Source of the DNA: Cupriavidus pauculus
GTDB taxonomy: Bacteria > Pseudomonadota > Gammaproteobacteria > Burkholderiales > Burkholderiaceae
DNA: 64,000 bases
Direction of reading: 5' to 3'
Assembly (NCBI RefSeq): GCF_003854935.1
Contig: NZ_CP033971.1
Span: 248,001 to 312,000 of the forward strand
The notes beneath the pieces are model-generated. The model made no database searches. It saw only the letters and a program-made list of their open reading frames with translations, and was not told the origin of the DNA. Shown in pieces: positions 1 to 64,000 of the stretch. The stretch's first letter is position 1; each line of letters starts with the position of its first letter. Both the position numbers and the translations under genes were made by a program.

Positions 1-435
1 ATTGCCCTCCTCGCCCGCTGCGGCTGCGGTGGCCATGGGCAGCGGTCTCGCCGTCGCCGGCACGGCGACGGGCACGCGCGGGGCGGCCGCACCGGTCTCG
101 TCCAGCGCGACGCGGATTTCCTTGTGCAGGAACGCCCGCAGGCCATCGTCGAGCAAGCCTCCCCGCTCCGCCTCGGCCGCCGCCGTGGGCGCGGCCTTGC
201 GCTCGGCGATCACGGCGGCCACGGTCTGGCCGCTGGGCGCGCGGGCCACGCCGGCGGCGGCCAGTAGCCGCCGGTAGACGGAGGCGCCAAAGGTACGACC
301 GGTGATCCGGTCGATCGCGTCGAAGGCGCGGCGCAGGAAGGCGCGGTTGTCGGCGTGGGCGACGTCGAGCTGCTGCAGCGCGCGGGTAATGGCGAGGAGT
401 TCGGCGTCGGCAAAGGCGGTAGGGGTGCGGGGCAT
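1..435 (-). CDS. Unknown protein, C-terminus cut by window edge
   Basis: A reading frame of 145 codons opens at an ATG (MPRTPTAFADAELLAI...) and is still open at the window edge, so the C-terminus is missing. The visible part is Ala- and Arg-rich: a helical N-terminal stretch (about 1-55), a segment resembling a small helix-turn-helix (TGRTFGASVYRRLLAAAGVA, about 50-70), then an Ala/Pro-rich linker. Strong GC3 bias supports coding. The upstream DNA has a short inverted repeat (ACTATC...GATAGT, 442-464) and a perfect 11-bp-arm palindrome (508-535), as expected of a self-regulated DNA-binding protein. No family is recognised; a plasmid DNA-binding protein is a guess. Confidence 0.6.
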   Translation of the reverse strand, partial: MPRTPTAFADAELLAITRALQQLDVAHADNRAFLRRAFDAIDRITGRTFGASVYRRLLAAAGVARAPSGQTVAAVIAERKAAPTAAAEAERGGLLDDGLRAFLHKEIRVALDETGAAAPRVPVAVPATARPLPMATAAAAGEEGN

Positions 436-507
436 GGGCGAACTATCAAACGAATACGGATAGTCTACCCTTTCTCGATATGTTTATCAGTATTCATTAA
501 CAGTACG

Positions 508-535
508 ATTTGTCATTATCCCACTAATGACAAAT
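508..535. promoter_or_regulatory. Perfect inverted repeat, candidate operator
   Basis: ATTTGTCATTA and TAATGACAAAT form perfect 11-bp arms around a 6-bp spacer in an AT-rich stretch upstream of the minus-strand gene starting at 435. There is no T-tract in the position expected of a terminator, so an operator is more likely. Confidence 0.5.
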
Positions 536-894
536 AGCCGCACCGCGGAGCCGCCCCCGGCCTGGGTTGGCGGGCGCCGACCGCGGCTTCCGTTACTCGA
601 TTTGCCGCCGTTTTTCCGCTCGCGAATGATCTGCCCGCGCTGCCCACCTCACCCGAACGCCGCGATGTGCCGCCAAACGCCAGCGCCAGTCCGGTGCTAC
701 CGGCTGGTCAGAACCGACGCGCAACTGGTGCGCCCCTGGCTCGACACCAAATACGCGGCGAGCCTCGGCATCCGCGCCAGCACACGTGCCCAGTACAGCG
801 GATGTGCGGCGGCTCAGAATATAAATTCCCCACGCAGCCAAAAATTTCTCAACGTTCGTCGTCGACAGAACTTTTCCTATTGCAATGGCAACCT

Positions 895-922
895 GCAAAT
901 AAAAAACCGCCACAAGGGCGGT
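895..922 (-). terminator. Rho-independent terminator of the HEAT-like gene
   Basis: On the minus strand ACCGCC-loop(5)-GGCGGT is followed by a run of T (TTTTTTATTT). It lies about 26 bp past the stop codon of the small HEAT-like gene and supports that gene being transcribed on this strand. Confidence 0.8.
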
Positions 923-947
923 GATGGGTCTCGGTTCCCCGTAAGGT

Positions 948-1157
948 TCAGCGCTGAGTTGCTTGGCCCAAGGCGGTAGCAATGATGCCCCGCTCTTCTG
1001 ACGTTCTTGATTTACCAAGTGCCGCAATCAGTTCCGCTCGTGCCTCCTCTCCGCCGATGTAACCCAGCCCAGTCGCCGCACCTCCGCGATCTGCGATGTT
1101 CTTGCCATTGTGAAGTAGGTCGATCAATGCTTTCAGGGCATCTTGAGTCGTAGCCAT
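948..1157 (-). CDS. Small HEAT-repeat-like protein
   Basis: A 69-residue protein (MATTQDALKALIDLLHNGKN...). The pattern of short amphipathic helices with Gly/Ala-Ala-Gly-Leu-Gly turns (AATGLGYIGGEEARAELIAALG, then ERGIIATALGQA) resembles one or two PBS-lyase HEAT-like repeats, which normally act as protein-binding scaffolds. It is much shorter than a typical multi-repeat HEAT protein, so it may be a stand-alone adaptor. A strong intrinsic terminator follows within 30 bp. No clear Shine-Dalgarno is visible before the ATG. Molecular role unknown. Confidence 0.6.
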   Translation of the reverse strand: MATTQDALKALIDLLHNGKNIADRGGAATGLGYIGGEEARAELIAALGKSRTSEERGIIATALGQATQR

Positions 1158-1366
1158 TTTCGTGTGGAATCAAAATTGATGGGGGATCAATGTCGCACAT
1201 CAGATCGCATCTGCCCATCCATGTTGCGAATTGCGCAAGAGAAGCCTTCTTATCTCTGTAGCAAAGTTTTGGAGCGCTGGAGGTCGAAGAAGGTCGAAAT
1301 GTAGCGGGTCGCCGCTACCAGGCGAGCTGGCTCTGCTCGCGTCGCTACCAGCCAGTCAGAAGAAAA

Positions 1367-1389
1367 AAACCGCGTCAGTGACGCGGTTT
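1367..1389 (-). terminator. Rho-independent terminator with no gene assigned
   Basis: AAACCGCGTCA / TGACGCGGTTT form perfect 11-bp arms; on the minus strand the stem is followed by TTTTTTT. Only a possible tiny frame (about 21 codons, stop near 1396) precedes it, so it may end a small RNA. Confidence 0.7.
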
Positions 1390-1473
1390 AAGGGATCAGA
1401 TCGAAGCGGTCTTCCAGCAATCAATGCTGACGAAGTGGCGGCGTATGCGCAACCCCTCCATGGTGCGGAGTAG

Positions 1474-1506
1474 CAAAAAAACCGCACACGTTAGGGACGC
1501 GTGCGG
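1474..1506 (-). terminator. Second minus-strand terminator with no gene assigned
   Basis: CCGCACACGT / ACGCGTGCGG (10-bp arms, one mismatch, TAGGG loop) followed on the minus strand by seven T. It lies about 145 bp downstream of the vapC terminator, and no convincing protein gene lies between them. Confidence 0.65.
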
Positions 1507-1647
1507 CGGCGAAGGTAGGGTGCCCCAACAGGAGCACGGCAAAGGTGATCGGCACATGTTGTCAAGCCACCGCCGGGGCGATTTCTCTTTAGCCCGCACC
1601 CATTGTGGTAAGAAGGCTTATCGCAATAGAGACACTTTCGGAAGGCC

Positions 1648-1669
1648 GAAAGCCGCCCTGTGAGGCGGC
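1648..1669 (-). terminator. Terminator hairpin after vapC
   Basis: GCCGCC-TCACAG-GGCGGC directly follows the VapC stop codon on the minus strand and is followed by TTT. Confidence 0.6.
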
Positions 1670-2044
1670 CTACTTTGACCGGTATTCCACGCCAAACCGC
1701 TCGCACAGTCCGGCCAACCGCTTGTCGAGCGTCCAAAGCCGCGCCTGCGGCGTCAGCAGGGCCGAAGCGAGCAGCATCACGTCCACCAGACCGCATCCGG
1801 CGCCATATAGCCGTTCTTGCTCCACAAACGCCATCGCCTCCGCAAGCGTGGCCTGGTTCGCCTGCTGGAGCAGGCCGACGCTAGCCAGCGTGCGGCTTCT
1901 CGGCTCCGGAGGCGTGCCGCAAGTGAGTTCGAGCAGCACCATCGGGTGCGACAGGACACGATCCGACTCCAGCAAGGCGACGAGCGCCGTGTTGCTGCGC
2001 TTGAAGTGGGAGACCCACACCGATGTGTCAACCAGCACCATCAT
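1670..2044 (-). CDS. vapC: PIN-domain toxin VapC
   Basis: A 124-residue PIN-domain ribonuclease, the toxin of a type II toxin-antitoxin pair. VapC toxins cut tRNA or rRNA and are held inactive by VapB. The sequence opens with the typical beta-strand and first acidic residue ([13 protein letters not shown], Asp at about 6), has the second acidic position in LLELTCG (Glu about 39) and the third in [15 protein letters not shown] (Asp about 88); a fourth acidic residue sits near LWTLDKRL. Length is normal for the family. Its ATG overlaps the antitoxin TGA (ATGA), so the two are translationally coupled. A terminator follows directly. Confidence 0.92.
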
Positions 2045-2238
2045 AGCGACGGCGCCCGGCGAGGAATCTCCTGCATGTCGGGCTGCGCGCCACCCAGTGC
2101 GGCCAGCCGTTTAGCGGCTTGGACACGCACGAACGTTTTGATGGCCTCCCGAAACAGGTCCGTCCGGTCCATGGACGTGTCGGCCAACTCAAGGGCTTGC
2201 TCGTAGAGCGAATCTTCTATTGTGACGGTAGTGCGCAT
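2041..2238 (-). CDS. vapB: VapB-type antitoxin
   Basis: A 65-residue protein starting [20 protein letters not shown], a ribbon-helix-helix N-terminus (beta-strand RTTVTI, then two helices) typical of short VapB antitoxins, with a C-terminal tail expected to wrap the PIN toxin. This start is chosen because GGAG lies 8 bases upstream; a longer frame extends upstream but has no such site. The gene overlaps vapC by four bases. A palindrome just upstream is the expected autoregulatory site bound by the VapBC complex. Confidence 0.88.
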
Positions 2239-2256
2239 ATCACCGCTCCAAAAATG

Positions 2257-2270
2257 ATGCGATTTCGCAT
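2257..2270. promoter_or_regulatory. Candidate vapBC operator
   Basis: ATGCGA-TT-TCGCAT is a perfect palindrome 18 bp upstream of the vapB start, placed where VapBC complexes commonly bind to repress their own promoter. Confidence 0.5.
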
Positions 2271-2385
2271 TAATTTTAGCATCAACCGTGCGATTACGGA
2301 AGCGTCTCTCAGGATGTAGACCGTCAGCAACGGCTGATTGGCCTGCAGCACCTCGTTCAGATGCACGGCTTGAGGGTCTCATGGT

Positions 2386-2505
2386 GTGGTGGCGCCCGAT
2401 GGCTGCGGCGTGGAGGCGGTGGTCGACGACCTGGTGGCGCGCACGCCCGGGGCCGTGGCGGCGGTTCGCGCGCGACTTCCGGCGGAGTTTCCAATGCATG
2501 TGGCC
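2386..2505 (+). pseudogene. 3' remnant of a hipA gene
   Basis: The frame reads [20 protein letters not shown] followed by [14 protein letters not shown], the extreme C-terminal helix and tail seen in HipA-type kinases. Nothing of the kinase core remains. The homology stops abruptly at VADS, where a transposase fragment takes over in the same frame. It differs from the intact hipA farther along the window, so it marks a lost second module. Confidence 0.6.
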
Positions 2506-2511
2506 GATTCC

Positions 2512-2670
2512 GAGCTGAAGCGACTGTGGTTCTACCGCCGCCCGGGATGGGCGCAGAAGGCTTGGGAGCAGTGGTGTGAACAGGCGCCAGAGCCGGATTC
2601 CTGCTCTCGGACTGTTCGCCCAGCGCCTGAAAGCCTATTGGCACGGCATCATCAGTGTTTGTCTTCAGCC
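2512..2670 (+). mobile_element. ISL3-family-like transposase fragment, frameshifted
   Basis: After the hipA tail the frame reads [20 protein letters not shown] then WCEQA. A second frame continues [20 protein letters not shown]. Together they match the region before the last catalytic block of ISL3-type DDE transposases (aligned Trp residues, then fA.RL...W..I). A frameshift near 2584 splits the two halves, and neither IS end is recognisable, so this is a dead fragment. Confidence 0.6.
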
Positions 2671-2784
2671 AGATCCCACAGGGGGCCCATGAAGGTGAAT
2701 TTAGATGACGTATGGCGCATGCCTAGAACTGCCGCCGGGCGGGACGGACAATCGCTGCCCCGCCGCTCATTTGCTCGCGCGGCT

Positions 2785-2901
2785 TCACACAAAGGCGCTC
2801 AGATTTAACTTCTCTGCGCTTAGTTTCTTGAGGAGTCGCTCGGCTGCATAAGCCGACGATGCAGGGTTTTGGCCTGTAATCAGCAGGCCGTCGCTTACGT
2901 A
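2785..2901 (-). pseudogene. C-terminal remnant of a DJ-1/PfpI-type amidotransferase
   Basis: The minus strand reads VSDGLLITGQNPASSAYAAE followed by RLLKKL, the conserved end of class I glutamine-amidotransferase-like (DJ-1/ThiJ/PfpI) proteins, where GLLITGQNPASS is nearly invariant. An in-frame stop lies just upstream of VARTYVSDG, so only about 39 codons survive. Confidence 0.65.
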
Positions 2902-3361
2902 CGTACGTGCCACTTAGATTTCAACGCGGCTACGTAGCTCTCTCCGACCTTGGCTGGCGCTAATTCAACGCGACTACAACATGGCGCCGCCGGGCACGGG
3001 TCAGCCATCCTCAACGGCCTGCAAGAAGCCGCCGACAAGCTGGCTGGTTAGCACAAGAGGATCAGCAAATTGGCGGAGGCCAACATCCTTAGGCTCAGGT
3101 GCCGCATCGCCTTGCCATTCGCACGCAGCAGCATCCGAACGTACAGGGCCAACCCCGCTCAATCGATGGCCCGCTCCTCCCTCCGCGCAGCTAACTCCCA
3201 GTCGGTGGGCCCAGCGTTGCCGCGCCCCTCGCCGGGATGGTGCCCTTGCGCCGACGCCCGGTAGGAAGGTCTCATTTGGGGTGACGCTCGAACCTGATCT
3301 GCATGGCATTGGGACATCTGGATTTCATGCTCGTCAGGTGTCCCATCGGGAAAGAACTCTT
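2902..3361. other. Gene-free stretch
   Basis: No convincing gene is visible. A plus-strand segment reads LNGLQEAADKLAG, stop, HKRISKLAEANILRL, which looks like a decayed coding sequence of unknown family, but I cannot identify it. It lies downstream of the collagen-like gene. Confidence 0.4.
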
Positions 3362-4669
3362 TTACGGGCGACTCGGGAAGATTCCCTGTGTGCAGATCAC
3401 GTAGTACAGGCCGGTCGGCTCTAGCGCCCGGAGATCCGGAAGCCGGAAATTGGTGACGCCATCGCCGCCGAATTTGACCCCCAGCAGCGCAAACAGTGCC
3501 TGGTTGTTCTGAATGCTCAGGACGCGCCCGTCGGCACGCACCCCACCAGCCGCGAAGCTCGCGGCGGAGAGCCATACCGTGGCCATCGTGCAGTCGCCGC
3601 TGACGCCATCGCCCACGGAGGGTTCGTTATTGCCCAACCCGGGAACCGTGCCGGCCGGACCTGTGGCGCCGGTTGCGCCTGTGGAGCCCGTCGCACCCGT
3701 CGCACCCGTTGCACCCGTTGCACCCGTTGCACCCGTTACACCCGTTGCACCCGTTGCACCCGTTACACCCGTTGCACCCGTTGCACCGGTCGCGCCCGTT
3801 GCGCCTGTCGCGCCATTTGAACCGGTGGCGCCGGTCGGCCCAGTCGCACCGGTTGCGCCGTTGGAACCCGTATTGCCCTGAGCCCCCGTTGCGCCGGTCG
3901 GACCCTGCGGACCCGTCGCTCCGGTCGAACCGTCCACACCGTTCGCGCCCGCAGCACCAGTTGCGCCCGTTGCACCCGTCACGCCAGTAGCGCCAGTAGC
4001 ACCCGTTGCGCCAGTGGGGCCAACCGGCCCCACCCTGCCCTGCGCTACATCGCTCGATAGCGCTGCCAGTGTCAAATTGGTCAGCTTGAGCTTTGATGCG
4101 ATCTCTTCCAGGCGATCGTCGTAGTTATCGCCGTTGCGGGGATTGAACTTCTGGTTCAACAGGTTCAGAGAATCGGCGTCGACACCCAGCGACGACAGGC
4201 GCTGCTTAACCTGCGTGATGGCCAGAGCAAGCTTGTCGCTGGCGGCTGCGGCGGAGACCGTCGAGAAGCTCGCGAAGAATGCTGCTGTATCGGCATTGCC
4301 GGTCGCGGCCGCGACCACCAGCTCGGTGATCGGCGTGACATTGGTGGTGCCGGCGCTTTCGATGTACGAATGCAACACTTCGCCTGCGGCTGTAGTTACG
4401 CGCAACACGCACGGCAGAGCCAGATTTGCAGTGGAAGTGCTCCAACTGCCGTCCGTCCCAGTGGTGACCGTCGTCTGACCGCTGACGCATTTGACCGTCA
4501 GCGCCGCGTTGGTGATGGGCGCACCCGTGGCTGCAGTGCCCGAAATAGTGGCTGCCGGCAGTGCCGTCGGAGTGCTGGCGCTGGTTCCTGAGTCGTCGCC
4601 ACCACCGCAGCTGGCAAGAAGTACCGACGTGGCGATCGAAAGGGCGGCAGCCCATTGCTGTTTTTTCAT
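3362..4669 (-). CDS. Collagen-like Gly-X-Thr lipoprotein with tail-collar domain
   Basis: A 435-residue predicted lipoprotein. Residues 1-20 form a signal peptide ending in the lipobox LLAS-Cys21. Residues about 38-100 look like a small beta-sandwich ([20 protein letters not shown]), followed by a helical segment to about 212. Residues 214-339 are 42 uninterrupted Gly-X-Y triplets, 33 of them with Thr at Y (mostly Gly-Ala-Thr), which should form a trimeric collagen-like stalk. The C-terminus (about 370-415, [20 protein letters not shown] then [14 protein letters not shown]) matches the phage tail-collar domain, a likely trimerisation head. Expected to be anchored in the outer membrane. Thr-rich collagen repeats in other bacteria are O-glycosylated, and the divergent neighbour is a glycosyltransferase. 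Confidence 0.85.
3653..4030 (-). repeat. Collagen-like tandem repeat DNA
   Basis: DNA encoding the 42 Gly-X-Y triplets. The core near 3700-3790 is nearly pure 9-bp units (GCACCCGTT on the plus strand), so copy number may vary by slippage. Confidence 0.85.
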
Positions 4670-4891
4670 TTTTCCCGTTCCCGTGAGAGTGGAAGATTTC
4701 TGAGGATTTGGCCTCCGGAGCGGTATGCGCGGCCGCTGCTCGTGGCGGCCAGCATGTTAGCGATGACTGGATCAAACGGGGCATTGCATTTTCACCCCCC
4801 CTCGGAGGGGCAGACAGGCCGCGCACATGATTCGCGAACGACCAGCAAAGCGGGTATGCTTTGCCCGGATTTTTGCCACTCGGAGTCTCAC

Positions 4892-5974
4892 GTGCCCCGC
4901 ATTTGCCTAAACATGATCGTCAAGGACGAAGCTCCAGTGATCGAGCGCTGTCTGGCGAGCGTGAAACCGTGGATCGACCATTGGGTCATCGTGGACACGG
5001 GATCAAGCGACGGCACGCAGGACACGATCCGCCAGTTCATGGCAGACCTGCCGGGCACACTGCATGAGCGGCCGTGGTGCGACTTCGCGCACAACCGCAA
5101 CGAGGCCATGGCGCTCGCCCGCACGGCCATGGAAGGTGCGGACGACTACCTGCTGTGTATCGACGCCGACGAGACGCTGCGCATGGACGTCGATTTCGCA
5201 TGGCCCGATCTGCAGGCCGACGGCTACCAGTTCCGCTGCGAGCTTGACGGCTGGCATTACTTGCGCAACGCATTGGTACGCGCGCGCCAGCCATGGCGGT
5301 GGGAGGGCGTGCTGCACGAATTCCTAACGCAGGACAGAGCGCACCGTTGGGATGTGCTACCTCATGCCACCATTGTCGTATCGCGCGACGGCGCACGCGC
5401 GCGTGATCCGCACACGTATCTGCGCGACATCGAGGTGTTGGAGAAGGCCGTCCGCGAGGCGCCCCGCAATACACGCTACCGATTCTATCTGGCGCAAAGT
5501 TGTCGCGATGCGGGTATGTTTGACGAGGCCATCCGCCATTATGAGGCACGCACCGCGATGGGCGGCTGGGAAGAGGAAGTCTGGTTCGCCCGCTATCAGA
5601 TCGGCGCGCTGCGCGAACGCCGCGGCGACGCTCCGGCCGTAGTGCAGGCGACCTATCTCGATGCCTACCAGCTGCGACCCACGCGCGCGGAGCCGCTCTG
5701 CGCGCTGGCCCGTTACCACCGGCTGCGGGGCGAATTCGCGCTTGCGCACCTGTTCGCGCAGCAGGCCGCCGCCATGCCGCGTCCAGCCGACACGCTGTTT
5801 ATCGACGATTCCGTCTACACCTGGCGGGCAATCGATGAACTCGTCGTGAGCGCCTATTACGTTAGCGCCATCGAGCAAGGCCGCCTGGCGCTGCAGCGGC
5901 TGCTCGAAGAGCGGCAGTTTCCCGAAAGCGAACGAGCCCGCATTGAGGCCAACTGCCAGTACTTTGGCATCTAG
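4892..5974 (+). CDS. GT2 glycosyltransferase with TPR-like C-terminus
   Basis: A 360-residue family-2 glycosyltransferase. The start is taken at a GTG with GGAG 6 bases upstream (product VPRICLNMIVKDEAP); a longer frame exists but lacks this site. Residues 1-110 hold the GT-A nucleotide-sugar fold: CLNMIVKDEAPVIERCL, VIVDTGSSDGTQD, FAHNRNEAMALAR, and the DXD-like metal site LLCIDADETLRM. The C-terminal half (about 170-340) is helical with TPR-like pairs (YRFYLAQSCRDAGMFDEAIR, PLCALARYHRLRGEFALA). No signal or membrane segment is seen, so it should act in the cytoplasm. It is transcribed away from the Gly-X-Thr collagen-like gene; I infer, without proof, that it glycosylates that protein. Confidence 0.85.
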   Translation: MPRICLNMIVKDEAPVIERCLASVKPWIDHWVIVDTGSSDGTQDTIRQFMADLPGTLHERPWCDFAHNRNEAMALARTAMEGADDYLLCIDADETLRMDVDFAWPDLQADGYQFRCELDGWHYLRNALVRARQPWRWEGVLHEFLTQDRAHRWDVLPHATIVVSRDGARARDPHTYLRDIEVLEKAVREAPRNTRYRFYLAQSCRDAGMFDEAIRHYEARTAMGGWEEEVWFARYQIGALRERRGDAPAVVQATYLDAYQLRPTRAEPLCALARYHRLRGEFALAHLFAQQAAAMPRPADTLFIDDSVYTWRAIDELVVSAYYVSAIEQGRLALQRLLEERQFPESERARIEANCQYFGI

Positions 5975-5987
5975 CGCAATGCGCGTG

Positions 5988-6183
5988 TTAGGGCGCCAAA
6001 TACTGGATCGAACGCTCCTCTAGAAGCCGCAGCACACGCGTAGCGGTATCCACATCCTTTTGAGAATATCGCCAAGCAGCCTCACTCTTAGCGCTGACGT
6101 AGCCCTCTCAAGACGCTCCGCAACCTGCTTACCCTCGCGAGTTAGCTTTATAAGCTTGACCCGCCGGTCGTCGATATTACTGG
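5988..6183 (-). pseudogene. MarR-type regulator, 3' remnant with frameshift
   Basis: The minus strand reads NIDDRRVKLIKLTREGKQVA then ERLERATSALRVRLLGDI, the wing and following helix of a MarR-family regulator. A frameshift follows, and the other frame completes it as SQKDVDTATRVLRLLEERSI with a stop at 5988. The 5' part is missing: homology begins at the stop codon of the neighbouring BKACE gene, so that gene's arrival or a deletion removed the rest. Confidence 0.7.
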
Positions 6184-7028
6184 AAGGTCAAGCTTCTAAG
6201 GGTGTAGGCGTCCATAGGGCTGTACGCCAATGCATCCACAGTCTTTCTCACTGCCTGCAACAGAGCCGCATTGTTAGGTGCAACCTGCCCCGTCGGCAAG
6301 AGCATATTGTTCTCAAAGCCGATTCGTGCGTGCCCGCCTAAAAGCACGGATGCTGCTGCGCAATCGGCTTCCAGGTTCCCGAATGCACACACCGCCCACT
6401 GCGTCGCAGTCTTGTCCATTCCCGTTGCCTTCCAAGCAGCCAGAAACGGCAGCAGATCAGAAGGGGATGAGGTTTGGCCCACAGAATAGCGGCCAAGCAC
6501 GAAGAGCACCCAGTGCCCATCCTTCGGAATATGACCATCTTTGCGAAGCTCGGCGTATCGGTTGACGTCATCCGCATCGTACAAAATGTACTGAGCAACT
6601 ACCCCTTCACTACGCATCCATTGGAAGAATTCGCCAGCCGTATTTCTGCCGCTCTCGTCGACCTGCACGAGTTCCCTGATTGCAACGGACGCCGCTTCCG
6701 GCCTCAACGTCTTGATCGTCGCAATTTGCTGCGACGGTTTATAAACCCCAACGGCCTCCGTTGTGAGCTGAATCACAAGCCGATCGCCCACCGCCTTCCG
6801 GATTGCAGCAACCGCGGCTTCGTAGTGTGATACTTCCAGACTATGCGTGAAATCCGCCTTCCTCACGTGCAGATGGATCATTGCTGCGCCAATGTCCAGG
6901 CACTCCTGGGCACACCGCGCAAGCTCCGACGGAGTGATGGGCAACTGCGGATGGTCCAGGTGCGTCTTTCGCGCGCCATTCGGCGCTACCGCCAAGGCAT
7001 ACTGACAACGTTTCGTCGAGTTAGTCAT
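6177..7028 (-). CDS. BKACE-family beta-keto acid cleavage enzyme
   Basis: A 283-residue protein of the BKACE (DUF849, 3-keto-5-aminohexanoate cleavage enzyme) family. These Zn-dependent TIM-barrel enzymes combine a beta-keto acid with acetyl-CoA to give acetoacetate and a new acyl-CoA. Visible family features are the N-terminal PNGARKTHLDHPQLPITPSE, the metal-binding strand MIHLHVR, the QLTTEA strand, and the C-terminal GGHARIGFENNMLLPTGQVA motif. Length is normal. It starts 29 bp after the stop of the aminotransferase gene, so the pair is an operon. The substrate cannot be read from sequence; the neighbouring aminotransferase suggests a keto acid derived from an amino acid. Confidence 0.88.
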   Translation of the reverse strand: MTNSTKRCQYALAVAPNGARKTHLDHPQLPITPSELARCAQECLDIGAAMIHLHVRKADFTHSLEVSHYEAAVAAIRKAVGDRLVIQLTTEAVGVYKPSQQIATIKTLRPEAASVAIRELVQVDESGRNTAGEFFQWMRSEGVVAQYILYDADDVNRYAELRKDGHIPKDGHWVLFVLGRYSVGQTSSPSDLLPFLAAWKATGMDKTATQWAVCAFGNLEADCAAASVLLGGHARIGFENNMLLPTGQVAPNNAALLQAVRKTVDALAYSPMDAYTLRSLTFQ

Positions 7029-7057
7029 GGGTGTTCATCTCACCTCAAAGGACGCAT

Positions 7058-8383
7058 TCAAAGTGGCAGTACAGCAATGACAGACATCACAAATCGTTCG
7101 ACGATTTGCTCGATATTGTCCTCGGTACTGATGAAGGGCGGAGCAAAGAGAACGTGGTCGCCACGAATCCCGTCGACCGTCCCGCCCATGGGGTAGATGA
7201 GCAGACCATTCTGCATCGCTGTCGACTTCAGCTTGGCGTGAAGCTTGAGCGCGGGGTCGAGGGTTTCTTTCGTCGCGCGATCAGCCACAAACTCGACGCC
7301 GACAAACAGACCCCGACCGCGGACATCTCCGATATTCGGGTGAGCACCCAACACTTCACGCAATCGAGCACGCAGTTGCTTGCCACGGGCCTGTACATTC
7401 TGCAAGAGCCGCTCTTCAACAATCGTTCTTTGCACAGCGAGTGCTGCAGCGCAGGCTGTGGCGTGCCCGATATATGTGTGGCCGTGCTGAAAGAATCCGC
7501 TCCCTTGAACAATTGCGTTGTAGATCCGGCCAGAGGACAGCATAGCCCCAATCGGCTGGTAGCCTGCACCCAAACCCTTGGCAATTGTCACGATATCGGG
7601 GACGGCGCCATCCTCTTCGCAAGCGAACATATAGCCAGTACGCCCCATGCCCGACATCACTTCGTCCAGGATCAGGAGTACACCGTATTTATCGCATACC
7701 GCGCGAATCTTCTGGAAGTAGCCCCCGACAGGCGCAACCGCGCCGGCGGTCGCTCCAACCACGGTCTCCGCAACGAAAGCCGCGACGGTCTCCGATCCCA
7801 ACTCCAGGATCTTAGCTTCCAGCTCGTCGGCTAGACGCTGCGCATACTGTTCGGCGGATTCATCTGCTCGCTGATCCCGATAGGCATAGCATGGCGCCAC
7901 GTGATGCGACGGTACCAACAACGGCAGAAACGGCTCACGGCGCCATGCGTTACCGCCGATAGCAAGGGCTCCCAGAGTATTCCCATGGTAGCTCTGCCGA
8001 CGAGCGATGAAATGCCGGCGCTCGGGCTGTCCGATCTCTACAAAGTACTGTCGCGCCAGTTTCAAAGCAGCTTCGACCGCTTCCGATCCGCCCGAGACGA
8101 AATAGACGTGATTTAGATCGCCTGGCGCTGCTTCAGCGAGGGTCTCGGCCAGAGTCTCCGACACCTCGGTAGTAAAGAAGGACGTGTGCGCGTAGGCGAT
8201 GTTATCCACCTGCTGCTTGATCGCGCCGATCACGCGCGGATGCCCGTGTCCCAAGCACGAAACCGCTGCGCCACCCGAGGCGTCGATGTAACGCTTGCCC
8301 TTATTGTCGATAAGCTCAACGCCTTGTCCGGCTACCGCAATGGGGAGAGACTGCCGCGGATTGCGATGGAATACCTTGGTCAT
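7058..8383 (-). CDS. Class III PLP-dependent aminotransferase
   Basis: A 441-residue omega-/beta-amino-acid type transaminase. Motifs in order: GKRYIDASGGAAVSCLGHGH (N-terminus), VYFVSGGSEAVEAALKLARQ, RRQSYHGNTLGALAIGG, the PLP-ring Asp in LLILDEVMSGMGRTG, and the PLP-lysine in TIAKGLGAGYQPIGA. The start is set at MTKVFHRNPRQ, where family similarity begins; an upstream in-frame ATG would add 72 unrelated residues. No good Shine-Dalgarno is seen. First gene of an operon with the BKACE enzyme and divergent from the RpiR regulator. Likely converts an amino acid to the keto acid that BKACE cleaves; the amino donor is unknown. Confidence 0.92.
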   Translation of the reverse strand: MTKVFHRNPRQSLPIAVAGQGVELIDNKGKRYIDASGGAAVSCLGHGHPRVIGAIKQQVDNIAYAHTSFFTTEVSETLAETLAEAAPGDLNHVYFVSGGSEAVEAALKLARQYFVEIGQPERRHFIARRQSYHGNTLGALAIGGNAWRREPFLPLLVPSHHVAPCYAYRDQRADESAEQYAQRLADELEAKILELGSETVAAFVAETVVGATAGAVAPVGGYFQKIRAVCDKYGVLLILDEVMSGMGRTGYMFACEEDGAVPDIVTIAKGLGAGYQPIGAMLSSGRIYNAIVQGSGFFQHGHTYIGHATACAAALAVQRTIVEERLLQNVQARGKQLRARLREVLGAHPNIGDVRGRGLFVGVEFVADRATKETLDPALKLHAKLKSTAMQNGLLIYPMGGTVDGIRGDHVLFAPPFISTEDNIEQIVERFVMSVIAVLPL

Positions 8384-8495
8384 AGTTTTATATTTGGGAT
8401 CGGACGAAAAACCTGCTCCGCACCAGGGAGAGATCGAAGGGCTCTGAGAGGGAACACCTTCGATGTGCAAAGTATAAGTAAGCAACTGGCAATTT

Positions 8496-8509
8496 GCAAC
8501 GTTTGTTGC
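8496..8509. promoter_or_regulatory. Candidate operator GCAAC-N4-GTTGC
   Basis: Perfect inverted repeat GCAAC-GTTT-GTTGC upstream of the aminotransferase-BKACE operon. The same AACnnnnGTT core recurs before rpiR and before the binding-protein gene. Confidence 0.45.
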
Positions 8510-8592
8510 TCGCAGGCAGTTTGTTGATACGCGCAGATCATTTACAAGGGCGGCTTGTGGATCAAGAAAGCCTGCAAACTGACTTTGCTTGT

Positions 8593-8606
8593 GCAACAAT
8601 CGTTAC
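8593..8606. promoter_or_regulatory. Candidate operator GCAAC-N4-GTTAC
   Basis: GCAAC-AATC-GTTAC, 26 bp before the RpiR-type gene. It shares the AACnnnnGTT core with the sites at 8496 and 10588, which fits autoregulation. Confidence 0.4.
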
Positions 8607-8631
8607 ATGCCAAGGCAAGATGAGCTAGAAC

Positions 8632-9528
8632 ATGAAAGAAGCGACCACCATCGAACCGCCGAACAACCTAGAGGAGTTGCTGAGCCAGATGAGGGAGCAG
8701 TTCCCCAGTCTCAGCACTCAGTTTCAAAGCGGCGCGAGGTATTTACTCGATCACCCCCAGGAAATCCCTCTGCTGTCGATGCGCAAGATCGCAGCCGATG
8801 CCGGCGTTCAACCTGCCACTTTGGTGCGACTTGCCCAGCATCTTGGTTTTGAGGGCTGGCAGGCACTCCGCCAACTATTCGTGGATTCCGTACGTGGGGG
8901 CCCACAACCTTATGCAAAGCGCGCTCGGAAGGTTGTGCAAGGTAGCAGCGCAAGCCGCATGCTGGCGGAAATGCTCGATACCCAACATCGAAACCTAGAT
9001 GTCACGCGAGATACCAACTCCGCGGCAATGTCGAAAGCGGTCGAACTCCTGAGCACTGCTGCCAACGTGCATGTTGCCGGCTTCAGATCATGCTTTCCCA
9101 TCGCCTTCACGTTGCACTATGTTTACCGGCTTTTTAGGCCGACCGTGCATCTGATACGCGGCGACGCCGGGACTTTGGAGATGGAATTGCGGGCCTTGAC
9201 CGGAAAAGATACGGTAGTCGTCACGAGCTTCGCGCCATATAGTGCAGAAATCGTGCGCGTCGCGGACGCTGCGCGCGATGCAGGCTGCAGCGTCGTCGCG
9301 CTCACTGACAGCACAGTAGCGCCCATCGCGCTGCGAGCTGACTGCACGCTACTCTTCTCGAATGACAGCCCATCCTTCTTCCCATCAATAGCCGCAGGCG
9401 TTGCTTTGGCGGAGGCGCTCGTGGAGCAATTGCTGGCCAAGAAAGGAAAGGGCGCCATCAAGGCGCTTGAGCATACGGAAGGCCAGCTAAATCAGACAGG
9501 CGCGTATGTCCAAAACGGGCGCCGTTAG
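8632..9528 (+). CDS. MurR/RpiR-family transcriptional regulator
   Basis: A 298-residue regulator. The N-terminal HTH_6 domain (about 20-95) includes LLSMRKIAADAGVQPATLVR as the helix-turn-helix. The C-terminal SIS domain (about 125-265) carries VHVAGFRSCFPIAFTLHYVY and VVVTSFAPYSAEIVRVADAA, where phosphosugar or similar ligands bind in relatives. Its position between the divergent aminotransferase-BKACE operon and an amino-acid-binding-protein gene, each with an AACnnnnGTT palindrome upstream, suggests it controls both; members next to amino-acid catabolic genes are known, but the ligand here is unknown. Confidence 0.88.
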   Translation: MKEATTIEPPNNLEELLSQMREQFPSLSTQFQSGARYLLDHPQEIPLLSMRKIAADAGVQPATLVRLAQHLGFEGWQALRQLFVDSVRGGPQPYAKRARKVVQGSSASRMLAEMLDTQHRNLDVTRDTNSAAMSKAVELLSTAANVHVAGFRSCFPIAFTLHYVYRLFRPTVHLIRGDAGTLEMELRALTGKDTVVVTSFAPYSAEIVRVADAARDAGCSVVALTDSTVAPIALRADCTLLFSNDSPSFFPSIAAGVALAEALVEQLLAKKGKGAIKALEHTEGQLNQTGAYVQNGRR

Positions 9529-9541
9529 CTGTTCTGAGTTG

Positions 9542-9573
9542 GCCGTTGTCGGCCTCGGGCAGCCGACAACGGC
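9542..9573. terminator. Strong hairpin between convergent genes
   Basis: Perfect 12-bp arms GCCGTTGTCGGC / GCCGACAACGGC with an 8-nt loop, 13 bp after the RpiR stop. There is no long T-tract, but position and strength fit a terminator for the plus-strand gene. Confidence 0.55.
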
Positions 9574-9584
9574 AAATGTATCCG

Positions 9585-9612
9585 AGAAAGACCAGACTTT
9601 TTTGGCCTGGTC
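9585..9612 (-). terminator. Terminator of the binding-protein gene
   Basis: On the minus strand GACCAG...CTGGTC forms a stem followed by TTTCTC, 12 bp after the stop codon of the substrate-binding protein. Confidence 0.5.
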
Positions 9613-9624
9613 CGTCCAGACGCT

Positions 9625-10530
9625 TTATTCGAAGGCCTCGTCGTTGGGTTGTTCGTAAGCCTTCTTGACCGCCCCGCTCATCGGGAAATCGAAACTAATG
9701 TTTTTCGGCGGAACTGGTTTGTTGAACCACTTATCGTACATAGCGTTGATCTCACCGCTTTTCATCAGCGCGGTGATCGTTGAGTCGACGACCTTTTTGA
9801 ACTCCGGGTCTTCCTTCCGCATCATGAATCCGTAGGCTTCGTACGACTGGGGAGTGCCGACGACAGTCCAGTCCGAAGGATTCGGAGCGAGCGTCTTGGC
9901 TCCTGACAGCAGGACGTCATCCATCATGAAGGCCGCTACTCGGCCGGACTGGAGAATCAAGAACGATTCGCCATAGTCCTTCGCGCTCTGAACTGTGATA
10001 TTCGACTTCTTCTCGTCATTGAGCCTGCGAAGGATGCGCTCCGACGTCGTCCCCGCGTTGGTGACGACCGTCTTTCCCGCCAAATCCGAGAAGTCTCGGA
10101 CGGGGCTATCTTTCTTGACCAACAGTCGCGTCCCAGCGACGAAAAATGTCGTCGAAAATGCCACTTGCTGCTGACGCGACTTGAGGTTTGTAGTAACGCC
10201 GCACTCCAAATCAACGGTTCCATTCTGCACCAGCGAGATCCGATTCTGCGACGTCACTGGAATCATTCGCACCTGCAACGTGGAAACACCCACTTCTTTC
10301 TTGACCGCCGCAATCACTCTGTCGCAGATATCTTGAGAGAATCCGACGACCTTCTGATTGGCATCGTAGTAAGAAAAAGGAATCGACGAAGTCCTATGCC
10401 CAATGGAGATCGCTCCGGACTCCTTGATGCGAGATAGTGTAGGACTCTTCGACGCGTCCGCTGCGGACACAGCAGGCGAGCACACAGCCACCACGACGAT
10501 GGCGACTGCGGCGAGAGCTTGAGTTCTCAT
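9625..10530 (-). CDS. Amino-acid ABC transporter substrate-binding protein (GltI-like)
   Basis: A 301-residue periplasmic binding protein of the glutamate/aspartate (GltI, SBP_bac_3) type. A signal peptide occupies about residues 1-23 (cleavage after VSA). The mature protein shows GAISIGHRTSSIPFSYYDAN, VVGFSQDICDRV, GTVDLECGVTTN, GKTVVTNAGTTSE and AFMMDDVLL, all typical for this group. No permease or ATPase gene lies nearby, so it must use a transporter encoded elsewhere or is an orphan. It converges with rpiR and has the AACnnnnGTT motif upstream, which suggests co-regulation with the aminotransferase-BKACE operon as its uptake step. Confidence 0.9.
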   Translation of the reverse strand: MRTQALAAVAIVVVAVCSPAVSAADASKSPTLSRIKESGAISIGHRTSSIPFSYYDANQKVVGFSQDICDRVIAAVKKEVGVSTLQVRMIPVTSQNRISLVQNGTVDLECGVTTNLKSRQQQVAFSTTFFVAGTRLLVKKDSPVRDFSDLAGKTVVTNAGTTSERILRRLNDEKKSNITVQSAKDYGESFLILQSGRVAAFMMDDVLLSGAKTLAPNPSDWTVVGTPQSYEAYGFMMRKEDPEFKKVVDSTITALMKSGEINAMYDKWFNKPVPPKNISFDFPMSGAVKKAYEQPNDEAFE

Positions 10531-10587
10531 GGTTGACTCCTAGGTAGCACTGTAGATAGACCGCATTGCACTCATGCTAAGGCATGT

Positions 10588-10600
10588 GCAACATATGTTC
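10588..10600. promoter_or_regulatory. Candidate operator GCAAC-N4-GTTC
   Basis: GCAACATATGTTC (core AACATATGTT is a perfect palindrome) about 58 bp upstream of the binding-protein start; third copy of the AACnnnnGTT motif. Confidence 0.4.
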
Positions 10601-10660
10601 TATCATGGATACCTATGAAACATATAAATCGCACCGAAACGGGTTGGCGACCGTGACGAG

Positions 10661-10948
10661 GTGGAGAGCACCACCTATCTCTTCACGCTTCTGGTGCAGG
10701 GTGGCTCTTACTCGGTGCTACCGGCGCTGGCACACCAGCGCATAGCGTTTCCAGGCTTGATCGTTCGCGAACTGCATAGCCTTGGGCTAGCGCGGGAGTT
10801 GTGGTTTATCAAGCGACCGTTGCGGTCGCTTTTACCCAGCGCGCAGCGGCTGCTGGAGATTCAGAGTGACGCCCTCGCGGGGCAGGAAATGCGAGAGGGG
10901 TCCCATTGCGGGCGGCTTTCCGGCCGCCCTACGTGGCAGCGCGATTAA
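10661..10948 (+). pseudogene. LysR effector-domain remnant
   Basis: The frame reads LLVQGGSYSVLPALAHQRIA and then LGLARELWFIKRPLRSLLPS, the last third of a LysR-type effector domain (V..G.GYSVLP...ARELW...P.R.L..A). There is no DNA-binding domain and no proper start; residues after about 75 look like read-through. It is a truncated, non-functional copy. Confidence 0.65.
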
Positions 10949-11019
10949 CTTGCGTCTCGGAGAACACCTGCTCGACCACGTAGCCAAGGGGGAGAGACCG
11001 GATGGCCCCTAGCGCGACA

Positions 11020-12309
11020 CTACAGTCGGCCATTTGACGCTGATGACAAGCGCTCGCTATAGGCGAACGCAGAATGTGCGTCCGCAATCAGGGAATCCAG
11101 GTTGGGTCCTGTCCCGAGGATTGGCTTGGCTGCTTGGCGCAACATGGTTTCCCAGTGTTCGGCCACAAGTCGCGCCGTTAGCGAAATCCAAGACATAGCT
11201 GCCTCCCGATCTATACCGAAATGGCTGGCTGCGCTCGAAAGCCGTTCCACGCTGGCTCGTGCGAGTCCATCCGCACCAGTCGCCATAGAGAGCACAGGAG
11301 CGTCAGCACCGCCGGGCTGCCGGGCCGACATTACTGGCGTGATATCAAATGCCGGTGCAAGGCGCCAGCTGCGTTTGACACCGCCTTCGTGGATGAGGCC
11401 ATGATTCAAAGGGTGATCATCCGTATTGCCCACCAGCGCGTTGAAAACCATCCGTCGCCATAGTTCTTCCAACTGTCTGGCCAGGTCGTCACGGCCCTTC
11501 GCCCAAACCCGCAAGGCATCACCAAAATTGAGATAAGACCGCCGCGGATCGCCACGCACCGCATCCAAAGGCAGCCGGAGGACCGTATGTGCGCTCGCGA
11601 ACAACCGGCGCTGAGGCCGATACGGGTCGCCCCTGCGATCAAATCGCTCTACGAGCAAGACTTGATGGGAACCAAAGGTGTGCAATACCACTGGGGCGAC
11701 ATCAAGGCCCGCCATTTGCGCCAGGCGCATCGCGACGAATTCCCGAGCCGGCATAGCCGAGCGGTCACCACGATCCTGCATTTTGGCAAGCCAGAGCCGT
11801 CCATCGTGCACCAGTGTCGCCTTTGGCCGCTCTCCACCCGCGCTCGTATCTAGATCAGCGTTAAGTCGCCGTAGCGCGCGACTTGCGGGATCTGCCGCAT
11901 CCAACTCTTCCGCCAGGTATTGAAGCTCTTCCAAACCTTTCGGCTTCCACGCAAGCTTGCGTTCGATCTCTGTGCATACCTCAATCGCACCGACACCATC
12001 AGGCACCCCCCGCTCGAGCAATTCGAAAGGTGTGAGCTCCTTTCCAGCATGAGCCATCAGACGGTCCGCACCGTAGCCGGCCGGCTTTGCGTCGCGAATT
12101 ACCCCCGGAAGGCCGTCCGCAGCGGCTATTGCAATCCCGCGAGCATTGCGCACAAGCCGAAGTTCAACCGGATCAAGCGGAACCGCGTCGTCCCGAGAAA
12201 GATAATCGCGGGAATAAACAAAGCGCGGCGTGCCTTCCAGAGTTAGGTCTGCCGCATGAGTCGGGCTGTCCTCTCCGGGGAGCCATGCCCAAACCGGAAC
12301 GCCGTTCAT
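11020..12309 (-). CDS. hipA: HipA-type serine/threonine kinase toxin
   Basis: A 429-residue HipA-family kinase, the toxin half of a HipBA module. E. coli HipA phosphorylates glutamyl-tRNA synthetase and induces persistence; the target here is unknown. Visible elements: the ATP-lid region GGERPKATLVHDGRLWLAK (about 158-176), the Arg/Phe block LLVERFDRRGDPYR, the catalytic loop NALVGNTDDHPLNHGL (Asn, Asp and His conserved), and the metal-binding LAPAFDITP. Length is normal. Its start overlaps the upstream hipB stop by four bases, so the two are coupled. Confidence 0.9.
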   Translation of the reverse strand: MNGVPVWAWLPGEDSPTHAADLTLEGTPRFVYSRDYLSRDDAVPLDPVELRLVRNARGIAIAAADGLPGVIRDAKPAGYGADRLMAHAGKELTPFELLERGVPDGVGAIEVCTEIERKLAWKPKGLEELQYLAEELDAADPASRALRRLNADLDTSAGGERPKATLVHDGRLWLAKMQDRGDRSAMPAREFVAMRLAQMAGLDVAPVVLHTFGSHQVLLVERFDRRGDPYRPQRRLFASAHTVLRLPLDAVRGDPRRSYLNFGDALRVWAKGRDDLARQLEELWRRMVFNALVGNTDDHPLNHGLIHEGGVKRSWRLAPAFDITPVMSARQPGGADAPVLSMATGADGLARASVERLSSAASHFGIDREAAMSWISLTARLVAEHWETMLRQAAKPILGTGPNLDSLIADAHSAFAYSERLSSASNGRL

Positions 12310-12623
12310 CTCCGACGGCCCAGTTGCCGTTCGGCAAAGGCAACCGCTTCAGGATCGTCTTTTGGATCGAGCAAGTGCTCCAGTTGGTCCAGCAGTTGAA
12401 GCCCCTGCATCACCTTCAGAAAGTTGCCCATCGACACACCATCCGCACCATCTTCCAACGACCGGAGCGTCGACGGAGACACGTCGGCGAAGGCGGCCAA
12501 TTGTTCTTGAGTCATTTCGCGGAGCTTGCGCGCGACGATCAGCCGCTGCCCCAACCGCTCAAGGGCTGCCTTGACCAGGACAGGGGTGTGTTTGGGCGTG
12601 CGACGTGGAGGAAGCGAAGGCAT
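12306..12623 (-). CDS. hipB: HipB-type antitoxin, Xre-family HTH
   Basis: A protein of about 105 residues with an Xre-type helix-turn-helix at about 17-75 (LGQRLIVARKLREMTQEQLA, FADVSPSTLRSLEDG), the antitoxin and repressor of the module. Two starts are possible: MPSLPPRRTP, used here, or an ATG nine codons upstream that lies inside the inverted repeat proposed as operator. Neither has a clear Shine-Dalgarno. The gene ends in an ATGA overlap with hipA. Confidence 0.82.
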   Translation of the reverse strand: MPSLPPRRTPKHTPVLVKAALERLGQRLIVARKLREMTQEQLAAFADVSPSTLRSLEDGADGVSMGNFLKVMQGLQLLDQLEHLLDPKDDPEAVAFAERQLGRRR

Positions 12624-12643
12624 GAGGGGAAGATAGGCAAAAA

Positions 12644-12671
12644 TCGCCATAATGTCAACGAAAAATGGCGA
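12644..12671. promoter_or_regulatory. Candidate hipBA operator
   Basis: TCGCCAT-N14-ATGGCGA forms perfect 7-bp arms just upstream of hipB. HipB-type repressors bind such spaced inverted repeats. Confidence 0.5.
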
Positions 12672-13455
12672 ACAAACAATGCCGCTATGTCGGAAAATGA
12701 GCTGTGGGAGCTGGGGCGGCGAAGTGGAGGCGACAGTGTTCGGGAGGCGATGAGTGCAGAATTCAGCACCTAGCGCTACTGCCTCCGTCGGGCATTGGAT
12801 CCGGCCGCCCCGGTGCTATCACTGCTGCCCACCTCTGGCGCCGCCCGGGCGCGATGATCTCTTCGGTTGGCGCCTTACTGTTTGCTAGCCAGCATCGCCC
12901 GCAGTGAGGTCATACGCCGCATCCAGGTAACCTTGCTCGCCGCGTTTCTGAGGCCGACCACCTAGCACGGACGAAATCCTTCAGATCCTCGACCTGTTGG
13001 TCCTTGATGGCTTTCGCATGGATGTTGATGTGCCATGCATCCCTGTCGGCCTGTGTCGCAGTGAAATGATCCTCGATGTAGGGATAAGCCTCCGGTTGCC
13101 GAGGCGCCACGGTCGGAAGGCCTTCCTAGTCCAAGCGTTTCCCGAGGACGTGGGCCTGCTTAGCGTCGTGCAACGCAAGCAATCGCTCCTCGTATGCAAC
13201 CTGCTGGGTCGTATCATGCAGCGCGGCATCATGCGATATCGAGACAGTACCGGTTCCCGATTCCGAATCGCCGATTGGTAAGCCCACACGATTTCCCAGG
13301 AGAGCGTGTTCTTTGCTCCTGGACTTGCGTCGATGGCGCCTCGCACACCCTGCCTCGTGAAAGGGCCAGTCTTGTAGTGGTGTGGACGTTCGCCGTTGGC
13401 ACCCGGGCAAGATCGATTAGCATGGCTTGCCGCTGTCCCTCGAACTCCCGGCGGA
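12672..13455 (-). pseudogene. Decayed gene of unknown family
   Basis: No intact gene is present. On the minus strand two frames join into one plausible protein: AALHDTTQQVAYEERLLALH (near 13200), then AYPYIEDHFTATQADRDAWH and IKDQQVEDLKDFVRA (near 13000). In-frame stops and frameshifts separate them. I do not recognise the family. The stretch from about 12770 to 12960 shows nothing further. Confidence 0.4.
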
Positions 13456-13893
13456 TCAACCAGAATGGCCCGTGGCCGCCGCAAAGCGCAGAATTCCCGC
13501 CTGCCGTGCCCGCCCTCCTGTGTCATTGGGATGATTGACGCCATCCATGACCGGCACCTCGTCGAAGTCGAACGGACTGACGCCGTCCAAGCAGGCTACG
13601 TTCACCCCAAGCAAGTTTGGGTCTGATCGCCGTTGCAGGTGCGTGTGAATGCCGCAGCAAGAACAGAAGAAATGCTGGGCCGCTCCCGTGTTGAAGCGGT
13701 AGCTGCTTAACGCCTCATGGCCACGAAGTACCTTAAGGTCACTAGACTTCGCCGCGACGACCACAGCCCCTCGCATCCGGCAGTATGAACAGTTGCAGCG
13801 GCGAACCGAATCGAATCCTTCGGTGAGTGTTACCTCGAAACGCACGGCCCCACAATGGCATTGCCCGCTTCGCTTGCCTGTATCGGTCGTCAT
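13456..13893 (-). CDS. GFA/CENP-V-family zinc-binding protein
   Basis: A 145-residue protein of the GFA family (named after glutathione-dependent formaldehyde-activating enzyme). Zn ligands are visible in order: GQCHCGAVRFEV (Cys about 11 and 13), RCNCSYCRMRG (Cys about 33 and 36) and HFFCSCCGIHTH (Cys about 78-81). Length is normal for single-domain members. Despite the family name, a catalytic role in formaldehyde metabolism is doubtful for most members; role here unknown. Confidence 0.85.
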   Translation of the reverse strand: MTTDTGKRSGQCHCGAVRFEVTLTEGFDSVRRCNCSYCRMRGAVVVAAKSSDLKVLRGHEALSSYRFNTGAAQHFFCSCCGIHTHLQRRSDPNLLGVNVACLDGVSPFDFDEVPVMDGVNHPNDTGGRARQAGILRFAAATGHSG

Positions 13894-14174
13894 ACTGAAG
13901 ATCCTCCACCTCTAGATGTCTACCAGCCACCGCGGCGACATAGTTACCGACGGGTGAGCAGTCCGCCGCAAAGAAACGGAAAGCAGGATATCCAATCCTA
14001 TGCGCGATCGACAAACCAGAAAAGGTGGGGCTTGGGATCAGAAACTCTCTCCCGACCTGGAACCGAGTGCCGCAGGTGGCCACGCGCGTCCAGCGCTTGT
14101 TGCCCCAACTGCTCGGCATGGACTGACAAGGACAACGGAGCAGACGGCAATTCGACCTGCCCCCCCCGGACACA

Positions 14175-14432
14175 TCAGTTCACCAGCTCGGCTCTAGCAG
14201 CAAGGCGAAGACGCTCCGCCGCTTGGACGGCGCTATCGCCAATCTGAGTCCATTCCCAATCGGAATGCCACCACGCAATGAACGAAGCGGCCTCGGCGAC
14301 ACTGTCAGCCTTCACAACCGCAGTGACATTGGCAGAGACGGATTCCCACCACTCTCTACCTTCCGTATCTTTGGCGAGCGGGTCAATCGCCTCCCGATAT
14401 ATCGCCTTGATCTGCTCAAGCGTCAGTTCCAT
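14175..14432 (-). CDS. Small acidic hypothetical protein
   Basis: An 85-residue soluble protein (MELTLEQIKAIYREAIDPLA...), acidic, mostly helical, with a Trp-rich centre (REWWESV, FIAWWHSDWEW). It follows the zinc-ribbon gene by 16 bp on the same strand with AGGTGAG before the ATG, so the two form a small operon. No family recognised. Confidence 0.6.
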   Translation of the reverse strand: MELTLEQIKAIYREAIDPLAKDTEGREWWESVSANVTAVVKADSVAEAASFIAWWHSDWEWTQIGDSAVQAAERLRLAARAELVN

Positions 14433-14448
14433 GGCTCACCTATTTGCG

Positions 14449-14754
14449 TTATCGACCGAAAAATGATGACAGGTAGTTTACTGCGCCATCCTCCACAGCA
14501 ACGCCGTTGAGGCGCCGCATGTGTGAAAGATATCCCTGCAGGGAAGCATTCGTGGTTTCCGACCGGTAAAGCTTCGCCCTGGCCACCATGTCCTCGCAGT
14601 TCGCACACAGCGAGTCGCCGTTTGGCATGACCCACCCTTCAGCGATCTTGCGATTACAGCAGGCACAAGTACGCCGGGCACTGACAGGCGGCAGGACAGG
14701 TTTCCCGGTGCGGGGACTGGGTATGCGCAGGTCAAAGCGAGTTAGTGGGGCCAT
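14449..14754 (-). CDS. Small zinc-ribbon-like protein
   Basis: A 101-residue protein with two CxxC pairs, CACCNRKIAEGW (about 30-33) and SLCANCEDMVA (about 49-53), spaced as a treble-clef or zinc-ribbon knuckle. The rest is basic and helical (YLSHMRRLNGV). It may bind nucleic acid or protein. First gene of a two-gene operon with the acidic hypothetical protein. No specific family recognised. Confidence 0.6.
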   Translation of the reverse strand: MAPLTRFDLRIPSPRTGKPVLPPVSARRTCACCNRKIAEGWVMPNGDSLCANCEDMVARAKLYRSETTNASLQGYLSHMRRLNGVAVEDGAVNYLSSFFGR

Positions 14755-15085
14755 GTGCTAGTCGAAGCGTTCTTGTCGGTCCCATTGTACTTGCCGGGCC
14801 ACGAGGTCAAGGTTTCATGCACGCTTGATACTCCCGCTGCCCTTTGCACCTGCGGCGGCCATTTTTCATGGATGCAGCGTTGTATATTCACACGGTCGCC
14901 GCTGTGCCCGTGCCGGCTCCGTCGGATCGCGTACGCTTGGCCAACCCGGACGGCGCGATGGCGGCCAGCCAGTCGGACATCTGGCTCGCACAACCCGCTA
15001 TCATGATGTTGTGAACATGCTGAGCGGTGACTCCCGGCTCCCACCGAAATGAATCGCGGTCTTACAAGGAAAACAGTCGAGGTGT
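14755..15085. other. Intergenic region without recognised genes
   Basis: Spacer between divergent small genes. Only biased-composition frames occur here and no motif was found. Confidence 0.4.
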
Positions 15086-15331
15086 ATGAGTAGGAAACAA
15101 GTTGCAGCCCTGGCCCCAGGGCGATACTGGGCCGTTCCTCACGCGCCCTTTCCGCTGGACGGTCCAAACGGACATGACGAAGTATTTCCGGGCGCTGAAT
15201 GCATCAGCGACGGACTTTGGGTGACTTTCGTTCGCAACGGTGAAGAAGTATGGGCATGCAACGCGACGTATGCTTCGGCCCATTTCGATTGCGAACCGAT
15301 GCCGTCGGCTACGCCCGCCGACGGCAGCTAG
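15086..15331 (+). CDS. Hypothetical protein, 81 residues
   Basis: MSRKQVAALAPGRYWAVPHA... with GAGG 5 bases before the ATG, which supports the start. The sequence (GPNGHDEVFPGAECISDGLW, WACNATYASAHFDCEPM) is soluble and two Cys could pair. It lies directly upstream of the H-NS-like genes on the same strand. Unknown function. Confidence 0.55.
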   Translation: MSRKQVAALAPGRYWAVPHAPFPLDGPNGHDEVFPGAECISDGLWVTFVRNGEEVWACNATYASAHFDCEPMPSATPADGS

Positions 15332-15392
15332 GCCCGAAACGCCCTGCCTCACTAGTACGGAACTTTTTTATTTCGCCAATTACATACTCCGT

Positions 15393-15713
15393 ATGCCTCA
15401 AGCAAACCCGTCCGCCGCCAAGCAAAACTCGGTCGGCAACCCATTTCCGGCTTCGGGGGATGAAGCCTCGCAGCGCGACAAGAGCGATGCAATCCTTTGG
15501 ATTCGCACAGCCATGGCACGCCATGGCATTACGCTGGCTCAGCTTGAAGCCATAGGTTGTTTTGAGTCGAGCACAGCTCGCCATGCAATGCATGGACCAG
15601 CGAAATACAAAGACGCTCAGGGCCATTGCTGGGACGGAATAGGCGAACTTCCAGAGTGGCTGCAACGAGCCGTATGCGCAGGGCAATCCATCGATCATTT
15701 TAAGATTGCCTAG
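15393..15713 (+). CDS. H-NS-family DNA-binding protein (variant N-terminus)
   Basis: A 106-residue protein whose C-terminal part (YKDAQGHCWDGIGELPEWLQ then RAVCAGQSIDHFKIA) matches the H-NS C-terminal DNA-binding domain, with DGIGELPEWL in place of the usual SGRGRAPAWL. The N-terminus (about 22-50, KSDAILWIRTAMARHGITLA) differs from the classical coiled coil. Likely binds AT-rich DNA as a nucleoid-associated regulator. The start is placed where similarity begins; no Shine-Dalgarno is evident. Followed by a second H-NS gene and an H1-like gene. Confidence 0.72.
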   Translation: MPQANPSAAKQNSVGNPFPASGDEASQRDKSDAILWIRTAMARHGITLAQLEAIGCFESSTARHAMHGPAKYKDAQGHCWDGIGELPEWLQRAVCAGQSIDHFKIA

Positions 15714-15819
15714 CCATAGGAAGACAGTTTCAACCAGCCGTGTTCGCGTCCATGATTCGCTGCGGGAAGGTTTTTGTTATAGGATGGTTCTCATCCACAT
15801 TATTTTTCGGAGTTCTTTC

Positions 15820-16140
15820 ATGGCAACCTACAAGCAGTTGATGGCGGAAAAAGCCGCTTTGGAGGCAAAGCTCAACGAAGTCCGGGCGGAAGAAGTGGCT
15901 GGTGTCATCGCGAAAATCCAAGAGCTTATGGCCGACTACGGCCTAAGTGTCGAGGATATTGCTGGTAAGCGCCGACGTGGCCGTCCGGCAAAAAACGGCT
16001 CCACTACTGCGCCGAAGACTCCGCTGCCGCCGAAGTACATGGATCCGAAGACCGGCAACACGTGGTCCGGTCGGGGACGGGCGCCTGCTTGGCTTGGCAA
16101 GAATCCCAAGCGTTTTCTGATTGCTGAGGAAGCTGCCTGA
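15820..16140 (+). CDS. H-NS histone-family protein
   Basis: A 106-residue H-NS-type nucleoid protein. Residues 1-45 form the oligomerising coiled coil (MATYKQLMAEKAALEAKLNE), a linker KRRRGRPAKNG provides an AT-hook-like element, and YMDPKTGNTWSGRGRAPAWL is the DNA-binding motif, with the SGRGRAPAW loop typical of Burkholderia/Ralstonia H-NS. Start supported by CGGAG 8 bases upstream. Such plasmid-borne H-NS proteins silence AT-rich foreign genes. Confidence 0.9.
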   Translation: MATYKQLMAEKAALEAKLNEVRAEEVAGVIAKIQELMADYGLSVEDIAGKRRRGRPAKNGSTTAPKTPLPPKYMDPKTGNTWSGRGRAPAWLGKNPKRFLIAEEAA

Positions 16141-16162
16141 CAAGCGTGTAGTGCTGATGTTG

Positions 16163-16180
16163 ATGCCCTGAAGGCATTTT
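16163..16180 (+). terminator. Weak terminator after hns
   Basis: ATGCC-CTGAA-GGCAT followed by TTTT, about 20 bp after the H-NS stop codon. The stem is only 5 bp. Confidence 0.4.
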
Positions 16181-16338
16181 CCTGGGCATGAGTTGATAGG
16201 ATTGCAAGCTGTTACGATAAGTCGCGGCTTGCGAAATCGCTTTTTTCGAGATTGCGGATGTGCAGTGAATGGCATCTGCAACCGTTCGCTGCTACACTCC
16301 GCCTCCGTTGAAAATCCCTTTCCACGGAGAAACTCCAA

Positions 16339-16842
16339 ATGGCCGTAACGAAGACCACAGCAACCACGCAAGCACGCACGCCCAAGAAAGCAGCTATCCC
16401 GGCAAAGAAGGCCAGCGTCCTGGCTCGCGAAGTGAAGGCTGCACAAAAGCAATTGGACAAGCTGCGCGCAGATCTGGCAAAGCAAGCCGCTGCTGGTAAG
16501 AAGGCCGTCGTTAAGGCACGCGCCGAACTGCAAAAGCTGAAGGAATCGGCTCGCGCCGCACTGGCAGCCGAAAAGGCTGCTGCCAAGGCGACGGCGTCGG
16601 CCAAAGCCAAGACCGCAAAGAAGCCCGCAGCGAAGAAAGCAACCGCCACGACGACGTCCAAGACGGTAAAAGCCCCGAGCGCTGCAAAGACCCCGAAGGC
16701 AACGCCCGAAAAAACCCGTCGCTCCACTGCGGTCGCCAAGCCGGCACAGCCCGCCCAGCCTAAGACGGCCAAGAAGTCGGCACCGACGACTCGTCGTACC
16801 AAGGCTAGCGTCGCAACAACGTCGGAAGCCGTAGCGGTCTAA
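16339..16842 (+). CDS. Histone H1-like Lys/Ala-rich protein
   Basis: A 167-residue strongly basic protein built from Lys, Ala, Thr and Pro (for example KKPAAKKATATTTSKT), resembling eukaryotic H1 tails and the bacterial HctB/AlgP/BpH1 type. A helical segment (about 28-90, LAREVKAAQKQLDKLRADLA) precedes the disordered KAAK/PKK-rich tail. Expected to bind DNA non-specifically and compact it. It is the third consecutive nucleoid-associated gene on this strand. Confidence 0.85.
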   Translation: MAVTKTTATTQARTPKKAAIPAKKASVLAREVKAAQKQLDKLRADLAKQAAAGKKAVVKARAELQKLKESARAALAAEKAAAKATASAKAKTAKKPAAKKATATTTSKTVKAPSAAKTPKATPEKTRRSTAVAKPAQPAQPKTAKKSAPTTRRTKASVATTSEAVAV

Positions 16843-16861
16843 TTTGCGCCCTGGTTAGTCG

Positions 16862-16898
16862 CCCCGCGACGCCTTGCTGCTAAGAGGCGATTGCGGGG
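16862..16898 (+). terminator. Imperfect hairpin after the H1-like gene
   Basis: CCCCGC-GA-CGCCT ... AGGCG-ATT-GCGGGG forms a two-part stem 20 bp after the stop codon. No T-tract, so it could be a transcript-stabilising structure rather than a classical terminator. Confidence 0.4.
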
Positions 16899-17569
16899 AA
16901 TTCAGGTCTCTCTCCCGACGCAGATCGCCGGGACGTGTTTCTAGCGATTCAATATGCGCAGGGCATAAAGGCCACCTGCCTCCACGCTTGCTGGACGATT
17001 CTCCGCAGACTCTCCGCATTCCTCCCAACGCATCACCCGCAACCCTTGAAAAGTACGCCGCACGCTGTCGCGCAACCTTGGTTACCTCATCCGAATTGGT
17101 ACTTTGACGACCATTTCGACGATGCCCAGGTGGCATTAGCTTGTGTCGAACCTAACCGGCGATTCTTGCGGGGCGGCACAGTATTTTCCTCCCCGCAGCG
17201 TTGGCAAAGCACTCTATCGACGAGTCAGTAATGGGCGATCCGCCACGTTGGGTTGTGGCTGCACATTGAGGCCTCTGTGTCCATGCCTCCGCGTTTCAGC
17301 TTCGCAAGACACGAACGACACGCTGTCTCCCGGCCAATAATGGGGATTTGTGATGGGGGTTGGACAGAGCAAGCGCCCCACGATAGATATGCACTACAGT
17401 TCTGGTCGAGTGGAAGGCTTGGCGGTCAGACCGGTGGCCTCGGGCGACCGCCCCAGACCCGCACCGCTCGGGTAGGCCAGCGGCTGCGCATAGTAGAGTG
17501 GCGGCCGTCAGGCCGCAGGCGCAGCCGGCAGCCACGACAGGCTGGCCGGAACGGCTTGGGCATCGGCGT
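16899..17569. other. Gene-poor stretch
   Basis: About 670 bp with only overlapping biased frames on both strands. I found no start with a ribosome site and no recognisable domain. Confidence 0.4.
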
Positions 17570-18448
17570 TCATGCCTGCCCGGCGCGGCGCGCCGACGAG
17601 CGCGACAAGGCGGCCCAATCCAGATGGCCTTCGCCGTGCGCGAGGCTTTCGATATGGGTGTCGCGCAGCGCGCTGGCCAGTGGCAGCGGCACGTGGACCT
17701 GCTCTGCGGCTTCCAGCGCCAGACGCACGTCCTTGAGTCCGAGCGACAGCTTGAATCCGGCCGGCTCGAAGCGTTCGTCGGCGATGGCCTGCCCGTAGCC
17801 CTTATAGACCGGCGCGGCGAACACCGTAGACGTGACCAGTTGCAGAAATCCGGCCTTGTCCACGCCATGCCCCTGCGCCAGCGCCACGGCTTCGCCCATC
17901 GTGCCGATGGCGCTCGCGATCATGAAGTTCACTGTCAGCTTGGCGGCATTGGCTTGTTCGGGCCGCTCGCCCATGTGCCATGTCTTCTGGCCGAGCACGT
18001 CGAACAGCGGCTGCACGGCGGCCAGCGCCCGCGCCTCGCCGGCGGCCAGGATGTTGAGTTGTCCTGCCTCGGCCACGTTGACCCGGCCGAGCACCGGCGC
18101 GGCGACGTAGCCCACGCCTTGCACCCGGTGCCGCGCCGCCAGTTCTTCGGCCAGTGCAACCGATACCGTTGCCATGTTGACGTGGATCGCACCGGGCTTG
18201 AGCACGGCCAGCGCCCCCGCGTCCAGCACGGCGGCGCGCGTGGCAGCATCGTCGGCGAGCATCGAAATCAGCACGTCGGCATCATCGGCTGCCTCGTCGG
18301 GCGTTGCCGCGATCTGCGCGCCGAGCGTGGCCAGCTTTGCTGCCGGTGCCGGAGAGCGGTTCCAGCCGCGCACCGCATAGCCGGCGTTGACCAGGTTGGC
18401 GGCCATCGGCAGCCCCATCGTGCCAAGGCCGAGGAAAGCGATCTTCAT
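17570..18448 (-). CDS. NAD(P)-dependent beta-hydroxyacid dehydrogenase family protein
   Basis: A 292-residue enzyme of the 3-hydroxyisobutyrate/6-phosphogluconate dehydrogenase superfamily. The Rossmann motif FLGLGTMGLPMAANL is at residues 5-19, NRSP follows the second strand, and the catalytic-domain helices carry GQLNILAAGE and the active-site Lys in ANAAKLTVNFMI (K about 170). This subgroup includes GLYR1-like short-chain aldehyde and hydroxyacid reductases, so the exact substrate is open. AAGGAG lies upstream of the ATG. It follows a TetR gene by 54 bp on the same strand and is probably under its control. Confidence 0.88.
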   Translation of the reverse strand: MKIAFLGLGTMGLPMAANLVNAGYAVRGWNRSPAPAAKLATLGAQIAATPDEAADDADVLISMLADDAATRAAVLDAGALAVLKPGAIHVNMATVSVALAEELAARHRVQGVGYVAAPVLGRVNVAEAGQLNILAAGEARALAAVQPLFDVLGQKTWHMGERPEQANAAKLTVNFMIASAIGTMGEAVALAQGHGVDKAGFLQLVTSTVFAAPVYKGYGQAIADERFEPAGFKLSLGLKDVRLALEAAEQVHVPLPLASALRDTHIESLAHGEGHLDWAALSRSSARRAGQA

Positions 18449-18502
18449 GTATCTGCTCCTTGATCAAATGGAATCGTTCGTTTCCTAAATTGGTAAAAAA
18501 AG

Positions 18503-19123
18503 TCAGGTCAGTACCTTGAGTGCCGTATCGACGACGGCCTGCATCTGAGCGCGGCTGCTCCCGGTCTTGCCGACCACACGCATGCCTTGCGTCAGGCACA
18601 ACAACATCCGTGCGCAGACTTCGGCATCGACGTGTGTCGCGATCGAGCCATCTGCCTGCCCCTGGCGGATCAGGTCGGCCAGCATGGACTCGTTGCGAGC
18701 CAGCGCGGCAGCGATGTGGTCGGCCACGGGCTTGTCGAACGTCGAAAGCGCCACCGTGCTGCTGACGACGAGGCAGCCTTGGCGGCCTGTCGCTCCTTGG
18801 GCTGATTCCGCATAGAAGGTCAACGCAGCGCGCAGCCGTTGCCGGCCGGTGCCGCCATCGCCGATGGCCTGTCGCAGTTTCTCCGTCCGCAGGGCGCGGT
18901 AACGGTCGAAAGACGCTAGGAACAGCGACCGCTTGTCCTTGAACGCCTTGTAGAGACTGCCTTGGGCCAGCCGCATGGCGCGGGTAAGGTCGGTGATCGA
19001 CGCGCCGGCGTAGCCGCGTTCGCTGAACACGCGCACGGCCTGGTCGAGCGCTTTGTCGGCATCGAACTCGCGTGGACGGCCCCTGCTGCGGGGGAATGAT
19101 GCGGCTGATGGTTGTGTGGGCAT
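18503..19123 (-). CDS. TetR/AcrR-family regulator
   Basis: A 206-residue TetR-type repressor. The N-terminal HTH is RGRPREFDADKALDQAVRVF with SITDLTRAMRLAQGSLYKAF as recognition region; the remainder is the ligand-binding helical domain (QGCLVVSSTVALS typical of the subgroup with a TetR_C domain next to oxidoreductases). The start MPTQPSAASF is chosen because upstream residues are not family-like. A near-perfect inverted repeat lies just upstream. First gene of an operon with the hydroxyacid dehydrogenase-like gene. Confidence 0.87.
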   Translation of the reverse strand: MPTQPSAASFPRSRGRPREFDADKALDQAVRVFSERGYAGASITDLTRAMRLAQGSLYKAFKDKRSLFLASFDRYRALRTEKLRQAIGDGGTGRQRLRAALTFYAESAQGATGRQGCLVVSSTVALSTFDKPVADHIAAALARNESMLADLIRQGQADGSIATHVDAEVCARMLLCLTQGMRVVGKTGSSRAQMQAVVDTALKVLT

Positions 19124-19136
19124 GCCGGATACAACA

Positions 19137-19164
19137 TATATTGGAAATGCTTGATTCCAAATAT
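19137..19164. promoter_or_regulatory. Candidate TetR operator
   Basis: TTGGAA-N8-TTCCAA flanked by tata on both sides, 14-37 bp upstream of the tetR start, in AT-rich promoter DNA; typical placement for autoregulation. Confidence 0.5.
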
Positions 19165-19457
19165 AGCACCTCCCCGCCTGTTTGGTCGAGCGGCAACCAC
19201 CAGCCAAGGTGGATGCCACACTGGAACGCTCTCGCTGGATTGCTGCGTGAAGACGCCTCGTTGCCTACCGGTTTCCCAAGACACGCCGCCGCCGCGCGCT
19301 GTTGCCGCAAGCTGCTGCCCCAGCCGCTGTTCGATCACCGGCCACCACGGCACCGACCTGAGCCCCATGCCGTCATCGAGCATGGCGTAGCGCCCGCCGG
19401 CAAGCATGACGAAGGGCCGGTAGATGCCGGCCGCCGACCGTGACACACCTCGCGAGG
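19165..19457. other. Spacer upstream of tetR
   Basis: No gene recognised between the TetR promoter region and the zinc-ribbon remnant. Confidence 0.35.
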
Positions 19458-19817
19458 TTAAGCACGCCGCAGTTCGATCTTCGATCGGCACTTCAAGCGG
19501 CCGTAATTTATACAGCCCAAGAAGGGACAGTCGACGTTGGTGACCGTCTTCATCAGCCCTCCACATCGCGCGCAACTGGGCCGCCAATACTCTCCCTCAG
19601 TAGCAATAATACGGCCTTGCGGGAGACGTCGAGCATCCGAAGACGATCGACCATATCCTGGCCGTCGATGGTCATGATGCGTGCGGCGGCGGCTTCCGCG
19701 GAATGCGTTCTGCGCAGCGCTGCGCGGTTGCTGTGCGTCTACACAGGGGAAATTGCAGCGCCCGGCGTCCGCAGGCAAATCAAGAGCCTTCACCAGTTCA
19801 CCAGCTTCCTCGCTCAA
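19458..19817 (-). pseudogene. Probable decayed gene with C-terminal C4 zinc ribbon
   Basis: The C-terminal part (GEYWRPSCARCGGLMKTVTN then CPFLGCINY, CRSKIE) has four Cys in the pattern of the topoisomerase-type C4 zinc finger, often appended to nucleases. The N-terminal part of the same frame is low-complexity, while another minus frame reads AEAAAARIMTIDGQDMVDRL, which looks coding. A frameshift near 19620 would join them. The gene is therefore probably broken; the family of the front part is not identified. Confidence 0.4.
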
Positions 19818-20190
19818 TCAGGCGGCGTTGCGTTAGCGCAATAGCCTTGCCGCGAAGATTGAGTTGATGCTCAGGACGTAGCCAAGGCCCAGCGCGGGTG
19901 AGGCTCTGAGTCCGGCTGATTTCGCCCACAGCGCCCAATTCTCCGGAAAATTTGTATGGCGCAGCAACACCTCTTTGAGCAACTCGCAGGGACGGCTCAA
20001 GCGCTGCAGTAACGATGGTGCGCAGACGGGAACGATTTCGCGGCCGAGAAGGTATTCCACTTGCATCCTGGCCGGCCAACGTCGCTTCGGGCGCTTCACC
20101 TCAAATCCAGATGTCTACATCGTCGCGGCTGAAGTCCTCATCGTGTCGAAACTGCCGCATCTCGACTTCTCTCTGGATGCGCCGCCCTGA
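19798..20190 (-). pseudogene. LysR-type regulator remnant, multiply frameshifted
   Basis: Three minus-strand frames join into a GcvA-like effector domain: QREVEMRQFRHDEDFSRDDV (ends at a stop), MQVEYLLGREIVPVCAPSLL followed by FPENWALWAKSAG, and PEHQLNLRGKAIALTQRRLI. At least two frameshifts and one stop break it, and the DNA-binding domain is absent. Confidence 0.65.
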
Positions 20191-20599
20191 AGCGCGCCAG
20201 GCGGGGAAGCAACCATTGAGTACCAAGCGTAGGAATACTCAGCCGTAGTTTCCCGTCAGCGCGGCGGACCCTGCAGTCGAATCGCGGCCGCTTCCTATGC
20301 CAGATGTGTCGCTCCGTCTACCTGCGCAATTGGCGGCCTTTTTTCGTCAGTGCCACACCCTGCGACGACGGCTCGAAAAACTAGCAATCGCCCAGATGAC
20401 AGGCACTGGATTCTACCGACGACCGAGGTTTCCAACTGACGCGGACAATCGACCACAGTCCCCGCTGCGCGCTTCGGACTGCCATTGTTCTTCTCGAGCA
20501 TGTTTTTATTGAGTCTGCTGTGATATTGCGCTCCGGTATTCAGCCCAGCAAAGTCTTCGCATACCATCGGCTGACTGCACATCACCAAAACGTCTGGCC
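20191..20599. other. Intergenic region upstream of the amidotransferase gene
   Basis: No gene recognised. It presumably holds the promoter of the downstream amidotransferase gene; no clear operator was found. Confidence 0.35.
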
Positions 20600-21397
20600 A
20601 TGGCATATCCTCCTAACCCTGCGTGTCAGACCATTCCGGCGCTTGTCGGAGTTGTTTGCAACCGGTTCTTTGTCGGTGGACACGACCAGCATGGCGCCAA
20701 GGAAAGGTATCGTCGCGCACTGAGCAACGTGGCCGGCGTTACACCGGTCTTCATTCCCGCGACTGGGACGATTACCGATGTCTCTTCCTATTTGCATGTC
20801 CTCTCTGGCTTGCTGTTCCCTGGGGGGACTTCCATTGTCAATCCGGCTCTCCATCAAGACGAGCTAGCAACGGGATTCCCGCTTGGTCCTGCGCGTGACC
20901 ATGTCATCGTCCAATTGATGCGTGGCGCCGTGTCACGGGGAATGCCTATACTTGCGATCGACCGTGGCTTTCACGAGATGAACGTCGCCTTTGGAGGCAC
21001 ACTGCACTCTGCTCTCTGTGCGGCCGGTTACAACAAACACCATTGGGAAGGTTTGTCAGAGGCACTGGACACGCGCTATCGGTACAAGCACAGAGTTCAC
21101 CTATCGTCCGACGGCATCCTCAGCGGCTGGCTGGGAACAGATGTAGCCCTCGTGAATTCCCTGCACATACAGGGCGTTCGCGCCCTAGGCGAAGCCCTGG
21201 TTGCCGAAGCCATTGCGCCAGACGGCTTGATCGAGGCTATGCGGGTCGTGGAGGCCCGCTTTGCAATTGGCGTTCAATGGCATCCTGAAGTCAGCGCGTG
21301 CACAGACCGACTCTCGCAATCGCTATTCGTGGGCTTTGGAGCCGCATGCCGTCGGTATAGGCGAAGCAAGGGAACGCGTGAAAGTGCGTCGGCATGA
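20600..21397 (+). CDS. PuuD-like class I amidotransferase lacking the nucleophile Cys
   Basis: A 265-residue protein of the peptidase C26 / gamma-glutamyl-GABA hydrolase (PuuD) group. Family features: LVGVVCNRFF at the start, LLFPGGTSIVNPALH, PILAIDRGFHEMNVAFGGTL, and the C-terminal IGVQWHPE with the His-Glu of the triad. In PuuD-like enzymes the elbow reads I-C-R-G; here the Cys is Asp (residue 121, codon GAC at 20960-20962). Normal cysteine hydrolysis is therefore not expected; it may be inactive, a binding protein, or use another chemistry. No sign of frameshift. Convergent with an araC gene and near a MocR regulator. Confidence 0.85.
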   Translation: MAYPPNPACQTIPALVGVVCNRFFVGGHDQHGAKERYRRALSNVAGVTPVFIPATGTITDVSSYLHVLSGLLFPGGTSIVNPALHQDELATGFPLGPARDHVIVQLMRGAVSRGMPILAIDRGFHEMNVAFGGTLHSALCAAGYNKHHWEGLSEALDTRYRYKHRVHLSSDGILSGWLGTDVALVNSLHIQGVRALGEALVAEAIAPDGLIEAMRVVEARFAIGVQWHPEVSACTDRLSQSLFVGFGAACRRYRRSKGTRESASA

Positions 21398-21511
21398 GCG
21401 ACACTCGCTGCCCAGGGCCCGCGCATTGCAATTGTCGAAAGGAAACGTGCGGCTCGGGTGTGCACTGCGCAGGCGCCAGTCCAACGCAAAGTCCATGCTT
21501 TGCCATGTCAC

Positions 21512-22369
21512 TTACGAGCGCTCTGAGCGGATGCGCCCCGGAGTGTTCCCCGCAATACGACGAAAGCATGTCGTCATATGCGAACGATCTGCGAAGCCGC
21601 AGTCGTGCGCAATTTGGACCAGCGGCGTGCTGGTTTCCAATAGCAATCGCGTGGCCCGGGCCACTCTTCGTCGCATGATGAACCGCAGCGGCGCCTCACC
21701 GGTCGAAGTGCGAAAAGCTCGCATGAAGTGCGCGAGACTCACTTCGGATATTGCCGCCAACTCTGTAAGGGCGATGTTCTCACCAAGATGATCTTCGATG
21801 TAATCGAGAATACGTCGCAAGCGAAACGGGGCGAGTCCTCCCTTGCAGGCCGCGCCTCGGCCGATTGTCTCGAGCCCGGCCAGTTCCACTGCGAGCATGC
21901 CGACCAGACTCTCGCAGTAAAGCCGCTGACCGATGCGCGGCGTGACGCATGCCAGTGCGAGCCGATCGGCCATAGCCCAAATCGGCTTGTTCTCGAACAT
22001 GAGCCGCGAGCGGAATTTTGCCGCAGCCGTTGCGCTCCCGCATGCTTCACCCAGCAGCGTATCGTCGAAGTGGATCGCCACGCAACGAAAGCCGCGAATG
22101 AAACGGGTATAGCCGTAGGCTTCGCCGCCTTGCTCGATCAGACTCAAGTGATCACTGCCGTGATAGGCATCGACAAGCGGCTTGGATGGCGCGTAGCGTG
22201 CCTCAATACGGCCGCCGATCTCTCGCAAGGCCGCCCGCAGACTAACTCGCTGCGATCCAATCGGACGCGCCACGTCTTGCAATTCGCCGTATTCGAGGAC
22301 TTCCACTTCTGTGTTTGCCCAGATGCCGCTGGTACGGCTTTGATGCACGTTTGTCACGATACGGACCAC
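21512..22369 (-). CDS. AraC-family transcriptional regulator
   Basis: A 285-residue regulator with a C-terminal double HTH (about 190-285): LRRILDYIEDHLGENIALTE, LAAISEVSLAHFMRAF, and VQIAHDCGFADRSHMTTCFR. The N-terminal part (about 1-170) is a ligand-binding domain without recognised motif. The start is set at a GTG preceded by GGGAG at 7 bases; a longer frame with ATG 17 codons upstream lacks a good site. The ribosome site and start codon lie in a long inverted repeat. Convergent with the PuuD-like gene and divergent from mocR. Confidence 0.85.
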   Translation of the reverse strand: MVRIVTNVHQSRTSGIWANTEVEVLEYGELQDVARPIGSQRVSLRAALREIGGRIEARYAPSKPLVDAYHGSDHLSLIEQGGEAYGYTRFIRGFRCVAIHFDDTLLGEACGSATAAAKFRSRLMFENKPIWAMADRLALACVTPRIGQRLYCESLVGMLAVELAGLETIGRGAACKGGLAPFRLRRILDYIEDHLGENIALTELAAISEVSLAHFMRAFRTSTGEAPLRFIMRRRVARATRLLLETSTPLVQIAHDCGFADRSHMTTCFRRIAGNTPGRIRSERS

Positions 22370-22398
22370 ATTCAGTCTCCCACCTGAACGTGGTCCGT
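22361..22398. promoter_or_regulatory. Long inverted repeat over the araC start
   Basis: ACGGACCAC-A-TTCAG ... CTGAA-C-GTGGTCCGT: 9 bp plus 5 bp of stem with one mismatch around an 8-nt loop. In the araC mRNA the loop carries the GGGAG ribosome site and the 3' arm contains the GTG start. It could be an operator for AraC or MocR, or a translation-control hairpin. Confidence 0.55.
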
Positions 22399-22484
22399 GC
22401 GCTCCGCTTGACCAACGCAACTGGAGCCCGCGATGGCACAGATATAAGAACCGAGTATTTCAATCAGTGTGTGTACGAAAGTAT

Positions 22485-23894
22485 ATGGACGCGACGCTAC
22501 AAATCCACTTGGACCGGAAAGCAAAGATTCCCTTGTCAGAGCAGATTCGACTAAGTATTGCAAAGGCAATTGACACCGGGGTGCTCGCGCCGGGTACTCG
22601 ATTGCCGTCGTGGCAAGACCTCGCGGCGCAACTCGGTGTAGCGCGCGGTACCGTTCAAGCGGCGTATGAGCGCTTGGCCGACGCACAGAGAATCGAGGCC
22701 TTTGGAGCGCGGGGTACCCGCGTCGCGCCTTGGCGGAGTACGCCAACCGCTCTGCCCGGATCGCTCGCTCACGGGGATTTTTTCCGTACCTATCTCGCAA
22801 TGCATGCGGGGCCGGCCATATTTCAGCTTGGAATTCCGGCGTTAGGCTCATTACCGGACACGCTTTTCGCTCGCGCGCGCTCCTCAAATGTATTGAAAGT
22901 AGGATCTTCCTCGTCATTGGTCTATCCCGATCCCCGCGGGGAGTTAGAGCTGCGCCGGGAGATTGGCGCTTATCTCGCGATTTCCCGGAACCTTCACTGC
23001 GTCCCAGAGCAGCTGTTTATCACTTCCGGATACAGCGCCGGTCTCGGGCTCGCACTACGCGTACTCGGGCTCGACCGTAAAAAGGTCTGGATGGAGGAGC
23101 CCGGCTTCATGGTGACCCGAAAGGCGTTGGAACTCGCTCGCCTAGAGCGTGTTTTGGTCCCTGTAGATGCCGAAGGTTTGGATGTCGACTATGGAATCGA
23201 AAAGGCTTCAGACGCCGCGCTCGCTGTTGTGACGCCCGGCCAACAAGCACCTTTGGGTCCGACCCTGTCGTTACAGCGACGGCTTCAGTTGCTTGAATGG
23301 GCAGTATCCAGCGGCGCCTGGATTATCGAAGACGACTACCTCAGCGAATTGCAGTTGGAGGGCAGGGCTGCCCCCGCTCTGGCGTCTTTGGGAGAAAGCA
23401 ATCGGGTCATCCATATCGGGACGTTCAGTAAGACCATCAGCCCGGGACTGCGGCTTGGATTCTTGGTGGCACCGGTTAATTTGATCAACGAATTCTCTGA
23501 AGTGGTGGCCTCGCTTTCCCCGGCGCCCTCGCCGATCATTCAGCTTGCCACAGCCCAGTTCCTGCGCGATGGGCACTACATCCGGCGCGTTCGTCGGCTC
23601 AAGCGCCTATATACAGCCCAGCGTGACGCGCTATGCGAGCAGTTGCGAACCCACCATGCGCTATGGACAAACGCGGGCCTAGCCATACTTCTCAGGCTCC
23701 CGCATGGCGCCCCCGACATACAAATCGCTCGAGAGGCGACAAACGCCGGGATGGCACCGTCACCGCTTTCCGGGTGGTTCGCGCAGCCGTCTTGTGGTTC
23801 GGCTGGCCTTCTTCTCGGGATTGCGACAGCACCTGAATCGCAAGTCGTGACTGCATGCAATCGTCTCTTTGAGATCATCGATCGCCATTGCTAA
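22485..23894 (+). CDS. MocR/PdxR-family GntR-aminotransferase regulator
   Basis: A 469-residue fusion of a GntR winged helix (about 10-78, PLSEQIRLSIAKAIDTGVLA, QLGVARGTVQAAYERL) with a fold-type-I PLP domain. In the latter, FITSGYSAGLGLALRVLG, AVVTPGQQAPLGPTLSLQRR, WIIEDDYLSELQ and the PLP-lysine motif HIGTFSKTISPGLRLGF are clear. MocR proteins sense PLP-amine or amino-acid adducts; GabR controls GABA use. The ATG used lies six codons after an alternative GTG. The nearby gamma-glutamyl-GABA-hydrolase-like gene suggests an amine or GABA-related regulon. Confidence 0.88.
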   Translation: MDATLQIHLDRKAKIPLSEQIRLSIAKAIDTGVLAPGTRLPSWQDLAAQLGVARGTVQAAYERLADAQRIEAFGARGTRVAPWRSTPTALPGSLAHGDFFRTYLAMHAGPAIFQLGIPALGSLPDTLFARARSSNVLKVGSSSSLVYPDPRGELELRREIGAYLAISRNLHCVPEQLFITSGYSAGLGLALRVLGLDRKKVWMEEPGFMVTRKALELARLERVLVPVDAEGLDVDYGIEKASDAALAVVTPGQQAPLGPTLSLQRRLQLLEWAVSSGAWIIEDDYLSELQLEGRAAPALASLGESNRVIHIGTFSKTISPGLRLGFLVAPVNLINEFSEVVASLSPAPSPIIQLATAQFLRDGHYIRRVRRLKRLYTAQRDALCEQLRTHHALWTNAGLAILLRLPHGAPDIQIAREATNAGMAPSPLSGWFAQPSCGSAGLLLGIATAPESQVVTACNRLFEIIDRHC

Positions 23895-23922
23895 CGCGGT
23901 ACATTGAACCGGTTTGTACTCG

Positions 23923-24435
23923 CTAAACGTCAGGCGCTGCGGTGCCCAAACATGTGCTGCGGAGAGACGCCAAAAGAAGAGAGATCGATGCGGCGAGCAG
24001 AACGAGATCTTTAAGAAGGAACTGACCAGGCAGCGCTGAAATCGCCGGGAAGCCACCCGCTGTCGCTTCTGCTACGCCCGGTGTGCTCAGAAAGAACGTG
24101 AGCGTGATCAGATAGGTCGTAGTGGACATCGCTGCGCCTAAAGCGGAGAACCCAGGCTGGAAGGCTCCAAGAATCAGCGCCAAGGCGGTCGACAACTCCA
24201 GTACGCCAACGGCGTAACTTGCGCCTTGAACGCCAAAAAAGGCATGCAGCCAACTCATGATCGGACTGTTGGCGATGAAAGGCGCGATCCCGTGGGCTTC
24301 GTATGCGGTGAATTTCATCGCGCCAAACCAAAGAAAGATGACGACCAGTGCCCACCTCAGTGGGGCGAGAAGAGAGAGCGATTGGACGCCCTTTTCGGCG
24401 ATTCTCAGACGAAATGCATTTGTATTGGCAGTCAT
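23923..24435 (-). CDS. DUF417 membrane protein, RclC/YkgB-like
   Basis: A 170-residue inner-membrane protein with four predicted helices (WALVVIFLWFGAMKFTAYEA, SYAVGVLELSTALALILGAF, STTTYLITLTFFLSTPGV, LKDLVLLAASISLLLASL). The LWFGAMKFTAYEA...I.PFI..SP motif is diagnostic of the DUF417 family, whose E. coli member RclC belongs to the reactive-chlorine resistance operon. The upstream gene on the same strand encodes an RclR-like activator, which supports the assignment. rclA and rclB are absent here. Confidence 0.85.
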   Translation of the reverse strand: MTANTNAFRLRIAEKGVQSLSLLAPLRWALVVIFLWFGAMKFTAYEAHGIAPFIANSPIMSWLHAFFGVQGASYAVGVLELSTALALILGAFQPGFSALGAAMSTTTYLITLTFFLSTPGVAEATAGGFPAISALPGQFLLKDLVLLAASISLLLASLRSTCLGTAAPDV

Positions 24436-24691
24436 TTTCTTTCCCTTTCAATGACGGTTGGTTGGACGCTTTCACTTTATCGCTGCACCCTAGCGGTTTC
24501 GAGACTGGAATGACTCAATATGATGCTTACAAGGATCAAGAAGACGGCCGTCGTCATGTCCGGCCACGGACAAGCTACGGTTACGCTGTATCGAAAATGG
24601 CAGCTTGGCATAGTCGATCGCGAGGGCTTGCGACCTTGCGGGTGGCGTGTGGCCGGGCTGCGCGAGGACGGCGCGTGACAAGCGAGGGGTA

Positions 24692-25642
24692 TTACTCACC
24701 GTTGCGCGCCAGACGTCGCCATTGCCCCGGCGTCATGTTCATCCTGTTAGTGAATACCCGACGGAAGGCGGCAACGGACTGATATCCGACCGAGTCGGCC
24801 ACCGCCTCCGTGGTCATCGTCGGCTTCTTCAATTCGTTGGCGGCTATGCTTATCCGGATATCAGTTAGCAGGTCGTTTGCCGAGCGCCCGAGCGTGGACT
24901 GAAAGTGCCGCATAAACGTGGCGCGGGACATATTGCACAAGCCTGCTAGGTCGGACAGACTCCAGGGCCGAGCCGGATCGGCGAACATGGCTGAAATAGC
25001 CGGGGCCAGTCGTGGGTGGCCGGCAAGCGCCAATAAGCCCTCGGGCGACTGCTCCAACTCACTCGCGGCGCGCAGCACAAGAGTGAATAGCGCGAAGCTC
25101 AGCGCGTTGAGCATGGCGTTGCCTCCGGGCTTGTCGCCGGTAGCCTCCATGCGCATCAGTCCCACGAGGCTTGCAAGATCTGTCGAGGCCGACATGATGC
25201 CGTCTTCCCCGTCTACGGACCGTACCACCAACCTTTCCGGAAGATAATCGCGGATGATCCGATCATGGGGCGACCGGATACAAAACCGCCCGCAAAGCAT
25301 GTCGAGACGTTCCCCGTCGCCGTCGTTCTCGCTAAGCAGGAATCCCGCGGAGCCCTGTCGATTGTTGGTCAGACGGGGTGCGTGTCCGCTGCCATCGTGC
25401 AACACATGGGCCGACCCGTGCGGTAACAGTACGATATCGCCGCCCAGGAGCTCCTTAAATGAGCCTGTCTGTGGATCCTCAAGAATGGCCCTACCCTTGA
25501 GGACGACGTGGTAAGGAATTTCATGCGGTGCGGACTGATCCCATGCGACACGCCATGGCGCGCCATAGATGCAGCGAACCTCAAGTTGGCCTGTGACGTT
25601 GATCATTTGCAGGAGTTGGCTCAACCAGTCGACTTGGGACAT
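24692..25642 (-). CDS. RclR-like AraC-family regulator
   Basis: A 316-residue AraC regulator with an N-terminal cupin (about 10-190) and a C-terminal HTH pair (about 215-310: WSLSDLAGLCNMSRATFMRH, AVADSVGYQSVAAFRRVFTN). RclR senses hypochlorite through two N-terminal Cys; here Cys24 (LEVRCIYGAPW) and a Cys in RLDMLCGRF sit at corresponding places, so redox sensing may be kept. The RclC-like gene lies about 250 bp downstream on the same strand. Family placement is firm; the RclR role is inferred. Confidence 0.82.
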   Translation of the reverse strand: MSQVDWLSQLLQMINVTGQLEVRCIYGAPWRVAWDQSAPHEIPYHVVLKGRAILEDPQTGSFKELLGGDIVLLPHGSAHVLHDGSGHAPRLTNNRQGSAGFLLSENDGDGERLDMLCGRFCIRSPHDRIIRDYLPERLVVRSVDGEDGIMSASTDLASLVGLMRMEATGDKPGGNAMLNALSFALFTLVLRAASELEQSPEGLLALAGHPRLAPAISAMFADPARPWSLSDLAGLCNMSRATFMRHFQSTLGRSANDLLTDIRISIAANELKKPTMTTEAVADSVGYQSVAAFRRVFTNRMNMTPGQWRRLARNGE

Positions 25643-25868
25643 AGGACCTCGAAAACATCAAGCGCTAGAGCGAAATATACTGATTTGGTCGCACATCTGT
25701 TATACCGGACCGATGGTCTGAGCCGGCACGCGCATCAGCACCCCGCCCGTCTGCGCGGCCGCCCGGCTGCCCGGCTGCGGGAAGGGCGATCACCCTGTCC
25801 GGCATAGAAGGGCAGGAGCGATCCCCGCGCTGGCCAGGTCCTGACGATGGTGTATTCGCGTCAGCGGA

Positions 25869-26318
25869 TTAGCGCAAGCGCCTTCGATACTGGACGAAAC
25901 CCGTACGTGCAGCGACGCGGTCGTAAAGCTGCATGCCGCGATGGTTAGATTCGTGTGTCAGCCAGTGCACACGAGGCGCACCCCAGCGATTCGCATGCGC
26001 GCAAACATGCTCGATGAGTGCACGACCGATGTCGGACCCGCGCGCATGGTCCACCACGAACAGATCCTGTAGGTAGCAATCGTCGCCGACTGTCCAGACA
26101 GAACGATGGTAGGTGACATGCACAATCCCAGTGCCTGTTCGCCTACGATGGCCAGCGCTGCATACATTGGTTCGTTAGGGTCTAGAAAGCGCTGCCAGGT
26201 ATCGTGTGTCACGGAGTCCGCGATCTCTACGTTATAGATTCGCTAATAGCTTTTCCAAAACGGCAGCGAGGTGTTGAAAATCTTGGCAATCGATGGCCCT
26301 GACCGTAATGGTTTGCAT
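25869..26318 (-). pseudogene. GNAT acetyltransferase, frameshifted
   Basis: Three frames join into one GNAT-family N-acetyltransferase. MQTITVRAIDCQDFQHLAAV begins at an ATG with GGGAG upstream; a second frame reads THDTWQRFLDPNEPMYAALA; the third reads VHVTYHRSVWTVGDDCYLQD followed by the acetyl-CoA loop DHARGSDIGRALIEHV and ends at 25869. Frameshifts near 26240 and 26120 separate them, so no full-length enzyme can be made without recoding. A sequencing error is a lesser possibility given two separate breaks. Confidence 0.75.
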
Positions 26319-26438
26319 ACGATCTCCCTGCGATACGTGGTGTGCGTTGCAGCGCCGGTCGTCACATATGGCATGCCAAGCCTGCCACATAGGCGACGTC
26401 GGTCGGCTGTGGGTTGCGGTGACTAGGGCAATCTTTGG

Positions 26439-27134
26439 CTAGGCTGCCGTCACTTCGAGTCCGCGTTGCACGCCGGGACGGCAGAGGCCACGGTCGAGCC
26501 ACTGTTGAACACGAGCAAAGCGTTCGAAGCCGACGAGCTCACGGGCTTCGTAAAAGCCGATCAGATTGCGCACCCAACCTAGCAGTGAGATATCGGCGAT
26601 GCTATAGTCGCGCCCCATCACCCAGTCTCTGCCTGCGAGCCGTTCGTCAAGCACGCCGAGCAGCCGCGCTGATTCAGTTAGGTAGCGCTCGAGCGGGCGC
26701 TTGTCTTCATAGGCTTTGCCGGCAAATTTGTTGAAGAACCCAACCTGGCCGAACATCGGTCCGACACCGCCTACCTGCCACATCACCCACTGAATGGTTT
26801 CGTAGCGGGTGGCGGGATCAGTAGACAGAAACCGTCCCGTCTTGTCCGCGAGATAGATCAGGATCGCTCCCGATTCGAACAACGCCAGGGGCTGTTCACC
26901 TGGCCCATGCGGATCGTAAATCGCAGGAATCTTGCCATTCGGGTTGAGCGCGACAAATGCCGGATCATGGTGCTCGTGAGCGATGATGTCGACGCGATGC
27001 GGCTCATAAGCGAGACCCGTTTCTTCCAACATGATGCCCACCTTCACGCCGTTTGGCGTCGGTAAGGAAAACAGCTGCATTCGATCGGGGTGCCGTGCAG
27101 GCCAGCGCGAAAAAATTGGATGATTGAGGGTCAC
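26439..27134 (-). CDS. Glutathione S-transferase, YfcG/Nu-class-like
   Basis: A 231-residue GST. The N-terminal thioredoxin-like domain includes LFSLPTPNGVKVGIMLEETG, with the Thr-Pro-Asn catalytic motif of YfcG-type enzymes, NPNGKIPAI (cis-Pro) and ALFESGAILIYLADK (Glu-Ser binding glutathione gamma-glutamate). The helical C-terminal domain holds YSIADISLLGWVRN. YfcG has disulfide-bond reductase activity with glutathione. The GTG start is chosen for GAGGA six bases upstream and because it yields the usual WPARHPDRMQLFS lead-in. Confidence 0.9.
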   Translation of the reverse strand: MTLNHPIFSRWPARHPDRMQLFSLPTPNGVKVGIMLEETGLAYEPHRVDIIAHEHHDPAFVALNPNGKIPAIYDPHGPGEQPLALFESGAILIYLADKTGRFLSTDPATRYETIQWVMWQVGGVGPMFGQVGFFNKFAGKAYEDKRPLERYLTESARLLGVLDERLAGRDWVMGRDYSIADISLLGWVRNLIGFYEARELVGFERFARVQQWLDRGLCRPGVQRGLEVTAA

Positions 27135-27289
27135 TGTCTTCCTCGAGATATTGTCAACTTGTACAAAGATTACCGAGGCACCCCAAGACACATGCTTTGG
27201 GATACCTCAGACCTTCGTTGTTACGTCAGGCTCCACCGCTCAATACTTCGGCCGATTCTCGGTGCGAAGCCGATGGCGCTTGATTTGGC

Positions 27290-27835
27290 TCAAATCGATC
27301 CCGCCGGTGCCACAGCAGGGAAGTCTTTATCTGGATCGAACACGTTGTTAAAGTAGTTGGTGAGCGAGTACATGGCTACGAGCGCGACGATCTCCATGAG
27401 ATTGGCATCTGTGTAGCCGGCTTCGCGAACGGCGCTCAGATCGGCGTCGCTGACTTGGCCGCGGGTCAAGATGACCTTGCGTGCAAACTGCAGTGCTGCA
27501 TCGCGCTTGGGCTCACTGGCGTGCCCCTTGCGGGCCAGGAGGATTTCGTCGGGGGGCAACTTGGCCATGTGCGCGGCCGTAAAGCTATGCACGGTCAGGC
27601 AGTAGTTGCAACCATTCACCTCGGACACAGCCAGGCCGATACCGTCGCGCGTCTTTACATCGAGCGCCTTGCTCAGGCCGGCTAGGAGCGTCGCCCATGC
27701 GTTAAACGCAATCGGACTCTGCGCGAAGCTCGCCATCATGTTCGGCGTGAAGCCGATGTTTCTCGTGAATGCATCGAGCGTCGCCCTCGATTCGGCCGGT
27801 ACCTGTTCCGAGTTCAGCACTGCGGTTCTTGCCAT
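27290..27835 (-). CDS. AhpD-like/carboxymuconolactone-decarboxylase-family peroxidase
   Basis: A 181-residue alkylhydroperoxidase-like protein. The signature SEVNGCNYCLTVHSFTAAHM contains Glu, CxxC and His, the proton-relay and redox centre of AhpD. Length fits the YciW/AhpD-like single-domain group. AAGGAG sits 6 bases before the second of two adjacent ATGs, which is used. It lies 37 bp downstream of the nitroreductase gene on the same strand, forming an operon probably concerned with oxidative or electrophile stress. Confidence 0.88.
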   Translation of the reverse strand: MARTAVLNSEQVPAESRATLDAFTRNIGFTPNMMASFAQSPIAFNAWATLLAGLSKALDVKTRDGIGLAVSEVNGCNYCLTVHSFTAAHMAKLPPDEILLARKGHASEPKRDAALQFARKVILTRGQVSDADLSAVREAGYTDANLMEIVALVAMYSLTNYFNNVFDPDKDFPAVAPAGSI

Positions 27836-27872
27836 CATGGACTCCTTGGATAAATGGAAAAGTGATTGACGG

Positions 27873-28508
27873 TTAAACGAGATCCAGCACGTCGGCCACG
27901 GGCAGGCGCGGCTTCTGCGCCCAGTTTCCGGGACGCTCGACGCCCACGGAGAGCAGCATGACCGGCACCTCGTTGGCTGCCAGTCCAAACTCTCTATGCA
28001 CCGCCTCGGCATCGAAGCCGATCATCGGGGTCGACCCCAGGCCCAGCGACCGGGCCGCGTAGATCATTGCCGCCGCGCCGAACGTGCCGGTGCGCACGGC
28101 TTCATCCCGCTGGCGTTGCGGATAGTCTTGGTATAGATCGCGTGCGGGGTTTTCCCACTCGGGCACCATCGCTGCCGGCATAACGCCAGCCGCCACCAGT
28201 GGCGCCAGACGTTCCGGAATCACGCTGGCATCGGCCAGTTGGCCGACGATGATGAAGGTCACGGCGGCGTCGGCGATCGCAGGCTGGCTCCAGGCAATCG
28301 GGCTAAGCTTGGCCTTGGCCGCCGCAGTGCGTACGGCGATAAAGCGCCAGTTCTGCATGTGGAACGACGTCGGCGCGGATGTGCCGATGCGCACCAGCTC
28401 GCGAATCTGGTCGTCGCTCAGGGCGGCGGCCGGGTCGTAGTACTTGGCCGCGCTGCGGCTCAGAATGCATTCAATAACGGCGTTGGTCATGTTGATTGCG
28501 GTGGTCAT
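27873..28508 (-). CDS. Nitroreductase-family flavoprotein
   Basis: A 211-residue FMN-dependent oxidoreductase. Typical features: CILSRSAAKYYDP (Arg-Ser binding FMN phosphate), the IGTSAPTSFHMQNWRFIAV helix, and GLGSTPMIGFD plus NEVPVMLLSVG near the C-terminus. The start MTTAINMTNAV is chosen for GGAG seven bases upstream. First gene of an operon with the AhpD-like gene; a LysR gene on the same strand lies about 270 bp upstream. Substrate unknown (quinones or nitro compounds in relatives). Confidence 0.88.
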   Translation of the reverse strand: MTTAINMTNAVIECILSRSAAKYYDPAAALSDDQIRELVRIGTSAPTSFHMQNWRFIAVRTAAAKAKLSPIAWSQPAIADAAVTFIIVGQLADASVIPERLAPLVAAGVMPAAMVPEWENPARDLYQDYPQRQRDEAVRTGTFGAAAMIYAARSLGLGSTPMIGFDAEAVHREFGLAANEVPVMLLSVGVERPGNWAQKPRLPVADVLDLV

Positions 28509-28775
28509 GTTGATCTCCGAGGTCGAAGTCATGCGCCGAAGGCCATTGGGCAAGGCGGCGCGAACTTCCGGCGCGAACGTTTCATAAGTTAGTTGTGAGC
28601 CTCCACTTTAGGTGTGTCGGGTAGCGATTTCGAGTCTGTTTTTGCTCAAAAAAGTGCTCAAAAGGATCAGGTGCATATGACCTTCAAGGCGCAAGGGCAG
28701 CACCGGGCCACCGCGCCTCAGGGGGTGCGTCGTACGTGACATGCGAGGGCAATAAATCCTTGGTATGTGTCTGGA

Positions 28776-29702
28776 TCAGGCCGCGAGCTTTGGCGCCTCA
28801 GCACTGAAATGCGGATGCCGGGAAAATATGTCGGCAGCCCAGTTCACGAACACCCGCACCTTTGCCGACAGGTGCCGATTCTGCGGATACATCGCGGAGA
28901 TCGGTATTGGGTCGGTCTGCCACCCGGACATGATTTCCACCAGCCGGCCACTGCCGACATAAGGCGCGGCTGTCGCCCGTGACATGCGTGCAATGCCGTG
29001 GCCGTCCAACGCGCAGCCAAGAAGGACATCGGTATCATTCGTGGCAATCACTGAGGGCAGCAGCACTTCGCCGCGTTCGCCGCCGCAAGCGAGCGACCAC
29101 GGCGTCGCGCGTCCGGTGCGGTTCGACAGAAAATTCACCGCCTTGTGCTGCGCCAGTTCGGTAAGATCCTCTGGCGTGCCGAAGCGGCGCAGATAGATCG
29201 GCGACGCATAGAGGGCCAGCCGCAGCCAACCTATGCGGCGTGCCACCATGGCTTCTTCCAGCGCGCCCACGCGCAGCACCACGTCGACGCCTTCTTTTAG
29301 CAAGTCAATCGGCTTGCCGTTGCTGGTCAGTTCGAGCCGGAGCTCCGGATACGCATTGCAGAAGTCATGCAGTTGCGGCAGCAGGATCATTTTCGCGATC
29401 CCGCTCGTGGTGTCTACGGTCAGCGTGCCGCGCGGCGAGTTGTTATGGCGCGTTAGCAGATACTCCGCTTCGTCGATATCGGCCAAGATGCGCACGCAGC
29501 GTTCGTAGTAGGCGGCGCCATCGGTAGTCACGCTGATGCGACGCGTCGTCCGGTGCAGCAGCTTGACCGCAAGATGCGTCTCCAGCTTCTGGATCAGCCT
29601 GGTAAGCGTGGCCTTGGGAAGATTCAGCGATTCCGCGGCGCCCGCAAAGGTACCCACATCCACCACCCGCGTGAAAGCCTGCATCGAGACGAGACGATCC
29701 AT
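28776..29702 (-). CDS. LysR-family regulator
   Basis: A 308-residue LysR-type regulator. The N-terminal HTH (MDRLVSMQAFTRVVDVGTFA, AAESLNLPKATLTRLIQKLE, VKLLHRTTRRISVTTDG) is complete and the effector domain (about 90-295) has the usual RGTLTVDTTSGIAK start and GHGIARM core. It lies upstream of the nitroreductase-ahpD operon on the same strand and may regulate it, although divergent arrangement is more usual. Confidence 0.9.
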   Translation of the reverse strand: MDRLVSMQAFTRVVDVGTFAGAAESLNLPKATLTRLIQKLETHLAVKLLHRTTRRISVTTDGAAYYERCVRILADIDEAEYLLTRHNNSPRGTLTVDTTSGIAKMILLPQLHDFCNAYPELRLELTSNGKPIDLLKEGVDVVLRVGALEEAMVARRIGWLRLALYASPIYLRRFGTPEDLTELAQHKAVNFLSNRTGRATPWSLACGGERGEVLLPSVIATNDTDVLLGCALDGHGIARMSRATAAPYVGSGRLVEIMSGWQTDPIPISAMYPQNRHLSAKVRVFVNWAADIFSRHPHFSAEAPKLAA

Positions 29703-30022
29703 GACGACAGCTCTCCAAAGGCGTAGGGCTTAGAGACCGTCTCACGCTTGGCGCTGGCCGAGTGAATAGGAGACCGTCTTGGTGTCCGCATTCTGTACGG
29801 TTGGCGGCGCGATTTGAAGAACCAAGATTTTCGCTTTCGTGTGTACCAAGAATGAAATGCACGAAGGTGCGTTGACGGAACCGGCCAAGCACACTAATAG
29901 TCAGGACGATGTGCTTGCGCCGCCTCGACTTCTCGGATGCGTTAAACGACGCTGATGGTTCGGTAGTAGCCTAGCGCCTGCCAGCACCCTGCTAAGGGTG
30001 GTCTATTGCAGACACCGGATGC
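29703..30022. other. Intergenic stretch
   Basis: No gene recognised between the LysR start and the transporter remnant. Confidence 0.35.
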
Positions 30023-30045
30023 GGATTCAACCGGTCAACGCAACA
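30023..30045. repeat. Diverged short repeat, possible IS end (copy 1)
   Basis: GGATTCAACCGGTCAACGCA followed by ACA. A similar 22-bp sequence occurs near 33257 in the same orientation. It resembles terminal repeats of some insertion sequences but no transposase lies beside it. Confidence 0.3.
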
Positions 30046-30067
30046 GCTTTTTGGAATCGTTCAGCCA

Positions 30068-30290
30068 TGTATCGGACTCTAGTGTTTTGCGTGGACGATA
30101 GCGTGCCGTCTTCCATGCCGCTGGCGACGAGTGGCAAGCTCAAGCACGTGGTGTCGTTGCGGCCAAGCGCCCATGGACCCTGACAATCCGACGGTGGCCA
30201 AAGATGGACTTCCCAGTTCGAAAAATGAAGAACTGGTTTGCGCTACTGGCACCCGCTGGCACACCGGGAGAGATTGTCGCTCTGCGCTAC
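30068..30290 (+). pseudogene. Bug-type (TTT) substrate-binding protein remnant
   Basis: Plus-strand frames join into the C-terminal third of a Bug/TctC-type periplasmic binding protein: VPSSMPLATSGKLKHVVSLR, then NPTVAKDGLP in a second frame, then KMKNWFALLAPAGTPGEIVA in a third. The order SGKL..., PTVAE.GLPGF, W.GL.APAGTP..IV is characteristic. Two frameshifts and missing ends make it a dead fragment. Confidence 0.7.
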
Positions 30291-30898
30291 CACGTACTTG
30301 CTCTGGCAAACTCTGCTTCGTTCGGCTTCGGGCCCGCCAGCCCAACCTACACATCGAGCGTATCGAGGTAGCGCTTGCCGCGCTTCCAGAGACTGATGCG
30401 AAGTTCCTTCGCGAACTAGCTAAGGCGTTCCAGTGCTATGTAAAGCTTGCTGCCGTCTTTCGCATCTTCATCAGATACCACGATGAAAGTCCGCAGGTCG
30501 AGGTGTCATCGATCCGTTATTACGATGTGGACAATCCTAACGACGGAGCAAAGAGACGATGCTCACTCTCTACCGGGCCGGCTTCAACCGACGTTTGATC
30601 GGCTTGACACGATGGGCGCTGGGTCCGAAATCAACCCAAAAGGAGACATCCGTGGTGTCGCGCCTGGATGTCTCACATGGGTCGACACCGTCCCGTTGCG
30701 ATAATGGCCGGGGTATCGCTATAACCCAGGGCCCGGCATCGGCGCCCCCCGCCCAAACCCCTCCGGTGCCGCCACCGGCGCGTTTCTTCAACGGATAGTT
30801 CAAAAAGGAAAAGACCGCGCTTCCACGCGATAGCCTTCCTGTTGCATTCCCTAGAATCACCTCGTCTCGAATCTGGACAAGTGCACCAGGGAGTCAAC
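30291..30898. other. Degenerate region
   Basis: No identifiable gene. A minus-strand segment near 30360-30500 reads DLRTFIVVSDEDAKDGSKLY with stops on either side and may be further coding debris of unknown origin. Confidence 0.3.
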
Positions 30899-31021
30899 AT
30901 GTGGATCGGCGGTCTCGCCTTGCGCAGACCCTATGCCTTCATCGTGCTCGCCATCCTGCTGTTGCTGGGCGGCGTGGTGGCCGTCCTGCGCATGCCGACG
31001 GGGAGGGAGCGAACACACTAG
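30899..31021 (+). pseudogene. RND efflux transporter, 5' remnant
   Basis: A frame of 40 codons starts at an ATG with GGGAG 6 bases upstream and reads MWIGGLALRRPYAFIVLAIL then LLLGGVVAVLRMPT, the first transmembrane helix of MdtB/AcrB-type RND pumps. Homology ends at MPT and a stop follows six codons later. The translation signals are intact, so a short membrane peptide could still be made. Confidence 0.6.
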
Positions 31022-31224
31022 CTATCCCCATCGGGACCATCATTTCCCGTCTTTTCCGTGCCAAGAAATCACTGCGCGAACTGATTGACGGCGAGACATT
31101 TCATCCGCCTCTTCAGATTCTTAAACGGCCGCCCTGTTGCCCCAGCGTCGACGGCGAGCTAGACGCCACATCGGGGGGAAAAATCGAGGCGATGATTGCG
31201 AGTAAGCCAACGCGGTTGTGTTGA
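31009..31224 (+). pseudogene. ECF sigma factor, 3' remnant
   Basis: Directly after the RND piece, another frame reads ANTLAIPIGTIISRLFRAKK followed by SLRELIDGE, the recognition helix of sigma region 4 (GIP.GTV.SRL.RA...LR.L) in ECF sigma factors. The rest of the frame is not family-like. Two unrelated gene pieces thus meet within 12 bp. Confidence 0.6.
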
Positions 31225-31449
31225 AATCGAGCGGATCCGGCTCGAATCACAACGCCTGCGCGAGGCCAGCCCCTGCTGACACCCGGCGGGGCGCGATCCA
31301 TTTCGCATCCGTGGGCCTCTGCGTGACCGCTTTCATCCCAACCCGAGTTAAAAAAATGAAGAGCGGTGGGAATAGCGGTGCATGCGGTTCGTCCTACTGG
31401 AACCCAACGCTTGAATGCTTCATGCGTATGACCATCGAAAGGATCGAAC
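31225..31449. other. Intergenic stretch
   Basis: No gene recognised upstream of the hydrolase gene. Confidence 0.35.
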
Positions 31450-32232
31450 ATGAAACTGACCCACACCCTCCTGGCCGCCATGGCCACCGTCGCAGCCACC
31501 GTCACGCCCGCCGCCTGGGCCGATGACAACAGCACCATCAGCACGGCACCGATCCGCAATGTAGTGCTCGTCCATGGCCTTTACGCCGATGGATCGAGCT
31601 GGCAGAAAGTCATCGCGCAGTTACAGGAGAAAGGACTGCATGTGACCTCCGTGCAGAATCCGACAACGTCACTCGACGCGGACGTCGATGCGGTAAAGCG
31701 CACGCTGGCCCAGCAGGACGGTCCGACCTTGCTCGTTGCTCATTCTTACGGTGGCATGGTGATTTCTCAGGCCGGTGACGATCCGAAGGTCGCCGGGCTT
31801 GTCTATATCGCGGCGCGCGCGCCGGATGCTGGCGAAGACTATGCAGCGCTTACACGCAAGTTCACGCCTACGCCGGCTTCGCAAGGGCTGCAATGGTCAG
31901 GCGACGGATATGGCAAGCTGTCCGAGCAGGCGTTTGTGAAGGACTTCGCCGGTGACCTGCCCGTTAAGGAAGCGAAAGGCTACCACGCGGTACAGCAGCC
32001 AATGGGTAAGGCCATCACGATGGCAAAGACAACGATCGCAGCGTGGCATCAGAAACCCACCTGGTATGCGGTGTCGACGGAGGACCGCACCATCGACCCC
32101 AACCTTCAGCGCTTCATGGCGAAGCGCATGGGCGCACATACGATCGAAATTGCGTCCAGCCACGTATCACTTCTGTCGCATCCCGCCGAAGTCAGCAATC
32201 TGATTCTCGACGCGGCGAATCATCGTCAGTGA
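31450..32232 (+). CDS. Secreted alpha/beta hydrolase
   Basis: A 260-residue hydrolase with a signal peptide (about 1-24, cleavage after AWA). The fold is clear from VVLVHGLYADGSSWQKV (HG oxyanion turn), the nucleophile elbow LLVAHSYGGMVIS (Ser about 98) and the catalytic His in SSHVSLLSHPAEV; an acidic residue in STEDRTIDPN completes the triad. It belongs to the small EstC-like group, often found near stress genes. Expected in the periplasm. Substrate unknown. Confidence 0.88.
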   Translation: MKLTHTLLAAMATVAATVTPAAWADDNSTISTAPIRNVVLVHGLYADGSSWQKVIAQLQEKGLHVTSVQNPTTSLDADVDAVKRTLAQQDGPTLLVAHSYGGMVISQAGDDPKVAGLVYIAARAPDAGEDYAALTRKFTPTPASQGLQWSGDGYGKLSEQAFVKDFAGDLPVKEAKGYHAVQQPMGKAITMAKTTIAAWHQKPTWYAVSTEDRTIDPNLQRFMAKRMGAHTIEIASSHVSLLSHPAEVSNLILDAANHRQ

Positions 32233-32724
32233 TTCGCAACCGGGTATCCCACACGAAGAGCACGTCAATGCCAAGGTAACGCTGTCGTGCCCTTCCTCCC
32301 AGATTGTCCCCTGATAGTAGGAATCGGCTTTACCGATCTTGGCACACGTGACTTGGCCCCCAGGCTACGGGCCGTTCCTTTCGACATTACGCTGGAACAA
32401 TGGATTACAAAAGCTCTCCAAGGCGGCTCTTCAGCACCTTCTTGCTGTAGTCCCCCGCAATGGCGGCCTACTGAAGCGCTAATTGCATGGCGATTAATTG
32501 CATTTAATGCGAACAGTCGACTAGAGGCCCACACTACCCCGGAAGCGCCAAATGGGGCTATAGATACGACCTAAATAGCCATGGCCCAATAATTGTGCGC
32601 AGCCGCGGATCAATAATCACATTCACTTGTAATGCAATAGGCATCGACTATGTTGGAGCCAAAGCGAGACAGATGGGCGTCTTGCGCGAAGGGCATATAG
32701 CGATAATCGGAGAGGGGACGCATC
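32233..32724. other. Gene-free stretch
   Basis: About 490 bp, AT-richer near 32490-32640. Overlapping 89-95-codon frames on both strands lack ribosome sites and recognisable motifs. Confidence 0.4.
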
Positions 32725-33108
32725 ATGGGTGTACAACTCAACCACACGATCGTCTGGTGCAGCGATAAAGAAAGATCGGCAAGGTTCCTCGTGGCCACTT
32801 TAGGGCTGCCAAGCCCCGTCCCCTTTGGGCAGATGCTGGTCGTCCAACTCGATAACGGTGTCTCGCTCGACTTCTTCGAGCGCGATGGCGCAATTTCCAT
32901 GCAGCACTACGCATTCCTGCTCAGCGAGGAAGAGTTCGACCGCGTCTTCGCACGCGTTCGTGACAGAGGAATTCAGTACTGGGGGGACCCCAGCAAACGG
33001 CGGGCCAGCGAAACCTACCTGCACAATGGCGGCCGGGGAATGTATTTCGACGATCCTGACGGTCATTTTCTTGAGGTGATGACCCGCCCTTACGCGATCG
33101 GCGGCTAA
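32725..33108 (+). CDS. VOC/glyoxalase-family protein
   Basis: A 127-residue vicinal-oxygen-chelate protein. The two beta-alpha-beta-beta-beta modules are visible: LNHTIVWCSDKERSARFLVA (metal His about 6) and the second half with MQHYAFLLSEEEFDRVFARV and GRGMYFDDPDGHFLEVMTRP (metal Glu at FLE). Good GAGGGG ribosome site. Such proteins act as dioxygenases, lyases or resistance proteins; the substrate is not evident. Confidence 0.88.
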   Translation: MGVQLNHTIVWCSDKERSARFLVATLGLPSPVPFGQMLVVQLDNGVSLDFFERDGAISMQHYAFLLSEEEFDRVFARVRDRGIQYWGDPSKRRASETYLHNGGRGMYFDDPDGHFLEVMTRPYAIGG

Positions 33109-33579
33109 CGCGCGATCCGATCCGAGTCCTCCATGCTAATGAGTAGATTTCTGCGCAGATCGAACCGGTGCCGGCGGAAGCGTAGATCATCACGCGCCCT
33201 GGCAGCCGCTGTCTGACGTCGAGCGGGGAGCTTCAGCGAGGACCGGGTTCGGCTGTGGATTCAACTGGCCGATGCAACGGTCTGACGAACGTCTGCTCTA
33301 CGAGCATGAACAGACGCTTGTTCGGCTTCGTGATCGATCCCGATCACGACAAGGTCTGTTTCGGCCCGTTTCGCCGCCTCTACCGGCATTCACAACAAGC
33401 CACTTAGCTCCCACCAAAGCCTGTGACGGAGCTTGATACCGCTTCATTGGCATGCGCTCCTCATGAGCTCCAGTTTGCCAAGCGAGACGCTGCAGGAAGT
33501 CAATATGTCAATGAGTCGTGCGCGCACGCATTGCAACTGTACCCTCGCCACGTCTCCGTTTGGAATCGTTACGTAGACC
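33109..33579. other. Gene-poor stretch with second short repeat
   Basis: GGATTCAACTGGCCGATGCA at 33257 repeats, with about four changes, the sequence at 30023. A 34-codon frame (MNRRLFGFVIDPDHDKVCFG, from 33307) is uninterrupted but has no support. Otherwise nothing recognised. Confidence 0.35.
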
Positions 33580-34129
33580 TCAGCGCTCGGTAAGAAATTG
33601 GTGAATCTGCGCGACCACCGCCGCACCTTCTCCTACAGCGGACGCGACCCGCTTATTGGAACCGCAGCGCACGTCGCCAACGGCGAACACGCCTTCGACG
33701 TTGGTTTGCAATGGGCAAACCGCCTCATTGTCATGAGGTACATCGCCTCCCGTCAGAACGAAACAGTTGTTGTGCAACTTCACATCAGAGCTCTTGAGTC
33801 ACGAAGTATTTGGGTTGGCCCCAATGAACAAAAAAAGATGTTGCACGGTCATTGTCCCTTCAATGCCACCAATACCTCGATAGCGTACGGGTTCCAGATG
33901 GTGATCTCCTTCGAGGGCGACGAGTTCCCTGCCCGTGTGCAAAGTGAGGTTCGGCAACGCTCGGACACGCTCGACCAAGTACCGCGACATGCTGTAATCC
34001 AAGCTCTCCGCGCCTGATAAACATGTGGACGTGGGCAGCTTGCGACGAGAGGAACACTGCAGCCTGGCCGGCGGCCAGATTAAACTGCCGGTCCTCGGCG
34101 CCGTTTCCACGGCCCGGGTACCATCGCAC
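33580..34129 (-). pseudogene. Thioredoxin-reductase-like flavoprotein, broken
   Basis: Minus-strand frames join into the C-terminal half of a TrxB-like protein: GQAAVFLSSQAAHVHMFIRR (NADPH-domain helix), then SMSRYLVERVRALPNLTLHT to FLFIGANPNTS, an in-frame TGA where the family has Trp, then VKLHNNCFVLTGG, NVEGVFAVGDVRCGSNKRVA and a normal C-terminus. A frameshift near 34000 and the nonsense codon at about 33798 disable it, and the FAD domain is missing. Confidence 0.75.
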
Positions 34130-34276
34130 TCCTGGTCGGTTGTGTCAGTTCATAAGCTTCCGCCTTGGGCTCAATAATTCGCGAAAGCACGCGTACGCGA
34201 TGTCCGGTGGTTGGCGAACAGGGGACATCGAGACTTATTCGTTGAGTGACAAAGGTTGGGCAAGAGTCTTTTTACG

Positions 34277-35227
34277 CTATTTCCTTCGCTCTGGAGTGCC
34301 AGATCCATCAACCGGCGGCCGCAACCATGGAGGTGAAGACAAGTGTTCTGCCAGGTAATCGGCTAGCGCGCTGACCTTTGCAGGCCGAGTTCGTGCCGAT
34401 GGTGTGACGAAGTACAGTCCGCCCCGTGTCAGGCTCCAGCCAGGCAGGATCGCCTCCAGCCGCCCATCGGCCAGATATTCGCCCGCCATGAATTCCGGCA
34501 ACTCTGCAATGCCCTGCCCCGCTAGCAGCATCGGTAGAAACGCTTCCGAGTTGGTCACGCGCAGCGGCCCCACCGGCGTCACCGGGTGCTCCTCACCCGC
34601 GTCATTGGCGAAGCGCCAGACGTCGCCACGCGCCCGGTAGGCATACGAAAAGCATGGTCTGCCAACGAGATCGCGGGGATGGGCCGGGCGACCGAAAACG
34701 TCCAGGTACGCTGACGACGCCACCAAGATCTGTGAGACCCGGCACAACCGCCGGGCGATCAGCGAGGAATCCGGTAGTGCGGCAATGCGCAATGCCGCGT
34801 CAAATCCCTGGGCGACGATGTCTGTGGTGGCATCGGCCAAGTGTAGATCGATGGAGACCTCGGGATAGGCCTGGAAGAATGCCGGGAGCAGAGGCGCTAC
34901 CCAGCGCACGCCAAAGGACATCGGCACAGCAAGGCGGATGAGGCCACGTGGCTGCGTCGACATTTCCCTAGCGGCACTCTCTGCCTCTTCGGCCTGCCGG
35001 TAGATGTCGCCCGCTTTTTCGGCAATCGTCGCGCCGAACTCCGTCAGCGCCAGTTGCCGTGAGGTGCGATTGAATAGCCGTGCGCCTAGCCGCTCCTCCA
35101 GCCTGGCAACGCCGCGCGACACGGTGGCCACGGACACGCCCATGACGCGCGCCGCCGCGGCAAACGACCCCTCTTCCGCCACCTTCGCAAACATCGCCAG
35201 CCCTTCGAAATCAGGAAACTTGATCAT
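34277..35227 (-). CDS. LysR-family regulator
   Basis: A 316-residue LysR regulator of the CrgA-like type: HTH in FAKVAEEGSFAAAARVMGVS, VATVSRGVARLEERLGARLF, NRTSRQLALTEFG; effector domain starts RGLIRLAVPMSFGVRWVAPL and contains GQGIAELPEFMAGEYL. Start taken at MIKFPDFEGL; an ATG ten codons upstream is possible. Divergent from the SDR gene with about 130 bp between, so it probably regulates that gene. Confidence 0.9.
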   Translation of the reverse strand: MIKFPDFEGLAMFAKVAEEGSFAAAARVMGVSVATVSRGVARLEERLGARLFNRTSRQLALTEFGATIAEKAGDIYRQAEEAESAAREMSTQPRGLIRLAVPMSFGVRWVAPLLPAFFQAYPEVSIDLHLADATTDIVAQGFDAALRIAALPDSSLIARRLCRVSQILVASSAYLDVFGRPAHPRDLVGRPCFSYAYRARGDVWRFANDAGEEHPVTPVGPLRVTNSEAFLPMLLAGQGIAELPEFMAGEYLADGRLEAILPGWSLTRGGLYFVTPSARTRPAKVSALADYLAEHLSSPPWLRPPVDGSGTPERRK

Positions 35228-35357
35228 TTCATTTTTGCAAAGATGATTTGCGATCAATTCTATTTCGAAATGATGAGTCCGTCGATATGCTTCCTACATC
35301 GCCTCCCGCGGCTAAACATCAACGACCATCAACCGATATCAGGCAAGGAGAATCACC

Positions 35358-36110
35358 ATGACCCGCAGACTCGAAAACAAGATTGCACTCGTTACCGGTG
35401 GCACGAGCGGCATCGGCCTGGCCACTGCCAAGCGGTTCGCCGCCGAAGGCGCGCACGTGTATGTCACCGGCCGCAGGCAGGCCGAACTCGATGCAGCGGT
35501 CGTAGCCATTGGCAACGCCACCGGCGTGCGTGTGGACTCGTCGAAGCCTGAAGAACTGGATCTGCTCTACAAGCAGATCCGCACCGAGAAGGCCCGGCTC
35601 GATGTGCTGTTTGCCAACGCCGGCGGCGGCACGATGGTGCCGCTTGGCGACATCACCGAGGCCCACTATCACGACACCTTCGACCGCAACGTCAAGGGCA
35701 CGCTGTTCACCGTGCAGAAGGCATTGCCGCTGCTCTCCAGAGGCGCGTCAGTGATTCTGGCCGGTTCCACCACGACCATTGAAGGCACCGCCGCTTTCAG
35801 CGTCTATTCCGCCTCGAAGGCTGCGATTCGGGCGTTCGCCCGTAGCTGGATTCTGGACCTGAAGGACCTCGGCATTCGCGTCAATACGATCAGCCCGGGT
35901 GCCACGCGTACGCCCGGCCTGGTCGACCTGGCGGGTCCCGATGCCTCGCAGCAGCAGGAGCTGCTCGACTATCTTGCATCGCGCATCCCGATGGGGCGTG
36001 TAGGCGAGCCTGACGAGATTGCCGGTGCTGCCCTATTCCTCGCCTCCGACGACTCGAGCTTCGTCAACGGCGCAGAATTGTTCGTTGACGGTGGGCAGGC
36101 ACAAGTCTGA
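35358..36110 (+). CDS. Short-chain dehydrogenase/reductase
   Basis: A 250-residue classical [15 protein letters not shown] (12-23) binds the dinucleotide and the following TGRRQ suggests NADP preference; [12 protein letters not shown] is the NNAG-type motif, Ser in [11 protein letters not shown] and [11 protein letters not shown] supply the catalytic Ser-Tyr-Lys, and [11 protein letters not shown] closes the site. Complete C-terminus ([16 protein letters not shown]). AAGGAG ribosome site upstream. Divergent from a LysR gene, which likely controls it. Substrate not inferable. Confidence 0.92.
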
Positions 36111-36394
36111 GGATGTGAGGCAATGTTGGCCCGCGACGCCATGCTTGGAGATCAAGCGTGGCGTCGTGGCCGCAAGGGGAGATGGCGCGCCAGCGGTCGG
36201 TTGCCGGCCATTTTGCGTCAATGGTGCTAGCTGGCATGAATGGCCTTTGAGCCCCCAATGCCGGCCACCCATGGCGCAAATCTGCACGCCAAAAGTGCAT
36301 CTTTGCACTCTTGCAGCCCACCTCAGATGTTAGGCTTGAGCCGTTCTAAGCCCATCCGTCGGCTCCAATCGATCCTTTTCCCCAAGATGCAAGC

Positions 36395-36859
36395 ATGACC
36401 ACTAATCAAAATTCGCTCGAAAAGAAAACCGCCTATTGGGGTGTTCCGTGGGAGGACGCATATGGCTATGCGCAGGCAGTCAAAGTAGGTGAAGACATCT
36501 ATGTGTCCGGACAACTGAGCCATGATAGCAACGGACAACTTGTCGCTCCGGCCGCTCTTGACGAAGCAGGGAAGCCTCGCGATTTTTCCATGATGGAAGC
36601 GCAAATGCGTGCCACGTACGAGAACATCGCCACCCTTCTAGGGAAATTCGGTGCAACGCTCGACAATGTTGTAGAAGAAACGCTGTACGTTCTGGACGTC
36701 GACGCGGCATTCGCAGCCGCCGGCAAAGTACGCAAAGCAGCGTATGGTACTGAACGCCCTCAATGCGCCAGTAACCTTATCGGTGTCTCGCGCCTGGCGA
36801 TGCCACCGCAATTAATTGAGATTGCCTGCAAGGCGGTCTTGCGCAAACCGGGGACCTAG
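36395..36859 (+). CDS. RidA/YjgF-family protein without the canonical Arg
   Basis: A 154-residue Rid-superfamily protein. The fold is visible in AQAVKVGEDIYVSGQLSHDS, ATYENIATLLGKFGATLDNV and IACKAVLRKPG. RidA-type imine deaminases carry a conserved Arg (R105 in E. coli) in the segment that here reads QCASNLIGVSRLAMPPQLIE; at the aligned place there is no Arg, so it may belong to one of the Rid subgroups lacking it, with unknown activity. Convergent with a LysR gene (12 bp between stops). Confidence 0.85.
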   Translation: MTTNQNSLEKKTAYWGVPWEDAYGYAQAVKVGEDIYVSGQLSHDSNGQLVAPAALDEAGKPRDFSMMEAQMRATYENIATLLGKFGATLDNVVEETLYVLDVDAAFAAAGKVRKAAYGTERPQCASNLIGVSRLAMPPQLIEIACKAVLRKPGT

Positions 36860-36871
36860 CGACCTGGTTTT

Positions 36872-37840
36872 TCACAACCTTCCGATTGGATTCGCTTCGC
36901 GGCCTTCGATCAACGCCTTCTGCTTTGCTACCACCGCAGCACAAAAGCTCATAAATGTTTTGACGCGTCGTGTCCGTCGAATATCTGGATGTGTGAGTAG
37001 CCAAAGCTCATCCTCCAGTTCGGGGACCACAGGACCGACGCGGACCAACTCGGTCGTCAAATCGCCCAGCATGCACGGAAGGTAACCCATACCGAGCCCG
37101 GCAGCGACCGCTTTGCTCACGGCAGCAACTGAGTCGGAACGGTATGCAACGTTGATCGGTGGAACGCGGCTTTGAAGGTATTGGGATGCTCTGAGCCCCG
37201 ACAGTTTCCCGGTGTAAGAAACCCACGTCATATCAAAAATTCGATCCGCTGCAGGCCGCTTCCGGCGAAATTGAAGGGCGCTTCCGTACGGCGCCCACGC
37301 AATGCTCGCAAGCTTTCGCCCCACTAGATTCTCCAATGGATTCCGTGTTGCTCTTATCGCGATGTCCGACTCGTCCCGGGCGAGATCAAGTTTGTCATTT
37401 CCGACTAGAACGTCAACCGATAAGGAAGGGTTGCGGGTCCTGAATTCGGCGAGGATTGGAGTCAGGAAATACAGCAACAGCGAATCACTTGTGGTAATAC
37501 GAAGGGTGCCCAACGGCCCATGTACTGCACCTGCGACCTGTCGCGCTACGCTGACGACATCCAACTCGACACGCTCGCTCAGCGCCCTCAGCTCCACCCC
37601 TTCAGGGGTCAGCTTGTAGCCAGCACGTCTCCGGTCAAACAACGCAACGCCCAATGCGGCCTCGGCCTGCGCTACCCGGCGCGAAACGGTGGACACGTTA
37701 ATGCCCAATCTTTCGGCGGCAATCGCGCGACTGCCGCACTCGCTTAGCATTTTGATGATGCGGAGATCGTCCCAAGAAAATCGAAGAGCTGCATCGCCAA
37801 TTGCTATTCCTTCGCGATCTGGCACAGTTGAGGATGGCAT
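36872..37840 (-). CDS. LysR-family regulator
   Basis: A 322-residue LysR regulator. The N-terminus has an extra 20 residues before WDDLRIIKMLSECGSRAIAA; the HTH continues ERLGINVSTVSRRVAQAEAA and FDRRRAGYKLTPEG. The effector domain begins LGTLRITTSDSLLLYFLTPI and contains AAGLGMGYLPCMLGD. Its stop lies 12 bp from the stop of the convergent Rid gene. Target unknown. Confidence 0.9.
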   Translation of the reverse strand: MPSSTVPDREGIAIGDAALRFSWDDLRIIKMLSECGSRAIAAERLGINVSTVSRRVAQAEAALGVALFDRRRAGYKLTPEGVELRALSERVELDVVSVARQVAGAVHGPLGTLRITTSDSLLLYFLTPILAEFRTRNPSLSVDVLVGNDKLDLARDESDIAIRATRNPLENLVGRKLASIAWAPYGSALQFRRKRPAADRIFDMTWVSYTGKLSGLRASQYLQSRVPPINVAYRSDSVAAVSKAVAAGLGMGYLPCMLGDLTTELVRVGPVVPELEDELWLLTHPDIRRTRRVKTFMSFCAAVVAKQKALIEGREANPIGRL

Positions 37841-38407
37841 GATAATGAAAACTGTACGTTAAGGCCTTGCGCAGGCCTTTCGCTGAAAACGCGCATCATC
37901 GCACAGTAGGATCACGAGTTTGAAGGGAGCCGGTACGGCGGAGAAGCTGGGGCTGCCGGTCAGAACGCAGCTCACCCTAATTTTCCTCAACAAACGGTTG
38001 CTTCTGATTGCCTCACTCACGGTACTGAGATAGTTGGCAGGGGAGCGGCTCTGCACGCTCACTGGGCACGGCGTTCATTTGGCTCCTCCGCCCTACATCG
38101 CCGCCGTTCGAGGCATATGCGCTCGGTGGCCGAGAAGGGTCGCAAGGCGCCGTTTACCCGCCGAGCAGGCCTCCTACGGGCTCGTGGTCAGACGATACAC
38201 AACGACAGGCAATAGGAGGATCCGCTAGACCGCCGCAGAATCGCCATACCAAGCGTCAATCAAAGGGCCGACGGTCACTGCCCAAAAATTTAGCGCGGCT
38301 CTTCACCCCGTCGATGACAGTCCGTCGGTGCTCCTCGGTGGAGGAGCTACGATTGCCCTCTGGCGAAACGAATCCATCCAGACGATCGCCGATGGCGCCG
38401 CCATAGG
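37841..38407. other. Gene-poor stretch
   Basis: About 570 bp with no recognised gene; 64-67-codon frames on both strands have no support. Confidence 0.35.
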
Positions 38408-38677
38408 TCAGCCGGTTCGCTTCGTGCCATCGCGAATGAAGGCATCACAAGCCGCAACTCGCGCCTCGGCATCAAGGCCTTCAGCAAGCTGCGCGGTGAC
38501 ATGAAAGCCGGGTTCATGAAATTCGGTCACGCGCAGCTTTTTCCGCTGGCGCAGGTTCCGTCCTTTGCTCGTGATCCAATCCTCTGAAAAATAGGACACA
38601 CGGTCGGACAAGCAGTACCGGGCCCCTATTCGCACCTCAAGGGACAACGACTGCCTGGCAAAGCACAAGTGCGCCAA
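38408..38677 (-). CDS. Hypothetical protein overlapping the DUF1294 gene
   Basis: A basic protein of up to 89 residues (SYFSEDWITSKGRNLRQRKK, VTEFHEPGFHVTAQLAEGLD). Its 5' end overlaps the last codons of the upstream cold-shock/DUF1294 gene on the same strand, and the true start may be a GTG near 38641 right after that stop, which would fit translational coupling. The sequence has balanced composition and ends cleanly, but the family is not recognised. Confidence 0.4.
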   Translation of the reverse strand: MAHLCFARQSLSLEVRIGARYCLSDRVSYFSEDWITSKGRNLRQRKKLRVTEFHEPGFHVTAQLAEGLDAEARVAACDAFIRDGTKRTG

Positions 38678-39218
38678 TGTTCAGGACCACTGTCGCCCAG
38701 AAGACCACCTGAAACGCGTGCTTCCGATTCTTGTGCCGAAGCAGGTGTTGCGCAGCCAGCGCGCCCGGCCATCCTCCGCACAGTGCAACGAGATGCAGAT
38801 TGGCCTCCGGGATGCGCAAGGCCTTCCGATTCGCGCGAGCCTTATCGTCGGCGTACGCGATGAATGCGACGACACTGGCCATCACGCTGGCAATGCCAAC
38901 GAGTCGAGGAAGATAGCCTCCCAGCGCACCCAGGACGATTGCCGCCAGCGCCATCACTCCTACCAACGCCGGCAGCCAATTGGGCGCGGCGCCAGCGCCT
39001 GGTTTTGGGGCACCCGCTATGGCGACGTTGAGCGCCTGCATTCGACCATCCTTGCCTTTGGCAAGCTCGAAACTCACGCGGTCGCCCACCTTCGGCTGAA
39101 CAGCGCGCGTGCGCAGCGCACTCACATGAAAGAACACCTCCTTGAGATCCGCATGGATGTCGATGAAGCCAAAGCCCTTGTCGGCATGCCAGGATTTGAT
39201 CCGCCCCGCTTTCTTCAT
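38637..39218 (-). CDS. Cold-shock domain plus DUF1294 membrane protein
   Basis: A 193-residue two-domain protein. Residues 1-67 are a cold-shock domain (KSWHADKGFGFIDIHADLKE with RNP1-like KGFGFI, then VFFHVSAL as RNP2). Residues 80-193 are DUF1294 with four membrane helices and the signature ADDKARANRKALRIPEANLH, CGGWPGALAAQHLLRHKNRK. The start MKKAGRIKSW fits the domain boundary. Nucleic-acid binding at the membrane is inferred; function unknown. Divergent from the DUF3455 lipoprotein gene. Confidence 0.88.
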   Translation of the reverse strand: MKKAGRIKSWHADKGFGFIDIHADLKEVFFHVSALRTRAVQPKVGDRVSFELAKGKDGRMQALNVAIAGAPKPGAGAAPNWLPALVGVMALAAIVLGALGGYLPRLVGIASVMASVVAFIAYADDKARANRKALRIPEANLHLVALCGGWPGALAAQHLLRHKNRKHAFQVVFWATVVLNIGALVLCQAVVVP

Positions 39219-39314
39219 GTTCTTTTGGGTTGGTGTTGCCGGTTGATATTGCGGGAGGCACGCAGTGTACGCTTTTGGACTATTCTGCTCCAGGGACCAA
39301 GGCAAGGAGCCGAA

Positions 39315-39839
39315 ATGGCAATCCCTCAGCATTTCCATGGCGCATGGCTCACTGTACTGGGCCTGTCAGGCGTACTCGCCTCGTGTGCCACTTCCCGGAT
39401 CACTGCCCCGCCCGACCTTCAGCCTTCGGATGTTCGTGGAACGGTCGCCGTGCTGCACGCCGCCGGTACGCAGAACTATCAGTGCAAGCAAGCCAGCGAC
39501 GGCAGGCTGCTATGGACCTTCGTGGCACCGGATGCCACCCTGAAAGACGACCTCGGGCAGGTCGTTGTCAAACACTACGCGGGGCCAACCTGGGAAGCAC
39601 CGGACGGCAGCAAGATCACCGGAAAGGTATTGAAACAGCTACCGAACGCTCAGGCGCCGGACAGCATTCCACTCTTGCTGCTGCAGGCGACGAACACCGG
39701 TGGACCAGGCCTGCTGTCACGGACGCGTTACGTGCAACGCCTGAATACGCAAGGCGGTCAGGTCCTGCCTCAGACGTGCACGCAGGAGGGACAGGAGAAT
39801 GGCATGCCCTATCGGGCTGACTACGTCTTTCTGGAATAG
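39315..39839 (+). CDS. DUF3455 lipoprotein
   Basis: A 174-residue lipoprotein. Signal peptide with lipobox LASC (Cys about 24), then the DUF3455 pattern: VRGTVAVLHAAGTQNYQCKQ, LLWTFVAPDATLKDDLGQVV, HYAGPTWEAPDGSKITGKVL, and RTRYVQRLNTQGGQVLPQTC. AAGGAG precedes the ATG by 5 bases, which fixes the start within a longer open frame. Exported; function unknown. Confidence 0.85.
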   Translation: MAIPQHFHGAWLTVLGLSGVLASCATSRITAPPDLQPSDVRGTVAVLHAAGTQNYQCKQASDGRLLWTFVAPDATLKDDLGQVVVKHYAGPTWEAPDGSKITGKVLKQLPNAQAPDSIPLLLLQATNTGGPGLLSRTRYVQRLNTQGGQVLPQTCTQEGQENGMPYRADYVFLE

Positions 39840-39894
39840 CAGAGCAAAGCCGAACTGAACTGCCCGGGTCCGGTGTCCCGTCTCAAAGTTCTCA

Positions 39895-40599
39895 CTACTC
39901 CGTCACCGGCGCATGCACCGGCGCGATCGATGCGTGCTGGGTCTGCGTGCGCTGGGCGGCCTTGTGGACCATCGTGTAGGCGTAGTCGATGCCCATGCCG
40001 TAGGCGCCCGAGTGTTCCTTGGCCAGGCCGGTCACCGCGTCGTACGTTTCCTTGTTCTTCCAGTCGCGCTGCCATTCCAGCAGCACCTGCTGCCAGGTGA
40101 CCGGCACCACGCCAGCCTGGATCATGCGCTGCATGGCGTAGTCGTGCGCTTCCTTGGTGGTGCCGCCCGAGGCGTCGGCCACCATGTAGATCTCGTAGTC
40201 GCCTTCCAGCATGGCCGACAGCGCGAAGGTGGTGTTGCAGACTTCGGTCCAGAGCCCGGCCACCACGATCTTCTTGCGGCCATTGGCGGCCAGCGCGTCG
40301 CGCACCTTCTGGTCGTCCCACGAGTTCATCGACGTGCGTTCCAGCGTTTCCTTGCCCGGGAAGACGTCGAGCAGCTCGGGGTAGGTGTAGCCCGAGAACG
40401 AATCGCTCTCGACCGTGGTGATGGTGGTCGGCACGTCGAAGATCTTGGCCGCCTTGGCCAGGCCGACGACGTTGTTCTTCATCGTCTGGCGGTCCATCGA
40501 CTGGACGCCGAAGGCCATCTGGGGCTGGTGGTCGATGATGATCAGTTGGCTGTTGCGCGGGGTCAGGACTTGCAGCTTGGCGTTGTTGGCGTTCGACAT
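39895..40599 (-). CDS. Isochorismatase-like hydrolase, YcaC type
   Basis: A 234-residue cysteine hydrolase of the isochorismatase superfamily. The triad is visible as Asp in LIIIDHQPQMAFGVQ, Lys in NGRKKIVVAG, and Cys in GLWTEVCNTTFALS (about 120). AYGMGIDYAYTMV near the C-terminus matches YcaC-like proteins. Good GGAG ribosome site. An AT-rich palindrome lies upstream. Substrate is unknown for this subgroup. Confidence 0.9.
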   Translation of the reverse strand: MSNANNAKLQVLTPRNSQLIIIDHQPQMAFGVQSMDRQTMKNNVVGLAKAAKIFDVPTTITTVESDSFSGYTYPELLDVFPGKETLERTSMNSWDDQKVRDALAANGRKKIVVAGLWTEVCNTTFALSAMLEGDYEIYMVADASGGTTKEAHDYAMQRMIQAGVVPVTWQQVLLEWQRDWKNKETYDAVTGLAKEHSGAYGMGIDYAYTMVHKAAQRTQTQHASIAPVHAPVTE

Positions 40600-40974
40600 G
40601 ATGGGCTCCGGTATAAAAGGTGATTCAATGAATTTGAGTGGTTATTGGGCGGTGCTGGCTTCGCGTTGTCGCGCTTCGTTTCGCTTCGCTGCGTTGTCGC
40701 GCCGTCCATGTGCTGAACTATAGCGACCGCCGGCCCGGCGCAAACAGGCTATCGCTGTCATAGTTATTCAAAATAACTGAATACTCGACTGACAGGCCGT
40801 CCAATGCCAACCGAGGTTTTCCACTGGTTCCAGCCCGACCCTCCTCCCGGCTCTGCTCACACGGTGCGGTAGCCATCTCAGACTTTCGCCCATGCGTAAC
40901 ACCTTCCGCTACATTAGTAAGAGGGCCAACACCGCCAGCATCCGGGCACACATCTGAAGGACGGTGCCGACGCC
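40600..40974. other. Divergent promoter region
   Basis: Spacer between the divergent hydrolase and lipoprotein genes, with an AT-rich palindrome at 40762. No small gene recognised. Confidence 0.4.
40762..40778. promoter_or_regulatory. AT-rich palindrome AGTTATT-CAA-AATAACT
   Basis: Perfect 7-bp arms about 165 bp upstream of the hydrolase start. Candidate operator; LysR/HxlR-like regulators bind such sites, but no regulator gene is adjacent. Confidence 0.4.
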
Positions 40975-41355
40975 ATGAAATTCGCTTACTCCGCGACTGG
41001 CCTCTGTGTCATCTTGACTGCGTGCATATCCACCGGCGTAGACGTGAGGCCCGAGCATTTAGCTAACTTCTTACCCGGCTTCTCCACACTTGAGGACGTT
41101 ACCGCTCAGCTGGGGGCGCCGACCTCTGCGGTGACGCTGAAAAGCGGAACAGCGATCCTCATCTATTCGTTTGCAACGTCGCGACCGCATCCCGAAAGCT
41201 ATATTCCCTTCATCGGCCCCCTTTTTTCCGGAGGCGAAATTCGTTCCTCTACTGTTCTGTTTGAGTTTGACGAGAATGGGGTTCTTCGCAGTCAGCGCAG
41301 GACTACGTCAAGTGGCACCTCAGGATTGAGCGTACTTCCGCTCGATCCGATGTGA
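40975..41355 (+). CDS. Small lipoprotein, BamE/SmpA-like
   Basis: A 126-residue lipoprotein with lipobox LTAC (Cys about 17). The segment FLPGFSTLEDVTAQLGAPTS followed by a beta-rich part (ILIYSFATS, TVLFEFDENGVLRSQR) has the order of the BamE/SmpA fold (a helix pair with G.p...v...lG.P followed by strands). Assignment to that fold is tentative; no operon partner. Convergent with the unknown secreted protein. Confidence 0.75.
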   Translation: MKFAYSATGLCVILTACISTGVDVRPEHLANFLPGFSTLEDVTAQLGAPTSAVTLKSGTAILIYSFATSRPHPESYIPFIGPLFSGGEIRSSTVLFEFDENGVLRSQRRTTSSGTSGLSVLPLDPM

Positions 41356-41398
41356 TAGAGGATCACGCCAGGCGGTTATCGGGACTGCCGGTTCTCGA

Positions 41399-42556
41399 TC
41401 ATTGCGACGAAGAGAACTCTTTTTCAGCGTCCCCGAACCGGTAGAGGTGCGTGTTATCCGGCGCCTCACCAATTCTCGTGCCCAACGGGCTGAAAAGCGC
41501 ATGCCGACGAAAGTTATCGGCATCTGATCGAGCGCTCCTGTTTGCGTGCTCCACAGCAGCAGCATAAGCCATTGACTGCTTGCTCCTCTCGATCTCAAGC
41601 AACTGAGTCGAGCCATTCAATCGCACGCTGTATCTTCCAAGGTTGTAGAAGAGATACATCGCATAGAGATTGTCGAAGTCTCTATAAGCGCCCTGTTCCC
41701 GTCGGAAATCTAGAGAAAGCACCGAAGGGAATCGATCAGGGAGATCCTTGAATGGAATCTTCGGTTCCTCACGGGGTTCAACGTAGTTCGAGCCCTCGTA
41801 CTTCTTATACAGCACCACATCCATACCGTAACCTCGATTCCCCCACTCTGCGAGCAGTTTGATCGCCATCTCGGTCGGAATGTTCGCCGTGGCCGCGGCC
41901 ACTACCCGTCGGCGGGACAGCACTTTCGGTGCTTTAACTACCAAGCCATCGTAACCAGCGCCATACTTGAACGCCGCGCCGATCGCTTTTGCACAGTTCA
42001 GGCGCAAGTAGTCATACTTGACTTCGCCTGCGTGGTATTCGGTATCTCTCCTACGTTCATGGTAGTCGTCGTTAATTCGCCCGAAGTATCTGACCAGGGC
42101 TTGTTTTTCTTGGAGCGGCACACCATAAACGCGAACCCCTACCACCGAGCGCTTATAGGTTTCCCCAAAGTCGAGGCCGAACACCGCCAGCTCTGATGTC
42201 GAAGAAGTGGTATGGAAAAGATACTCCCGCTTCGGAATGGTCACGATAAGATCGGCGGTGTGGAATTTTCCTTCGTGTCGACGATCTCTGTCCGCATAGA
42301 AGTTGGCCGAATACACAAGCTCCTCGTTGGAAGCAGTATCACGGATGGCGAGCGCTATATGACCTGCTGATCCACCCTTCGATGTCCCAAAGCTGATCAG
42401 CAGTTCCAGATCGTATGGGTCCTGACCCAGAAAGTCGCTGATCTCGGCGACATTGAGAGGCGCAGGGCCATCTTTACTGCCGAGTTCAGTGCCGGCCGCC
42501 CGACAGGGAACCAGGAAGGCAATAACCAGCAACCAAAAAGTAGATCGTCGCCTCAT
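41399..42556 (-). CDS. Secreted protein of unknown function
   Basis: A 385-residue exported protein (signal peptide about 1-22, cleavage near CRA). Conserved-looking elements are FGTSKGGSAGHIALAIRDTA (His about 66), EYLFHTTSSTSELAVFGLDF and YDYLRLNCAKAIGAAFKYGA (Asn-Cys about 187). A His on an early strand and a Cys preceded by Asn at a helix start resemble circularly permuted papain-like/DUF4105-type hydrolases, which is an inference. The C-terminal third (about 260-385) is polar and helical. Composition matches neighbours; no operon. Confidence 0.75.
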   Translation of the reverse strand: MRRRSTFWLLVIAFLVPCRAAGTELGSKDGPAPLNVAEISDFLGQDPYDLELLISFGTSKGGSAGHIALAIRDTASNEELVYSANFYADRDRRHEGKFHTADLIVTIPKREYLFHTTSSTSELAVFGLDFGETYKRSVVGVRVYGVPLQEKQALVRYFGRINDDYHERRRDTEYHAGEVKYDYLRLNCAKAIGAAFKYGAGYDGLVVKAPKVLSRRRVVAAATANIPTEMAIKLLAEWGNRGYGMDVVLYKKYEGSNYVEPREEPKIPFKDLPDRFPSVLSLDFRREQGAYRDFDNLYAMYLFYNLGRYSVRLNGSTQLLEIERSKQSMAYAAAVEHANRSARSDADNFRRHALFSPLGTRIGEAPDNTHLYRFGDAEKEFSSSQ

Positions 42557-42733
42557 TTTTCATCTGGCTTGAAGGGCACATCGATCCCTCACGTTAGGCG
42601 ATGCGCCAGCATTCTGGCTAGGGACCATGGGCTAACCTGGCCGCCCTTCGGTGCGTCCGTGGCGACGATGGCGCACCATCCGTTTAAGCTGGGCCTCGGC
42701 GCGCAGATTCATCGGTCGCAGATCTGCGTTCCG

Positions 42734-43189
42734 TTAGGCGTTGCCAATGTCTCCTGCGGGGACCGCACTCCGACTGCTATTGATAACGTCAAGCACTGCA
42801 GCAGTCATAACCGAAGCCGACATGCCGAACATGAGGATTCCATTAGCCGCCTCCAGTGGCCCTAATAGGCGCCAGCGCTCCGACATTACGATATCGCCAT
42901 AACCCAAGGTGGAGAAATTGACACCAGAGTGATACAGGGCAGTATAGAAAGTCTGGAATTCGCCGAGCGCAAGGAACAAGAGCGCCCATATCGCCATCTG
43001 CGCCACGTTGCAAAGCAAGGTAAGCAGCATGACGCCCGCCAGTAGGAGCACGTCGGTCCAGAGCGAACGCCGACCGTCTTGCGTAGACCGGAATCGAGCG
43101 TAACGTCGCAGACAAACGGCAATAACCAAGCCTTGTAATACCAAGCACAGCAGCATGACAGGAGCGGCAACCAGCAGATGAAGGGGCAT
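42734..43189 (-). CDS. Two-TM potassium-channel-like protein
   Basis: A 151-residue membrane protein. Helices at about 5-27 and 43-75 are followed by a pore loop with the selectivity filter STLGYGDIVMS (about 94-104) and a last helix (LEAANGILMFGMSASVMTAA). TLGYGD matches the K+ filter. No cytoplasmic RCK or cyclic-nucleotide domain is present, so it is a minimal ion-channel-family protein. Confidence 0.88.
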   Translation of the reverse strand: MPLHLLVAAPVMLLCLVLQGLVIAVCLRRYARFRSTQDGRRSLWTDVLLLAGVMLLTLLCNVAQMAIWALLFLALGEFQTFYTALYHSGVNFSTLGYGDIVMSERWRLLGPLEAANGILMFGMSASVMTAAVLDVINSSRSAVPAGDIGNA

Positions 43190-43244
43190 GGCGGGCTTCC
43201 AGATAATGGATTTACGCCGGCAAGATTTACCGGCAGGCTACCTA

Positions 43245-43760
43245 CTAATGTTGCCATGTGTCGGCTGTCAACTTACCGGGCAGCGCCCGACCGCCACGGA
43301 ATACGCAAACTCCTTCGATAACCAGAATCTCGCGCGTACACATCAAATCATAGAAAGGCATCAGTATCGGCCCTTTCCCGGGCATCCTGTCCATGGACAG
43401 TTTTTTTGCATGACCATCGTTGGTGCCAGTATAGATATTGAAGATAAGCCAGAGCAGAAAACGGCGCGGGCTCACAAGAGGCTGCGCTGTGCTCGCGGAT
43501 GTTCCTGGCGCAGTCGGGCGGGTCACCAGATTTCCCTACGGAATATCCGACCGAATCACAACTTCCAGGCCAAGCAGTTGCCGCACTTCCAAGGACTTTT
43601 CCAACTGTAGCTGGCGCTTTCCGCATTCAAGGTAGACGAGGAGGCGGTTCCAGTTCCGGTTACGCCGGCGATGTGAGCTTGTTTCAGGCCTTGTTGTTTG
43701 CGCTCTCACACGCAAGGGCGCCTGCTTCTTCGAAGAACGGACGATTGTCTCTTCGCTGGC
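43245..43760 (-). pseudogene. hipBA remnant
   Basis: The 3' part reads LLWLIFNIYTGTNDGHAKKL followed by PILMPFYDLMCTRE, the catalytic loop (N-D-H) and metal-binding segment of a HipA kinase. Upstream, other frames read YLECGKRQLQLEKSLEVRQL then LGLEVVIR, and KQQGLKQAHIAGVTG, the end and middle of a HipB-type HTH. Frameshifts break both genes and most of hipA is missing. It differs in sequence from the intact hipBA at 11-12.6 kb. Confidence 0.65.
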
Positions 43761-44318
43761 AGCTTACTGCATCTGCGATAGCGGTCGCCCGCCGATTACC
43801 GATCGGTATCTCAAGATCAAGATCGCCAAAATATCAACGAAAACCAGCAATCTATCCGTGCTATTACGGCGAAACCCATGGAAATCGCGCGACCGCCCTG
43901 TTCCCTGAATTCCCCCTAGAATTGGCCACGTCCTCCAAGTGAGTTCGGAGTAATCAGTGGCCACCTTCCATGCCGGTAAGCCGAGTGCAGCCGGGTTATA
44001 CCGAGCAGCCGTGTACGGCGGACGGCAAGTTACCGCGCGTGGCGGTCATCGACAGTAACAACAGCCGAGCTTCGATTCAAGGCGATGCGATTTGCTGGCT
44101 TAGCAGGTTTCTCGATGGCGCATGGGCATCCTTGCTGGTTTCGGAGCCTTCCGGCGTGCCCCTGCCGGCCAGCAAACAGGTGCGGTATGTCGATGAGGCC
44201 GATGGCGGGTGCCAGCAGCACGCGTCGCTCCATCATTTTTCGAGCTGCCGAAACCCTTACAGTCGCCCGCAGGGGTGCGCCGCTGCTACCCGACTATGGC
44301 GAGGGAATTTTTTTCCGG
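43761..44318. other. Gene-poor stretch
   Basis: About 560 bp without a supported gene. A 68-codon minus-strand frame (AIGLIDIPHLFAGRQ) has no ribosome site. Confidence 0.35.
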
Positions 44319-44654
44319 TTATTTCGACTTCGACCGGCCGTCGGTGTAGGGATCGAACTTACCCGTTTTGGCCACGTTGTCCGGAAGAGGAGGCGGATCT
44401 TCGGGTGCAAGCTTGGCGGCGTGAGATTGCCCGCCGGTGCGGGTGCCTTCCGTATACGGGTCGAATTTCCCGCTGCGCTGAGCCGAGCTCTTCTTCTGAC
44501 TCTGCTTCGCAGGCGATTCCTTTGTAGGCGGGGTGTGTGAGCCGCCGTAGAGGTCGCCACCGTCCGTGTAGTTCTTCTGCGCGCTAGCGGGCGAGGCGAG
44601 CAGTAGAGCGACGATCGCAGCGAGCGTGGCGCCAGCACCGAATCTGTTTTCCAT
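44319..44654 (-). CDS. Small secreted protein with GKFDPYT repeats
   Basis: A 111-residue exported protein: signal peptide about 1-25 (ending SPASAQ), then a Lys/Ser/Pro-rich disordered chain with two copies of the motif GKFDPYTEG/GKFDPYTDG (about 63 and 98) and a related YTDGGDLYGG near the mature N-terminus. The start MENRFGAG is chosen because GGAG lies 6 bases before it. No Cys and no known domain. Function unknown. Confidence 0.7.
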   Translation of the reverse strand: MENRFGAGATLAAIVALLLASPASAQKNYTDGGDLYGGSHTPPTKESPAKQSQKKSSAQRSGKFDPYTEGTRTGGQSHAAKLAPEDPPPLPDNVAKTGKFDPYTDGRSKSK

Positions 44655-44802
44655 CTCAATCTCCATCAGGTAGTCAACGTCTTAACCAAGACTAGTCCAA
44701 TGGGGTGTTCAGTCCTTGATTCACGTCAAAACTGCACCGTTCCTGCGTTCTAATCTTGTTGTACCGGTCTCCCCGGACCCCACGTCCACCAGGGTGCGAA
44801 CT

Positions 44803-45333
44803 ATGCCTAACACAGCGATTCTCTACTACTCTCGGACGGGCACCACGCGTCAGGCGGCGCAACTGTTGGCACAGCGTCTCGGTTGTCCCGTCTTCGAGGT
44901 GTTCGACCGCGTCCGTCGCGCAGGCTTGTGGGGCGACCTGCGTTGTATCGTTGACAACCTGCTTCGCAGACGTGTGGCGTATTGCTATGCGGGTCCGGTC
45001 TTGAACGACTACAGCCGGCTCGTCGTCATGGCCCCGGTTTGGATGGGACATCTCGCTGCCCCAATGCGAAGCTACCTGAAGGATCACCCATACTGTGGCC
45101 AGCAACTGGCGGCAATCGTTGTCATGGCAGCGCGAGGAGGTTTCAGGGCGGCAGAGGAAATTGCCTTCGCAGCGGGCCGCCCTCCCAATCCGACCATTGT
45201 GGTCCTAGAACGGGATATCAGTTCAGGGGCCGCCCTCCCCGACATAGAGGAATTCGCCAACGCCTTGGAAGGCAGCGAAGTCGACAGCGCACGAACATGG
45301 CGGGCGGCCTGGCTGTCGCCCAGTGAAGCGTAA
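44803..45333 (+). CDS. Flavodoxin-fold protein
   Basis: A 176-residue flavodoxin-like protein. The FMN phosphate loop is AILYYSRTGTTRQAAQLLAQ (5-24), and RLVVMAPVWMGHLAAPMRSY supplies the second FMN loop. Length matches single-domain flavodoxin/NADPH-quinone reductase-like proteins. The start MPNTAILYY fits the fold. No partner gene nearby. Confidence 0.85.
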   Translation: MPNTAILYYSRTGTTRQAAQLLAQRLGCPVFEVFDRVRRAGLWGDLRCIVDNLLRRRVAYCYAGPVLNDYSRLVVMAPVWMGHLAAPMRSYLKDHPYCGQQLAAIVVMAARGGFRAAEEIAFAAGRPPNPTIVVLERDISSGAALPDIEEFANALEGSEVDSARTWRAAWLSPSEA

Positions 45334-47472
45334 CTTAGCAGCAGCATTCAATGTTTGAAGCTGACGTCCGCGCTTATAGTGGCAAACGATCCGCTAAGCC
45401 GGGCATTAAGAACGGCCACGCAGTGCATTGTGGTAGCTCGAAGGACGACATGGCCAGGGCCGCGAGAGATTCGACTGAGGCCCTGCGATAGCCGCCTACA
45501 AGGAGCAAAGAGGCCGAGGAGGATGGCGATGGCAAGGCTTTTAGGGTCGTATGTGACCTGCGTGTCGCCATTAGCATCCCCTAGCTGCAAGCTCTCGCCC
45601 GCGGCCAAAGCCAGAGTCCGCGCAGCCCACCCGTATAGGTCGTGCAGTACCACGCGTGAGGCGTCAGCGCGGCCTTGGCGCATAGCCGATTTCCGGTCGG
45701 CTCATCCGTGCAGGCCGCCAGCGTCACGGCGCATGCGGCGTAGGCCGAATCAGGCTGGCCACCTTTTCGTTGTTCCCGACGGCGGCCGCGTCGCCACGAA
45801 GGTTGCGCCTTCCGTCGTCGGCAACCAGTCGGCCAGGCCGCCTACCCCTTTTGCTCCTTCTGAGCGGCGCACGGCGAGCGCCGTTGTCCGCGCGTCGCCC
45901 CAGTTTGTTACTGCCGACGTCGCGGGCGCCACCATGCGGGGTAAGACTTGGCCGGCGCCTCCTGCACCACCAAGTGCATCACGCTGGCCACGCGGCAGCC
46001 AGTGGGGAGCGTTGCGGTGGCCGTTACAATGGTCGCGCCGGCGGTTACGGTCCGGACGGTCGCGCAAGTGCCGACCAGCGTCGGGACCGAGGCAGACCCG
46101 CTTCCCGCGTCTTGTCCGAGGCTGCCGCGATGGCGACGGACGGATCCGGGGAGGTCCACGCGAAGCTTGCCCCTGAATCTCGCTAGTCAGGTATCGGCAA
46201 GGTGACCTTCAGTTTCAGCGTGCCGGCGGCGCGGTAGACGTCTGGACTTCGGATCGCATGAACCCCGCGGCGAGCAAGATGAGGCCGGCAACCCGCGGTG
46301 GAAAGGTGGACTTAACCCACATTTATATAGAAGGACCGCCGACCGGCGGCCATGCTCTCCGGCTCAGGCGTCGTGTGGGCGACTATGGCAGCGCGGGGAC
46401 GTGGCGCATTTCCGGGATGAGGTGGCTGGCTAATGACGTCATCCAAAGTTTGCCGTTGAGTTGGGTAAGCAGGGGCGGCAGAGTAGAACCACCCCGGGAG
46501 GCCGTGGCGCCGGGCGCAGCGGGGAGGTAACTGTTTCGGCCCAGAGCCACGAACACTTCGAAGCCAGTAGGGCGATGGGGCACGGGCGCGCCGCAGCTAG
46601 TCGGCCCCCTTCCTTTCGAGGGATCCGGCCTTGAGCCTGCAGTCGCTCCGGGCCCCGCCTCTAGCGGGCCCCCTTCCGCAGGACAAAAAATAATTTGCAT
46701 AGCATTTTATAGCCCAATTCTGGGCGGCTAATAGGGCGCACTGACAAGATATGAATATAATCAAGCACTTACGCCTTCAGTTCCACTGCCTCATAAGGCC
46801 TCTGGACATCGCAATTCTTGGGGTTGGGTCGCGGTGTCTGTAAAAGTTTTCTCGGCCGTCTTCCACATGTCATTTCAGGGAAATGGTTGCGACGCTGAAG
46901 ATCTGCTCCCTGTATCGTCCCGCTATATAAGCCAGGTCGCAATGGCGTCCCAGCGCGGGATCGATTCAGGCTACGCGGCGTTCTGAGGCGGTCTGACCCG
47001 TGGTCGCTTCGGCGAGACCGGCTCCGCGCCCGGTTTGGCAAGGCCCGCACACCCACCGGCAGCGCGTGGCTGAGCTTTACCACTGTCGCGACGGCGATTG
47101 CAGTGCCCTCCTCACTGGCCGCACCGTCGGCTTCAGTTCGGCGCTCCAAACATGTGGCCGTTCTTCGAACTTGCTCCCGCTCTGAGGTTTCCGCCAATTC
47201 CCACAGCGTCGTTCGACCTTGTGACTTAGAGGCATGTCAATGGAAAACCGATATCCGTTCAGAGTTCGTAGCCTGCGGAAGTCCACGTTCTTCTAGCAAC
47301 GGGATAATTCTCGACCGTCTCATTACGGGACCTCTCTAATAAGGGCACGGACAATACCAGGGCCGAGAAATTGGCTTGCCAAAATTGATATTTATATTAA
47401 ATTTCAAAATACTTACTGATACTCTCGCCGGTAATACGCCGGACGGGCGTGGCACAAAGGCGTGGCTTTTTT
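45334..47472. other. Two-kilobase region without convincing genes
   Basis: Long overlapping frames in several phases (up to 273 codons on the plus strand) are rich in Arg, Pro and Ala and look like GC-bias shadows. Minus-strand phrases such as VYRAAGTLKLKVTLP (near 46200) and ARTLALAAGESLQLGDANGD (near 45600) could be remnants of real proteins, but no intact gene, ribosome site or family is evident. The part after 46530 becomes AT-richer toward the centromere-like region. Confidence 0.4.
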
Positions 47473-47511
47473 GGAGGGCCGAACCGAGTAGTTCGGTAAA
47501 GATGGCCCTCC
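47473..47511. terminator. Two-tier hairpin
   Basis: GGAGGGCC ... GGCCCTCC (8-bp arms) encloses an inner CCGAAC-N6-GTTCGG stem. On the minus strand it is followed by AAAAAA and on the plus strand by TCCCCAATTTT. Could be a terminator insulating the partition region or a structured RNA. Confidence 0.4.
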
Positions 47512-47607
47512 TCCCCAATTTTAAGGGGCTTCATGTCGAAGGAGTTTTAAGGTAGGCATTTGGAAGGGCAACGCAGGTAGTTGGGCAAAGCGATATGTGG
47601 CCGGGCA

Positions 47608-47625
47608 ACTTTCAAGCTTGAAAGT
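47608..47625. promoter_or_regulatory. parS-like palindrome, site 1
   Basis: ACTTTCAAGCTTGAAAGT, a perfect 18-bp palindrome about 790 bp upstream of parA; one of four related sites. Confidence 0.65.
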
Positions 47626-47734
47626 GCGGGAGGCAAAGAGCCTCTGGCAAGTACCTGGACCGAGAAGCGCTTGCTCTCGCATAACATGGCCTGCGTGCCC
47701 GTCGGCATGCGCCAAGTCGGAAGTTGCTTGCCCG

Positions 47735-47752
47735 GCTTTCAAGCTTGAAAGT
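47735..47752. promoter_or_regulatory. parS-like palindrome, site 2
   Basis: GCTTTCAAGCTTGAAAGT, with a perfect 16-bp core CTTTCAAGCTTGAAAG. Confidence 0.65.
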
Positions 47753-47888
47753 ACCGCTAGCCACGGATCTTGCCGGCACCTTCCGTATGGTTTTTCTGCG
47801 CTCGCCAATCGTGACGCCGCGCGGCGTCAACTGCGTCATTAACGCGATTAAAGCTCTTATTTTTTCATCACGGTGCACGGGAGTGACG

Positions 47889-47906
47889 ACTTTCATGCTT
47901 GAAAGT
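47889..47906. promoter_or_regulatory. parS-like palindrome, site 3
   Basis: ACTTTCATGCTTGAAAGT; the arms are conserved (extended GACTTTCA/TGAAAGTC) and the central dinucleotide differs. Confidence 0.6.
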
Positions 47907-48209
47907 CACAACTGCACCAACGGCCGTAAGTGTCTGGCTTCGGACTTTTATCCTGGCATCTGCCCACGCAAAAGATTACGAATCATCTCCCACCATCGCC
48001 AACTATGTAGATCCAAATTCGCCCTGCTCGAATCCTGTTGACTCGTGTCCCAAGCGATCATCGCTTCAGCACGGCTGAGCTTTGAGAATATCCGCAGGCG
48101 GAGACCGTTCTGAAGACATAGGCCCCTTCAGAGAACGTCTCCAACTCGGTTGCTCCTAGCTTCAGGCGCGGGGGCTGGACCACAGATTTCGCGGGGTGTG
48201 GTGCCCCGT

Positions 48210-48227
48210 GCTTTCACGCTTGAAAGT
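48210..48227. promoter_or_regulatory. parS-like palindrome, site 4
   Basis: GCTTTCACGCTTGAAAGT, about 190 bp upstream of parA; same arms with a changed centre. Confidence 0.6.
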
Positions 48228-48413
48228 ACGGGTCGCGTTCTGGCAGGAAGGTTGCAGGTCTGAACGGAAGGAGGAGGCGAGTTTTGCGTCGCAAGTGTGC
48301 AACTTAACGAGATACTGCTTGGATTTTTCGTCAGTATGAAGTATTAATCGCAAGTGCTCGCTCAGTTACGCAACCTGCGTGGAAGTAAAAGATATATCTT
48401 ATGTGGAGAATAT

Positions 48414-49127
48414 ATGGCAGCTAGAATCATCACCGTTTTCAACCAGAAGGGCGGTTGCGGCAAGACGATGACATGCATGCAGTTGTCGGCTGCCTTCGCG
48501 CTGCGCGGCCTGCGCGCTCTGCTCGTGGATATGGACAAGCAAGGGACCAGTACGATTTGGGCCGGCCAAGCAGGGAAAGAGCGTCCCTTTCCGGCGGAAG
48601 TCATAAGCTTGGCCCCGCTGCGCGAAAAAATGCTGGGAGAGATTGAGAAACGCGCCGACACGTATGACTTCATATTCATCGACTGCCCGCCAGCTATCGA
48701 GTCATCCATCCCTTGGGCTGCGCTCAACATTTCGGATATCGCGTTGATCCCGGTCATACCCTTGATGGACAACGTCTGGGCTAGCCGCGAAGCCAAAGAG
48801 CTTGCACGGAGGGCCAAGACCGAGAACCCAGCCTTGCAGACGTACTGCATCCCATCGATGTCTCGCCGCGGGAACGTGTTCAAGGCCTGCACCGAGATCC
48901 TTCAGGACGATCACGACATTCCGCTCCTGGATACGGGGCTGCAGCAGCGTAACGCTTACGGGGAATCCCAAATGTTCGGGCTTAGTGTGCACGCCGTGTC
49001 AGGAGCATCGGCGGCAGTAAAGGAAGTTGAAGCTCTCGCTGACACGGTTCTTCAGAACCTAGGCTTTTCTGTTCAAAGGAAGCAGAGCAAAGGGAAAAAC
49101 GCTAAGCAGAAAGAGGAGGTGGTCTGA
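48414..49127 (+). CDS. parA: ParA partition ATPase
   Basis: A 237-residue P-loop ATPase of the MinD/ParA (type Ib-like, no N-terminal HTH) class that moves plasmid copies along the nucleoid with ParB. The deviant Walker A is FNQKGGCGKTMT (9-20), Walker A' is LLVDMDKQGTSTIW, and Walker B is FIFIDCPPAIESS. The C-terminal tail is basic (KQSKGKNAKQK). The ATG has GGAG 6 bases upstream, so the longer open frame is not used. It overlaps parB by one base (TGATG). Confidence 0.92.
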   Translation: MAARIITVFNQKGGCGKTMTCMQLSAAFALRGLRALLVDMDKQGTSTIWAGQAGKERPFPAEVISLAPLREKMLGEIEKRADTYDFIFIDCPPAIESSIPWAALNISDIALIPVIPLMDNVWASREAKELARRAKTENPALQTYCIPSMSRRGNVFKACTEILQDDHDIPLLDTGLQQRNAYGESQMFGLSVHAVSGASAAVKEVEALADTVLQNLGFSVQRKQSKGKNAKQKEEVV

Positions 49128-50155
49128 TGGCAAAGAGTCGACTCGAGCAAATGCGGGACCAGGCCGCCAAAGCTCTTTCAGCAGCGCCTCCCGCAGATCG
49201 TTTCGCGCGCGCTCAGGCTTTGGTGGAGCGTCAGCCGAATGGCTTCGCGGAAAAACGTATGGATGCTCCGGCGCCCGACAGTACTGCCTCGGTCACTGCT
49301 CCCGCCGCGATCACCCTTCATCCTGCCGACGCAACCGAGCCCCGCGATAGGGAGCCGTACTTCGAAGAAGTCGATATCTCTCTAATTGATGAGAACCCGT
49401 ACAACGCGCGCCGCCTCTACCGTCCGGAGCGTGTGCATGAACTCGCAGGCGAAATTCGGGCAGACGGTCAACTCGTTCCGGGTCTAGCGACAATCAGGAA
49501 CGGTCGCCGCGTGCTGGCGGGTGGTCACTACCGATTCCGCGCCCTCAAGGCCGCTGGAAAGACCCGGATGAAACTGATGATTCATCCGGACCTCACTGAC
49601 CAACAGCTCTACCAGATCTCGTATAAGGAGAATGCGGAGCGTGAGCAGCAGTCCCCGCTCGATAATGCGCTCGCATGGAAATCGCTCATGGACGAGGGCA
49701 TCTATCCGAACGAGTCGGCCATTTCGGAAGCTACGGGCATGTCTTTGCCGAACGTCAACAAGACGATGTCGATCCTCAAGTTGTCCGACGGCATACTGGA
49801 CATCGTGAAGGAACGGCCGGAACCGTTTGCGCTTTCTACCTTGTATCAGCTGACCTTGCTTGAGCGAGCAGCAGGATCTTCTGTCGCGGCGACGATGGCC
49901 ATGAAGGTGCGAGACGAAGTTGCCGTGTGTCGGGATGTCGAGGAAGCACGCGCGCGCTACGAGAACAAGCCAGCGCGCAAGCAGAAGGAGACTTCTCGTC
50001 AGCACAAGCTGCTTTCGGCGGACGGGAAGCCGTTGGGCGTGTTGAAGGACTGGGATTCTGGGAAGGTGACCTTTGAAATCACGCTGCTGGATCCGGTGCG
50101 GCGCCAGGCGCTCGTCGAGGAGTTGAAAGCAAAGTTCACATCCACCGAGGCTTAG
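49127..50155 (+). CDS. parB: ParB partition protein
   Basis: A 342-residue centromere-binding protein. Order of parts: N-terminal ParA-interacting segment (SRLEQMRDQAAKALS); ParB/sulfiredoxin domain with LIDENPYNARRLYRPERVHE, DGQLVPGLATIRNGRRVLAG and GGHYRFRALKAAG; the ENAEREQQSPLDNALAW box; a KorB-type HTH (AISEATGMSLPNVNKTMSIL); and a C-terminal dimerisation part. The CTP-binding box reads GGHYRFRA rather than GERRxRA. Coupled to parA. Expected to bind the palindromes upstream. Confidence 0.92.
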   Translation: MAKSRLEQMRDQAAKALSAAPPADRFARAQALVERQPNGFAEKRMDAPAPDSTASVTAPAAITLHPADATEPRDREPYFEEVDISLIDENPYNARRLYRPERVHELAGEIRADGQLVPGLATIRNGRRVLAGGHYRFRALKAAGKTRMKLMIHPDLTDQQLYQISYKENAEREQQSPLDNALAWKSLMDEGIYPNESAISEATGMSLPNVNKTMSILKLSDGILDIVKERPEPFALSTLYQLTLLERAAGSSVAATMAMKVRDEVAVCRDVEEARARYENKPARKQKETSRQHKLLSADGKPLGVLKDWDSGKVTFEITLLDPVRRQALVEELKAKFTSTEA

Positions 50156-50261
50156 CCCGTAGCGATCCGTTCTGGGCTTCACCCTCCGCCTAGACATACT
50201 CTTCCCTTGGGCGCTTCACCATTAGCGCCCACTCTCGCCGCTACCCAATAATGTTCACCTC

Positions 50262-50335
50262 CAGATGTTTACCTAAGAGCACTTGCGGTTTAAGTGATTT
50301 GGTAAACACTGTAAACCCTTTAGTAAACCTTTAGC
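50262..50335. other. AT-rich GTAAAC repeat segment of the origin region
   Basis: Three GTAAAC repeats (TGGTAAACA, TGTAAACCC, AGTAAACC) plus an inverted GTTTACC lie in AT-rich DNA next to the iterons. A candidate unwinding element or second binding-site set. Confidence 0.4.
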
Positions 50336-50375
50336 TTCTGCAAACGCCTGATTTCATTGGATTTTTCACGCTCAA

Positions 50376-50992
50376 GGTGAACGATGATGGGGCAATGGTG
50401 AAGTTCTATGGGGTCCTAGGGGTGTGGATTTGGGGATCGGGTGAAACGCTTTGGGGAGAAGGGGTTGTGGATTTGGGGCACAGGTGAATGCCGTTAGGGA
50501 TCAACGCCTGAAGACATAGGGTGAACCCATTTGGGGATCCCAGGGGTGAAGTGATTTGGGGCGCCGCGTGCCCGGGATTCCACCTCAAGTCCCATAGGTG
50601 AATAGTTTTGGGTCCAAGGATGGGTGAAAGGATTTGGGTCCTTAAGTAGCACAGCTACCCGGAAACCCTTTCGGTATCGACAAGGTGAACATCCTTGGGG
50701 GCAGCATAGGTGAAGGACTTTGGGGTAAAGTCAGTTGGTGTGCGCTTACTTTACAGCTGTAAATACCCCCCAGGTGAACTCCTTTGAGGAATCGTTGGTG
50801 AAAGGATTTAGGGATTCCGTCTGAGCATCGTCGGCATTGCATCAAGGAAGCACCGTGGGCCCCAATGGCTTTCACCTTTCGCGAGGTTCTCGCCTCAAAA
50901 CAGTGGCCTCAACCTGCAGCATTTCGCTGTGGTCTGTGAAAGGTGAACATATTTGGGTAGCTTTCGGAGCGCTAGGGTGAACCCTTTTGGGG
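50376..50992 (+). repeat. Iteron array of the replication origin
   Basis: About 16 direct repeats of consensus GGTGAANNNNTTTGGGG, all in one orientation. Good copies start at 50376, 50397, 50440, 50520, 50545, 50597, 50623, 50684, 50709, 50773, 50797, 50942 and 50976; weaker ones at 50421, 50464 and 50483. From 50520 to 50813 they form four doublets with 24-26 bp start-to-start spacing. They lie directly upstream of the rep gene, as in iteron-controlled plasmids. Confidence 0.85.
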
Positions 50993-51130
50993 TGAGCCCG
51001 GCTTTACCGGGGCAGGGAAGTCATTGATTCGACTGGCCTATGCTGGAGAACCGTTGGAAAACTACACGTACCCTTGATAGGTGAACAATACGCGTCTAAG
51101 ATTTCACCCATCAAGAGTCGGGAAATAGAC

Positions 51131-52438
51131 ATGCCGCGAGCCAAGGCGCCTGCAAAGGGATCCCAGATTGCACTGTTCCAGCAAGCTGAGGTGCCCGAAC
51201 CATTCAAGAAGGCGGTCCAGGCAATCCACGTTTCGCCAGTGGGCGGCGCACTGACTCTCCAACAGCGCCGGCTGTTTAACGCGCTGATCAAAAACGCAAT
51301 CGAGCATCGCCTGGGTCAAGCCGGGTCTACGGACACCTTCCAGATTTCGATCCCCGAGATGATGTCCAACCTGGCTTTGACCACAAAGGACACCGGGTAC
51401 ATCAAAGAGACGGCAAAGTCGCTGATGCGCACGGTTGTCGACTGGGATCAACTGAATAGCGATGGAACTGCAACCTGGACCGGGTCGACGCTCTTGGCCG
51501 GCGCGAAGATTACCGGCTCCTTGCTTTCGTACTCGTTTGCGCCCCAGATCAGAGAGGAACTCCTGAATCCGGAGCGCTACGCAATGATCGACATGCGTAT
51601 CGCGAAGCTATTCCGCAGGGCGCATTCCCTTGCCCTGTGGGAGAACACGGTTCGGTACGAACGCGTTGGAATTACGGCCCGCATTCCTCTGCCGGTGTTT
51701 CGCAATCTGATTCTCGGACGCGAGGAGAGCGAGACGAAGTACAAGGAGTACAAGATCTTCAAGCGTGCAGTCCTGAACCCCTGCATAGCGGAGATCTGTG
51801 ACGTCTCGGACCACACTCTTGAACTGATTGAGCACAAGATCGGTAGGTCGGTATCCGACCTCCAGTTCAAGATCACCCGCAAGGAACAAGCCGTCCAAGA
51901 AGACGCCGGGGGAGGTGAACTGGTGCAAGCGATGATCAAACTGGGTCTTCCGGCAAGCGAGGCTCGAAAGCTTGTCAAGACTCACAGCTCAGGATCGTTG
52001 CGAGACGCTTTGGCCTATGTTCGTGCCAGGCTGTCAAAGAAAAATGCCCCTGCCGTCGATAACGTTCCTGCCTACTTCCGTAAGACGTTGGCTGAGGCTT
52101 GGGGGCGAGGCATGGATGCGGAAGAGGTCGCCGAGCAGCCTGCAGCTGCCGAGGCTCCCAAAGCCAAGTCTGCAGCCGAAGCGATGGAGAAGTACATTGC
52201 CGCTCGGTTGCCCGTTGCTCAAGAATACTTCGCCGAACTATCGGCGGAAGAGCAGACGCCGCTGATGGAGCGGTACAACGACCAGTGCGCGGCGGCCGAT
52301 CTGAAGCTCGTGGCCAACAAGCGTCCTTCGAAACTTGCTCAAACGAGTTTCTACACTTGGCTAGCCGACCAAACTTGGGGGGCGCCTACATCGGAGGACA
52401 TCCTTTCCTACGTATTAACCGGAAAGGTGGCTGTCTAG
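51131..52438 (+). CDS. Rep_3/RepB-type replication initiator
   Basis: A 435-residue initiator of iteron plasmids. The first winged-helix domain spans about 30-150 (ALTLQQRRLFNALIKNAIEH, DTFQISIPEMMSNLALTTKD, YIKETAKSLMRTVVDWDQLN) and the second about 170-270 (RAHSLALWENTVRYERVGIT, VFRNLILGREESETKYKEYK, FKRAVLNPCIAEI), the usual order of Rep_3 proteins. An extra C-terminal part (about 290-435) is helical and unknown; it is longer than in small plasmid Reps. Start taken at MPRAKAPAKGSQ; an ATG 19 codons upstream is possible. Iterons lie directly upstream. Confidence 0.88.
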   Translation: MPRAKAPAKGSQIALFQQAEVPEPFKKAVQAIHVSPVGGALTLQQRRLFNALIKNAIEHRLGQAGSTDTFQISIPEMMSNLALTTKDTGYIKETAKSLMRTVVDWDQLNSDGTATWTGSTLLAGAKITGSLLSYSFAPQIREELLNPERYAMIDMRIAKLFRRAHSLALWENTVRYERVGITARIPLPVFRNLILGREESETKYKEYKIFKRAVLNPCIAEICDVSDHTLELIEHKIGRSVSDLQFKITRKEQAVQEDAGGGELVQAMIKLGLPASEARKLVKTHSSGSLRDALAYVRARLSKKNAPAVDNVPAYFRKTLAEAWGRGMDAEEVAEQPAAAEAPKAKSAAEAMEKYIAARLPVAQEYFAELSAEEQTPLMERYNDQCAAADLKLVANKRPSKLAQTSFYTWLADQTWGAPTSEDILSYVLTGKVAV

Positions 52439-52531
52439 GTGCGGGCGTTGTGGTCGAGTTGGAGCTCTCCAGCAGTGAACTTGCAAATTTGTCTGTCTGT
52501 AAAGCCAGCTTAGACAGATTCAATGGGCAGC

Positions 52532-54259
52532 TTAAGCTAGACCTGCTTCGATCACGAACCGAGAGGTCGGGCTCTTCTTTGCTGTAGAAAGAAGCATAAC
52601 GCGTCTGGCGCGGGTGGCCCCGACGTAGAACAACCTCCGTTCCTCCGACTCGACGCTGCCTTCATCTGGGATGACTGTTTCCTCCAGCCGAATGAGGGCG
52701 GTGTGATCCCACTCTAGCCCTTTGCTGGAATGGAATGTCGTAAGCACGATCGCGTCGGCAGTAGCCTCGTTGTTCTTTCGACGAAGAAAGTTCAGTCGGT
52801 CGGAGAAGCTACCGTTCAGGCGTGACAGCACATCGTACGTGGTGTTTATCGATCGCTTCCCTTGATCGTTGCTAGCCCACTTCAGCATCCATTCGTGAAC
52901 GCCATCCAGCACCAATGCGGGGAAGTCTCGCGTGCAAAGGGACCGCCACTCAGCCATCCTTTTGCTCAGATCGAGATACTTGCTTGCGGCGTCGTCTCCG
53001 AGCCCGGCCGCGAGCAATTCCTTTTTTGTCACATTCGAGGGGACTTTTGATGGGGTAATGAATTTTTGAATAACCTGGAGATCAGTGATCCCGATCCCGG
53101 CGAATCCAAGAACGGCGTCGAGACCAGCGGATTTGCCATGCTCTACAAGCGCGAGAAGGTTGCCAAACAGAGCGGACTCTGGCCGGTCAAGGATAGACCG
53201 GCCAGCGGCGCGGTGATATTTGACGCCATGGGAGCGGCATACCGCCTCGACTGGATCTAGGATTCTATTTGTACGAGCCAGTATTGCAGCGCTCTCGCCG
53301 CCGCGGATCGCTGCAGCCATTGCCTCGACCGCGGCCACAGCTTCCTTGTATTCATCATCGTGCCGGATGAACCTCACGTCACCGCCTGAACCCTTGAAAG
53401 CCACAAGCTCCTTTACTATTCGCTCCCGGTTATTGCGAATTACTTTGTCGGCAACCGATAGAATCTCCGAGTGCGAGCGGTAATTGATCCCGAGCACGAT
53501 TTGTCGTGCATCAAACTCTCTTACGAATGCGTCAATTCCCTTCTTGCCTAGCGCAGAGCGGAAGCAAAAAATGGTCTGATCATCGTCGGCAACCACGGCC
53601 GTTGCAGCGCCGGCGCGGGCATGTATGCTGGTCCATTCTGCCTGCAGCTGATCCGAATCCTGGAACTCATCAACCAGCAACGCATCAACAGCGAATGGTT
53701 TGATAGTGCCGTCACGCATCCCGCGTACCGCGTGGCGCATGAGGTCCTGGAAATCCAGCCTGCCATTGCGCTCTAGAGCTTGCTGATATCCCGCATAGAG
53801 CTGGCCTTCAACCGTGTCAGCGGACGGATAGCTTAACTCCGTCTTACACTTCTCGATCGCCGACACCGCATCTTCCAATTTCCATTCCAGCCCCATTTCC
53901 TGTAACAACTGAACAACAATTGCTGCACGCTCGCCATCGGTTGCGATGTCTGGCCTTTTGCTGGCCGTTAGGGATAGTTGCTTGTAGGCCAACGAATGGA
54001 ACGTGCCCGCGATTAAACGCTTCTTGGCAGATGGACCCGTCAGGGCCAAGATTCGGTCTCGGAGCTCAATCGCGGCATCCTTGCTGAAGGTGACCGCGCC
54101 TACAGACACGCGAGGGTCGCTCAGTAGCAAGGCGGCCTTGGCTGCGATTGTGGCCGTTTTTCCCGCCCCCGGCACAGCCACCGCGACGCAATGGTCACGG
54201 CATTCCACTACTTCCCGTTGAGAGGGATTCAGTTTTTCAAGGGCTTTGTGGAGGGACAT
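52532..54259 (-). CDS. UvrD/Rep-family superfamily I helicase
   Basis: A 575-residue SF1A helicase. Q-motif region LNPSQREVVE, Walker A VAVPGAGKTATI (about 29-40), Walker B LLVDEFQDSDQLQ, motif III-like ADDDQTIFCFRSALG, motif IV region LGINYRSHSEIL, motif V TTFHSSKGLEWDH and motif VI RRLFYVGATRARR are all present. It is shorter than chromosomal UvrD (about 720), like many plasmid or phage-borne versions. It lies alone between rep and the transfer operon; involvement in replication or repair of the plasmid is inferred. Confidence 0.9.
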   Translation of the reverse strand: MSLHKALEKLNPSQREVVECRDHCVAVAVPGAGKTATIAAKAALLLSDPRVSVGAVTFSKDAAIELRDRILALTGPSAKKRLIAGTFHSLAYKQLSLTASKRPDIATDGERAAIVVQLLQEMGLEWKLEDAVSAIEKCKTELSYPSADTVEGQLYAGYQQALERNGRLDFQDLMRHAVRGMRDGTIKPFAVDALLVDEFQDSDQLQAEWTSIHARAGAATAVVADDDQTIFCFRSALGKKGIDAFVREFDARQIVLGINYRSHSEILSVADKVIRNNRERIVKELVAFKGSGGDVRFIRHDDEYKEAVAAVEAMAAAIRGGESAAILARTNRILDPVEAVCRSHGVKYHRAAGRSILDRPESALFGNLLALVEHGKSAGLDAVLGFAGIGITDLQVIQKFITPSKVPSNVTKKELLAAGLGDDAASKYLDLSKRMAEWRSLCTRDFPALVLDGVHEWMLKWASNDQGKRSINTTYDVLSRLNGSFSDRLNFLRRKNNEATADAIVLTTFHSSKGLEWDHTALIRLEETVIPDEGSVESEERRLFYVGATRARRVMLLSTAKKSPTSRFVIEAGLA

Positions 54260-54507
54260 AGTGCTGCTGGATCAGATCAGGCCATTGGACCGGTACTGTC
54301 AGACCTGCTCGGATTTGTCCCGGCAACATGGCGCAAGTGCCACGAGCCTTCTCGGGCATGTGCCTCATTCTCGCACTGCGAGGGACATGGTCCGACCGAC
54401 TCCGACCACGATTTGTGAGAGCGTTGCAAAGACGTGCCACATGGTGGCATCAAGACCAATCAAGACTTAGTGGAGCGGACCTGATGCCACGATGGCTGAG
54501 CGGCAGA
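54260..54507. other. Spacer between helicase and transfer operon
   Basis: Short region downstream of the transfer operon and upstream of the helicase start; presumably the helicase promoter. No gene recognised. Confidence 0.35.
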
Positions 54508-55341
54508 TCAGATGCCGCGCACCGTTGTCATGAGCTTCAAATGGGTGGTGTAGCTGCGAAGGCCCAACGGCTGGAACTTGCGCAGGAACCGCGACACTTC
54601 CTCGTTGACATCGCTCTGGTCCCGGATGCCGTTCCAGACCATGAAATCGAACTGATCCATCGTCTGGTCGAACTTGACCAGAACCTGCAGCGCGCGGACG
54701 GCAAAACGCGAGTAAGCCTGAATCTCGAGCGAGAGCGAAGGGCGCTGGATCGTCGGCGCAAAGACGATGTCTCCCGCCGCACGCATCTCGGTTTCGCGTT
54801 GCTCCCTGTACGCCTTCGCCACGCGTACCTGTTCGTCGACGTAGTCCTCGAGTTTCGACAGCTCGCGTTCCAGGTACGCCTCCAACGTGGAAAGCTCGGC
54901 GCGCGTGAAGGTGCTTTGGCCGAACCGCTGGAGATTGAGCGACATCCGGTTCATGTAGGGCCACCATTGCTCGAAGAGGGGGCGCAGGCGCGTGTGATTC
55001 AGCTTCAAAGCGACAGGCACGACGGCTGCCCCCGCGAGCTCGCGGTCGAGGATCTGCAGGCCGAGTTCGCGACGCCGGCGGATGATCGCCTGGCGCTGCT
55101 CAGGCGGTAGTTCACGAAAGAGCTTGCGCGTCCGCTCGACGTCAGCTTTGCGCTGCTCATGATCGGCCGGCGAGAGCAGGCCCTCGTTGCGCAGCGCATC
55201 GGCCGAAGCATCCATCTCGTTGAGCTCGTGCTCGACGTCCCCGGTGCTGTCGATGGTTCCGAGCGTGCTCGGGGTAGGGGAAGCCGCTACCGAAGCGTCC
55301 AGGATGTTCTCATCGGCGGGGATCAGGTCGGTCGTGGTCAT
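54508..55341 (-). CDS. Conjugation-region protein, possibly AcaB/DUF1845-like
   Basis: A 277-residue soluble protein: acidic N-terminus, a long helical centre (HEQRKADVERTRKLFRELPP, EAYLERELSKLEDYVDEQVR) and a conserved-looking C-terminus (FAVRALQVLVKFDQTMDQFD, FMVWNGIRDQSDVNEEVSRF). Proteins with this last segment occur in conjugation modules of ICEs and IncA/C-like plasmids; the link to AcaB/DUF1845 is from memory and uncertain. GGAG upstream fixes the start at MTTTDLIPAD. Last gene of the transfer operon, 55 bp after the DUF4400 gene. Confidence 0.65.
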   Translation of the reverse strand: MTTTDLIPADENILDASVAASPTPSTLGTIDSTGDVEHELNEMDASADALRNEGLLSPADHEQRKADVERTRKLFRELPPEQRQAIIRRRRELGLQILDRELAGAAVVPVALKLNHTRLRPLFEQWWPYMNRMSLNLQRFGQSTFTRAELSTLEAYLERELSKLEDYVDEQVRVAKAYREQRETEMRAAGDIVFAPTIQRPSLSLEIQAYSRFAVRALQVLVKFDQTMDQFDFMVWNGIRDQSDVNEEVSRFLRKFQPLGLRSYTTHLKLMTTVRGI

Positions 55342-55396
55342 GATTTCTCCGTTTGGAAGGCCATCCACATGGCCTTGTCGTCATTGAGTGGCCGGA

Positions 55397-56014
55397 CTAT
55401 TTGCCGACATGGAACGACGCCGCTAGGCGCCAGCAAAGCAGGCCCACCAGGCACACCACATAGGTCCACCAATTGGCGAGCAGGGTAACCGGGAGAAGCA
55501 ATGCGGAGGCTCCAATCCCGAAGCAAAGCATGAGGCCGTGGGCTGCGACATGGAAGGACACGGGATTGGCGAATCCCGCGCTTGCAGCCCGGATCTTTCG
55601 TGATACCGATCCATCGTTGAAAACTGCCAGAATCAACACTGTCGCGCCCAAGAGCCAGTGGTGGGCTACCGCCGAACGGTATAGCGCGCGATAGATGGTC
55701 AGCCAGAAGTGTTGCATCCAGCCGCGGCCGAACGTTGACGCGCCCCCGTCCGAGAAAGCCGTCGGGGTATCGGAACCCGCGAAGGATGCTTTCACCGCCC
55801 CGGAGTCGATAAACCACTCGCGAAAGCGGGCGTTTGCCGATGCCACCGCGATATCTGCCTTCTCCGTCCCAAGGACCCCTTCGACAGACGCCTGTTCGGA
55901 ACGACTGATCTCGAACGCTGTCTGGTCCTGAATGAATGGCGCCAGCGTGCAGATCATGAGTGGCGAAATAATCAGCCAAAGACGGACGTGGGATGCGAAT
56001 CGGCTACTTGCCAT
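55397..56014 (-). CDS. DUF4400-like conjugation membrane protein
   Basis: A 205-residue inner-membrane protein with an N-terminal helix (LWLIISPLMICTLAPFI), a periplasmic segment of about 75 residues, and three further helices (HHWLLGATVLILAVF, AHGLMLCFGIGASALLLPVT, WWTYVVCLVGLLCWRLAAS). The layout and the RAASAGFANPVSFHVA loop fit the DUF4400 family found beside traD in ICE-type systems. Four bases separate it from the upstream small membrane protein. Confidence 0.75.
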   Translation of the reverse strand: MASSRFASHVRLWLIISPLMICTLAPFIQDQTAFEISRSEQASVEGVLGTEKADIAVASANARFREWFIDSGAVKASFAGSDTPTAFSDGGASTFGRGWMQHFWLTIYRALYRSAVAHHWLLGATVLILAVFNDGSVSRKIRAASAGFANPVSFHVAAHGLMLCFGIGASALLLPVTLLANWWTYVVCLVGLLCWRLAASFHVGK

Positions 56015-56017
56015 GGT

Positions 56018-56314
56018 TCAGATCCACCGCAGTAGCAGCAGGACGGGGAAGCTGGGAATCGCGACAAGCGCGGCCCAGAACACACCCGGCCTGGCGAGAG
56101 AGATGTGCACAAGCGCGAAGCAAGGTGCGGCCTTGGGGGCTGTGAAGGCATCGGGCGGCGTCTCGGCCGGATAGGCATGCGAGGCCAACCAGTCGTCCAT
56201 GGCCAGCGCCAGGGCCGGGTCGACGTTACAGATGCGCGCGGCCACCATGGCCGGAATACGGCGAAGCCGCTGCGCGACTCGGCGTGCGTCAGTGTGCAAA
56301 GCTGCCAGCGACAT
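56018..56314 (-). CDS. Small transfer-region protein with C-terminal membrane helix
   Basis: A 98-residue protein: a basic N-terminus (HTDARRVAQRLRRIPAMVAA), an acidic middle and a C-terminal hydrophobic helix (PGVFWAALVAIPSFPVLLLL). Its start overlaps the upstream gene by 26 bases, which indicates translational coupling. No family recognised. Confidence 0.65.
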   Translation of the reverse strand: MSLAALHTDARRVAQRLRRIPAMVAARICNVDPALALAMDDWLASHAYPAETPPDAFTAPKAAPCFALVHISLARPGVFWAALVAIPSFPVLLLLRWI

Positions 56315-56795
56315 CGTAGCTCTCGAAGTAACGGGAGAAGGCGTATCCGGTCAGCACCCGGGCCGCAAGTTGAAATGCAGCACAGCGCTGGGAAATCTCG
56401 CCGGGGACCGGCTCGTCAACGACTTGGCAGACGTAGCCTGCCAGCTGCCGTTGCTCGAATGCCGGGATCGATTCGTGGAACGGATACCAGACGTTGTACT
56501 TCTCGCCCTTGAATGCGGCATAGCGCTTGTTGTACAGGTCGTGCGCGCGCGAGAAGAGGCCCTTCATGAACGCGACAGACGGATCGCCATGCTTGCGCGC
56601 GGCGCGCCATGCTGCGATGCCGTCCGTCAGCATTTCTTTGATCAAAGGCTCTTCACGCACACGGTAGTTCGTGCCGATGTAGTCGACCACGCGCGCGCAG
56701 ATCTCATCGAGGTCCGGAGAGAGGGTGAACACCGGGGAGAGCTTCGCCGACAGATTGTGTTGCTTGATAACTTCGCGGAACAGGCTGCTGCGCAT
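56289..56795 (-). CDS. Unknown transfer-region protein
   Basis: A 168-residue soluble protein (MRSSLFREVIKQHNLSAKLS, YNKRYAAFKGEKYNVWYPFH) without membrane segments or known motifs. It lies 6 bp after traD and overlaps the next gene, so it is an integral part of the operon. Probably a conserved accessory of this conjugation type. Confidence 0.65.
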   Translation of the reverse strand: MRSSLFREVIKQHNLSAKLSPVFTLSPDLDEICARVVDYIGTNYRVREEPLIKEMLTDGIAAWRAARKHGDPSVAFMKGLFSRAHDLYNKRYAAFKGEKYNVWYPFHESIPAFEQRQLAGYVCQVVDEPVPGEISQRCAAFQLAARVLTGYAFSRYFESYDVAGSFAH

Positions 56796-56801
56796 GGATG
56801 G

Positions 56802-58670
56802 TTAGTCCTGAATAATTGGAACACGACCTTGGTAGACGGCGCCGCCGGATATCCGCAGGAAGTACTGGAGGTTCGGCAGTTGCATGACCAGGTCATGCGG
56901 AATCAGGGGTACCTTTTCAAGCTGTGCGGACCGCGAAACGGAGCCACTGAATTCACCTACGTGCGCTTCCGTGCCGGTACTTGTGCTGCTGGAAATCACC
57001 AAGTTTCGGATTGCCGTCGTTCCTGCCTTCTCGGCAAACCATTGGGCGGTGTCGATGTCTTCCAAGCGTAGAACGATCTGGTTGTTCAGATTGCCCAAAA
57101 CCTGCTGCATTTTGGCCACGTTTCCAAGTTTTGCCGTGAAATCGGAACGCGTCTGGTAAGCAACGAACGCCTTGAAGCCTGCACCACGCCCCTTGTTGAG
57201 AAGCTGGAGCAACTGCTCGTTGATGGCCTCAGCCGTTTCGTCAACCTGAAGGACGATCTCGGGAGGCTTCGCGTAGAAGTTGTAGATCGCGCCCGCGACC
57301 GAAGCAATGTCCGCAAGCAGCATCGACATCACGGCTTGTGCGACCATGGAGTTCGACAGGGAGTCCGCACCGACGTAGAGCACGGCCTTCTGCTTGATGA
57401 CCTTGTCGATATCCCAGATTTCTCGATCGTCCTCGAAGTCATCTGCTTTGGGCGCCAGCATGAGGCCGGTCTCGCCGGTGGCCAGCATCTGCAGGAGGGG
57501 CAGGGCGGAAGCGATGATCCGGCCGTAGTGGTCTCGATCGTGTTGAAACGTCGAGATGAGACCGTCGATCGACTCGTGGCCCTTGCCCAGATTCGAGAAG
57601 CGGTCGATATACAGTCGAACCATAGCGTCCAGACGGGTACCGCCACCTTTCTGACCAACTTGCTGCATGTATCCGGCGACCTCGTCTTGCCAGTCCGTCA
57701 TGCCGGCTTCGGGGAAAAAGCGCTGAAGCGCGCGCTCGAGCAGGTTGTTGATACCGTTCTGTGCGTATTGGAGGATGGAGCGCAGGTTGGGCTTGTCGCC
57801 GACGTAGAGCTCGCCTTTGACAGAACGATCGATGAACAGGAACGCGAACTGCCGGAACGGGCCTTCCTCCATGAGCTGGGCGACACGCGTGGGTATTTCC
57901 GATGGCTGCGACCAGTTTTCCAGTGGATTCAGACGGATGGATTGGGACGGCGCCGCCTGTTTCCAATACAGAAACTTCCGACCCGTACGCTCGCATTCTC
58001 GTCGGCATCTTGCGACCCACTCGACGTCGTTCTTCGGATCGATCACGATCAAAACGTCGTTAGGGTTGTGAATTACCTGAGTGGAAATCAGTTCGAACGT
58101 GCGCGTCTTGCCCGCACCGGTGGTGCCGCTGATGGACGTGTGCCCGCCCATCGCCTTGTAGTGAAACGGCACGGGCTGCTTCTTCGTCTCCAGACCCGCA
58201 ATCCACGGTTTGCCTTGAGGCGAATGGTCCGCAATGCTGTTGGCAGGAGCAAAGGCCTTCTCGATGGCGCGTACCGTCTCATTCGGCAACCATTTTGGCA
58301 AGCCGGGAATGTCGGTGGACGGCATGCGCAGAATATCGTGCGCGAGTTGACAGTGCTTCTGGGTCCATTCGTAGCCAGTGCCGAGGTACATGGCATCCGC
58401 GTCTTTGTCCTTCGAGCGGAGACGGCGGCTGGCATCGAAGAGATCATCGATCTTGACGACAGTAAGCCACTTGGTGGAAATGGCAAGTCGGAACCTGAGG
58501 GCGCGCCAAACCTGTACGGACCGCAGCAGCAGGGCACACAGGCACAAGAGCGCGAAATAGCCGGCGTGCGGCATGCCGCTTAGCAGAATCAACAATGCTG
58601 CGATGGTCCAGCCGACGGCCGCGCGGAACTCGTAGATGGGCCGGAAATGATTGATGTAGTGGTTCATCAT
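56802..58670 (-). CDS. traD: TraD-type conjugative coupling ATPase
   Basis: A 622-residue VirD4/TraD-class coupling protein. Two N-terminal membrane helices (about 18-50) precede the ATPase domain with Walker A GTTGAGKT (182-189), VLIVIDPKNDVEW as next strand, and Walker B EIVLQVDETAEAIN near residue 480, followed by FKAFVAYQTRSDFTAKLG. It links the relaxosome to the secretion channel. It starts inside the last codons of the TraI-like gene (4-base overlap). Confidence 0.9.
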   Translation of the reverse strand: MMNHYINHFRPIYEFRAAVGWTIAALLILLSGMPHAGYFALLCLCALLLRSVQVWRALRFRLAISTKWLTVVKIDDLFDASRRLRSKDKDADAMYLGTGYEWTQKHCQLAHDILRMPSTDIPGLPKWLPNETVRAIEKAFAPANSIADHSPQGKPWIAGLETKKQPVPFHYKAMGGHTSISGTTGAGKTRTFELISTQVIHNPNDVLIVIDPKNDVEWVARCRRECERTGRKFLYWKQAAPSQSIRLNPLENWSQPSEIPTRVAQLMEEGPFRQFAFLFIDRSVKGELYVGDKPNLRSILQYAQNGINNLLERALQRFFPEAGMTDWQDEVAGYMQQVGQKGGGTRLDAMVRLYIDRFSNLGKGHESIDGLISTFQHDRDHYGRIIASALPLLQMLATGETGLMLAPKADDFEDDREIWDIDKVIKQKAVLYVGADSLSNSMVAQAVMSMLLADIASVAGAIYNFYAKPPEIVLQVDETAEAINEQLLQLLNKGRGAGFKAFVAYQTRSDFTAKLGNVAKMQQVLGNLNNQIVLRLEDIDTAQWFAEKAGTTAIRNLVISSSTSTGTEAHVGEFSGSVSRSAQLEKVPLIPHDLVMQLPNLQYFLRISGGAVYQGRVPIIQD

Positions 58671-59899
58671 GACGCAGTCTCCGGCGCGATCAGACGTCCC
58701 ACTTCGTCGATCAACAGAATGTTCTGGCCATCGACCTTGTATAGGTGCTTGCCCTTTCGAAGGTGCTCGATAAGGGTGTCCGACGCCAGGCCATAGTTGC
58801 CGAGCGACCGCTTGCTAATGGAGACTTTGCCGTCGATCCGCGCAATCTTGGCTTTGCCACTGGCAACGTCCTGGGCCAGCGCCTTGAAGAACTCCCGCAT
58901 CAAGTTCGAGGCGCCGGCCAAAGCCTTGAAGGGATCGTCAGCTGATGACTCCCTGCGCAGCGAACGAGCCCCGTCGAGCTGAACCACGTTTCGCTCTGCA
59001 GAGGTCTCCGCGGCGGTGGTATCGGGCGCTTCGATGATGGCCTGCGATCCAGTGACCGAGGATTCCGCTTGCAACCCGTTGCCTGTTTCGTCGGTGGGCT
59101 TCGCGGGAGCTGACGGCGCGGTCGTCACGGCCTGGGTCATGGATGGATTGATGGCCTTCTCCAGCACCTCGGCGTTCGGTACCGGCGTCGAGTCCGGGGC
59201 GAATTCCGCTTTCCTGGCCTTGATCTCGAACTGGGTCAGTGTGTCGATGGATTGCCGTACGACCTTATGCAGCAATGTTTCGAGTCCGGTCGGCCTGGGA
59301 TCCGGATTGATCGCACCGAGAAGCTCGGTGAGCACCTGGCTGTCGAAGGCGCTCAATCGTTCGCTACCGAGAATCTCGCGCGCGAGAAGTGCGGTGCGCA
59401 TGCGCTCAATGGGGTGGATCGCCTCGCGTCTCGTGACACGGTAGGTGCTCGTGCCGACCCAGGGACCGAAGGCGCCGTGGGCGGCGGGGATCCACTCTGC
59501 ACCGTCGCTGTCGCGATAGAACTGAAAGTGACGGCACGGCTCGTCAAGCCGCGAGCAGCACGCGGCAAGGAAAAGGGCGTAGAGATACTGAGGTTCGAGC
59601 ATGCGCCGACGCTCAGACGGCTGGTCCGCGCCGAACTTCTGCGCGCCGGACAGGCGCATCGCAAAGTACGCCGCTTCGACGGTAGCACGGAATGCACCGC
59701 CCGGTTCCGCGTGTTCAGCGAAGCGCAACGGCATACTGGAGAACCAGTCCGCGCACCGCGTCAGAATGCTCAGCCATTTCGTGGCAAACAAGTCGCCAGA
59801 AACCTCGTTCGCATACTGGCGAATCAGCGCAATGCGGCTCTCGTGAGCCGACAATAGCGCCGCTGCCGGCATCGAGGTATGGGTATGCGTACTCATCAT
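58667..59899 (-). CDS. TraI/MobH-like protein, possible relaxase relative
   Basis: A 410-residue protein with the layout of TraI_2 (MobH) proteins: an N-terminal domain (HESRIALIRQYANEVSGDLF, ILTRCADWFSSMPLRF), a long Ala/Thr/Glu-rich linker (about 240-310), and a small C-terminal winged-helix domain (FFKALAQDVASGKAKIARID, VDGQNILLIDEVGRLI). MobH relaxases have a LPAS...HH-type motif and further His; here that region reads SMPLRFAEHAEPGGAFRATV without the HH pair, so nickase activity is doubtful. Overlaps traD and the TrbL-like gene by four bases each. Confidence 0.7.
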   Translation of the reverse strand: MMSTHTHTSMPAAALLSAHESRIALIRQYANEVSGDLFATKWLSILTRCADWFSSMPLRFAEHAEPGGAFRATVEAAYFAMRLSGAQKFGADQPSERRRMLEPQYLYALFLAACCSRLDEPCRHFQFYRDSDGAEWIPAAHGAFGPWVGTSTYRVTRREAIHPIERMRTALLAREILGSERLSAFDSQVLTELLGAINPDPRPTGLETLLHKVVRQSIDTLTQFEIKARKAEFAPDSTPVPNAEVLEKAINPSMTQAVTTAPSAPAKPTDETGNGLQAESSVTGSQAIIEAPDTTAAETSAERNVVQLDGARSLRRESSADDPFKALAGASNLMREFFKALAQDVASGKAKIARIDGKVSISKRSLGNYGLASDTLIEHLRKGKHLYKVDGQNILLIDEVGRLIAPETAS

Positions 59900-60948
59900 T
59901 TCGGCTTCGCCAGGAACTTGCCGATGCCGCTGGCAGCCTTGAGGCCAATCCGCATGGCCCCACCACCGCTGATGCCACCACCGGAGCCGAAGATCGCGCC
60001 GGCTATTTTAGGCAGCTCGAAGGCGACAAGAATCATGAACAGCGCAACGCTCAGGGCATACATGGCACCAGCGAGCGTCGCTGTGCCGGCGCTCTTCTGA
60101 TCGGTGAGCGTGGACACCAGTGCACTCGAGACGAGGCGAGCCATCACAGCGGCAACGACCGAGTACATCGAGGCGCCGATCATGAAGTCCAGCCACGAAG
60201 AGAAGTAGCGACGGCTATAGTCGGAGAATCCCAGGGCGACGGCAATAGGTCCAATCACGATTCCGATGGCTGCTGTTATCTCGCCGAGGGAAATGAAGAA
60301 CGTGTAGAGAAGCGCTGCGACGGCGCAAAAAGCGAACGCAGCCAGCAACACCATTCCAGCAAACGCTATCATCAAGACGTCCGAGATACCGCTTGCCGCC
60401 TTCATAGACTCAATATAGGAATCAAGGAATCCGGCGCCGACGGACGCGAGCGTCATCGCGGGAGACATCGCTTGCGTGCCTGCGATCTTGTCGGCGAGAT
60501 GCTGGAAGTATTCGTAGATGCCCGGCCCGAACTTGTCATAGCCGGTGTAGAGGGACGCGAAGATGCCAAGCATAAGGAGCGTTTCGAAGACCTCGGTCCA
60601 GGCCGCGACAGGTTGTGACGCCGCGGCGAAACGAATTCCAGCCAACGTCAGCGTAATGACGGCAAGCCCGAAGGCGATCTTGTCGGCGTCCGGAGTGAGG
60701 GACTTGCTCAATGTGGTGGCGCCCCCGATCAGACCGGTACGGAACGATTCGAACTGACTGAGCCAGCTCTTGAGCGATTCGCCAATCGATCCAGGCTGCG
60801 CGAATAGCCCGGGGTTGCCACCCTTGTTCGAGGCAGTTTGCTGTGCGGTGTCGGTGCCCGCTTCAGGGGCGGACGCTTGTGCGAATGCCGGCGGCGAGTG
60901 CAAAAGAAGGGCCGTCAGAAGCAAGACGATGAAGCGGGCGATCTGCAT
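59896..60948 (-). CDS. TrbL/VirB6-like channel protein
   Basis: A 350-residue polytopic membrane protein with a signal-like N-terminus (cleavage near AFA), a periplasmic segment and at least five helices (IAFGLAVITLTLAGIRFAAA, MIAFAGMVLLAAFAFCAVAA, GEITAAIGIVIGPIAVALGF, MYALSVALFMILVAFELPKI). GPI.VAL...... followed by RYF.SWL is typical of VirB6/TrbL. It forms the inner-membrane channel of the type IV secretion system. Gly-rich loop near the C-terminus. Confidence 0.87.
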   Translation of the reverse strand: MQIARFIVLLLTALLLHSPPAFAQASAPEAGTDTAQQTASNKGGNPGLFAQPGSIGESLKSWLSQFESFRTGLIGGATTLSKSLTPDADKIAFGLAVITLTLAGIRFAAASQPVAAWTEVFETLLMLGIFASLYTGYDKFGPGIYEYFQHLADKIAGTQAMSPAMTLASVGAGFLDSYIESMKAASGISDVLMIAFAGMVLLAAFAFCAVAALLYTFFISLGEITAAIGIVIGPIAVALGFSDYSRRYFSSWLDFMIGASMYSVVAAVMARLVSSALVSTLTDQKSAGTATLAGAMYALSVALFMILVAFELPKIAGAIFGSGGGISGGGAMRIGLKAASGIGKFLAKPK

Positions 60949-60960
60949 AGTGGGGGATGG

Positions 60961-61719
60961 TCAGTTGGACTGCAGCTTGCGGGAGAAGACACGGGCTCGG
61001 AGATTCTTGAGCTCTTCATCTTGTGCGGCTGCCAGTGATCGCATCGCTTCTGCGCTCTGGGTTTCCTTGGCAACGGTCTGCTGGTCCCGATCGGCATCGG
61101 CTTGGGCACGCACACTCATGAGCTGCAGCAGATCGGAGTTCTGGCTCGCCAGTACGTCGAGCATCTGGTTGGTGGTTTGCGCGGCAGCTTGCGCGGTTGG
61201 CGAAAGTTTGATCTGCGACTGGATCTTCTGGCGTCGCTTGGCGACAGATTGCGTGTTCTTGAAGATCTGCTCGCCCAGGCTGAAAAGCGCCTTGGCTGTC
61301 TTGTCGCCGTTGGTCAGGAGGGAGCGCTGATCTTCGAACCACTGTTCCTTCGTCTTGCCGGACGAAACGACCATGCTCTGGATCTTCTTGAGATAGTCGG
61401 CGTTGTCGGAGACGGTGCCATACAGGTCCTTGAGCGTAGTGCCGTACACTTCGTACTTGCCGATTTCGTCCTTGATGCTGTTGAACTGCTCCATGATGGC
61501 TTCAGCATCGAGCCCGGTGGCCTGCAGCAACTGGTTAGCCATCATCTGGTACTGGTAGACGATGTTGGTGTTCTCGTACACCTCGGACTTGATGGACTGC
61601 AACGCCGAGATCGTGGTCTGCACGAGGCCCACCCAATCGGTGACGGGCAGGGCGGCGTGAGCGGGGGCGGCGCCCAGGACGGACGCGGCGACGGCGAGGT
61701 TGGCGATCCACTTCTTCAC
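60961..61719 (-). CDS. TrbJ/VirB5-like pilus-tip protein
   Basis: A 252-residue exported protein (signal peptide 1-22, cleavage AHA). The mature chain is almost entirely helical with coiled-coil stretches (ENTNIVYQYQMMANQLLQAT, MDVLASQNSDLLQLMSVRAQ region), as in TrbJ/VirB5, the minor pilus component that contacts recipient cells. It lies 15 bp after virB4 and 12 bp before the TrbL-like gene. Confidence 0.85.
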   Translation of the reverse strand: MKKWIANLAVAASVLGAAPAHAALPVTDWVGLVQTTISALQSIKSEVYENTNIVYQYQMMANQLLQATGLDAEAIMEQFNSIKDEIGKYEVYGTTLKDLYGTVSDNADYLKKIQSMVVSSGKTKEQWFEDQRSLLTNGDKTAKALFSLGEQIFKNTQSVAKRRQKIQSQIKLSPTAQAAAQTTNQMLDVLASQNSDLLQLMSVRAQADADRDQQTVAKETQSAEAMRSLAAAQDEELKNLRARVFSRKLQSN

Positions 61720-61734
61720 TTTCTATCTCCGTGT

Positions 61735-64000
61735 TTAGGCTGCGCGGGCGAGCATTTCGCGCACGTAGCGGTCTTGCCAGTCGGGCTCGCCCGACGCGTA
61801 ATGGGTGTCGCAGATGGATTGCGCCACACCGTCAGAGCGCAGCATTGCCACCATCTCGTCGCTGAAAGCGGTCTGGAGCATTCGGGTCTGGACGTTGGTG
61901 ATCCAGAGGTAGTCACGGTTCGGTACCGCGTCGGAGATCATCTGGATCTGGTCTTTGGTCAGGCCGAACTTGTCCCCGTAAAGGTCCGTGCTCGTTTTGG
62001 CCTGGCTGTTGGGCAGATAGATCCAGTTGGCGATGTTCTCCTTGAGGATTTCGAAGTTCGCCACGCGCGCGATTTGCCGCAGGGATTGCGTCGCCGCCCA
62101 GATGGAGCCGTTGAGCTTCCGGATGGTGGTGATCCAGTCTTCGAAGCGCTTGTAGAAGCGCTCGTTCTGGAAGAAGAAGCCGCATTCCTCTACTTCGATG
62201 ACGGTGTAGCGGATGCCGTCCATCGACTGACTGATCCGGTAGAACGCATAGTCGGTGAAGAGCGCTGCCGCCCGAGGAAATTTCTGGAACAGTTCGCCGC
62301 ACTCGATGCAGAGGTTGTCGCTCACTGCGAAGGCATCCTCGACATGATCGAAGAAGTGACCGTACTGCCCGCCCACCAGCCAAATTTGCAGCCGCTCGCG
62401 CAGATCGGCATGGAGCATCGTGGAGAGGGCACTGAGGGTCCACCGCTCGCGGGGATAGCTCGCGAGCAGCTTCACTGCCTCGAACATGTCCTGACTTTGT
62501 TGCGGCGAAAGGGAGAAATCGTCGTCTTCGAGGGCCAGCGTCAGCCATTCGGTGACGTAGGTGAAGCTGCCCGGGTCGGCGAGGAGCGACAGCGGATTGA
62601 CCGGCGTGCTCGCCTGGAACTTGCCGGTTACGTCGATGAATGCCCCCCCGCTGAGCAGCGTGGGGATACGCGTGGAGCGGTCCTTGTCGAAACGGATGCG
62701 ACGCGCCTTGTGCCGATCCGCCTGCGACACCAGGAAGTTGAGGAAGACCGACTTCCCGGCCCCGATCGGGCCGATCACAAACAAGTGTCCGTTGCCGCCC
62801 GGCTGATGCATATCGACGCGTTGCCCGGTGCGGTGCCGAGTCGGCAAGCAGGTGAGGGGTGGCACCTCGGTCCCGGTCTTCTCGGAGAGCCATGCGTTGC
62901 GGGTGGGCCCTTCGAGCACCGATCGCACCGGGGCGATATCCGAGACGGCGGGGGTCTCGACAAACTGAAGGCGTCGCTGGCGGTCCCAGCGGCCGGGCAG
63001 GGTACTGTTCCACGCTGCCATCAGGTTCGTCTTCTCGCGGATCGCGCCAAAGCCGGCATTGGTCAGCGTGCCAATCACTTCGCTCACCGCGTCTTCGACT
63101 TCGGCTTCCGTATCGGCATAGATGACGATGGAGATGTTGGCGAAGCCGTGCTGCACACCTTCCGCTGTCAGACGTTTGAGCGCCTTGCCCGCTTCCTTGG
63201 CCAGTTCCTCCCGCCCTTCGTCGTTCTCATTCTCTTCCTTCGAGACATACTGCTGGACCATGGAACGGAGGTTGACTGCCGCCATCTTGTAGAAGCGACG
63301 CACCTTCTCGATATAGGCCGTCGCGCGTGCCGTATCGAGGAAGCGGTACATGATGCAGATGTCCAGCTCCGCATCGACTTGCAGGAGAGCGTCGAGCGCG
63401 GCTTCCTGGAAGCTCATCCATTCCTTTACGGCGACAACCGCGGCATAGCGCTTGCCGTGCGCCGACTCGAACAGAAGGCGTTCGGAACCTACCGTAATCT
63501 CCGACTCGCTCAGGTGAGTGTCGAGCATCGTCACCGGGAAACGGATGCGGCGCTTCGGTACGCTGGGGTTGGCGACCTGATGGAGCGCGGCGTAGCTGTC
63601 CTGCATCGCCAGGCGCGTCGGTTTAATGCGCGGAATGCCACCGGTGAACGCGTCGAGCATGGCCTCGAACCGCCGCGTGTCCGAGCGGATCTTCTCCATG
63701 TCGAAGGCGAAGGCGCTGCGGGCAAGCACCGTATCCTTGGTCGCTTCGAGCAGGGCGGCGAGGATCGGCTTACCGCCCACGGTCATGTGATGGCCAATCT
63801 TTTCGAAGAACTTGGCCACGCCCGTCTCCGGGGTATAGGCGATGCTCAGCGAATGCGCATTGCGGTAATACCTGCCCGTTGTCATGTGGGCGCGGTTGAG
63901 CGCGTCGAGACGGGCATCGGTTCCGTTGCTGAACTCGCCCTCTACGTACCCCTTGGTACGCCGGTGCGTCAGGCGCCACCAAGCTGTGATGCGGTTGTCA
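61735..64000 (-). CDS. virB4: VirB4/TrbE-type T4SS ATPase (5' end outside window)
   Basis: At least 754 codons of a VirB4-family ATPase. The frame stays open to the window edge upstream of an internal ATG (residues RTKGYVEGEFSNGTDARLDA before MTTGRYYRN), so the N-terminus is missing. Seen are the CagE/TrbE N-domain, Walker A VIGPIGAGKSVFLNF, Walker B-like YTVIEVEECGFFF (Glu-Glu where many have Asp-Glu), and the C-terminal ATQSLRQIARV...IYLPN motif. It powers pilus assembly and substrate transfer. First visible gene of the operon. Confidence 0.92.
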   Translation of the reverse strand, partial: DNRITAWWRLTHRRTKGYVEGEFSNGTDARLDALNRAHMTTGRYYRNAHSLSIAYTPETGVAKFFEKIGHHMTVGGKPILAALLEATKDTVLARSAFAFDMEKIRSDTRRFEAMLDAFTGGIPRIKPTRLAMQDSYAALHQVANPSVPKRRIRFPVTMLDTHLSESEITVGSERLLFESAHGKRYAAVVAVKEWMSFQEAALDALLQVDAELDICIMYRFLDTARATAYIEKVRRFYKMAAVNLRSMVQQYVSKEENENDEGREELAKEAGKALKRLTAEGVQHGFANISIVIYADTEAEVEDAVSEVIGTLTNAGFGAIREKTNLMAAWNSTLPGRWDRQRRLQFVETPAVSDIAPVRSVLEGPTRNAWLSEKTGTEVPPLTCLPTRHRTGQRVDMHQPGGNGHLFVIGPIGAGKSVFLNFLVSQADRHKARRIRFDKDRSTRIPTLLSGGAFIDVTGKFQASTPVNPLSLLADPGSFTYVTEWLTLALEDDDFSLSPQQSQDMFEAVKLLASYPRERWTLSALSTMLHADLRERLQIWLVGGQYGHFFDHVEDAFAVSDNLCIECGELFQKFPRAAALFTDYAFYRISQSMDGIRYTVIEVEECGFFFQNERFYKRFEDWITTIRKLNGSIWAATQSLRQIARVANFEILKENIANWIYLPNSQAKTSTDLYGDKFGLTKDQIQMISDAVPNRDYLWITNVQTRMLQTAFSDEMVAMLRSDGVAQSICDTHYASGEPDWQDRYVREMLARAA

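Follow-up and report, generated by a model that had tools for sequence, protein, structure and literature searches.

The window analysed here, a stretch of 64,000 nucleotides from the soil-type bacterium Cupriavidus, carries a divergent gene pair encoding a collagen-like lipoprotein and a GT2 glycosyltransferase with a TPR-like tail (GT), which is probably the O-glycosyltransferase of the lipoprotein's collagen threonines. The case is a sequence-based one: the GT probably sugar-coats these collagens because its relatives often adjoin Thr-rich collagen genes in other bacterial groups. That the two proteins form a substrate-enzyme pair, including threonine glycosylation, export and a trimeric glycosylated stalk, is given a probability of about 0.8.

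The lipoprotein gene (positions 3362..4669, minus strand, ATG start) is an ORF encoding 435 aa with Pfam Collagen and Collar domains, both above cut-off. Its translation reads SVLLASC after a hydrophobic signal; this contains the predicted lipobox LASC (4607..4618, minus strand), whose Cys21 is predicted to begin the mature lipoprotein. The N-terminal domain (residues 22-207; 4049..4606, minus strand) shares about 34-45% identity with numerous Cupriavidus proteins, about 540-650 aa long, and no collagen array was present in the 17 loci of such proteins that were read. The PHROG family phrog_32117, of unknown function, matches residues 4-210; the whole lipoprotein had no phage relatives among 50,697 phage records (tblastn, E 1e-5). 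The collagen region, which is the presumed glycosylation substrate (residues 211-342; 3644..4039, minus strand), is an uninterrupted run of 44 Gly-X-Y triplets with Ala at X in 27/44 and Thr at Y in 33/44. The preliminary description had the threonine number exactly right and the run, at 42 triplets, too short. PF01391 (Collagen) scores 69.8 bits against a cut-off of 27.2, and the longest run in 2000 shuffles of the protein was at most 7 triplets. The C-terminal Collar (tail-collar) domain, presumed to form a trimeric tip (residues 374-415; 3425..3550, minus strand), scores 54 bits against a cut-off of 24 and is the sole PF07484 match of the genome. The succession of lipobox, Gly-X-Thr array and tail-collar head is thus as originally described. 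Membership of the Scl/Lcl family was rejected, the NCBIfam equivalog/exception models scoring 95.2/400, 92/325 and 72.2/500 bits, far under cut-off.

The GT gene (4892..5974, plus strand, GTG start; 360 aa) was delimited from its ORF, Pfam matches and a 42-row alignment. Its GT2 catalytic domain (residues 8-97; 4913..5182, plus strand) matches PF00535 (Glycos_transf_2) with 36 bits against a cut-off of 23.3, and includes a DxD motif, D91-A92-D93 (5162-5170, plus strand), invariant in the 42-row alignment. The tail (residues 175-302 approximately; 5414..5797, plus strand) is presumed to bind the substrate and matches designed TPR proteins in PDB (E 4.5e-14), and the Pfam TPR models that match it all stay below cut-off. 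The GT2 enzyme with a TPR-like tail of the preliminary description is recognisable in these matches. The enzyme is taken to be cytoplasmic because the sequence, inspected by eye, opens directly with the catalytic domain. Besides designed TPR proteins, the nearest solved sequences are GmaR, the closest enzyme (E 1.2e-18), and SunS. GmaR is a flagellin glycosyltransferase and SunS glycosylates a cysteine of a bacteriocin; the GT is thus kin to protein and peptide glycosyltransferases. It is not itself assigned to the SunS peptide S-glycosyltransferases, for which the NCBIfam equivalog gives 26.7 of 350 bits.

The ORF ends place the two genes back to back on opposite strands with the 222-bp gap first reported. 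The intergenic region (4670..4891), a presumed shared control region, contains blocks kept in six Cupriavidus relatives (alignment of 7 sequences). Among 61 Cupriavidus genomes, the GT is present in 15/15 with the lipoprotein, the lipoprotein is missing from 4 of the 19 with the GT and 42 have neither gene (Fisher p 5e-11, without kinship correction). C. respiraculi (G036) has a GT of 72% identity and no PF01391 match at all. Collagen presence alone says little, because PF01391 is above cut-off in 45/61 Cupriavidus genomes, with or without the GT. At the locus level, a Gly-X-Y array lies within 1.5 kb of 13/18 full-length Cupriavidus GTs and of 0/12 other Cupriavidus GT2 loci, the latter being weak GT2 matches for which loci were obtained. 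The 18 GTs comprise ten divergent from the lipoprotein gene, one co-directional with it, two adjoining a collagen-like protein of a different class, and five with no collagen nearby. A neighbourhood conserved in relatives, on which the preliminary description had made its proposal depend, is therefore observed. In C. metallidurans CH34, a GT relative of 45% identity follows a Gly-X-Thr collagen gene immediately and in the same orientation. At family level the distribution is patchy, since the GT (E<=1e-40) occurs in 11/201 genomes and 2/25 genera.

It is unlikely, but conceivable, that the GT modifies another surface molecule (flagellin, LPS or another protein) and that it lies close to collagen genes because surface genes tend to cluster in variable regions. 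Its resemblance to GmaR is what this would predict, and the GT borders a flagellar cluster in four Cupriavidus genomes (G003, G004, G005, G007). However, these four retain the collagen lipoprotein elsewhere in the genome. Moreover, the pair is common to unrelated flanks: window-type pairs occur in about five flanking contexts (single linkage), and 10 of the 14 relatives compared share essentially only the lipoprotein and GT with the window. Gene lists read by eye gave no pattern of the GT consistently sitting among LPS or capsule genes, the arrangement that had been named as adverse to the original proposal; the flagellar-cluster border was the sole alternative setting that recurred.

A search for the co-occurrence of the GT and Gly-X-Thr collagens, originally suggested for Burkholderiaceae, found it well beyond that family. 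Among the 80 best-scoring of at least 465 GT relatives in GTDB genomes, which are not mutually independent and include eight Cupriavidus/Ralstonia loci already counted in the genus survey, 43 lie no more than 2 kb from a Thr-rich array. Where these best 80 loci offer 10 kb on both sides, a Thr-rich array is found within 2 kb in 28/42 vs 1/42 at 5-10 kb, and the density of arrays around the 80 drops from 25.3 per 100 kb (0-1 kb) to 0.36 (7.5-10 kb). This steep decay, together with the empty surroundings of the 12 other GT2 loci, argues against mere clustering of surface genes. Of the same best 80 of at least 465, 62 loci extend at least 2 kb to either side, and 25 of these 62 show no Thr-rich array in that range. 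Such loci would instead suit another substrate, as would one Enterobacter plasmid on which O-antigen-type genes follow the pair by a few kb, wbdA lying about 3 kb beyond the GT on its downstream side. Some arrays escape the strict rule, which asks for at least 10 consecutive triplets without Gly at X or Y. One locus (L163) is adjacent under a relaxed rule only; in another (L168) the gene before the GT holds merely an 8-triplet stretch; in a third (L173) the Thr-rich array is 5 kb off, yet inside a gene ending 110 bp before the GT. The stricter of the two rules left 26 misses among the best 80 of at least 465. Of the 21 miss genomes that were searched, 14 yielded a Thr-rich collagen in the loci read, L163 being one of these, 4 a Thr-poorer collagen and 3 no collagen by Pfam; in the other 5 the arrays are Thr-poor or 2-3 kb off.

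In a plasmid collection, 15/17 records with a GT relative have a Thr-rich array within 2.5 kb. Four of the 17 are Cupriavidus chromids and six are Enterobacteriaceae plasmids; a single GT protein is common to five of these six. Phage relatives of the GT were found in 12 records. Linkage is weak in viral contigs: among the 80 best relatives there, 26 have an array and 20 a Thr-rich one, a Thr-rich array lies within 2 kb in 9/57, and there is no single peak at 0-1 kb. Overall, linkage of the GT family to Gly-X-Thr collagens extends over Pseudomonadota, Myxococcota, Verrucomicrobiota, Bacteroidota and Bacillota, and in a phage a family member lies near one.

This association cannot be attributed to inherited synteny alone, since flanks, orientation and partner class vary. 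All four relative orientations of GT and array are seen (19, 11, 8 and 5 among the best 80 of at least 465). On the GT tree, the adjacency label switches 14 times, at least 10 of them forced by starred branches, with seven added rows labelled adjacent by hand, including Mesorhizobium (2.4 kb) and a phage (array 5.5 kb off), and L163 counted as non-adjacent. BLAST at E 1e-4 sorts the N- and C-terminal parts of the partners into 32 groups, between which remote kinship is possible; the start rule placed some N-termini too far upstream, the partners include a few that are not Thr-rich, and the rows of the largest N-group are united through single linkage. The Gly-X-Thr array persists throughout this turnover, which makes it improbable that the GT glycosylates Ser or Thr outside the collagen, in the N-domain or tip, even if gene adjacency would be expected equally and the lipoprotein N-domain is, by eye, rich in both residues.

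If the collagen is the substrate, the cytoplasmic GT would transfer a sugar, supplied by a nucleotide donor, onto the Y-position threonines of the Gly-X-Thr region, before or during export. The modified lipoprotein would then be exported, lipidated at Cys21 and probably placed in the outer membrane, where it may form a trimeric, glycosylated collagen stalk that ends in the tail-collar tip, with the glycosylation serving stalk stability or adhesion. Recognition would be of the Gly-X-Thr repeat itself, rather than of anchor or tip, so that anchors and tips could change in evolution while the pairing persists. The preliminary description had proposed a self-contained surface-fibre system with its own O-glycosyltransferase. 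The genomic data support the pairing, but 'self-contained' is too strong: the host must supply the sugar donor, four Cupriavidus genomes separate the genes, and other Thr-rich Cupriavidus collagens have no neighbouring GT of the same family.

Threonine content points in the same direction. Mean Thr at Y is 0.68 in 13 GT-adjacent Cupriavidus collagens vs 0.38 in 20 others (p 0.0003), a comparison for which the 30 best-scoring PF01391 loci were sorted manually: 4 adjoin the GT, 20 do not, and 6 were discarded as low-complexity or wrong-frame matches. The non-adjacent collagens themselves differ, at 0.53 in genomes with the GT (9) vs 0.26 in genomes without it (11; p 0.04). Eleven of these 20 are Thr-rich (at least 0.4), and no GT of the same family was found in the flanks of the 11 non-adjacent loci tested, 10 of them Thr-rich. 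Threonine at Y is common in bacterial collagens overall (31.6%), where a review describes it as the predominant Y residue and discusses it with hydration networks (PMC8968730). It could thus serve only triple-helix hydration, without glycosylation, with array length set by slippage of 9-bp repeats. The Thr-rich collagens in genomes without the GT (4/11) would agree with this, as would the 9-bp tandem repeat noted at the outset, which TRF places over part of the collagen region (12.9 copies, 90% matches); array length varies between species, from 31 to 69 triplets across lipoprotein orthologues. Nevertheless, hydration alone seems highly improbable: it leaves the GT linkage unexplained, as it does the higher Thr content of GT-adjacent arrays, and the array draws on all four Thr codons (ACG 19, ACC 7, ACT 5, ACA 3), so that copying of a single 9-mer does not by itself account for the threonine.

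More tentatively, and with odds somewhat short of even, one horizontally mobile GT2-TPR family may be a general collagen O-glycosyltransferase of bacteria and some phages, reading Gly-X-Thr whatever its carrier (lipoprotein, autotransporter, secreted protein, spore fibre or tail fibre), with glycosylated threonine in a role comparable to that of animal hydroxyproline. The table of a 2022 review gives bacterial collagens as mostly not glycosylated (PMC8968730); if the general view were true, many of those described as unmodified would be glycoproteins, and collagen O-glycosylation in bacteria would be widespread and largely predictable from sequence. The stabilisation or decoration of bacterial collagen without hydroxyproline would become testable, and glycosylated collagen could be made recombinantly by a simple route needing two genes.

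The closest known parallel by published description is SgtA of C. difficile, a protein of 358 aa with a GT-A domain and C-terminal TPRs, whose gene is immediately upstream of bclA3 and which in vitro modifies Thr of BclA3 collagen-repeat peptides with beta-O-GlcNAc (PMC7157674). Both enzymes are of about 360 aa with a C-terminal TPR region, and both genes adjoin that of a Gly-X-Thr collagen. By this likeness the Cupriavidus sugar would be GlcNAc. BclA3 is described as a Gly-Pro-Thr collagen-like exosporium glycoprotein of a spore-former, with predicted transmembrane helices (PMC7157674), whereas the presumed Cupriavidus substrate is a betaproteobacterial lipoprotein with a tail-collar tip, encoded divergently from its GT. 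A Peribacillus plasmid exosporium cassette (L302) contains a collagen-like gene (56 triplets, 98% Thr at Y), then a glycosyltransferase, then a GT relative (33% identity). Unlike the Cupriavidus pair, it has two glycosyltransferases in a row, on a plasmid with an exosporium protein C gene. On Enterobacteriaceae plasmids, the GT relative WP_059387039 (33% identity) is encoded directly downstream of a Gly-X-Thr protein gene whose array has 96-98% Thr in five of six records; here, unlike in Cupriavidus, the substrate is an autotransporter beta-barrel protein and mobile-element genes are near. A surface collagen stalk between end domains is likewise the plan of Scl1/Scl2, Lcl and, as described in a review (PMC8968730), Burkholderia Bucl.

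The window occupies G000:C4:248001-312000, G000 being its own genome, which comprises 6.18 Mb in 4 contigs. The lipoprotein gene (3362-4669, minus strand) specifies a lipobox, an N-terminal domain, a collagen region and a Collar domain. The collagen region includes an unbroken series of 44 Gly-X-Y triplets, 33 of which carry Thr at Y; the maximum in 2000 shuffled sequences of the same composition was 7 triplets. The divergent GT gene (4892-5974, plus strand, GTG start) encodes a 360 aa protein with a GT2 domain and a TPR-like tail. The 222 bp intergenic spacer (4670-4891) carries blocks conserved in six relatives, which suggest a shared control region for both genes. Across 97% of its length, the DNA of the pair aligns with the Cupriavidus sp. 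EM10 chromid at 77% identity, and the closest GT among the best 80 of at least 465 GTDB relatives is from Cupriavidus pauculus (88% identity). By eye, the neighborhood also includes a candidate PIN-toxin/antitoxin pair of the VapBC type (1670-2499, minus strand) and a candidate HipA-type kinase gene (11020-12309, minus strand).

The two genes behave as a unit. When 14 relatives were compared with the first 16 kb of the window, essentially only the lipoprotein and GT genes were common to both in 10 (L063-L069, L071, L072 and L077), and single-linkage grouping of the window-type pairs by their flanks (at most 7 kb on each side) gives about five contexts. In a survey of 61 Cupriavidus genomes, the lipoprotein (N-domain identity of at least 53%) was found in 15 and the GT (identity of at least 45%, with a G005 gene broken across contig ends included) in 19; the GT is present in every one of the 15 genomes that have the lipoprotein, and two genomes, G028 and G036, have the GT with the lipoprotein absent. 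Ten of the 18 full-length GT genes are transcribed divergently from the lipoprotein gene, one (in genome G008) lies downstream of it on the same strand, two (in G040 and G017) adjoin the gene for a different class of collagen-like protein that BLAST does not match to the window N-domain or tip, and the remaining five have no array (run of Gly-X-Y triplets) within 1.5 kb. In four genomes, G003, G004, G007 and, judged by neighbors, G005 (loci L074, L075, L076 and L080/L081), the GT is located at the edge of a flagellar cluster and the lipoprotein elsewhere; this context rests on Pfam matches to FliG and FliK in G003 and was assigned by eye in the others. As controls, no array was found beside 12 other GT2 genes that match the GT weakly (1.5 kb flank, less in one) or at 17 loci of 16 kb each with a paralogous N-domain. 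Open frames of ~540-700 aa with a lipoprotein-type N-domain (~34-42% identity) and without collagen recur in Cupriavidus (L086-L102); a Pfam scan of two of these paralogues gave no match.

Three genes in the vicinity of the G040 pair share 74-84% identity with window flanking genes and the GT shares 64-65% with its window counterpart, while the collagen partner has neither the window N-domain nor the window tip (BLAST). The partner therefore appears to have been swapped and the enzyme retained.

Linkage extends beyond the genus. A profile from 9 GTs retrieved at least 465 relatives from GTDB species genomes, and the best 80 (44-88% identity) were analysed. Under a strict rule (at least 10 consecutive triplets, no Gly at X or Y), an array was present at 50 of these 80 loci, and at 46 it was Thr-rich (Thr in 40% or more of Y positions). 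Under a relaxed rule, a Thr-rich array was located within 2 kb of the GT at 43 of the 80, and at 37 of the 62 whose flanks extend 2 kb or more each way. For the 42 loci among these best 80 with 10 kb on both sides, a Thr-rich array occurs within 2 kb in 28 vs one at 5-10 kb; array density in the 80 is ~70-fold lower at 7.5-10 kb from the GT than at 0-1 kb. Thr-rich neighbors were found in Comamonadaceae, Paraburkholderia, Moraxellaceae, Nevskiaceae, Lysobacteraceae, Polyangiaceae, Verrucomicrobiota and Bacteroidota, among others. In Acidovorax facilis (L157), at least four consecutive array-bearing ORFs, each of 26-27 triplets with 77-81% Thr, precede the GT. Under the strict rule, 26 loci counted as lacking the Thr-rich neighbor, and the genomes of 21 were searched for collagens: 18 include a PF01391 protein over the cut-off. 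The control for this search is weak, PF01391 matching in 3 of 14 well-known genomes but also, over the cut-off, in 45 of 61 Cupriavidus genomes. Among the loci read, a Thr-rich collagen occurs in 14 of the 21, one of which (L163) has a Thr-rich array adjacent to the GT under the relaxed rule.

The association also occurs in plasmid records. An array is located 0.3-2.5 kb from the GT in 15 of 17 plasmid records (Thr at Y 50-100%), from Methylobacterium, Mesorhizobium, Enterobacteriaceae, Peribacillus and Cupriavidus. The other two records are an Acinetobacter plasmid that has no array and a YadA-type neighbor, and a Citrobacter plasmid (L305) whose autotransporter stretch is limited to 4 triplets. 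In all six Enterobacteriaceae plasmids (L299, L300, L301, L305, L306 and L307), a GT relative follows the gene for an autotransporter that carries a Gly-X-Thr stretch (27-51 triplets with 96-98% Thr, except L305), and five of the plasmids share the same GT accession, WP_059387039. Mobile-element genes lie close to these pairs, and L306 has an O-antigen-type gene (wbdA) ~3 kb downstream. In Mesorhizobium (L298, 4244-10790), type I secretion genes lie beside the gene for a DUF4347 protein that carries 99 Gly-X-Thr triplets (100% Thr), and the GT relative there forms part of a larger protein with a glycosyltransferase family 25 annotation. A Peribacillus plasmid (L302, 102-9053) encodes exosporium protein C and, farther along, a collagen-like protein with Thr in 98% of Y positions, followed by a glycosyltransferase and then a relative of the window GT. 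In a Tunturiibacter jumbo phage (L135, 8001-16948), 3.7 kb separate the GT relative (41-43% identity) from the gene of a tail fibre; the part of that gene examined encodes 82 Gly-X-Y triplets (65% Thr at Y), and this array is 5.5 kb from the GT.

By BLAST at E 1e-4, the partners' end regions sort into 32 groups, of which 11 have several members and between which remote kinship is possible; all four relative orientations of GT and collagen are observed. The element common to the partners is the Thr-rich Gly-X-Y region. In Cupriavidus, mean Thr at Y is 0.68 in GT-adjacent collagens (n=13) vs 0.38 elsewhere (n=20; p 0.0003), and non-adjacent collagens average 0.53 with a GT in the genome (n=9) vs 0.26 without (n=11; p 0.04), both comparisons being hand-sorted and without correction for relatedness. 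In a 70-GT tree, with 44 rows labelled adjacent (seven by hand), the label changes 14 times vs a shuffled mean of 21.3: adjacency is clustered, yet has been lost or regained repeatedly.

The closest solved enzymes to the GT by sequence are GmaR and SunS, whose substrates are a protein or peptide. According to one study (PMC7157674), the gene for SgtA of C. difficile, an enzyme of the same length and layout as the window GT, lies immediately upstream of bclA3; SgtA adds beta-O-GlcNAc to Thr of collagen-repeat peptides in a metal-dependent manner, uses only UDP-GlcNAc of three donors and also accepts Ser. A Bacillus preprint notes that the second gene upstream of F-BclA, a Thr/Ser-rich collagen, encodes a putative glycosyltransferase (PMC11952670). 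From the kinship with GmaR and SunS, the SgtA precedent and the F-BclA neighbor, we infer that the GT would O-glycosylate the Gly-X-Thr region in the cytoplasm, ahead of lipoprotein export.

The idea of a GT beside its own collagen is already known from C. difficile. Searches of the open-access literature turned up no description of this GT family alongside collagens other than those of spores, nor of a linkage that spans phyla.
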